Below, piece by piece: positions 1 through 30,176 of a stretch of DNA of 30,176 bases. A model generated the notes under the pieces. That model worked only from the letters and a program-made list of their open reading frames with translations. It had not been told where the DNA came from and ran no database searches. Both the position numbers and the translations under genes were made by a program. Location: the IMG/VR virus record IMGVR_UViG_3300002138_000008, positions 1 to 30,176 of that record; one strand, 5' to 3'. Each line of letters opens with the position of its first letter. Positions within the stretch are counted from its first letter, which is position 1. This DNA is from a virus.

Positions 1-835
1 CCCTCGCTCCAGCATAAGATCCTGTATACGAACTACCATAATATCCTGTATAGTTTCCTGTATACGCACCTGTATAAGAAAGATTTTCAACTGTACGCCT
101 AGTATCTGAGAAAGTGTCACCCATCTTTATCCAAGTGCCACCTGCTGGTGCTGATTCTCCAACTGAATATGTACCAATTCCAGTGCTATTAACATAATCA
201 GCCCACATTGGAAACATTGAAGCTATATCAACGTCTGATAATTCACGCATTCCACCAGAAACTGTTTTTAAAGGAAGTGTTACAGAAGGTACTGTGCTGG
301 GACTAATGCATCTCCATAATATAGTTGTAAAACTACCACCACTTAAACTATTTGTTATAGTTGCAATATTTGCCCAAGTGCCACCACTTGTCGGTGCCGT
401 TGGTTTAAGAACATACGAACCTGTATTATACGCTGCTAAATATGCACTTACTGATTTTGATAAAAACTCTCCCCCAATTTCATCATTATTTAATTCCATC
501 AACCCATTTGCGTTAGGCCCTTGATAATTAATTTTAAGTGGTCTAATTGGAGTTCCAATTGCTGGATCGGTTCGATTTTGTTTAAATGAATATACAGTTG
601 ATATTACATTTGTTCCAACTGGATGGTCTCCAACTGCATATGGTCGAATGGTATCGGCAAATTCTCCAATACTTGTACCAGTTGCACCATTTACAGTAAG
701 ACTTAAATAAGTATTATTTATTAATTCTGAAGCAAGTATATAAGAAGTATAATTTATCTCAGCATCAGTCATCTCCTGTACCCCTAGTACAGTATTACTG
801 ACATCATATTTTATTTTTACTGGTCTACTCGCCAT
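1..835 (-). CDS. Tail-fibre-like structural protein, 3' end cut by window edge
   Basis: The reading frame opens at ATG 833-835 behind an AAGGA ribosome site and stays open for 278 codons to the window edge, so the C-terminus is missing. The N-terminus begins MASRPVKIKYDVSN and contains QEMTDAEI. A related phrase, MRELSDVDIASMF, recurs about 200 residues later, so the protein seems built from repeated units with Gly/Ser/Thr-rich stretches (for example TSGGTWANIA and PAGGTWIKMG). The last visible part turns into tyrosine-threonine-glycine repeats (YTGAYTGNYTGYY, then SYTGSYAGA). This composition and the place at the end of the baseplate-fibre operon fit a virion surface protein, probably a fibre or collar ornament. 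I recognise no enzymatic motif. The gene follows the 626-residue fibre-like gene by 39 bp. Role is inferred; that the frame is coding is near certain. Confidence 0.8.
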   Translation of the reverse strand, partial: MASRPVKIKYDVSNTVLGVQEMTDAEINYTSYILASELINNTYLSLTVNGATGTSIGEFADTIRPYAVGDHPVGTNVISTVYSFKQNRTDPAIGTPIRPLKINYQGPNANGLMELNNDEIGGEFLSKSVSAYLAAYNTGSYVLKPTAPTSGGTWANIATITNSLSGGSFTTILWRCISPSTVPSVTLPLKTVSGGMRELSDVDIASMFPMWADYVNSTGIGTYSVGESAPAGGTWIKMGDTFSDTRRTVENLSYTGAYTGNYTGYYGSSYTGSYAGAR

Positions 836-874
836 TAATATTCCTTGTATTCAAATTAATCATATTTGTATTTA

Positions 875-2755
875 TTAAGGGAATACTTGAGTACCAGCGA
901 CGTTATATATTTTTATTGCACCGCCACCATTTCCGACAGTAGTTGCTATACTAACACTTCCTAGATTATTTACAGTAGCAGTACCATTTATAGCACCAGT
1001 TAACGTTATATTAAAATCATGAACGTCTACTGTTAAAGTTGGAGGGGTTGTACCTGTATTTAAATATACATCAATACCTTGTTCAGTATTTGGAGTATCA
1101 AACATTGCACCTATAACAGTCCGTATAGTTGGTGCAATATCAACACTAGATGCAGTAGTTATATGCCCATATGTATCGAGTGTTAAACTCTGTATAACTG
1201 ATGATGTTCCAGTATTAGTTATAGTCGCCTGGGTTGATGTATCGGCATGTTCAATTTTAATAGCATCAGTACTACCATCAGTGCTAGTGTATAAATTTAT
1301 ACCACCACCCTTAACAATAGTTAAAGTATCTTGATATACATCTGCGGATTGGGTAGTATTAACATTTTGGGTTCCCCAAGTATATCCACTATCTGTTCCT
1401 GCAATTGCAATATTACCAAAATCATTAATAGTCATTCCGGTAGTTGTGATAGTTTGCACATGCCCGTATGTATCAAATGTTAATGCTAAATCTTGAATAA
1501 CAGTTCCACCAGAATTGTCTACACTAAAATTAACAATTGGTGAGGTATCTGCATGGTTAACAGTCCATGTTCTTTTATCTGCTGATTGTGATGTTGTAAT
1601 TGCATTACCAGCAGTAACTTGTCCAGTAACATATAGACTGGTAACTCCATCATATATAGCCCATGCGTCATCAGTTTCATTCCATAATATAGAAGAATTA
1701 GTAGATGTACCCCTTTCAATTTCAAATCCAGAATTTTGAGTAGGTGCGGCAGTAACATCATTATTCAAAATTATGATATTATCTGAAATAGCGAGTTCAG
1801 CAAGTTGGGATGAACCACTAACTGTTAGATCAGTAGCAACAATTAATGAATTGTTCATTGTTACATCACCATTAAATGTTGATGTATCTGTTGCATGATC
1901 ACCAGATGTTATACCAGATAAGAATATTGGTTTTTCAGTAAATGTTTTTACACCAGATATATTTTGTGCAGAAGTAATTTTAACTGTATTTACATCGTAA
2001 CTTGTTGCAATTGTAACATTACCAAGATTAGTCATCGTGGCAGAACCTGTCACGGCACCAGTTAATGTAATTAGAGGATCATTAACATTAAAATCTATTT
2101 TATTAGTAGAAGAATTATATGTTACATTAATACCGCTTTCAGTATTACCTGTTATGAAATCTACAATATTAGCAGAGTCCATAATAAATGGGGTTATAGG
2201 GTCTCCATTAGAATCTATGCGCTGTAAATGCCATTCTTTATTAGACTCATCCCAATAAATTCTTACATCTACCCTAGGATCTAATGATGAATCTAATCCA
2301 CGAGTAACTATAATACCACCATCTCCAGTAATTAATGAAGTAGTATCGCCAAGAGTTAACCAAGTGGTTTGTAAATTAACATTAGCACCAGTACCCCCAA
2401 AAATAAGAGTACCGTTAGTGATATCAAGTGTCCCATTAATAGTAATAGTTTTATCAACGCCTGTTGAAATATTTGATTCAATAGTTTGTATTGTATTATT
2501 ATTACCATTAACTGTAGAATGCGTTAAATCTAATTTTAATGTATTTTGATATCTTGATAATTCTAATGCATCGTTAGCAGTAAGCCTAACATCTAGGTCA
2601 TCTGATAATTCTATAACAGCATCTACAATATTATTAGAGTCTAATGGTGTATAGTCAAGTAAGGTTTGATTATCTCCTAATTGGACCCCAAGTTCATTTG
2701 TAGATAATCTCCACTCATTAAAAGTGTTTATTGCTTGTACGTTAATTAGTGCCAT
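875..2755 (-). CDS. Fibre-like virion structural protein (626 aa)
   Basis: This is a Thr/Asn/Gly-rich protein with almost no cysteine and strong beta character. It carries internal repeats: a unit with HADTS followed by FDTYGHV/LDTYGHI at about residues 401-432 and 503-531, and a unit ITLTGAxxGxATxxNLGxVxIAT at about 228-251 and 583-605. The block at about 321-367 (LAISDNIIILNND, then IERGTSTNSSILWNETDDAW) is of a kind common in long tail-fibre proteins of T4-like cyanophages. I infer a proximal fibre or baseplate-attached fibre. The start codon overlaps the upstream 89-residue gene by 14 bp. No chaperone or receptor-binding tip is recognisable, so the host-contact part may be in the next, truncated gene. 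The coding call is certain; the fibre role is likely. Confidence 0.8.
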   Translation of the reverse strand: MALINVQAINTFNEWRLSTNELGVQLGDNQTLLDYTPLDSNNIVDAVIELSDDLDVRLTANDALELSRYQNTLKLDLTHSTVNGNNNTIQTIESNISTGVDKTITINGTLDITNGTLIFGGTGANVNLQTTWLTLGDTTSLITGDGGIIVTRGLDSSLDPRVDVRIYWDESNKEWHLQRIDSNGDPITPFIMDSANIVDFITGNTESGINVTYNSSTNKIDFNVNDPLITLTGAVTGSATMTNLGNVTIATSYDVNTVKITSAQNISGVKTFTEKPIFLSGITSGDHATDTSTFNGDVTMNNSLIVATDLTVSGSSQLAELAISDNIIILNNDVTAAPTQNSGFEIERGTSTNSSILWNETDDAWAIYDGVTSLYVTGQVTAGNAITTSQSADKRTWTVNHADTSPIVNFSVDNSGGTVIQDLALTFDTYGHVQTITTTGMTINDFGNIAIAGTDSGYTWGTQNVNTTQSADVYQDTLTIVKGGGINLYTSTDGSTDAIKIEHADTSTQATITNTGTSSVIQSLTLDTYGHITTASSVDIAPTIRTVIGAMFDTPNTEQGIDVYLNTGTTPPTLTVDVHDFNITLTGAINGTATVNNLGSVSIATTVGNGGGAIKIYNVAGTQVFP

Positions 2756-3011
2756 TTGATCCTACTTTTTCCAATATTTGAGTTAACATTGATTTTATAT
2801 CTGCAACTTCATTTTTCAATTTATCCATCTCATTCAATTGAATAGTTCTATCTTGCTTTCTTTTTAAAGCTCTAAGATACTCTTTCCTATTGGTATTTAT
2901 AATTGCTTTACTAGAAGAATCCCTGAACAAATACTGATTATTCTCTACAGGAATATATCCATTAGTATTTTTTATATTTTCTTCTGAACTATTTGAATCT
3001 GTACTACTCAT
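2742..3011 (-). CDS. Small coiled-coil structural protein (89 aa)
   Basis: The polar N-terminus is rich in Ser, Asn and Glu. A conserved-looking core follows (YLFRDSSSKAIINTNRKEYLRALKRKQ), and then a C-terminal helix with heptad-like hydrophobics (MDKLKNEVADIKSMLTQILEKV). Short proteins of this layout sit between the DUF4815 protein and fibre genes in other T4-like aquatic phages, but no function is known to me. The coiled coil suggests oligomerisation, perhaps as an adaptor between baseplate rim and fibre. An AGGAAAG ribosome site precedes the ATG at 3009-3011, and the 3' end overlaps the next gene by 14 bp, implying translational coupling. The function is not established. Confidence 0.72.
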   Translation of the reverse strand: MSSTDSNSSEENIKNTNGYIPVENNQYLFRDSSSKAIINTNRKEYLRALKRKQDRTIQLNEMDKLKNEVADIKSMLTQILEKVGSNGTN

Positions 3012-3033
3012 AATATTTTACTTTCCTATACTA

Positions 3034-6000
3034 TTAAACATAAATGGCTATAGCCCTGAAGTCTTTACATTTTGGTACGAATGAACTATTTGTTGATTTT
3101 AAAACAATCTTGAATGCCATACTTGAAAATAATTGACTTGTAGAAATATCATCACCTATTTGATCTATAGTATATTCAATTTCACGATATTTATTTGGAT
3201 TTTCATCTACAATAATAGCTTCATCTGGTTGATGTAATATCCAAGGTAATGTATCAAAATTACTATCAGAAGATGTAGATACTTTATAATATAATTCAAT
3301 GTATGTAGAAGATGGTCTATTAACATTTGCCAAAACTCGTATTTGATTTGCTTGACTATCAAGTGAAATGCGTCTAGTTATATATTTACATATAGCAGAA
3401 CCACCATTGGGCTCGAGTTCAGATACAAAGTTTTCAACATAATTTGTATTATCTATATTAGAAGTATCTGAAGGGTTATCTATCAAATTAGCAATAGCAA
3501 ATATTGACATCCTATCCAAATCTATAATTGGAGAAAGGTAACTATTACCAACTAACGTAGCAGTTGCAGTAAATCCTGGCCCAGCGAGTTGATTGTCAGT
3601 ACTTGGTACGCATTGGATTCTGTTGAAATACGTATTTTGGTTAGCAATAACATTAAATGGTGATGACACTACATATGCTTGTTCAGAACCTGGCAAACTT
3701 GTTCCAGTGGCTGTAGAAGCAGTCCAATTTATATTAGTATCTGGAAGAACTAATTGTTGAGACGACAGTTGCATATTATTCATTAAAATATTTCTGTTGA
3801 AATATACAGCTGTACCACCAACACGTCCATCAGAATTTGCAACAGTTTCTGAATTTACAATAAAGAAATCCTTTTCAACTCTTTCTATAAGCAATTCTTT
3901 ATTAATTTCTACTATTGGTATACCATTAACCACAAGACTAGCATTAGGTGCAACTCCACTAATAGTTACATATGAACCATTAAATAATCCATGATTCTTT
4001 GAATATACTCTTAATTTTGTTGAACCATTTATAGTTTCAATAGAATCTGGTGCTAATTTCTTAGGTTGTACATCTACGTTATGGAATGCCGCGACACCTT
4101 GTGTAACAAAATTTGCACGATTCAATTTAAATTTGAGATCTTTCTCTTGTTCAGGTGTCCATGTAGATGCATTTTGAGATTTAAAGAATACGCCTAAATA
4201 TGGTTGTTTAGATATACGATATGCTGGAGTAGATACATCAAATTCCCCCATCTCTGATACCCAAACTTTAGGTTTATCTGACATAGAAATAATCACAATT
4301 GCATATTCTACACCTTGTTGTAGATGTACAGGTGCTTGAAATGTGAATTTAGTAGCAACTGAAGCATCTTCTGAAATATTGTTAACATTTAATATTTTTG
4401 TAACATTAGAAAAAGGTAAAATTGTCGTTGAAGGTTGGCCAACTAAAGTAGTTACTATATGTAAAGTTACAGGGATATTCTCATCAACTTGTTGAAAATA
4501 TAAATCTATACTTGTTGCAAAGATACCTCCTGGCGCATCAACCATAAATGTTTGAGCAAGAGGTTCTCTCCATCCAATAACCCTTTGAGTACTAGACCTA
4601 ACTATATCTACTACAATTTGGTTTGAATTAAGAGCTGTACGATCAAACTTTGGAACTCTAGTGGATAGAATAACATTCTCTTGACTTTCTAAAAGTCCTG
4701 CAGCTTCATACACAGCTTCAGCTGATGTTGTAGAATCTGATGTAATGTTATCGATAGAATCTGTTAATTGAAATACTCTAGACCCAGTTCTAAACCTTAA
4801 TTGATCATTATTTGGAATAATGAATAATCCAGATATAGTTCCAGATGCATTGGTAATTAATTCAGCAGAAGCTGCAAGCCCTATACTTGCTGGCCAGGAT
4901 GTTTCATTGTTAAATGTATATGCAGAAGTGTATGATGGATTAGCATTTGTAAAATCTGTAAAAGACCAAAACTGAGTAGTCTGAGTAGTGTATGGTGTGA
5001 TATTTTTACCATCAAAGAAAGCATATACTTTAGTATTTGGTTTCATCATTTTTGCTTCAAATGATACTATCCTTGAACGCATAAATGGTATAAAATTAAT
5101 TTCAACAACTCTATCGCCAAGATTGTTAGTTATTGTATCTGGAACCACTTCAGTTCTTATTCCATCTCTACTTTGCGAACTAGTAGTTGTAGTTATAACA
5201 TTAGTAGTTTCTATTAGCTCTCTGAAGACCCAATTTGTACCACCCGAAGAACGCTCTGCCGTAGAACCAGACCAATTAGTCTGCCATTCATTCCAAACAG
5301 TACCAGTAACACCAGTTGCATCCGCTAAATCTTTAAATGCATCATAGATACCTTCTTGGTCGATAATAACCTCTGGACGATTTTCAGTATCTTTCCAGTT
5401 GTCCGACTCTGGAGATAATTGCATATCTCCTCTCCATGTAAATACATTATAAGGATTTACAAATTCTGGGTATGATGCATATGGTTGTTCTATATAATCT
5501 ACTTCATCATAATCTAATGTTAGTAATGACCCAGTTTTCACTACATTGCTTGAAGAACTTGTAAACAATTTTAATCTAACTTCATTCTCAGTAAATTGCG
5601 GCCTCATGATTCCTAAAGATTTATCCATAGATACTGAATAATCTGGATGACTTGGATATCCAACATTATGCCCATAGAAATTATCTACAATAAACCCATT
5701 TTTAAAATGTTGTAAATCTATTTGGTAATTAGCAGTGTCTTTTTCAAGTAAAGATAAACTTGTATAGTATTCTAAATTTTTAAGACGACCTTCCAATCTA
5801 CCGATATCACGCATAGTATATCGTTTATTGTCAATCATTTTAGGCTGAATACTTTGTGGTCCAAATGTATATGATCCAACTCGTAATTCATATAACGTCA
5901 TTGAATCTTGTACATCCCTTGGCATTTCAGGGTTTAATGCTGGAACACCTTCTACGATTCCAAATGTACCATATTTATCAACATAAACTTTATCAGTACG

Positions 6001-8358
6001 ATTTAAATAATAAGTTAAATCAGTTTCAATAACCGATCCTGGTACAATCATATCTGGTGAAGACGAATATTGCCCAGTAAAGTTACTACCAGTAGAATCT
6101 TTAGTTGGCCTAAAATCAATAGCATCTCTCAATTGTATCAACCCTTTAGAAGAATTGAACGATGGTATTAGTGCATAATCTATAGAAGAATATGAATCTA
6201 CTGAAAAATAGTCGCCTGAACTATGTTGAAAATAATTTACTTTTATGTTAATATTTCCAATTGGTGCAGATTTACCTTGTTTAAGAATAATTTTACCAAT
6301 ACCATAGAAATTGTCTCTTTGACCATTATCAAGTTCATACCTATCAGTTACATCTAAATATTCGCCTCCACCAATTGATACACCGATATCTTTAATTGAA
6401 GTTATAGAAAGTATATCAGTAAAACCTAAACTAGAAAAATCTCCTGGTGATGTAGGTCCAACAAAATTATATATTTGTGCATTTGTTACTAAAGTTTTAT
6501 TTTTCCTAGAAAGATTTTTCTTGATAGGTGCTATGATATTTATCAATCCACCTGTAGCACTACTGGTATCTGAACTATCATTTGTTATCACAGCAGTAGA
6601 TGTGCCATTACTAACATTAAAAATTAAAGAAACATCAGTAATACCTAAAGGGTCTCCAGCATTAGTACCAGATGCAATTGTAATTATCCAGTCAGCGGGA
6701 TTATAAGATTGAAAAACACCATCTGTAATTGTTATAGTAGTAGCATTGCCTGTATATGATTGAGAATAAAAAGTTTTCTTAACTACATATGTCGTATCGT
6801 TCTGACCATTTACAATTAAACTTTTAACTGTATTAAATGGTAGTGGGAATACTAAACTATTATTATTAGTGTTAAACCTATCAGCGTTTGCCGAGTTTCC
6901 ATTAATATCAGCTGTAGTTGCCTCAAATTGTGCAGCACCAGAATACGACTGAGTTATATTAGTAACAGACTCAAATGATTTAGTACTATTAATAATAATA
7001 TCAAATAAATATAGTTTATAAAGTGTACCAGAAACCCAAGAAATACTTCTTGCCCTAGCTGTACCTATTTGGGCATTGGATACATCTTTCAATATCATTG
7101 TTGAATAGTTATCAATGTCTGGTAATGACGATGTAACATTAACATAAATGTAATTACCAACATTAGCAATAATATTAGCAAGGTTAAAATTAGCAGTGTC
7201 TCTAGCTTTAAGTAGTTCTATATATTTAATATCATCAATTGCAATTCTGTAACCATTTACATAAGCAACAGATTTCTCTAAACCAACTGCTAAATAAGAT
7301 TCTCCATACACAATCACTTCATTATCTGTATAATCTATTTCAGATAAACTAAATTTATCACGTAATTGAGCAACGGAATGTACCCCATTATTAGAACCGT
7401 TATCATACATTTCTCTAATGTTAATTAAAAATGGTCTGACACTATAATTTCCAGACTCTTCAAAAGTCCTTACCGCTAGAGTATCACCGAGTATAGAGTT
7501 TTCAGTACTAGCAATTTTCTTAACAACACCATTTTCAATAACCGCTAATTGAATAATTTTACCATCTCTAACTTCTGTAAAAGAAAATGGAGCAGTTCCA
7601 ATAGTTAATGAGATTTGATATCTATGGGCTCCAGGTGCTGCAACATTACTAGTACCTATTGAATTATCTGTTAATGTAATATCTTCAGAATTAGTAACAA
7701 TATTTTCTTCAATGTTGTAAATAACCCTAATCGATGGATTAGTTGTATACTTTGATAGTATTAAATTTTCTGATGGGGAATATACGAAATTTCCATTAAT
7801 AAAGAAAACTCCAGAATCTATATTAAACCTATACCCCTTACCAATAGGAGTAGAAGCAATTGGTAGCACTTTACCTTTCCTTGAAACTATAGCGTCTGAG
7901 TTGATCTCTTCATTAGGCGCAAATGTTTTTGTAATTCCATTATTACCAGAATTAGTATATTTAACAAATAATGTTATAGGATCATCATCAATAGAAGGTT
8001 CAGCCCAAACTACAGTAGCAGTAACCCCCGTAGTAACTCCAGTAATAGTCGTTCCTACGAACTCTTCATAATAATTATCAGTTATATTTAAAATTCCACC
8101 TATTACTGCATTGAACGTAGATTGGATTTTTACATAATCTAAACTACTATCAGTAGTTATATTCCCACCTATTACCGGAGTACCTTCTTTAAATACATAT
8201 CTTCCATGGCGGTCAATCTGTGCTTGTAACGCAGTTTGCATTTGCGTAAGTTCTCGTGCTTGAACAGCAAATCCCGGCCTGAATAGAATTCTAAGATAAT
8301 TCTTAGTTTCATCAAAGTCGTCGTAATAAGGCGCCGAATTATAGTATTTTAATGGCAT
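3034..8358 (-). CDS. DUF4815-type giant baseplate/tail structural protein (1774 aa)
   Basis: This is the largest gene of the window. The N-terminus (MPLKYYNSAPYYDDFDETKN, then FRPGFAVQARELTQMQT and HGRYVFKEGTPVIGG) is the signature of DUF4815 proteins, which are large virion proteins of marine and other T4-like myophages. At about residues 100-155 there is a small beta unit (TITGVTTGVTATVVWAE, ending FAPNEEINS) resembling units in the gp53 and gp8 homologues of this window. The C-terminal third is beta-rich with Ser/Asn/Thr runs, including motifs such as QTFMVDAPGGIFATSIDLYF. The position between the gp8-like gene and the fibre genes suggests a peripheral baseplate or fibre-network component, taking the place of T4 gp9-gp12. 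It starts at ATG 8356-8358 behind an AGAG-type ribosome site, 20 bp after gp8. No catalytic motif was recognised. Confidence 0.85.
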   Translation of the reverse strand: MPLKYYNSAPYYDDFDETKNYLRILFRPGFAVQARELTQMQTALQAQIDRHGRYVFKEGTPVIGGNITTDSSLDYVKIQSTFNAVIGGILNITDNYYEEFVGTTITGVTTGVTATVVWAEPSIDDDPITLFVKYTNSGNNGITKTFAPNEEINSDAIVSRKGKVLPIASTPIGKGYRFNIDSGVFFINGNFVYSPSENLILSKYTTNPSIRVIYNIEENIVTNSEDITLTDNSIGTSNVAAPGAHRYQISLTIGTAPFSFTEVRDGKIIQLAVIENGVVKKIASTENSILGDTLAVRTFEESGNYSVRPFLINIREMYDNGSNNGVHSVAQLRDKFSLSEIDYTDNEVIVYGESYLAVGLEKSVAYVNGYRIAIDDIKYIELLKARDTANFNLANIIANVGNYIYVNVTSSLPDIDNYSTMILKDVSNAQIGTARARSISWVSGTLYKLYLFDIIINSTKSFESVTNITQSYSGAAQFEATTADINGNSANADRFNTNNNSLVFPLPFNTVKSLIVNGQNDTTYVVKKTFYSQSYTGNATTITITDGVFQSYNPADWIITIASGTNAGDPLGITDVSLIFNVSNGTSTAVITNDSSDTSSATGGLINIIAPIKKNLSRKNKTLVTNAQIYNFVGPTSPGDFSSLGFTDILSITSIKDIGVSIGGGEYLDVTDRYELDNGQRDNFYGIGKIILKQGKSAPIGNINIKVNYFQHSSGDYFSVDSYSSIDYALIPSFNSSKGLIQLRDAIDFRPTKDSTGSNFTGQYSSSPDMIVPGSVIETDLTYYLNRTDKVYVDKYGTFGIVEGVPALNPEMPRDVQDSMTLYELRVGSYTFGPQSIQPKMIDNKRYTMRDIGRLEGRLKNLEYYTSLSLLEKDTANYQIDLQHFKNGFIVDNFYGHNVGYPSHPDYSVSMDKSLGIMRPQFTENEVRLKLFTSSSSNVVKTGSLLTLDYDEVDYIEQPYASYPEFVNPYNVFTWRGDMQLSPESDNWKDTENRPEVIIDQEGIYDAFKDLADATGVTGTVWNEWQTNWSGSTAERSSGGTNWVFRELIETTNVITTTTSSQSRDGIRTEVVPDTITNNLGDRVVEINFIPFMRSRIVSFEAKMMKPNTKVYAFFDGKNITPYTTQTTQFWSFTDFTNANPSYTSAYTFNNETSWPASIGLAASAELITNASGTISGLFIIPNNDQLRFRTGSRVFQLTDSIDNITSDSTTSAEAVYEAAGLLESQENVILSTRVPKFDRTALNSNQIVVDIVRSSTQRVIGWREPLAQTFMVDAPGGIFATSIDLYFQQVDENIPVTLHIVTTLVGQPSTTILPFSNVTKILNVNNISEDASVATKFTFQAPVHLQQGVEYAIVIISMSDKPKVWVSEMGEFDVSTPAYRISKQPYLGVFFKSQNASTWTPEQEKDLKFKLNRANFVTQGVAAFHNVDVQPKKLAPDSIETINGSTKLRVYSKNHGLFNGSYVTISGVAPNASLVVNGIPIVEINKELLIERVEKDFFIVNSETVANSDGRVGGTAVYFNRNILMNNMQLSSQQLVLPDTNINWTASTATGTSLPGSEQAYVVSSPFNVIANQNTYFNRIQCVPSTDNQLAGPGFTATATLVGNSYLSPIIDLDRMSIFAIANLIDNPSDTSNIDNTNYVENFVSELEPNGGSAICKYITRRISLDSQANQIRVLANVNRPSSTYIELYYKVSTSSDSNFDTLPWILHQPDEAIIVDENPNKYREIEYTIDQIGDDISTSQLFSSMAFKIVLKSTNSSFVPKCKDFRAIAIYV

Positions 8359-8378
8359 GTTATATTTCTCTTTTTATA

Positions 8379-9737
8379 TTAGAATTCAATAATAATTTTT
8401 ACGTCTTCAATTTGTGAATCAACACGATTGATTGGAGTCCTATTCTCTAAAAATATTATTTCACCAGAACCACGAGTATACTCAGCGGGGGTATATACAT
8501 CTGCTAGAGCAGACACACCGCTACCACCAATTATACCCTCAATAGTTTCATTAGGCAGAAATGTACCATATCCAGTCTTATCATTTTGGTGTATTTTCAA
8601 AAGAATTTTAGAAATATCAACATAATCTACATATGCTTTGGCACCAGAAGATGCACCAACAATAACGTCACCAACTACCCAATCTGTTCCACTTTGAAAC
8701 ACTAAAGTATCTAAACAATTAATAGTAGAAGCTGTTGTAACAGCGTCACCATTTGAATTTAATGGATTTCTAATCAATCCAACTTGACGGAAACTATTAT
8801 CGACAATGAAATCACCACCACCATCTTCATACTCTAATCTAGCGTGAACTGCAATAAAGTATCCACCTAATTCGCTAATTGGGTCTGTACCATGTCCAAG
8901 TCCTGGCGAAGTAACTGGATAACCAGCAGCACCGCTACCACCTCCACCAGAGAATGTACATGTTGCCATTGTATATCCAGAACCACTATTAGTTATGGTA
9001 ATTGTATCAATTGAACCATTACTTACTGTACATGTAGCTGTTGCACCTGTACCATTACCTACTATAGTTATAGTTGGTGCTGGATTATACCCAGTCCCAC
9101 CCTCAGTAATTTTAATATCATAAATCTTACCATTCAATCCTGAAATAGATAGGTTTTGATTTGTCCATTGTGCAAAGTCTGACTCGGATAAATCTGAACC
9201 ATCTCCATTAGCTGATATAACAGTTTTAATCGGGATATAAAAATTGGTTAAGTATTTTGTAGCATCATTTGCTGCAAGGGTATACATATATTTCCAAGTG
9301 TATCCATCCCCCAGTTCAAAAGGAACAACTTGAGCTAAAGTAGGTTTAATAATAGAATTACTAGGCCCAGCTTTTAAACACTTAAAAACTTTACTCTCAT
9401 CGGTAAGAACATAGAATTGTTTAGTAAAGATATCAGGATCTCTATCGTCCCATGCTGAATGAGGATGACCTAAAACCCAATTATATCTTGGTATAACATG
9501 TGTCACATCAGCTGCGGTAATAATTTTTGCCGCCATTATATTTTGATGAACTTCTTTTTCATCTCTAAGAGTATCTAAAGGAATTGGTGGTTCACCATCG
9601 GCAAGGACATTGATAGAATCAGACCATGCGTCTGATTTTGCGATGAATATATAGACGCTATTATTAACGTCTGAAATATCTCTTTTAAAATTTCCACCAT
9701 TAGTTGTGCGGAATTTGCTTGTTACTATTGCTGTCAT
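8379..9737 (-). CDS. 8: Baseplate wedge protein, gp8-like (452 aa)
   Basis: The N-terminal 190 residues follow the pattern of T4-like gp8 wedge proteins: MTAIVTSKFRTTNGGNF, then VYIFIAKSDAWSD, KIITAADVTHVIPRYNW, DIFTKQFYVLTDES and GDGYTWKYMYTLAANDATKY. In T4, gp8 dimers sit in the outer wedge and contact gp10 and gp7. This protein is longer than T4 gp8 (334 residues), largely because of a Gly/Thr-rich insert at about 200-280 with two units containing GGTGYNPAPTITI and GSGYTMATCTF, and a later SGA-type beta unit (VIVGASSGAKAYVDYVD). An AGGAT ribosome site precedes the ATG at 9735-9737. It lies 22 bp after the 330-residue gene in the wedge operon. The family call is good; the exact contacts are inferred from T4. 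Confidence 0.78.
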   Translation of the reverse strand: MTAIVTSKFRTTNGGNFKRDISDVNNSVYIFIAKSDAWSDSINVLADGEPPIPLDTLRDEKEVHQNIMAAKIITAADVTHVIPRYNWVLGHPHSAWDDRDPDIFTKQFYVLTDESKVFKCLKAGPSNSIIKPTLAQVVPFELGDGYTWKYMYTLAANDATKYLTNFYIPIKTVISANGDGSDLSESDFAQWTNQNLSISGLNGKIYDIKITEGGTGYNPAPTITIVGNGTGATATCTVSNGSIDTITITNSGSGYTMATCTFSGGGGSGAAGYPVTSPGLGHGTDPISELGGYFIAVHARLEYEDGGGDFIVDNSFRQVGLIRNPLNSNGDAVTTASTINCLDTLVFQSGTDWVVGDVIVGASSGAKAYVDYVDISKILLKIHQNDKTGYGTFLPNETIEGIIGGSGVSALADVYTPAEYTRGSGEIIFLENRTPINRVDSQIEDVKIIIEF

Positions 9738-9759
9738 TTTTTTATCCTATTAATTAACT

Positions 9760-10752
9760 TTAAGCTATTTGCCCTAATCGTGAACCATCTTCTGGCCAAA
9801 ATATATTGTGAAAACCATTAATATCCCATTCTTCAGTATGTATTGATACTCCAACATTTGATCTAGGTATTACTTTATTTATACCATCTTGTATAGTATA
9901 TTTTTCAAAATCTCTAATTGGGGTATCATCATAAAATTTTAATAAATCTGACCATTGACGACTTTTACGCTGTGCAACAGTTTCATATGACCTTAATAAT
10001 AATCTTAACATTAAGTCAAATTCAGCTAAACTTAATGGATGAGCCGAAGCTTTTGCGTAAATTAATATTGGGAAATCTTCATCTGATACCCGGCCAGGTT
10101 GAAATTTTGGCATCTTAGCATACCCATTCAACCCATATAAGAATAAGTATATTTCACCAAAGAATATGAATCCACTTGGATGTACTAGTTTACTAAAAAC
10201 ATCTTTCCATACTGATACATTATTACCAGTACGTATAACATATGAAAACTTTTGATAAAAATAAGAATCTTGTAATTTATTTTTATCAGATAAAAATCCA
10301 TCTGTATTCATAAAAGTATTACTAATAGGATCCCATTTACCATCTGAAGGTATTAATAAATCCTTCTTTGGATAATATATCTCGACTTCATCATTTAATA
10401 ATATTCTAAAGAATACTTGAATAGATTCAGTAGAACCACGAATATTATAATATTTTACGAGGTTCTTATATAACTTAACTCTATCAGTTGTAATTGCACG
10501 AGGTATTGTTACTGCAATTTCTTTTTGTATTTGATTTAAATAATGTTCAGCGGTATCTATATCCCGTTCTTGAGCTATATTATTTAATTCATACGATGGG
10601 TTAAACCCAATATTCATGTATTTGTAATAATCCTCTAAGAGAGTTATTAATTTTTCAGAATTGGCTCTTAAATCTTCTGGTAATAATGCCTCAACTCGTA
10701 CAGCCTCTTTAGACTTACTTTTTGAACTAGCAGTAGATTCGATTGATGCCAT
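9760..10752 (-). CDS. Conserved baseplate-operon structural protein (330 aa)
   Basis: The N-terminus has a Ser/Lys-rich leader (about 1-20) followed by a helical part with LLPEDLRANSEKLITLLEDYYKYMN and ERDIDTAEHYLNQIQKEIA. Later segments include YYNIRGSTESIQVFFRILLNDEVEIYYP and KLVHPSGFIFFGEIYLF. Proteins of this kind lie between gp6 and gp8 homologues in aquatic T4-like phages, the position held in T4 by gp7, but this one is only a third of gp7's length and I see no clear gp7 similarity. I call it a probable wedge component. Its ATG shares one base with the gp6 stop (TAATG), so translation is likely coupled. An exact TATAAATA lies inside the gene at 9876-9883 on the coding strand, but could be chance. 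Confidence 0.7.
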   Translation of the reverse strand: MASIESTASSKSKSKEAVRVEALLPEDLRANSEKLITLLEDYYKYMNIGFNPSYELNNIAQERDIDTAEHYLNQIQKEIAVTIPRAITTDRVKLYKNLVKYYNIRGSTESIQVFFRILLNDEVEIYYPKKDLLIPSDGKWDPISNTFMNTDGFLSDKNKLQDSYFYQKFSYVIRTGNNVSVWKDVFSKLVHPSGFIFFGEIYLFLYGLNGYAKMPKFQPGRVSDEDFPILIYAKASAHPLSLAEFDLMLRLLLRSYETVAQRKSRQWSDLLKFYDDTPIRDFEKYTIQDGINKVIPRSNVGVSIHTEEWDINGFHNIFWPEDGSRLGQIA

Positions 10753-12596
10753 TATTTAATTCTAGATGTAGTTGTATAGTTTACTGTACCAGATGCCCCA
10801 GCAACAGCAATAATATCAATCTCACCAGTTACAGATACATCCGCCATAGAGATAGATAATAATTGATTTCTCTTAGGTGCTAAATCATTCGAGTTTGGTA
10901 AAGCAGTAAATGTTATTGGATCTGTTGTGTCAGGTCTAAAATTATTAATAACTAATCTTCCTGTTACAGTATATATTGTTCCAGCAAAAGCAACTACTAC
11001 AGTTAATGTATTATTCACTAATTTATAAATAAATATATTTCTTTCATTTGTTCCTACAATAGGTTCGTCGCCAAACCAATGATAGGAGCCATTCATTAAA
11101 AATGGAGTAGAATTTATAACATATGTATCAGTTGATGTTGTAAATATTGGAGAACTGTAATACATATCATAACTATTAAAACTTGAGTTTGATGGATATA
11201 CAGTTTTAAACATATAAACCCTAGTATACGAGTTTAAAATAGCTGGAGTAGATGAATCTATATTACCTAATAAATTTGAATATCTAAATACTCCATCAAA
11301 AGATTTTAAATAATTATTATTATATGTAGATATGATATTTCTAACAGAAGATTCTAATTCAGCTTTAGTTAAGTCTGTTAAATTAGGATTGTATTTAAAG
11401 AATGTCTCTAGTTTAATATAAGTGTATTCAGGATCAACTATAACTGGAGTGATAGAAACTACATTTTTACCAGATAATATATTTTGAATTATATAAGATT
11501 TTTGTGTATCATCTAGTACATCACCAGTTTTTGGTTTAATAGATACGTATACTTTTCCGTAGTCTGGCGGGTTTGAATCTTCCCCACCCCATACAGATAT
11601 TGCTTCAATATCGGCATATTCTCTAAGGATAATTGCTCGGTAATCATCAGCAGTAACCGCACGATTTTGTGTGATATAAGTTAGAGGAGAATTAAATCGA
11701 ATAGATTCAATATTTTCTCTTTCAGCACCACCAGTTGATGTAGAAGCTGTATTTATTGTAATATCAGAATTACCTTCAATATCACCAGAAAATGCAAAAG
11801 TTCTAGCACCATTAGCTATATCTTCAGATGTATAAACATATTCCAATTCAACAATGTTATCTGTTTGTGGTGTGTATCCAATAACACCATCGCCAAAATA
11901 AATTTCATATTTACCATTACTATTTTCTTGTAAAAAATATACTTTAGAAGCAGATCCAATATTAACTAAAGATCCAAATAGTGTATACATGGTATGAGAT
12001 GTAGAATTATCATTCTCACGAATCCTAACACGTAATGTAGTAGTGTCAATATATTCATCAGGAATAACAAACTTTTGATTTAGGTTATATTTATCAAACC
12101 TATAATTCAGACTTTTAAATGTACCTTGTTTAATAATTACATTTTCAAATGTAAAAGTATTAGTTGAGCTATTATATACTGCTAATCTAGATTCTATTAC
12201 AATAAATCCAAATTCTTTACCATCAATTATAGATGTTAATTTTGTGCCACGATTTAAAGTTAAAGTTATTGGTATTGGAGTTCCAATTGGATTATTTACT
12301 ACAATATTAATAGTTGCAGATGCTGCTGAAGTTGAACGAGGGGTGTATCCAAGTAATTTGGCATGAGAAACTACGTTACCACGAATTTGTGCAGAGTCTA
12401 GAAATGCTTCATTTAAAGCAAGGTGGGCTATCATAGCATTATAATGAGTATTATATGCTAGTATGTCTAATAGGACAGACATTCCAGAACCTTCAAAGTC
12501 ATAGTCGTTGTATTTACTTTGTGATGATAGATAAGTCTTTAGACCATTTTTAATTTGATCAAAATCTAATTCTGTTACGTTACTATTAACTGCCAT
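10752..12596 (-). CDS. 6: Baseplate wedge protein gp6 (Baseplate_J type)
   Basis: This is a gp6/gpJ-type wedge protein. In T4, gp6 dimers tie the six wedges into the continuous ring of the inner baseplate and are essential for assembly. Supporting signs: the N-terminal motif GLKTYLSSQSKYNDYDFEGSG, then ILAYNTHYNAMIAHLALNEAFLDSAQIRGNVVSHAKLLGYTPRS, which is the conserved hallmark of the family; a middle domain with YEIYFGDGVIGY; and ITQNRAVTADDYRAIILREYADIEAISVWGGEDSNPPDYGKVYVSIKP. The length of 614 residues compares with 660 in T4. It is preceded by gp25 with a TAATG overlap at 12594-12598, and gp25-gp6 adjacency is conserved in contractile tails. The beta-rich C-terminal 130 residues are less familiar. 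Confidence 0.92.
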   Translation of the reverse strand: MAVNSNVTELDFDQIKNGLKTYLSSQSKYNDYDFEGSGMSVLLDILAYNTHYNAMIAHLALNEAFLDSAQIRGNVVSHAKLLGYTPRSTSAASATINIVVNNPIGTPIPITLTLNRGTKLTSIIDGKEFGFIVIESRLAVYNSSTNTFTFENVIIKQGTFKSLNYRFDKYNLNQKFVIPDEYIDTTTLRVRIRENDNSTSHTMYTLFGSLVNIGSASKVYFLQENSNGKYEIYFGDGVIGYTPQTDNIVELEYVYTSEDIANGARTFAFSGDIEGNSDITINTASTSTGGAERENIESIRFNSPLTYITQNRAVTADDYRAIILREYADIEAISVWGGEDSNPPDYGKVYVSIKPKTGDVLDDTQKSYIIQNILSGKNVVSITPVIVDPEYTYIKLETFFKYNPNLTDLTKAELESSVRNIISTYNNNYLKSFDGVFRYSNLLGNIDSSTPAILNSYTRVYMFKTVYPSNSSFNSYDMYYSSPIFTTSTDTYVINSTPFLMNGSYHWFGDEPIVGTNERNIFIYKLVNNTLTVVVAFAGTIYTVTGRLVINNFRPDTTDPITFTALPNSNDLAPKRNQLLSISMADVSVTGEIDIIAVAGASGTVNYTTTSRIK

Positions 12597-13039
12597 TATC
12601 GGAGTCTTTCTAAATATATTTTTACATTAGCGTTTGTAGATATAGAGATAACATTAAATGTTACAGTAATATAATAAGCATTATTATCTGAATCATCATC
12701 AACTTCTATAATTAATCCATTTACTCTTGGTTCATATTGATTAATCACTTCTTTTATATAATTTTTTATTAGATATGATGTAGTAGTATCTGAGTTTTCA
12801 AATAAAAGGGATCTTATGTTTGAACCCAATTGTGGTTGAAAAGGTCTTTCATATCTTGCAGTCAATATTAAATTTTTAACAGACTGGCGTACCGCATCAA
12901 TATCAGTAAGGGGAATTATATCCTTTTTCTGTGGATGCGGTATTAATGACAAGTCTAAATCGCTGTATTGTTGATATCTTGAAACAATAGATACTCTTTG
13001 ACCAGATACATTATAGTCTGATAGGTTTACTTTACTCAT
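12596..13039 (-). CDS. 25: Baseplate wedge protein gp25 (lysozyme-like fold family)
   Basis: gp25 joins gp6 and gp53 in the inner wedge and contacts the sheath at the baseplate. Recognition rests on DLDLSLIPHPQKKDIIPLTDIDAVRQSVKNLILTARYERPFQPQLGSNIRSLLFEN, the conserved core including the ERPFxPxLGxxIRxLLFE block, followed by the helix YLIKNYIKEVINQYEPRV. The length is 147 residues (T4: 132). The start at 13037-13039 is supported by homology (MSKVNLSDYN). No Shine-Dalgarno sequence precedes it: a T4-type late promoter sits only five bases upstream, so the predicted transcript would begin at the start codon itself. It overlaps gp6 by one base (TAATG). Confidence 0.93.
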   Translation of the reverse strand: MSKVNLSDYNVSGQRVSIVSRYQQYSDLDLSLIPHPQKKDIIPLTDIDAVRQSVKNLILTARYERPFQPQLGSNIRSLLFENSDTTTSYLIKNYIKEVINQYEPRVNGLIIEVDDDSDNNAYYITVTFNVISISTNANVKIYLERLR

Positions 13040-13044
13040 ATTAG

Positions 13045-13052
13045 TATTTATA
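13045..13052 (-). promoter_or_regulatory. T4-type late promoter for gp25
   Basis: The minus strand reads TATAAATACTAAT, matching the T4 late consensus (TATAAATA at -13 to -6, followed by CTATT-like bases). It lies in the 21-bp gap between the PAAR gene and gp25 and points at gp25. With the T4 spacing the first transcribed base would be 13039, the A of the gp25 ATG. The phage carries gp33, part of the T4 machinery that reads such promoters. In DNA this AT-rich the 8-mer also occurs by chance, but its place in a tiny intergenic gap and the extended match argue for function. Confidence 0.65.
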
Positions 13053-13060
13053 TACTTATT

Positions 13061-13360
13061 TCATCCGTTTACAAAAACATTTGGTGAACCAGATATGATT
13101 GAACCACCATCAGTAGAGTCTCCCAACCTTGCTTGAGGAATCCCATTGGTAAATACATTAGAACTACCTACGTTTATAACGGCGCTGTGGGGTACACAAA
13201 CGTCCCCAGCAAGGATTGTATGGGGTGCAGTAGGGTCACCCTTACGTTCATTTCCACGATTGTTAGTAAATACATTTAATGATGGCCCAATTACAGTAGT
13301 AATACCGTCACATCCATGCCCTGTGGTAGTAGTATCAGAAATTCTAGTTAATGCGGGCAT
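13061..13360 (-). CDS. PAAR-repeat spike-tip protein
   Basis: PAAR proteins form the sharp metal-binding tip that caps the central spike of contractile tails and type VI secretion needles. This 99-residue protein has the typical layout: repeated short beta units with NVFTN or NVFVN phrases (about 29-33, 68-72 and 94-98), RxGD turns (ERKGDPTAPH at about 38-47 and ARLGDSTDGG), and His/Cys residues suited to bind the tip metal (GHGC at about 14-17 and H47, C55, H58). It lies directly after the gp5-like spike gene with a one-base TAATG overlap, the expected partner. In T4 the matching tip protein is gp5.4. The fold call is strong; the exact metal ligands are inferred. Confidence 0.93.
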   Translation of the reverse strand: MPALTRISDTTTTGHGCDGITTVIGPSLNVFTNNRGNERKGDPTAPHTILAGDVCVPHSAVINVGSSNVFTNGIPQARLGDSTDGGSIISGSPNVFVNG

Positions 13361-15633
13361 TATGTTGTTTCTAATACATTACCATTTTCATCAACTAATG
13401 GCAATCCAAGCCTTGCCCTAATAATATTATCATTTCCTGTATATGGGGCTGCATTAGGATCTTGTAAACTAATAATACCATTATTTATCTTAGAACCTAA
13501 ATTGGATAAATTAATTAACCCATTTGATTTCCCAAGGCTTTCAATTCCACCTAAAGGTGTTGATAATAAACTACTAAAGTTAATAGTAGAAATACCACTC
13601 AATGCAGAACCAAATTCTTTTTTAACATCATCAGGTAAATTTGAAGATGCAATTTCTTTTTGTGCTTCTGCAATCTCACCTGGCAATCTACTTTCTGCTT
13701 CAGCAATTGCAGTTGTTATTTCCGCATCTGCAATTGGACTTGGCGCAATTGTTTTAGTATCATAAACAACTGTAGTTGTATAATTCGATTGATCAGTATT
13801 ATCTGGAGATGGAATTGAAGTTTTACCTGTTATTACTGATGGAGTATTTGGTGTAAACCCTTCTAATTTTTCAATAGAATTTAGGCAATCACGTAGTTCA
13901 CGTTTAAATCTTTTCAGTACACTTGCCTTTACTGAGTCGGTACTCTTAGAGAACCACTTACCAACATTTTGACGTTCTGTATAAATTGCTGTAACTAAAT
14001 CTGATTCTGGTTTATCGCCCAATCCAGACAGACAATTGATAACAGATGTACTTGGCCCATGTTGAACTGCTGTAGACCATATTGCATTTTGAATACCAAG
14101 ACTATATTTACCAGAGTTAATATCTATTCCAGTTTTTGATTTTACAGTATTTGCTAATATATCATAATGGGTTGCTTGAATAAAAGCATGTTGGGCAGAT
14201 TTAAAATCTGGATCTTCAGCCGCAAGACCATACCAAACTTTAGCAAAATTTGTACTCTGTACGTTAGACCTAATTGTACTTACAGAAATTGTTGGAGGAT
14301 CTGTTTTCAATTGATCTTCATCTAATTTAAGTGAGTATGCTGCCTTTGGGGCCCCTGCTGCGCTTAATTTGTCATACATATTAGTATAACCTCGTAACTT
14401 TAAAAATTTCATAAAGTTATTAAATGTACCAGTCTTAGTTGCAATTTGATACTCACCATAAGATGCACCACCAGTAGTGTCCCATCCAATTGCATCTGGT
14501 TTGCCGTTAGACTCATACTTTGAACTAACTGAACCTAATTCTTTCCTGGCAGAGTACGCTGCTGTTGGTATTTCATCTTTAGATAATTGTGTAGCAAATT
14601 CTGTAGCAGTTCCAACATAAGTTCCGCCAGGAGACGCACCAGCCGTACCACCGCCACCAGGAGATGCGAATATGGGATCACCGTATACAAAAGTAGTTAA
14701 ATCAACTTCTATAATTTCTGGTTCATAATTTAAATCAATACGCCCATCTGGAGATGAGTTTACTTTAACATCATAACCAGTAATATTAACATCACCAATT
14801 GCACCAAGATTCATATCTTTAGCGGCTGATACAGTTACGTTCTGATCACAACTTATATTGGTATCACCCTTAACAGCACCATATAAATTTCCACCAACAA
14901 TTACATTGGTATCACCTTCGACAAATAAATTCCATTTAACTGATGATTCCCATTTTTCTTTTAATGAACGAACCCTAATATCGCCGTTCCTATGTAACTC
15001 GATAAATGAACCACTTTTATGTTCAATGTTAATACGTTCCATTCCTAATGTATCATCAAATTCAAGTATATGACCACTCTCAGATTCGTATACATGGTTA
15101 CGTGGATACTTAGATGCATACTGATCAGCTGGTTCTGTTATGATTACAAGTTTATCTTTTCCATCAACGGTAGATGTTCCTCCAGATGCGGATATTGATT
15201 TCCTAGGAGTTGTATTAATTTCTCTTGCACGTTTATTTACATCTGGTTCACCAGTATATTTTGGATATTGTCCATTGGGGTCATTGAACCCCTTTCCGGC
15301 TACTGCGGCACTACTAGGTGCTGCTTGAATAGAACCCATTATAATAGGATCTTGTGCAGAAGGACCGTCTCTAAAGAATCCAACTACCCATGAACCTGTT
15401 ACTAGTCCATGATGACTAGATCCTACACCAGATACGCCAGATGCAGTAGTAGGCATTAATACTGATGCCCATGGAAGGTCTGCCGTTGGTATTAATCCAC
15501 GGTTTTCTGTATGGAAACCAAAACAACGAACTCGGACCCGCCCCATTTGTTCAGGATCATTCCTATCTTCAACTACACCTGTAAACCAAGTGAAATTACC
15601 ACCAATGTATTGATCTGCTGTAAATGCTGACAT
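13360..15633 (-). CDS. 5: Baseplate hub/spike protein, gp5-like, with C-terminal muramidase-like domain
   Basis: Residues about 1-105 match the OB-fold domain of gp5/VgrG spikes (FTWFTGVVEDRNDPEQMGRVRVRCFGFH, then LPWASVLMPTT and HHGLVTGSWVVGFFRDG). Residues about 180-300 look like the triangular beta-helix needle (HILEFDDT, IELHRNGDI, and short repeats such as VIVGGNLYGAVKGDTNI and VNITGYDVKVN). A cell-wall hydrolase-like domain follows at about 365-590: SSKYESNGKPDAIGWD, then TTGGASYGEYQIATKTGTFNNF, of the kind fused to VgrG-related proteins and phage lysozymes, with E374 the likely acid. This order differs from T4 gp5, where the lysozyme lies between OB domain and needle. A 165-residue tail follows. 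It sits 6 bp after the gp27-like gene, its expected hub partner, and just before the PAAR tip gene. At 757 residues it is longer than T4 gp5 (575). Confidence 0.9.
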   Translation of the reverse strand: MSAFTADQYIGGNFTWFTGVVEDRNDPEQMGRVRVRCFGFHTENRGLIPTADLPWASVLMPTTASGVSGVGSSHHGLVTGSWVVGFFRDGPSAQDPIIMGSIQAAPSSAAVAGKGFNDPNGQYPKYTGEPDVNKRAREINTTPRKSISASGGTSTVDGKDKLVIITEPADQYASKYPRNHVYESESGHILEFDDTLGMERINIEHKSGSFIELHRNGDIRVRSLKEKWESSVKWNLFVEGDTNVIVGGNLYGAVKGDTNISCDQNVTVSAAKDMNLGAIGDVNITGYDVKVNSSPDGRIDLNYEPEIIEVDLTTFVYGDPIFASPGGGGTAGASPGGTYVGTATEFATQLSKDEIPTAAYSARKELGSVSSKYESNGKPDAIGWDTTGGASYGEYQIATKTGTFNNFMKFLKLRGYTNMYDKLSAAGAPKAAYSLKLDEDQLKTDPPTISVSTIRSNVQSTNFAKVWYGLAAEDPDFKSAQHAFIQATHYDILANTVKSKTGIDINSGKYSLGIQNAIWSTAVQHGPSTSVINCLSGLGDKPESDLVTAIYTERQNVGKWFSKSTDSVKASVLKRFKRELRDCLNSIEKLEGFTPNTPSVITGKTSIPSPDNTDQSNYTTTVVYDTKTIAPSPIADAEITTAIAEAESRLPGEIAEAQKEIASSNLPDDVKKEFGSALSGISTINFSSLLSTPLGGIESLGKSNGLINLSNLGSKINNGIISLQDPNAAPYTGNDNIIRARLGLPLVDENGNVLETT

Positions 15634-15639
15634 AATTTA

Positions 15640-16989
15640 TTATTCCACCGAATCTAATGAGTAATTGCTAAAATCACGTTTTAATCTTAATTGACATGTA
15701 TATTGATCTGCAAATATATGTATCACATTACTTATAAGATAATCCCCAGATATCATTTGGTCATCTTGAACAGATTTCTTAGCGTCTTTATCTTTAATCT
15801 TATTAAACACTTGTGGATCAATTGATTTTGGTGCAGTAATAGTTATTTTTTGACCAGGATGTACTTCCAAGTCACCATGTATTGTTATGTCGTGTTTTGT
15901 ATTATCTAAATTTTCTAATTGAGATTGGTGGTGACCAAGTGAATGTATGGCTGGTTCATGATAATTTTTATAGTTATTATAAGATTTACTATTTGCGTTT
16001 ATATAAATTTGTAAAGAATCTCTTGATCTATTTAAAGTTTCCCCATCTACTTTAAATTTTTGTGATAATAATTTTTTAGATTTTAAACCATTAACTGTAG
16101 ACGTATTACTAAAAGTATTATCATAATCAAAAAATACATTATAATAAGATTTGGTAGCATAGTCTAAAACTTTTGTTGTTGATGCATATGCACCTTTACC
16201 AGAGTTCAAATATTTTGAACTATTTAAATCACTAGCCATATCAATTATTTTATATTTTAACCGTTGATATCCAGTATCTGTGTATGGATCATCTCCTTGA
16301 ATAAATGTATATCGGTATGTTCCAATGCTTGATAATTGAAATAAATCGGCATGTGAATTTATTTTAAATCCATCCATTGTCTCATACGCATACACTGGAG
16401 AATCTTTTTCGGAGAATGAATGTCTTAACAACCAAGTAATGGCTGCAAATGGTTTCATATTTGGTACAATCAATTTAACATTATCTTTACTTGATACAGT
16501 ATTTTCAACAACACCATCATACGCCAATGTATTAGTAACTATATTAGATATCATTTTTGATATAGAACCATTGAAAGAACGTGATATAGATTTAATATTA
16601 TTAATAAATGCATGTTTAGAAACTATTTTAAGTACATATGCTTGAACGGCATCTTTAGATTTACCATACAACGGTATTTCTGACACATAAAAGTGTTTCT
16701 TAATTTTTATAGTATCTTTACTATTACGTTCACGTTTCTGAAATGTTATAGCAACAGTTTCTTGGCCAGATAACCGCATCTCTTCAAATAAATTTATAGT
16801 ATCTTTTATTTCTAATTTACCAGTTAACGCAAAAGTATATATGCTTTCTAAAATTGTCAGTTGCGTAACTAATGCTTTAATATCAAATGACTTACCATAT
16901 GAATTAGTCAAGTCTATCTCAGTAATACGGTATGCGCCTGGGTGTATACCCTCAACTGTCGTTGTATTTAATTGTGCGGTTTGTAACAT
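15640..16989 (-). CDS. 27: Baseplate hub protein, gp27-like (449 aa)
   Basis: In T4, gp27 is the trimeric hub ring joining the tail tube to the gp5 spike. The evidence here is the N-terminal pattern GAYRITEIDLTNSYGKSFDIKALVTQLTILESIYTFALTGKLEIKD and LRLSGQETVAITFQ-like phrases, followed by FYVSEIPLYGKSKDAVQAYVLKIVSKHAFINNIK, which recur in hub proteins of T4-like aquatic phages, together with immediate adjacency to gp5. The C-terminal half contains HPGQKITITAPKS and DYLISNVIHIFADQYTCQLRLKRD, typical of hub beta domains. T4 gp27 has 391 residues. It overlaps gp53 by one base (TAATG at 16987-16991) and ends 6 bp before gp5. Similarity to T4 gp27 is remote, so the symbol is by role and position. 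Confidence 0.75.
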   Translation of the reverse strand: MLQTAQLNTTTVEGIHPGAYRITEIDLTNSYGKSFDIKALVTQLTILESIYTFALTGKLEIKDTINLFEEMRLSGQETVAITFQKRERNSKDTIKIKKHFYVSEIPLYGKSKDAVQAYVLKIVSKHAFINNIKSISRSFNGSISKMISNIVTNTLAYDGVVENTVSSKDNVKLIVPNMKPFAAITWLLRHSFSEKDSPVYAYETMDGFKINSHADLFQLSSIGTYRYTFIQGDDPYTDTGYQRLKYKIIDMASDLNSSKYLNSGKGAYASTTKVLDYATKSYYNVFFDYDNTFSNTSTVNGLKSKKLLSQKFKVDGETLNRSRDSLQIYINANSKSYNNYKNYHEPAIHSLGHHQSQLENLDNTKHDITIHGDLEVHPGQKITITAPKSIDPQVFNKIKDKDAKKSVQDDQMISGDYLISNVIHIFADQYTCQLRLKRDFSNYSLDSVE

Positions 16990-17786
16990 TATAAATTAAT
17001 CATCTCTTGGTATGCATCTACAAATTCAAATATTTTATCTTTCTTTACTACTCTAATTTTAGCCCTTTGTTCATTTAAACTTGATTCATATTCATAGTTT
17101 GTCACTAAAACTGTGGCGTATTCATAAGTACCCCCATCAATATATCTAGCATTATGTACTTCTGTATCAATCCCATTAAGTGATAAAGCTTTATCCAGTA
17201 AATGGTGTGGTGCTAGACGCCTATCATATAACCTATCTGTAGTAATATAATCTAATGTTAAATTACCTCTAATAATTTCGTTAACTTGGAAAACTCCAGT
17301 AACATTAGTTATCACTAATTGTTGCATAGTAGGATCTTTAGATACAATAGTCCCAGTCGCACCACTTAAAAATCCAGTTATAGTTTCACCAATTTTAAAC
17401 CTACCAGCTACTGAATCATTTGTTGAAAACAATAAGCCATCGCTATCATAGGAAAATTGTGGTATACATGTAGCTACTATTCCATCATATTCCTCATCCA
17501 TATACTTTTCAAATTGTTGTGATGACATTGGCCATGTACCAATACCATTTCTAAGGTGTTCATTGATAATAAAAAATGTCCAATAATATTCTGGAGTACC
17601 ATATAAATTATATGATACTACATCTGGCCTATCTCCTTCCATAATTTGATAATAACTATATGTAGATAATTCATCCTTAAACCTATCTATTGGTTTTACA
17701 AATCTGAATATATCGGTAATCTTATTGACCACTCCATTCTGGAGATAATCATACTTTACTTTTGGAAAATTTCTAAAAAATGACAT
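16989..17786 (-). CDS. 53: Baseplate wedge protein gp53
   Basis: gp53 is an inner wedge protein that with gp6 and gp25 closes the ring around the hub. The N-terminus is diagnostic: MSFFRNFPKVKYDY, then SYYQIMEGDRPDVVSYNLYGTPEYYWTFFIINEHLRNGIGTWPMS, closely following the T4-like pattern. It is longer than T4 gp53 (265 against 196 residues) because of an inserted beta unit at about 127-175 (GETITGFLSGATGTIVSKD, then GVFQVNEIIRG). The C-terminus (YEYESSLNEQRAKIRVVKKDKIFEFVDAYQEMI) is again gp53-like. An AAGGT ribosome site lies upstream of the ATG at 17784-17786. It is 18 bp after the gp48-like gene and overlaps gp27 by one base. Confidence 0.93.
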   Translation of the reverse strand: MSFFRNFPKVKYDYLQNGVVNKITDIFRFVKPIDRFKDELSTYSYYQIMEGDRPDVVSYNLYGTPEYYWTFFIINEHLRNGIGTWPMSSQQFEKYMDEEYDGIVATCIPQFSYDSDGLLFSTNDSVAGRFKIGETITGFLSGATGTIVSKDPTMQQLVITNVTGVFQVNEIIRGNLTLDYITTDRLYDRRLAPHHLLDKALSLNGIDTEVHNARYIDGGTYEYATVLVTNYEYESSLNEQRAKIRVVKKDKIFEFVDAYQEMINL

Positions 17787-17804
17787 AGTTTACCTTAAAT
17801 TATT

Positions 17805-18626
17805 TTATTCTCCGCCGCCAAATGAAGAATCAGAAGTTCCACCTGGCATACCATCTTGATCCATATCCAAAAGATCTTGTCTTGTAAGTGCTTTTGTCTC
17901 TTGGAAACTTAATGATAAATTTATTTCCAATGGCGCACCATCAGAATAAAATGCGTTTGAAGTTGTATTATATACTGTACTCATATTCATTAAGAAACAT
18001 TTATACAATGGCGCATAATAAGGATTACGTACACCTTTATTTGTTAATACTTCTATCTTAAATTCAGATGGATATTTTAATACAAATTGATCACCATCTG
18101 GGTATGCATTATATCTTAACTTCTGGATCATCTCACTAATCATATTTGTTTCTTGAAAAGATGTTGCGACAAATCTAAATTCCATTGCAAATGATCTAAC
18201 GTTAGATCCATTAAATGTAGTAACTTGATTTGGATTTAATACTGCACGTTTAGAATACATTGCGGCTTCTGATAAAGCTTCAGCTCCAGGTATTGGAATT
18301 CCAATACCTTTAGCAGTTATTTGTGCAAGAGCCGCTGCTGAAGTCGTTTTATCCTTATTTTTAAATTGGTCAACCACTTTCCCTATTGTGTTCTTTCCAG
18401 CTTGAATAATACCCATACCACTATCTATATTCGACAACACGTTTTGTGTTGTCGAACCAATTGCGCTTAAATTAGAACTACCATATTGTAGGGCATCTGC
18501 AATAGGTAATCCTTGAGGTACATGTAAAAATAGATTCATTGGATAATCACTTTTGGATGCACTAACCATGATCGCAACATGAGTGTAATCGGTTATATTC
18601 TCTGGGTATTTGTACGTTTGTGCCAT
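17805..18626 (-). CDS. 48: Baseplate tail-tube cap, gp48-like
   Basis: In T4, gp48 crowns the baseplate hub and with gp54 starts tail-tube growth. This 273-residue protein matches the shorter gp48 form of aquatic T4-like phages: FLHVPQGLPIADALQYGSSNLSAIG near the N-terminus, an Ala-rich helical middle (about 90-135), and a tube-like C-terminal part (VRSFAMEFRFVATSFQETNMISEMIQKLRYNAYPD, then LSLSFQETKALTRQDL). The protein ends in an acidic, Gly/Ser-rich tail. It is first in the leftward late operon: a late promoter lies 46 bp upstream and an AAGAGAT ribosome site precedes the ATG at 18624-18626. A perfect 11-bp hairpin lies inside the gene. The gp48 against gp54 assignment is by length and pattern only. 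Confidence 0.72.
   Translation of the reverse strand: MAQTYKYPENITDYTHVAIMVSASKSDYPMNLFLHVPQGLPIADALQYGSSNLSAIGSTTQNVLSNIDSGMGIIQAGKNTIGKVVDQFKNKDKTTSAAALAQITAKGIGIPIPGAEALSEAAMYSKRAVLNPNQVTTFNGSNVRSFAMEFRFVATSFQETNMISEMIQKLRYNAYPDGDQFVLKYPSEFKIEVLTNKGVRNPYYAPLYKCFLMNMSTVYNTTSNAFYSDGAPLEINLSLSFQETKALTRQDLLDMDQDGMPGGTSDSSFGGGE
18430..18456. repeat. Perfect 11-bp inverted repeat inside the gp48-like gene
   Basis: TTCGACAACAC at 18430-18440 is followed by a five-base loop (GTTTT) and its exact reverse complement at 18446-18456. It lies in frame within coding sequence (STTQNVLSN) and is more GC-rich than its surroundings. There is no U-run beside it, so it is not a normal terminator. Confidence 0.85.
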
Positions 18627-18635
18627 GTTATCTCT

Positions 18636-18643
18636 TATAAATA
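18636..18643 (+). promoter_or_regulatory. T4-type late promoter, rightward (gp4 operon)
   Basis: TATAAATAGTATTG matches the T4 late consensus with its extended downstream bases. It lies in the 52-bp gap between the divergent gp48 and gp4 genes. Predicted transcription start is about 18649, giving a 30-nt leader before the gp4 ATG at 18679. It supports the 18679 start rather than an upstream ATG at 18610. Confidence 0.75.
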
Positions 18644-18671
18644 GTATTGAATCAACAACAATTGTTAATAG

Positions 18672-18679
18672 TATTTATA
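18672..18679 (-). promoter_or_regulatory. T4-type late promoter, leftward (baseplate operon)
   Basis: The minus strand reads TATAAATACTATTAAC, an essentially perfect T4 late promoter. Predicted start is about 18666, giving a leader of about 40 nt before gp48. It overlaps the gp4 start codon on the other strand and lies to the right of the rightward late promoter, so the two elements are interlocked. Confidence 0.8.
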
Positions 18680-19131
18680 TGTCATATTCAGGCAAATACC
18701 CTGTAAGGGAACCAAAAAAGTACGAAGGTGACTTTTCAAAAGTATTTTATCGTTCTTTATGGGAAAGACAAGTGTTTAAATGGTGTGAAGAGAACAAGGA
18801 TGTAATAAAATGGAGTTCTGAAGAAGTAGTTATACCTTATAGATGTAAGACTGATGGTAAGATGCATAGATATTTTATGGACTTAAAAGTTAAGTTTGCG
18901 ACAGGGGATACTTATTTGGTTGAAATAAAACCAAAGAAAGAAACCATTGCACCTAATATGCCGACTCGTAAGACAATGAAGTATGTTACAGAAGTTATGA
19001 AATATATAAAGAACCAAAGCAAATGGGATGCAGCTGAAGAATACAGTATACAACGTGGATGGAAATTCGTAATATGGACAGAAGACACCTTAAAAGGTCT
19101 TGGTATTAGATTGCTAACAGCAGGGAAATAA
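18679..19131 (+). CDS. 4: Head completion nuclease gp4
   Basis: In T4, gp4 is needed to finish the DNA-filled head before tails attach, and the family has a restriction-nuclease-like fold. Here: the N-terminal KYPVREPKKYEGDFSKVFYRSLWERQVFKWCEEN, an EEVVIPYRCKTDGKMHRYFMDLKVKF strand pair with the catalytic-type Asp, and the E-x-K motif in YLVEIKPKKET. The acid in FMD plus EIK is the expected active-site set. Starting at ATG 18679 gives 150 residues, the same length as T4 gp4; an in-frame ATG at 18610 would overlap gp48 and precede the late promoter's start point. There is no clear Shine-Dalgarno sequence. The next gene starts after one base. In T4 too, gene 4 is next to gene 53. Confidence 0.9.
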   Translation: MSYSGKYPVREPKKYEGDFSKVFYRSLWERQVFKWCEENKDVIKWSSEEVVIPYRCKTDGKMHRYFMDLKVKFATGDTYLVEIKPKKETIAPNMPTRKTMKYVTEVMKYIKNQSKWDAAEEYSIQRGWKFVIWTEDTLKGLGIRLLTAGK

Positions 19132-19132
19132 A

Positions 19133-19726
19133 GTGGCATCACTATTTTATAAATTAGAACAAGAAGCATTTCATGCTGGGATTACAGCAAGGAGTGAAGA
19201 GGCGCAAGTATGGTTCAAATCCAAAGTTAAAGAACTTGGTAAAGTTAACAGACAACAACTATTAAAAGATGAAGCGTTAATTAGAAAATCTAGGACAATG
19301 GCTGGTCATATGTACATGTACTTCTACGACCCTAAACATCGTGAGACATTACCCTACTATGATATGTTTCCTTTAACCATCATGTGTCAAAAAGCACCTG
19401 GCGGATTCTATGGTCTTAACTTACATTATTTAAAGCCAACTACTCGTGCAATATTCTTAGACAAACTTGGTGCAACGTTAACCAATGACAATTATGATGA
19501 GAATACACGGTTTCGTATTAGATATAATTTATTAAGTGGCATTCGTAAATATAAAGAGTTTCGTCCATGTTTTAAACATTACCTGACATCACAAATCGAT
19601 TCTAGAATTGTATTAATACAACCACCAGAATGGGAAATTGCAATCTTTCTGCAGACAGAACAATTTGCTAAAGTTAATAAGAGAGATGTATGGAAAGAGT
19701 CTACAAAAATAATAAGAGGAATATAA
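19133..19726 (+). CDS. Conserved T4-like phage protein of unknown role (197 aa)
   Basis: The gene starts with GTG at 19133, one base after the gp4 stop, behind an AGGGAAA ribosome site lying inside the gp4 end. The protein is basic and aromatic, with a conserved-looking centre: MYMYFYDPKHRETLPYYDMFPLTIMCQKAPGGFYGLNLHYL, followed by TRAIFLDKL. The C-terminal part has EWEIAIFLQTEQFAKVNK. I have seen this 'YDPKxxxxLPYYDxFPL' type in other large myophages without an agreed function. Position between the gp4 nuclease and the tube protein suggests a virion or head-tail completion role; the T4 DNA-end protector gp2 is one possibility that I cannot support from sequence. It ends one base before the next ATG. 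Confidence 0.8.
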   Translation: MASLFYKLEQEAFHAGITARSEEAQVWFKSKVKELGKVNRQQLLKDEALIRKSRTMAGHMYMYFYDPKHRETLPYYDMFPLTIMCQKAPGGFYGLNLHYLKPTTRAIFLDKLGATLTNDNYDENTRFRIRYNLLSGIRKYKEFRPCFKHYLTSQIDSRIVLIQPPEWEIAIFLQTEQFAKVNKRDVWKESTKIIRGI

Positions 19727-19727
19727 G

Positions 19728-20390
19728 ATGTCATTACTAGGAAGTTCAATTGACGATCTAAAAGGTGTATTTAATAAACGCCAAGGTGTTTCACAACCTA
19801 ATAGGTTTATGGTGTACATGCAACCACCAGCATCTAGTTTATTAAACCTAGATATAAATACTGCAATTACTGGGGCATTATCTGGTAATTTAAATCTTGG
19901 TTCTTTTATAAATGATCCAAGAGATGTAACCCTATTATGTGAGTCATGTAGTTTACCAGGAAGAACTATTACAACTATAGATTTTCAAAATTATAAACAA
20001 GCAATAAAAATACCTTATGGGTTTATTAATGAGGATGTTAGTTTTACATTCTTATTAACTGGCGACTATTACATGAAAAAAATGTTTGACTCATGGATGA
20101 CACTTGTATTTGATACTGAAAAATATGAATTACAATACAAAGATAAATATGTTGCAGATGTAAAAATTGCACAATTGAATAAAGACAATATACCAATATA
20201 TACAATAGGACTTCAGAAAGCATTTCCTATTTCAATTAACGCAATATCACTAGACAACAATTCTGATAATACAATTCAACGTGTCACAGTTACAATGACA
20301 TATGAAAACTTTGTAGTTAATGGATTATTTGATTTAGCTAAAGGTATTGGTAAAGGTTTAATGAATTCAGTTACAAATACATTTAATTAA
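19728..20390 (+). CDS. 19: Tail tube protein family (gp19-like, or gp54-type initiator)
   Basis: The 220-residue protein shows the tube-fold pattern of gp19-family proteins: NRFMVYMQPP in the first strand, DVTLLCESCSLPGRTITTIDF, YGFINEDVSFTFLLTGDYYMKKMFDSWMTLVFD, and AFPISINAISLDNNSDNTIQRVTVTMTYENF. In T4, gp19 forms the tail tube, while gp54 and gp48 are related caps that start it. Length and the uninterrupted fold favour a tube protein, but location next to baseplate genes without a sheath gene in view leaves gp54 possible. An AGAGGAA ribosome site precedes the ATG. It is followed, after a 75-bp gap, by gp26 and the tape measure, the usual order tube, chaperone, tape measure. Confidence 0.8.
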   Translation: MSLLGSSIDDLKGVFNKRQGVSQPNRFMVYMQPPASSLLNLDINTAITGALSGNLNLGSFINDPRDVTLLCESCSLPGRTITTIDFQNYKQAIKIPYGFINEDVSFTFLLTGDYYMKKMFDSWMTLVFDTEKYELQYKDKYVADVKIAQLNKDNIPIYTIGLQKAFPISINAISLDNNSDNTIQRVTVTMTYENFVVNGLFDLAKGIGKGLMNSVTNTFN

Positions 20391-20465
20391 GTTAATGGTT
20401 AATTGTAGATATATTAGAAATACATAGAGTTAGATTGAAGTGAATTTTTTATAGGAGATCACATT

Positions 20466-21167
20466 ATGGCATTGCCAATTATTAGCGTACCGAAATATTC
20501 GGTTACTATCCCTTCTACTGGAATATCAGTAGTTTACAGACCGTACTTGGTTAAAGAAGAAAAGATTTTGATGATCGCAATGGAAAGCGAAGATCAAACC
20601 CAAATTTTAGGTGCAGTAAAAGAAATCATTGCAGCATGTACATTTGATAAAGTTAAAACTGAATCTTTAGCACTATTTGATTTAGAGTATATATTTTTAA
20701 AGTTGCGTTCCAAGTCTGTAGGTGAAGTATCTAAAATTGGATTAAAGTGTAAAGAATGTGAAACAAGCAATGAAATTCTTATAGACCTTGATACTATTGA
20801 AGTTCAAGGATTAGATAATATCAATTATACTATAATGGTTAATGATAATATTGGTATGAAATTAAGGTATCCAACTGTTAAAGATGCATCTATATTATCA
20901 AAGTACACAGGGGTTGAAGCTGCAATGAAAACAATGATTGCATGTATTGAAAATATATTTGATGAGAATAAAGTATATCCTGCTAAAGATAGTACACCAA
21001 AAGAATTAGAACAATTTATAGATTCATTAAATAGTGAACAATTTAAAAAGTTGCAAGTTTTCTTTGAAGGAATGCCAGTCCTAAGTCATAAAGTTGGTTA
21101 TACTTGTAGTAAATGTTCTACCGTTAATGAATTAGTTATTAAAGGCCTAGCAAATTTTTTCGGATAG
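20466..21167 (+). CDS. 26: gp26-type baseplate hub / tail assembly chaperone
   Basis: The protein (233 residues; T4 gp26 208) matches T4-like gp26: LPIISVPKYSVTIPSTGISVVYRPYLVKEEKILMIAMES, then ACTFDKVKTESLALFDLEYIFLKLRSKSVGE. A zinc-ribbon pattern follows, CKEC at 95-98 and CSKC at 214-217, both pairs present. T4 gp26 is classed as a hub assembly component. An AGGAG ribosome site lies upstream of the ATG. The final codons (GCA AAT TTT TTC GGA TAG) contain two overlapping X XXY YYZ slippery heptamers in frame, and the -1 frame stays open for 60 more codons, so a longer product is predicted. Its place between tube and tape measure matches that of lambda gpG/gpGT tail chaperones. Confidence 0.9.
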   Translation: MALPIISVPKYSVTIPSTGISVVYRPYLVKEEKILMIAMESEDQTQILGAVKEIIAACTFDKVKTESLALFDLEYIFLKLRSKSVGEVSKIGLKCKECETSNEILIDLDTIEVQGLDNINYTIMVNDNIGMKLRYPTVKDASILSKYTGVEAAMKTMIACIENIFDENKVYPAKDSTPKELEQFIDSLNSEQFKKLQVFFEGMPVLSHKVGYTCSKCSTVNELVIKGLANFFG

Positions 21168-21171
21168 GCCT
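21143..21171 (+). promoter_or_regulatory. Putative -1 programmed frameshift site within a stem-loop
   Basis: In the gp26 frame, A AAT TTT (21152-21158) and T TTT TTC (21155-21161) are both canonical -1 slippery heptamers. The run is flanked by a perfect 7-bp inverted repeat, AGGCCTA at 21143-21149 and TAGGCCT at 21165-21171, which places the slippery bases in a 15-nt loop and the zero-frame TAG stop in the 3' arm. The slip leads into the -1 frame ending at 21343. Confidence 0.65.
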
Positions 21172-21343
21172 CTCTCATGATAGTTTAGTTAATCATTATA
21201 AGACTAACTTTGCTATGATGCAACATCATAAATATTCGTTGTCTGAACTTGAAACTATGATTCCTTGGGAGAGGGAGATTTATATTGCACAGTTAATTGC
21301 TTACCTTAAAGAAGAAGAAGAACGTATAAAAACTAATAAATAG
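21161..21343 (+). CDS. -1 frame extension of gp26 (tail assembly chaperone C-terminal part)
   Basis: After a -1 slip at the gp26 end, translation continues with RIGLSHDSLVNHYKTNFAMM, then QHHKYSLSELETMIPWEREI and YIAQLIAYLKEEEERIKTNK, 60 codons to TAG at 21341-21343. The fusion would be 292 residues. The sequence is clearly protein-like: an amphipathic helix, a PWERE turn and an acidic tail. It fills nearly all of the gap between gp26 and the tape measure. There is no in-frame start with a ribosome site; the only internal ATG pair (21215-21220) lies in a 7-bp hairpin and would give just 42 residues. Small proteins with 'YSL..E...MxPWERE-Y' occur beside gp26 in other T4-like phages. In lambda-type tails the frameshifted chaperone binds the tape measure, the next gene here. 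Confidence 0.62.
   Translation, partial: RIGLSHDSLVNHYKTNFAMMQHHKYSLSELETMIPWEREIYIAQLIAYLKEEEERIKTNK
21214..21230. repeat. 7-bp hairpin over the internal ATG pair of the gp26 extension
   Basis: TATGATG, loop CAA, CATCATA is a perfect inverted repeat 53 bases downstream of the slippery run. It is too far away to be a standard frameshift stimulator, but it would sequester the only internal ATG codons that could start the extension as a separate protein. Confidence 0.6.
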
Positions 21344-21367
21344 TTTCATAGAATAAAAGGAAAATAA

Positions 21368-22963
21368 ATGGCTACAGATAAAGACAATCTTCAAGATATA
21401 ATCTTAGAGATGATGCAAAGCAATGAGCATATGATAAAGTTAGATAAATCTGCAATCTTATCTAATAGTTACCTTAATGATATTAATGCTAATGCATGGT
21501 CTAGCTTTGAACAATTGAATACTATTGCTGAAATATTATCTAACAAATCTGAAATAGGATCTGAAATAGATAAAGAAAACAATCAATCTGATGATACTGA
21601 TATTTTTAAATCAATACAATTAAATACATTTAATACATTTGAACAATTAAGTAAATTGATTCAAATAATGTCTGGGAAAACTGGTAAAGATCTTGAGGAT
21701 GCACTAGAACAGAAAAATATGCAGGAGAGAATGCTTAAAGCATTATCAAAAGGTGGTGGTGATGACAAAGATGGTAAAAGTACTAAAGCAAAAGGCGGCA
21801 AGGGAGGACTTGGAATATTTGGGATGATTGGTTCTGCTTTAATGACAATGTTTAGTTTTATATTTGAACCAAAAAGTATACTTTCATTTGCTAAAACTAT
21901 AGCTGGAAATTTACTAAAGTTATTTGGAAAATTCAGTTGGATTTTACTAATAGCAGGTTTATTCAATGGTATTACAGATGGTTGGAATGAATGGAAAAAA
22001 ACTGGTAACCTTAAAGAAGCTTTAATAAAAGGCCTTACTGGATTTTTAAAAGTACTATCATTCGGACTTATTGATGAGAAAACAGTAAGAGAATCTCTTG
22101 ATAAAATAACCAAATGGTTTGATGAGATATGGATAAGTGTAAAGAATTTCTTTAGCGATCCTAAGGCAGCTATTTCTAAATGGTGGGCTGAGACAACAGG
22201 TGAGGGTGGTTTATTAACTACTATATTTGCATCATTAGAATCTGCATGGGTATGGATTAAAGAAACATTCTCAGATTTTAAAGAATCTCTAACTAAGAAA
22301 TGGCAAGAACTTATTCAAGATCCTGATGGTATAGTTGGTAAAATATTTTCAGTATTTAAAGGTGTAAAAGAATGGATTGAATTAATTTTCAAAAATCCTA
22401 TTGAAGGTTTAACTGTACTTTGGAACAATTTATTTCAAAAAGGTGGGTTTTATGATTTATTGTTCGTTCCAATAAATGCTCTAATTGACTGGGTCGGTAA
22501 AAAGTTTGGATGGATAGATAAAGATGCACCAGAGTTTAATTTAGGTGATATACTTCGAGACTGGTTTGATTCGATGTTAGAATGGTTAGCTAAAAAGACT
22601 GATTTTGTTATTCCAGGGTCTGGTAATAATCTACGAAAATTGAAATTTAATCCTGGCGAAATGCCGAACGCAGATGAACAAGTTCTAGCTATGAATAAGT
22701 CTGCTACTGAAAGTTGGAATGCTGCAAACACGTTTTCTAATTTTGACGAAACCGGATCATCACCTAATACAACATCATTATCTCAAGTACAAGCGGATTA
22801 TGCAAAAGCCAAAAACAAAGCTGCTAATGGTGCTGGTGGTGCTAATGCAAGCGTAAATTCAAAATCTACTAATACAATCAATAGTAGTAACAGTAATCAG
22901 AATGTGAATATCTTTCCATCACCACATATAGATAGAACCGATAATTCGGTATTTGCATGGTAG
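21368..22963 (+). CDS. 29: Tape measure / hub protein, gp29-like
   Basis: The 531-residue protein (T4 gp29: 590) has the gp29 layout. A polar helical N-terminus carries a repeated unit (WSSFEQLNTIAEILSNKS at about 44-61 and FNTFEQLSKLIQIMSGKT at about 88-105). A Gly/Lys/Asp-rich linker follows (about 127-147), then a long hydrophobic region at about 148-205, and a string of Trp-rich amphipathic helices (KWFDEIWISVKNFF, SAWVWIKETFSDFKESL, GVKEWIELIFKNP). The C-terminus is Asn/Ser-rich, as in T4 gp29. Such proteins set tail length and pass through or near the host membrane on ejection. An AAGGAAAA ribosome site precedes the ATG. The last three residues (FAW) and stop lie in a 33-bp sequence repeated in the SleB gene, so the natural 3' end may have been replaced. 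Confidence 0.82.
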   Translation: MATDKDNLQDIILEMMQSNEHMIKLDKSAILSNSYLNDINANAWSSFEQLNTIAEILSNKSEIGSEIDKENNQSDDTDIFKSIQLNTFNTFEQLSKLIQIMSGKTGKDLEDALEQKNMQERMLKALSKGGGDDKDGKSTKAKGGKGGLGIFGMIGSALMTMFSFIFEPKSILSFAKTIAGNLLKLFGKFSWILLIAGLFNGITDGWNEWKKTGNLKEALIKGLTGFLKVLSFGLIDEKTVRESLDKITKWFDEIWISVKNFFSDPKAAISKWWAETTGEGGLLTTIFASLESAWVWIKETFSDFKESLTKKWQELIQDPDGIVGKIFSVFKGVKEWIELIFKNPIEGLTVLWNNLFQKGGFYDLLFVPINALIDWVGKKFGWIDKDAPEFNLGDILRDWFDSMLEWLAKKTDFVIPGSGNNLRKLKFNPGEMPNADEQVLAMNKSATESWNAANTFSNFDETGSSPNTTSLSQVQADYAKAKNKAANGAGGANASVNSKSTNTINSSNSNQNVNIFPSPHIDRTDNSVFAW

Positions 22964-22984
22964 CATCTCTACTCCATGCTGGAT
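22952..22984. repeat. 33-bp exact direct repeat, copy 1 (gp29 3' end)
   Basis: From TTTGCATGGTAG to CATGCTGGAT this is identical over 33 bases to 25214-25246. Here it encodes the last codons and stop of gp29 on the plus strand and then runs into non-coding DNA. In the other copy the minus strand encodes part of the SleB domain. Confidence 0.95.
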
Positions 22985-23054
22985 CATCTTCAGGGCCATG
23001 AAAAGCCTTGATTGAACCGATATGAAGAATTGGCCTTGGGATACAATTATAATC
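22952..23054 (-). pseudogene. Possible gene remnant downstream of gp29 (minus strand)
   Basis: The 178-bp gap after gp29 has no intact gene. On the minus strand a stop-free stretch from 23054 reads DYNCIPRPILHIGSIKAFHG, then PEDDPAWSRDATMQ, without a start codon, and continues antisense into gp29 as far as a stop at 22878. The PAWSRDATMQ part is the same 30 bases as in the SleB gene; the part before it does not match SleB. It may be the stub of a displaced gene, or chance. The remainder of the gap holds only the terminator. Confidence 0.25.
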
Positions 23055-23097
23055 TCAATTATATTGGTCTGTACACTACTACTTCTTAACAGATCAT

Positions 23098-23126
23098 AAA
23101 AAAGGGAACACTAAGTTCCCTTTTTA
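23098..23126. terminator. Bidirectional rho-independent terminator between gp29 and gp32
   Basis: AAAAAGGGAAC, loop ACTAA, GTTCCCTTTTT forms a perfect 11-bp stem with A-run and T-run on either side, so it ends both the rightward gp29 transcript and the leftward gp32 transcript. The two genes converge here (ends 22963 and 23142). Confidence 0.92.
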
Positions 23127-23141
23127 ACACTTCAAACCTTA

Positions 23142-24068
23142 TTAGGATTCTTGTGCGAGTTTACTAAAGAAACTCATTGTATCGTCATCATCTCCCGATG
23201 TAGACTCTACTGGTTTAAATGCAGCACTACGTTGTACTGGTGCAGCGGCAGTCCGCTGAACGATAGGTGCATCATCTTCCATCAAAGCTTCAGCACTACG
23301 CATGACTTGTGCATCTGCACCAGACAAACCTAATACGGAACTTAACTTACGAGATAGCTCATCGTAAGATTTGAAAGATTTAGGATCATTGAAGACTACT
23401 AGTGGATTCAATTGTTTATAAATTGATTCCAATTTTGTATCATCTCCACCTAATAGTGATGAGCTGGCACTAAACTCAGACTTATCATAATTACGGTATC
23501 CTTCAACTTGACGGATCTTTAATTTAAAGTCTGCACCTTCCCAGAAGTCAAATGGATTCAATGGAGCTTCATCTTGGAACTGTGGTTGGATAACATCCAT
23601 GATCTTCTCGAAAATTTTCTTTCCGAATTTAAACATGAATACCTTCCCATCGTTGGTAGGATTACCAGGATCACTTACAACATACACGTTTGACGCATAA
23701 TGTTGACGACGTTTTTGTTTACGTACTTGGTCTTTATCTGATTCTATACCAGAGTTCCACAACTTAGAGTTGAGTTCTGATACAGGATCTGGTTGACCTA
23801 AAGTAGTGAGGGAGTTTTCAATGTACCATTTCCCAGTAGGGCCTTGAAATCCATGATCCCAAAACCTAACCCATGGCACATCTTCACCTTCTGGAGCAGG
23901 CAAAAAACGTAGAACAGCGTAACCGTTGCCGGCTTTGTCTACAGTGGGTTTCCAGAACCTTTCTTCATCTTTAGAGATAGACTTACCGTCTCCCCCAAGT
24001 GACTGACCAGCGGCGACCAATTTATCGATGGAAGCAGAACGATTAGTTTTTAAATTACTAAATGACAT
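23142..24068 (-). CDS. 32: Single-stranded DNA-binding protein gp32
   Basis: gp32 coats single-stranded DNA in replication, recombination and repair and recruits gp59. Evidence: the N-terminal basic part (MSFSNLKTNRSASIDKL), the core ERFWKPTVDKAGNGYAVLRFLPAPEGEDVPWVRFWDHGFQG, then GKWYIENSLTTLGQPDPVSE, KQKRRQHYASNVYVVSDPGNPTNDGKVFMFKFGKKIFEKI, and an acidic C-terminal segment (GDDDDTMSFF) for protein contacts. It has 308 residues (T4: 301). The zinc-binding Cys residues of T4 gp32 (77, 87, 90) have no counterparts: the region reads ENSLTTLGQPDPVSELN, with only the His (DHGF) kept. A sigma70-like promoter lies just upstream, an AAGGAAAA ribosome site precedes the ATG, and a terminator follows. 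Confidence 0.96.
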   Translation of the reverse strand: MSFSNLKTNRSASIDKLVAAGQSLGGDGKSISKDEERFWKPTVDKAGNGYAVLRFLPAPEGEDVPWVRFWDHGFQGPTGKWYIENSLTTLGQPDPVSELNSKLWNSGIESDKDQVRKQKRRQHYASNVYVVSDPGNPTNDGKVFMFKFGKKIFEKIMDVIQPQFQDEAPLNPFDFWEGADFKLKIRQVEGYRNYDKSEFSASSSLLGGDDTKLESIYKQLNPLVVFNDPKSFKSYDELSRKLSSVLGLSGADAQVMRSAEALMEDDAPIVQRTAAAPVQRSAAFKPVESTSGDDDDTMSFFSKLAQES

Positions 24069-24104
24069 TTGTATTTTTCCTTTATATACAGATTTTGAAC
24101 AATT

Positions 24105-24133
24105 ATTATAACACAGTATTGCAAATTAAGCAA
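24105..24133 (-). promoter_or_regulatory. Sigma70-like promoter for gp32
   Basis: On the minus strand TTGCTT (24133-24128) and TATAAT (24110-24105) are 17 bp apart, with an extended -10 (TGTTATAAT). The -35 lies over the end of gp59. Expected start is about 24098, 30 nt before gp32. It lets gp32 be made independently of, and more strongly than, the upstream operon. TTGCTTAA also resembles a T4 MotA box, but the spacing fits a normal -35 better. Confidence 0.7.
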
Positions 24134-24740
24134 GTCTTTTTAACACTATTTTTTTAAGTGCCATAAGATCTGCGTTCACAAAGGGTTTATACTTCCGAAT
24201 CTTTAAGGACATTTCAGGCCACAAGAGTGTCTCTGTTATATTCTTATCAAGTCTTTTTACAAACCCCAAAATCTTCTCAAGTAATACAACTGTTTCCAGC
24301 GATACGTCCTCTTGAAGAAGTAACCTAATGATTGGTGGATGTTGTCCACTATCATTAGATGAAAGAAATAAGTCGTCAAACTTAATCTCCTTTTTATTTA
24401 TATAGTCCACAAGAGTGTCTATATCTTCACTGAATCGATACGTTAATGCATCAGAATACTTTCTCCATGCATTATAATTATCATCACCATTTTCTAACAT
24501 ATCACCAACCCATTTGCTCCCACGAACAAAGTTGGAAACATAGTATGCAACTAAATCTTTAGATTCTACAAATTTCTTTGCGAGTTTTGCAAAATAGTAT
24601 TTATCTTTCCTTGCAAAAAATGCTTTAGGTGTCGCTGAACTTTTAAAGTTATACTTTAAGGCATCATAACTATCAAGTTCGAAATGTAGTTTTATTGCCA
24701 TATAGTACGAATACGCATCATATGGTTGAATCATAATCAT
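24126..24740 (-). CDS. 59: Replicative helicase loader gp59
   Basis: gp59 loads the gp41 helicase onto gp32-coated forks. This all-helical basic protein of 204 residues (T4: 217) starts MIMIQPYDAYSYYMAIKLHFELDSYDALKYNF, the conserved gp59 opening, followed by FFARKDKYYFAKLAKKF, YYVSNFVRGSKWVGDM and HPPIIRLLLQEDVSLETVVLLEKILGF, all typical. Its ATG overlaps the gp33 stop (ATGA at 24737-24740), giving coupled translation, and gp32 follows. The 59-33-32 neighbourhood is the same as in T4. The second Met (24734) is an alternative start. Confidence 0.93.
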   Translation of the reverse strand: MIMIQPYDAYSYYMAIKLHFELDSYDALKYNFKSSATPKAFFARKDKYYFAKLAKKFVESKDLVAYYVSNFVRGSKWVGDMLENGDDNYNAWRKYSDALTYRFSEDIDTLVDYINKKEIKFDDLFLSSNDSGQHPPIIRLLLQEDVSLETVVLLEKILGFVKRLDKNITETLLWPEMSLKIRKYKPFVNADLMALKKIVLKRLA

Positions 24741-24964
24741 AACGGCAATGTGTTATACCCTGGCAGTAATTTACTAGCGATTGCTTCAGCTTCAATTTTT
24801 GCTTTAAGTGGTGCAGATATTAATGGCCCGATGTCTGCTGGATCTATCATACGTTCTTCACATAATAGAAGCACCGAATCGAGGTTAGATATCCCCTTTT
24901 CCTTAGCAAATACTGTTACCAGTTCGCTAAATTGTTTTTTAGTTAGTATATCTTCAATCATCAT
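24737..24964 (-). CDS. 33: Late transcription co-activator gp33
   Basis: In T4, gp33 binds RNA polymerase and the gp45 sliding clamp and couples late transcription to replication, working with the late sigma gp55. This 75-residue protein (T4: 112) has the position and helical make-up expected: MMIEDILTKKQFSELVTVFAKEKG, then SVLLLCEERMIDPADIGPLISAPLKAKIEAEA, and a hydrophobic end LLPGYNTLPL suited to clamp binding. It overlaps gp59 (ATGA) and the upstream membrane-protein gene (ATGA at 24961-24964). TATAAATA-type late promoters elsewhere in the window support a working gp33/gp55 system. No gp55 gene is in view. Confidence 0.82.
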   Translation of the reverse strand: MMIEDILTKKQFSELVTVFAKEKGISNLDSVLLLCEERMIDPADIGPLISAPLKAKIEAEAIASKLLPGYNTLPL

Positions 24965-25179
24965 TTTTTATTGACTCCAATTATTGTAGATATACCAATG
25001 AATAACTGTATTAAAAAAGCACCAAACCATGTCCATAAATCCATAGGCAAATTAAATCCCATAAAGTTAAGTCCCCATATTAAAGTCATAGGTGTAAAAG
25101 CAATTATCACCGCAATAAATAGAACAGCAATAGCCATTCCGAATGCTATACCAAAAATCTTCATAATTAAATTCCCCAT
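24961..25179 (-). CDS. Small two-helix membrane protein, candidate holin
   Basis: The 72-residue protein has two hydrophobic spans (about 7-38 and 49-68), separated by a short Pro/Asn segment (GFNLPMDLW), and ends in NKK. It overlaps the SleB-type hydrolase gene by 13 bp and gp33 by 4 bp, so it is translated with both. A small two-helix protein next to a cell-wall hydrolase is the usual arrangement of holin and endolysin, and I infer a holin or pinholin role. No holin family motif is recognisable, so a generic phage inner-membrane protein remains possible. The ORF itself is well supported by its tight overlaps. Confidence 0.7.
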   Translation of the reverse strand: MGNLIMKIFGIAFGMAIAVLFIAVIIAFTPMTLIWGLNFMGFNLPMDLWTWFGAFLIQLFIGISTIIGVNKK

Positions 25180-25691
25180 TTGTAAAATATATGTGTGTCA
25201 ACATTCCCCTTCTTTTGCATGGTAGCATCTCTACTCCATGCTGGATTAACATACGATGCATGGTAATGTGTAGCACCATCTGTTATATCATACCCATTTT
25301 TATACATCTTATATACCATTACCGCAGACCTTTGTGCTTGGAACCACTTGTCTTGATTTTTTGGATTATCAGACTTGCCGTCACACGTCCATGAAAATTG
25401 GCATTGGTTTATTTTAGATGTTTTAGTATTAGTACCATACCTTCCTTGATACACTACTCCACATACATCTGATGGAAATCTTGAATCGTTGACTCTATTA
25501 AGGACAACAAGTCCAACTGATACCTGTCCAGCAAAACTTTCATTTCGTGCCTCAAAATAAATATTTTTAGCAATGCATTCTATTGCATCTTGTGGTAGCA
25601 TTTCATCGATAGGCGCACTTTGAGATGTGCTTACATTCACTATAATTGAAGTGATCCCGATTAGAGATGCTGTTAGTAGTTTTTTAACCAT
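25167..25691 (-). CDS. SleB/CwlJ-type cell wall hydrolase (candidate endolysin)
   Basis: Residues 1-26 form a Sec signal peptide or signal anchor (MVKKLLTASLIGITSIIVNV, then STSQSA). The rest is a SleB/hydrolase_2 domain: LPQDAIECIAKNIYFEARNESFAGQVSVGLVVLNRVNDSRFP, with the catalytic-type Glu in EARNE (E47/E51), then VCGVVYQGRY, CQFSWTCDGKSD, and the C-terminal HYHASYVNPAWS. Enzymes of this family cut peptidoglycan glycan strands or cross-links in the periplasm. Signal-directed export and the adjacent two-helix membrane protein suggest it is the lysis enzyme. Nucleotides 25214-25246 are repeated exactly at the gp29 end. It overlaps the upstream 387-residue gene by 8 bp. Confidence 0.88.
   Translation of the reverse strand: MVKKLLTASLIGITSIIVNVSTSQSAPIDEMLPQDAIECIAKNIYFEARNESFAGQVSVGLVVLNRVNDSRFPSDVCGVVYQGRYGTNTKTSKINQCQFSWTCDGKSDNPKNQDKWFQAQRSAVMVYKMYKNGYDITDGATHYHASYVNPAWSRDATMQKKGNVDTHIFYKWGI
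25214..25246. repeat. 33-bp exact direct repeat, copy 2 (inside SleB gene)
   Basis: This is identical to 22952-22984 and in the same orientation, 2262 bp apart. Here its minus strand encodes the conserved HxxY...PAWS region end of SleB, so this copy is probably the original. The two copies bracket gp32, gp59, gp33, the membrane protein and the SleB 3' end. Confidence 0.95.
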
Positions 25692-26847
25692 TGGTTATCC
25701 TCATTAAAATGGTTTCTTCGTTTAATCGACCATTTGGCAGAGTATCTTTTGTAGTCAAATTTTCCCAAGCATTATTGATTTGCCTTTGGGTTTTAGAGAG
25801 TATTGTGGGAAGAAACGCCTCTGGTTTGCGGAGGCGTGTAGACCGAGATTTAGCCTGATCCCAATTTTGTAGTGTTGTACCTTTTACCGCTAGTCCATCT
25901 GGACCTGAAGTTATGTACTCAGATAATATCCTCGTTTTCACATTAAATACAAACAGACGTCCTGCCCCAACTATAGTAGTTGGATTAATCGATACTAGTT
26001 TGAACTCTGGTGACTCCTTTAGAAATTTAATCTTAGCGACAAGTTTAGTTGCTGCGACTGGTTTTTTTGTACGAACTTTTCGTACTGTTTTAGAGTTCGC
26101 TTGATGACGTTTTAAATCATCTAGTATTTTATTTAGTATTTTAACCCTCCCAGTTAACTCCTTTTTAGATAGGTGTTTATACCCATCAACAGCCTGGTCG
26201 CACGTCTTATCAATCGCACCTTGCATCTCATCTATACGATCTTTAACCCATGGCGTTATCATACCAACTGCCATGGATGGAAGATCGTGTCGTTTCATTA
26301 ATTCGTATGCATCAAGCACAACAACCCCTCCACCGATCCAAGTATCTTCCATGACCCTAAAGTCTTCCATGATAGTTTTATTAATTTTACTTCGTAAACG
26401 TTGTTGGGGTGTTATTACTTCTATTTTAACATCTTCTGTGGCATCTTCCATTTGTCCTTTGTTAGAGAACTTATCTAACAAAGTTTTACCATGTTGAATG
26501 TTTTCTAGTATAGACTTTCCAATGGATTTTTTTTCATAGGTATTTAAGATAAGACCACGTTCTTCCATCCTAACCAATGCCCCAATAGTAGTTGGGATAT
26601 AGAACGTTCCACCCAATTTAAATAGTGCGATTTGTTCTTTAGTGAGTTTTAAATTAGTTTTGCCATATTCGATCAAGTCATTTATAAATTCTTTACGATT
26701 GCAGAAGTGATTGTACCAATTAAATGACTTCATTATATCAATCTTACGTTCCGGCCAATCTTCTTCATTATTGAAACTTGGTTCTGACCCCATATATTTT
26801 TCTTCAGGGTCTTTGAATCGTACTGCTGATGTTTTCTTTGTTGCCAT
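25684..26847 (-). CDS. Conserved T4-like phage protein, function unknown (387 aa)
   Basis: The N-terminal 50 residues are charged (FKDPEEKYMGSEP, EDWPERKIDIMKSFNWYNHFC). A largely helical middle follows (NDLIEYGKTNLKLTKEQIALFKLGG, DRIDEMQGAIDKTCDQAVDGYKHLSKKE), then a basic linker (KTVRKVRTKKPVAATK) and a C-terminal domain with SINPTTIVGAGRLFVFNVKTRILSEY, GLAVKGTTLQNWD and LRKPEAFLPTI. The last part (LPNGRLNEETILMRI) resembles the end of large conserved proteins in T4-like cyanophages whose function is not known to me. The basic linker suggests nucleic-acid contact. It has its own strong sigma70-like promoter and leads the operon for SleB, the membrane protein, gp33 and gp59, so it is expected early or in the middle period. 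Confidence 0.85.
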   Translation of the reverse strand: MATKKTSAVRFKDPEEKYMGSEPSFNNEEDWPERKIDIMKSFNWYNHFCNRKEFINDLIEYGKTNLKLTKEQIALFKLGGTFYIPTTIGALVRMEERGLILNTYEKKSIGKSILENIQHGKTLLDKFSNKGQMEDATEDVKIEVITPQQRLRSKINKTIMEDFRVMEDTWIGGGVVVLDAYELMKRHDLPSMAVGMITPWVKDRIDEMQGAIDKTCDQAVDGYKHLSKKELTGRVKILNKILDDLKRHQANSKTVRKVRTKKPVAATKLVAKIKFLKESPEFKLVSINPTTIVGAGRLFVFNVKTRILSEYITSGPDGLAVKGTTLQNWDQAKSRSTRLRKPEAFLPTILSKTQRQINNAWENLTTKDTLPNGRLNEETILMRITNG

Positions 26848-26869
26848 AAGTGATTATCCTTTAATCATC

Positions 26870-26898
26870 ATTATACACTTTTATTATGCAATTGTAAA
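26870..26898 (-). promoter_or_regulatory. Strong sigma70-like promoter for the 387-aa gene operon
   Basis: TTTACA (26898-26893) and a perfect TATAAT (26875-26870) are 17 bp apart on the minus strand. Expected start is about 26863, with an AAGGAT ribosome site before the ATG at 26845-26847. The -35 lies within the 3' end of the preceding 89-residue gene. Confidence 0.75.
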
Positions 26899-27153
26899 GG
26901 TTTTTACAGAATCTACTCTAAAACTACGCCATGACTGGACGTCAAATGCATATGCACGAACTACAGTATCGTTGTCTTTTTTAGGTGTACCATCTAATTT
27001 AGGTTTTGGTTCAACTGGTTGTTGATCCTGTGGCATTAGAGTTGGGTTTAGAGTACACTCCATAACACGTTCAGTACCATCAACTTTAGTAAAAGTTACT
27101 ATTTGTTTACTTTGCTTTAAAAGGTTTATCATTTGTTCACGGTTCATCTTCAT
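26884..27153 (-). CDS. Small DUF2693/SH3-like phage protein (89 aa)
   Basis: The pattern MNREQMINLLKQSKQIVTFTKVDGTERVMECTLNPTLMP, a linker with PVEPKPKLDGTPKK, and a closing RAYAFDVQSWRSFRVDSVKTF is that of a widespread small phage protein (DUF2693, related in look to WYL-type beta barrels) found in many T4-like genomes. The function is not established; a nucleic-acid or nucleotide-binding barrel is suggested. It starts at ATG 27151-27153 behind an AGGAAA site; a second Met two codons later is also possible. It follows the 121-residue gene by 14 bp. Confidence 0.82.
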   Translation of the reverse strand: MKMNREQMINLLKQSKQIVTFTKVDGTERVMECTLNPTLMPQDQQPVEPKPKLDGTPKKDNDTVVRAYAFDVQSWRSFRVDSVKTFTIA

Positions 27154-27167
27154 TATAATTTCCTATA

Positions 27168-27533
27168 TCATCGACGCATATTCGCCATATTAATTGCTTC
27201 TTCATCACTAAAAACTGGTACGGCATTACTTTTATGTAATGTACCTACACCAATCATCTTAGTACCAGTATAAATTTTATCTGGCTTTTTTAATGCATTA
27301 CCAATTCCAGAACCTCTACTTGGTATACTATTGCTAGTACTACGTCCAGGTGGAGGAGTCATATCTGGCATATCTACCATAATAAATTTCTCCTTCTTAT
27401 ATCGTTTTTCTGCAATTCCAAACGAAGAATTAACTGCTAATTCGTATGCACGTTTCGCATCAGCAGATTTAAATTTTAATTTCTTAGGTTTCTTTACAGA
27501 ATAAGAGTTAAAATAAACTGGCATTAATCCCAT
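27168..27533 (-). CDS. Conserved small phage protein, function unknown (121 aa)
   Basis: The N-terminus is basic and contains KKPKKLKFKSADAKRAYELAVN. A Pro/Gly/Ser linker follows (PDMTPPPGRSTSNSIPSRGSG), and then a conserved-looking end: KPDKIYTGTKMIGVGTLHKSNAVPVFSDEEAINMANMRR. The YTGTK..G...MHKSN..PVF...EA..IA.MRR type of ending occurs in small proteins of many phages, with no known role. It overlaps the upstream 72-residue gene by 10 bp and precedes the 89-residue gene by 14 bp in one small operon. Possibly a host-takeover or DNA-metabolism accessory; this is inference. Confidence 0.8.
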   Translation of the reverse strand: MGLMPVYFNSYSVKKPKKLKFKSADAKRAYELAVNSSFGIAEKRYKKEKFIMVDMPDMTPPPGRSTSNSIPSRGSGIGNALKKPDKIYTGTKMIGVGTLHKSNAVPVFSDEEAINMANMRR

Positions 27534-27742
27534 GAATTATCAGATCTAGTTGTATAAGAATAAGTTTCACCGATACCACTATCTGAAATGAAAGAACGTT
27601 CATCTTTTTCAGACCATCCAAAAAACCGATCTTCGCCATAAAATTCTTTATTTATTTTAAGTTTCTTAGTAATAGTTGCATTCTTACCAATACGTTTTAC
27701 TGTTACGTTAGACTTCGCAGTCTTTTGCTTTAAAGTAGCCAT
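27524..27742 (-). CDS. Small basic phage protein (72 aa), function unknown
   Basis: The N-terminal half is strongly basic (MATLKQKTAKSNVTVKRIGK, then NATITKKLKINKEF); the C-terminal half is aromatic and acidic (EDRFFGWSEKDERSF, ending SYTTRSDNSWD). A sigma70-like promoter with an extended -10 lies 46 bp upstream, and an AGAAGGAT ribosome site precedes the ATG at 27740-27742. It overlaps the 121-residue gene by 10 bp. It leads a three-gene operon of small unknowns, probably expressed early. No known family recognised. Confidence 0.75.
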   Translation of the reverse strand: MATLKQKTAKSNVTVKRIGKNATITKKLKINKEFYGEDRFFGWSEKDERSFISDSGIGETYSYTTRSDNSWD

Positions 27743-27787
27743 TTATATATCCTTCTTAAAACTAGATCTCTATCACTATTAACATTA

Positions 27788-27815
27788 ATTATAACACAAT
27801 TTTAAATAATTGCAA
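27788..27815 (-). promoter_or_regulatory. Sigma70-like promoter for the three small genes
   Basis: On the minus strand TTGCAA (27815-27810) and TATAAT (27793-27788) are 16 bp apart, with an extended -10 (TGTTATAAT) as at the gp32 promoter. Expected start is about 27781. It lies in the 132-bp gap 27743-27874, whose remainder is a weak hairpin (27840-27859) and AT-rich DNA. Confidence 0.7.
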
Positions 27816-27874
27816 ATTATTTCGTAATTATTTTTAATCATGTTGCTAAAAAACAACATCATCAAAATCCAATT

Positions 27875-28261
27875 TCATGCTGACACCTTGGATTCGTATT
27901 CCACATTAACTGATTCAGAGTAGTAGCCGTTAGACTCACCCAACCAGCGAATGTCTACATACCCTTTGAAGGTAGCAAACTTGTAGAAAGTCCATGTGTA
28001 GGACTCATATGGTGTTGCAGTTGAATCAGCTGGTGTGTCTCCGGAAGATTCTTCTGCAATCAAGATTGGTGTGTTTACCAAGTCATTGATGTCACCAACA
28101 ATGCTTTCAATGTAAACTGACTCGCAACAATCTTGGTGATGCGAAAACACATAACGTTCGTTTGCATTTTCAAAAATCAACTCGCCGTCAGTTGCTGTCA
28201 CAGTAGGAAAGATTGATCCCACCATGTTCTTTAATGCTTGCTCTGTTGTCAAATATCTCAT
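27875..28261 (-). CDS. DUF7448-type phage protein (128 aa)
   Basis: The motifs [35 protein letters not shown] and [31 protein letters not shown] are characteristic of a small family found in many phages of unrelated hosts (DUF7448, as far as I recall). The HHQDCCE cluster could bind a metal ion, but the function is not known. An AAGGAC ribosome site lies just before ATG 28259-28261. The gene is visibly richer in G and C than its neighbours and uses codons such as CTG, GTG and CCA more freely, which suggests later acquisition. It ends 132 bp before the next operon. Confidence 0.82.
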
Positions 28262-28336
28262 TTCATGTCCTTAATATAATACAGGTTCGTGTGTGCGTTC
28301 ACCTTGAAGCACCAACATTATTTCATCTTCTACCGT

Positions 28337-28588
28337 TTAGACCAAATTCAAACCTTCTCTTTCAAATACTCTACGTAATTCGGCAGTAGACTCTGACTGG
28401 GCTACTGAACCTAATATTGAGGTTAAATATCCTGTCATGTAAGCATATTTTGAAGTTGAATCATTTGGGAATTTTGCATCGTACTCTGCGAGTTTCATAT
28501 TTACATAGTCTCCAACTAACCTACGCCGTTTGGATGCACGATCTATTGCTAAATTTAACTTGGTGGATGAACTAAATTGTTTTGTCAT
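28337..28588 (-). CDS. Small basic helical protein (83 aa), function unknown
   Basis: I place the start at ATG 28586-28588 (MTKQFSSSTKLNLAIDRASK); the frame stays open to an upstream ATG at 28681, but that would cross a promoter and a 19-bp inverted repeat, and the extra residues are unlike phage protein. The protein is helical with a basic patch (DRASKRRRLVGDYVNMKL) and ends in TAELRRVFEREGLNLV. No family recognised. A sigma70-like promoter (-10 at 28620-28625, -35 at 28643-28648) with the -10 and spacer inside the inverted repeat lies 32 bp upstream, so expression may be switched by a regulator or by RNA structure. It lies 75 bp from the DUF7448 gene. Confidence 0.72.
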   Translation of the reverse strand: MTKQFSSSTKLNLAIDRASKRRRLVGDYVNMKLAEYDAKFPNDSTSKYAYMTGYLTSILGSVAQSESTAELRRVFEREGLNLV

Positions 28589-28619
28589 TAACGACTCTTG
28601 TTTTGTTACTGTTAAATAC

Positions 28620-28648
28620 AGTATACCACAAAATAATAACCTTTGCAA
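28620..28648 (-). promoter_or_regulatory. Sigma70-like promoter overlapped by an inverted repeat
   Basis: TTGCAA (28648-28643) and TATACT (28625-28620) are 17 bp apart on the minus strand. The -35 lies in the loop and the spacer and half of the -10 lie in one arm of the 19-bp inverted repeat at 28623-28673. Expected start is about 28613. Confidence 0.6.
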
Positions 28649-28673
28649 GTGTAGGGTTATTATTTTGTGGTAT
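28623..28673. repeat. 19-bp perfect inverted repeat with 13-nt loop
   Basis: ATACCACAAAATAATAACC at 28623-28641 has its exact reverse complement at 28655-28673, separated by TTTGCAAGTGTAG. No U-run follows on either strand, so it is not a standard terminator. It overlaps a promoter and may be an operator for a dimeric regulator or a DNA cruciform. Confidence 0.95.
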
Positions 28674-28729
28674 TTAAACAACAGAATGGAAGAGTTTTAA
28701 GGAGTTTTAAGAGGTTTATTTACTCGCGG

Positions 28730-28770
28730 CCAGGTATTGGTAAGGGTAAGTACCCTAAACCCTAACCTGG
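28730..28770. repeat. Imperfect inverted repeat in intergenic DNA
   Basis: CCAGGT at 28730-28735 and ACCTGG at 28765-28770 enclose further pairing (AGGGTA with TACCCT), giving a mostly paired 41-base element with internal mismatches. It lies just after the 55-59 residue gene and may act as its terminator, though there is no clear U-run. The rest of 28682-28775 shows nothing else. Confidence 0.6.
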
Positions 28771-28775
28771 ATCGT

Positions 28776-28955
28776 TTAAACACGTCCAGATACCCAATTT
28801 TTGGCGTATTCTACAGAAGATTCGTAATTTACTAAGACCGCAATGAGAACTTCAATATTATTAAGGTAACAATAAACTTTAAAATCGCCCCAATTCATAA
28901 TTATAAATGCAGAACGATCCCCATTGTGGAATTCATCGCCCATTGTGGAATTCAT
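28776..28955 (-). CDS. Short phage protein (59 aa, or 55 aa from 28943), function unknown
   Basis: This frame reads MNSTMGDEFHNGDRSAFIIM, then NWGDFKVYCYLNNIEVLIAV and LVNYESSVEYAKNWVSGRV, ending at TAA 28776-28778. It looks like a folded small protein, with hydrophobic strands and a helix ending in NWVSGR. The start is uncertain: ATG 28953-28955 and ATG 28941-28943 are both in frame, and both lie in a 19-bp tandem duplication that has disrupted the original beginning (the first ATG GGC GAT copy now runs into a stop after nine codons). No ribosome site is clear. It follows the 67-residue gene by about 20 bp. No known family recognised; coding is probable. Confidence 0.6.
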   Translation of the reverse strand: MNSTMGDEFHNGDRSAFIIMNWGDFKVYCYLNNIEVLIAVLVNYESSVEYAKNWVSGRV

Positions 28956-28958
28956 CGC
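28921..28958. repeat. 19-bp tandem duplication at the start of the short gene
   Basis: CCATTGTGGAATTCATCGC occurs twice in direct succession (28921-28939 and 28940-28958) and is followed by the first four bases of a third unit. The unit length is not a multiple of three, so it shifts the upstream start codon out of frame with the downstream protein. Confidence 0.95.
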
Positions 28959-28976
28959 CCATACATTATCATAATT

Positions 28977-29180
28977 TTATTTTTTAACTACCGACTTTTT
29001 AACTTTAGGCTTATGTTTTTTCTTAGGAGCAGTTTTAACATTTGGCATCTGTGTTGGGAATGGCCAATTTGTAATTGGTGGCGGTGAGAAAGCATCTTCA
29101 GTTGGTTCAATTTTATATGGTGCTTCAATGGTAGAAGTGGTTTCTTTGTTAGTGAAGAAATTTATAATTCGTTTAAACAT
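28977..29180 (-). CDS. Small proline/lysine-rich protein (67 aa), function unknown
   Basis: The protein begins with an amphipathic helix (MFKRIINFFTNKE), has a proline-rich middle (FSPPPITNWPFPTQMPNVK) and ends in a strongly basic tail (KKKHKPKVKKSVVKK). It could bind nucleic acid or membrane. An AAGGAT ribosome site lies upstream of ATG 29178-29180. It lies just downstream of the porin terminator, so it probably depends on readthrough or on an unrecognised promoter. No family recognised. Confidence 0.68.
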   Translation of the reverse strand: MFKRIINFFTNKETTSTIEAPYKIEPTEDAFSPPPITNWPFPTQMPNVKTAPKKKHKPKVKKSVVKK

Positions 29181-29218
29181 TTTAAAGTATCCTTTTTAAT
29201 TCTGATTTTCCAATAATA

Positions 29219-29250
29219 CAAAAATGGGGCAGTGTATCAAACCACCCCAT
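29219..29250 (-). terminator. Rho-independent terminator after the porin gene
   Basis: On the minus strand ATGGGG, then a loop with a further short pairing, then CCCCAT is followed at once by TTTTTG. It lies 8 bases after the porin stop codon and separates it from the 67-residue gene. Confidence 0.82.
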
Positions 29251-29257
29251 ACTTAAA

Positions 29258-30097
29258 TTAAAATGCGTGTGATAAACGTACACGAGTTGTGTCTACGTTA
29301 GAACTAACATTCGAATTGTTTTCGACAGTAGCATATGCGACGTTAACAGATGTAGCCTTACTCAAAGCATACTGTGCGCCATATTCAACTCCACGACCAT
29401 TACCGTTTGATACAGCAGCACCAAGAGTAACCCCAGATATTGTATAAGATACACCTAATACACTAGAATCTGCTTTAAAAAGTTCATCACGACTTACACC
29501 AGCACCCAATGTTACACCTTTAAGGGTAACAGCACCACTTGCACGAACACGTTCGGTAGTTTGATTACGATCTACTTTAGCAGAAAATACTCCTGAAGTA
29601 TAAGCAGCACCAATAGCATTTTTATTTGCACCAGTATTGTCAATAGCACGAGTGTTACCTACACTGAAAGACAACCCATACATTGATGGAGTTGTATAAC
29701 TGATAGATTGAAGATTTGATGAACCTGCCAATACAGTACCATCAGTACCGATAACTGGAGCACCACCTTGACCTAATCCTACTATACCATTCTTTGCTTC
29801 AACTTGACCAACTTTAACAGACCCAACTGAAGAATCCACTTGTAAGTAAACGTCATTGCTTTCTGCGTTAGCACCATTACCTAAAACACCTAATTCAACA
29901 TAACCTTTGATTCCCATTCCAGAACCAAGTTTTTCAGCAATACCAACATTAATATTACTATTACTGTTTGGTGAAACTGTATATGCAGTTTTACTAGATT
30001 TAGAAAAGTCGTAACTAACCAATCCACCAATTTTAACTTCAGCAGAAGCCGTTCCAAATGCAGTTAAAATTCCTGCTACAATTAATAATTTTTTCAT
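29258..30097 (-). CDS. Outer-membrane porin (general Gram-negative porin type), phage-borne
   Basis: A Sec signal peptide (MKKLLIVAGILTAFGTASA, cut before EVKIGG) leads a protein of alternating beta strands ending in VRLSHAF; the terminal Phe and the aromatic/hydrophobic pattern are the outer-membrane insertion signal. Strand-and-turn patterns such as VKIGGLVSYDF, MGIKGYVELGVLG, VYLQVDSSVGSVKVGQVEAK, LQSISYTTPSMYGLSFSVGN and VSYTISGVTLGAAVSNG are those of trimeric porins of proteobacteria; 279 residues is on the short side. It lets small solutes cross the outer membrane. The gene has its own phage late promoter, leader hairpin and terminator, so it is expressed as a phage gene. An AAGGAT ribosome site precedes ATG 30095-30097. 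Host origin is likely; the purpose (superinfection block, nutrient entry, receptor masking) is inference. Confidence 0.92.
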   Translation of the reverse strand: MKKLLIVAGILTAFGTASAEVKIGGLVSYDFSKSSKTAYTVSPNSNSNINVGIAEKLGSGMGIKGYVELGVLGNGANAESNDVYLQVDSSVGSVKVGQVEAKNGIVGLGQGGAPVIGTDGTVLAGSSNLQSISYTTPSMYGLSFSVGNTRAIDNTGANKNAIGAAYTSGVFSAKVDRNQTTERVRASGAVTLKGVTLGAGVSRDELFKADSSVLGVSYTISGVTLGAAVSNGNGRGVEYGAQYALSKATSVNVAYATVENNSNVSSNVDTTRVRLSHAF

Positions 30098-30130
30098 TTC
30101 ACAAAATCCTTTAAAATTTAAAATAAAACA

Positions 30131-30145
30131 TAGGGTGATACCCTA
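30131..30145 (-). ncRNA. 5'-terminal hairpin in the porin leader
   Basis: On the minus strand TAGGGT, loop ATC, ACCCTA forms a perfect 6-bp stem. With the predicted late start at 30146 the stem would begin at the second base of the transcript. 5'-terminal stems are known to slow mRNA decay, as in enterobacterial ompA. Confidence 0.55.
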
Positions 30146-30151
30146 CTGCAT

Positions 30152-30159
30152 TATTTATA
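30152..30159 (-). promoter_or_regulatory. T4-type late promoter for the porin gene
   Basis: The minus strand reads TATAAATAATGCAG, 55 bp upstream of the porin ATG, with predicted start at 30146. Its position in intergenic DNA in the right orientation supports function, although the extended bases after TATAAATA match T4 less well than at 18672. Confidence 0.65.
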
Positions 30160-30176
30160 CAAATTATTTAACCTTG

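Follow-up and report, generated by a model that had tools for sequence, protein, structure and literature searches.

A porin gene with T4-type late gene architecture in a T4-like phage: a candidate outer-membrane component of phage nutrient uptake

The window, that is the whole stretch of DNA analysed here, is an IMG/VR record of 30,176 bases and a fragment of a T4-like phage; its contig carries gp6 wedge, gp32, gp33 and gp59 genes, and also an endolysin, which bears out the first-pass annotation in placing the porin on a phage genome. Judged by gp6, the closest isolate is the OM43 phage Melnitz (42%), with pelagimyophages at 37.7-39%. Regarding composition, GC3 splits the contig in two, with 0.12-0.25 in the structural genes (878-22960) versus 0.26-0.31 in the genes for gp32, gp59, the endolysin and a 387-aa protein (23145-26847). 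The porin gene sits right at one end of the contig, 79 nt from its edge on the upstream side, and the features of this region, all on the minus strand, are the following:

30152-30159, minus strand: TATAAATA, T4-type late promoter octamer, ~55 nt 5' of the porin start
30130-30146, minus strand: 5' leader hairpin GTAGGGTATCACCCTAT, directly after the octamer; relatives have a hairpin in the equivalent position with a different sequence (3/3)
30107-30112, minus strand: Shine-Dalgarno AAAGGA, 9 nt 5' of the ATG
29258-30097, minus strand: porin coding sequence (PF13609 Porin_4), 279 aa, stop codon at 29258-29260
30041-30097, minus strand: predicted signal peptide, residues 1-19, MKKLLIVAGILTAFGTASA, read from the sequence; length and pattern are alike in three phage homologues
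29224-29250, minus strand: intrinsic terminator hairpin of 10 pairs, then TTTTT, 3' of the porin gene
28977-29180, minus strand: small K/P-rich gene 3' of the porin, no family; a similar-looking gene, with no porin before it, has the equivalent place in the related contigs L006, L008 and L009
25167-25691, minus strand: endolysin-type cell wall hydrolase (PF07486), 3.6 kb from the porin
24737-24964, minus strand: gp33-like late transcription coactivator (PF16805, 8.8e-17)
24126-24740, minus strand: gp59 helicase loader
23142-24068, minus strand: gp32 single-strand DNA-binding protein

In the same region, a tandem direct repeat (cccattgtggaattcatcg, two copies, 28923-28960) surrounds the start of a small minus-strand ORF at 28779-28955.

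The porin ORF is intact from ATG to TAA, with 279 codons, and its product matches Porin_4 with E = 1.5e-17 and 64.9 bits against a cut-off of 27, over model positions 7-309 of 310; in Pfam at E ≤ 1 it has no other family, those of the enterobacterial OmpC/OmpF porins included. The C-terminal Phe, F279, is invariant in all four distinct phage porin versions. With 20 K/R against 18 D/E, the mature protein carries almost no net charge, which gives no hint of the substrate. Since the Pfam match, the ribosome site, the terminator, the signal peptide and the Phe at the C-terminus are all there, the first-pass proposal of a complete Gram-negative porin gene is confirmed at the level of sequence.

As for the promoter, the window has 9 copies of TATAAATA versus 9.26 expected from shuffled sequence; this is the count of chance, its frequency alone proves nothing, and enrichment was dropped as evidence. 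Support for the octamer before the porin comes instead from the gp33 gene of the window, from the placement of the octamer in L008 and from the related octamer AATAAATA before the porins of relatives. In the L008 stretch, 3/3 copies of TATAAATA are intergenic and 35-46 nt 5' of gene starts, with an intergenic share of only 8.7%; in the relatives L002, L176 and L178, AATAAATA lies 46-47 nt 5' of the porin start, with a hairpin after it, and such an octamer was present in 0.3-7% of simulated leaders of equal dinucleotide content. The leader common to these three relatives is the octamer plus the GGCARTTCTGCC hairpin; its pattern matched 4 contigs in IMG/VR, all already known to carry these porins, and a general late leader as the source of the similarity was rejected on this ground. 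The window leader keeps the octamer and a hairpin, not the hairpin sequence; alternatively, this hairpin could terminate a gene lying upstream, beyond the contig edge. The T4-type late promoter claimed in the first-pass annotation thus holds as a prediction, and a late gene architecture, with the octamer tens of nt 5' and gp33 encoded by the phage, is supported for the porin. Elsewhere, a divergent pair of TATAAATA stands between the two structural gene blocks (window 18636-18679; L008 15916-15958), a feature conserved between related phages.

Four distinct phage porin versions are known, including that of the window; the other three are 56-65% identical to it, each has 279 aa, and the alignment is gapless. 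The closest (65%) is on L002 (IMGVR 3300002142, 14.7 kb); that of L176/L177, identical stretches of two contigs of 340 kb and 107 kb, has 56% identity, and that of L178, on an 89.5 kb contig, has 57% identity and matches Porin_4 with 92.5 bits. The 340-kb contig carries T4 Gp23 (8e-99), and the porin family therefore belongs to T4-superfamily phages; PHROGs, INPHARED and PLSDB held no relative of the window porin. The nearest relatives of the window by gene block (L006, L008, L009, L012) keep the order endolysin, 387-aa gene, small genes, and have no porin at the equivalent place of this block, which makes the porin a cargo gene in the lineage of the window. By the Nei-Gojobori method, dN/dS comes to 0.10 between L176 and L178, to 0.27 between the window and L002, and to intermediate values for the remaining pairs, where dS is near or past saturation; these ratios indicate purifying selection on the phage porins, and their loop-3 region is strongly conserved.

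An AlphaFold model of the window porin, built with four phage sequences (mean pLDDT 56, pTM 0.50), has a signal helix followed by 16 strands, at low confidence. Strands 5 and 6 are joined by a 25-residue loop (102-126, pLDDT <50), which corresponds in position to loop 3 of general porins; the remaining outer loops measure about 2-14 residues, lengths that are provisional given the low confidence of the model. In Foldseek and VIA-align searches, the model had full-length matches to 16-strand porins such as Omp32, OmpU, OmpF/OmpC-type porins and PorB, with Foldseek E down to 1.8e-10 and Z 17-18 over about 230-255 residues, rows within Z 1 counting as tied. One of the best matches is Omp32 of Comamonas (Delftia) acidovorans (PDB 1e54/2fgq; Z 17.8, 254-255 residues aligned), which has 330-332 residues, compared with 279 in the window porin, and 16% identity to it. 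Omp32 is anion-selective. The model suggests, with low confidence, a 16-strand barrel constricted by the loop between strands 5 and 6. The PDB contained no sequence match to a profile of the four phage porins; phmmer hits there to the Cake/Scone designs, short at ~20 residues, were set aside as chance.

In a tree with 46 bacterial porins of sampled genomes, the phage porins form one clade with a support of 1.000, and the stem that leads to it is 1.25 substitutions per site long; their best bacterial matches share 24-29% local identity with them. At 279 aa they are shorter than every one of these 46 porins (301-538 aa), and in a profile comparison phage and bacterial porins align end to end (99.7%). 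No relative emerged when the genomes of 84,980 bacterial and archaeal species were scanned by pattern; such scans recovered 65-75% identical relatives in the viral collection, and weaker ones can escape them. Donor searches in 369 genomes sharing the class of a Pseudomonas genome and in 399 genomes sharing the order of G230, whose porin matches make it Burkholderiales-like, gave best E values of only 1.6e-6 and 7.5e-8, respectively. With a long-stem clade of its own and no bacterial relative in the scan, the porin points to neither donor nor host, contrary to the expectation that its phylogeny would reveal both, and a fresh capture from the host is unlikely.

Regarding the genes beside the porins of relatives, the order in L002 is glnK, amtB, porin, and in L176/L178 it is porin, 378-aa gene, TctA (PF01970, 4.1e-50), signal-peptide protein:

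L176 7061-10347 and L178 7060-10346: cluster 3' of the porin, with a family-less 378-aa protein, a TctA permease and a family-less signal-peptide protein

The last protein of this cluster in L176 has no match in Pfam, NCBIfam, PHROG or PDB, and a TctC identity was not adopted for it. On the 5' side of the porin, L176 and L178 have 15-17 tRNAs and an ARAGORN-called tmRNA (5114-5519 and 4891-5295, respectively), whose predicted tag peptide, ANANTGEVTVSGKNVKFSARTAQRHSLAV, is unusually long. Further phage contigs carry glnK-amtB (L021-L023) or amtB (L024-L026), and directly after each comes the gene for a short protein with a signal peptide and a terminal Phe:

L021 3186-3563, L023 4433-4804, L024 3204-3485, and also in L022, L025 and L026: short signal-peptide proteins after amtB, 94-126 aa

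These have no family match and may be small outer-membrane barrels coupled to AmtB. Several T4-like phage contigs also have a peroxiredoxin-like gene after amtB (L024 3503-4048, Redoxin 5e-25; L028 4471-5001, by sequence likeness only). The amtB of L024-L026 and L032-L033 has gp33, gp59 and gp32 in its vicinity, and the window porin occupies the equivalent region. In the window, the downstream side of the porin is free of transporter genes, and the upstream side, where an amtB could stand, is cut off by the contig end.

Porins with this kind of neighbor have precedent: two phage contigs from the eastern tropical South Pacific oxygen minimum zone carry glnK-amtB-ompL, a cassette assigned to Flavobacteriales-like genes (Gazitua et al. 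2020, PMC8115048), in which an outer-membrane porin adjoins a nutrient transporter, and L002 shares this three-gene order. The OmpL cassette reportedly matches Flavobacteriales, whereas the window family is PF13609 with a predicted fold like proteobacterial porins, a contrast that holds by description; should OmpL prove to lie outside PF13609, the link between a porin and AmtB would have arisen in phages at least twice. Porin-like proteins of uncultured Caudovirales phages are also already deposited as 'OmpC Outer membrane protein (Porin)' (A0A6J5L4P1, A0A6J5LP82), but at 285-420 aa and 15-17% identity over the structural alignment they are no close sequence relatives of the window porin. Another example is Lc (NmpC), a complete trimeric-type porin gene of the enterobacterial OmpC/OmpF family in the temperate lambdoid phage PA-2; it resembles the window gene as a phage-borne complete porin gene, and differs from it in family and phage, the window porin matching Porin_4 only (E ≤ 1) and belonging to a T4-like phage, with a late promoter. 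The glnK-amtB-ompL contigs and Lc are precedents for the window porin, and the rarity of phage-borne porins was somewhat overstated in the first-pass annotation.

Regarding its function, the best-supported reading, with about an even chance of being right, is a late-expressed diffusion porin that serves as the outer-membrane half of a set of phage genes for nutrient uptake. Under this reading, gp33-dependent late transcription would yield a monocistronic porin mRNA with a 5' hairpin, and the protein would be exported and inserted by the outer-membrane assembly machinery of the host; being compact and of the general-diffusion type, it would raise the flow of small solutes through the outer membrane of a Gram-negative water bacterium and cooperate with inner-membrane transporters of phage or host, the inner half being, in related phages, AmtB/GlnK or a TctA-type transporter. 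The analysis shows an intact gene, its family, a predicted fold, its place in a phage, purifying selection, a late-promoter layout and transporter genes near the porin in relatives; expression, membrane insertion, the nutrient role and its benefit are inferred. Several points count against nutrient uptake: late expression leaves scant time for a payoff, the window porin has no visible adjoining transporter on a contig that stops 79 nt upstream of it, its near-neutral charge hints at no substrate, and the porin of L002 and L176/L178 seems to be driven by a promoter of its own and not cotranscribed with the transporter.

The main rival is superinfection exclusion or receptor replacement, in which the phage porin would dilute or replace host porins used by rival phages or by its own progeny; we hold it to be a serious but rather unlikely candidate. 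Porins are a common class of phage receptor, and the Lc porin of PA-2 reportedly acts in this way; the surface loops of the model are very short except L3, and together with the small size of the protein this would remove docking surfaces, while late timing suits sparing progeny a wasted adsorption to a dying cell. However, exclusion proteins are usually early, and late synthesis is slow for such a role; moreover, inner-membrane transporter genes adjoin, or stand near, porins of the window's clade, and among the functions put forward in the first-pass annotation these neighbors favor solute entry over receptor hiding. It is similarly doubtful, though conceivable, that both properties belong to one phage-evolved subfamily of minimal length, with mostly trimmed surface loops that would leave few docking sites for other phages, expressed late from its own promoter in T4-like and larger phages; the phage would pair it with one or another inner-membrane transporter of its own and in this way rebuild uptake through both membranes.

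A part in lysis or release, with a late outer-membrane pore weakening the envelope, is improbable. The late promoter and the nearby endolysin gene are consistent with it, and for Melnitz, the closest isolate by gp6, its authors suggest a lysis role for a curli CsgGF outer-membrane pore (PMC9004378); nevertheless, a 16-strand diffusion porin admits only small solutes, the loop-3 region is conserved, and in L002, L176 and L178 the porin lies outside any lysis cassette. Still less credit is due to a recent, role-less passenger from the host: that the phages closest to the window in gene block lack the gene would fit, but the long-stem phage-only clade, the low dN/dS, the leader conserved in relatives and the phage-like GC3 all speak against it. 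Least probable of all is an assembly chimera, suggested by the position of the gene at the contig end. The GC3 of the porin gene (0.147) is inside the range of the structural genes of the window, as fits phage late genes, and its codon score falls among the values of the phage's own genes; homologues are on independent phage contigs, one of them with Gp23, and T4-type late promoter and terminator are present, which counters the contamination that the first-pass annotation had named as grounds for refuting it.

In conclusion, discussion of phage auxiliary genes has so far dealt mostly with the cytoplasm and the inner membrane, and the present clade of porins, conserved, confined to phages, provided with a late leader of its own and found by AmtB/GlnK or TctA genes, suggests that certain phages alter the permeability of the outer membrane as well, which could limit virus production in nutrient-poor water.
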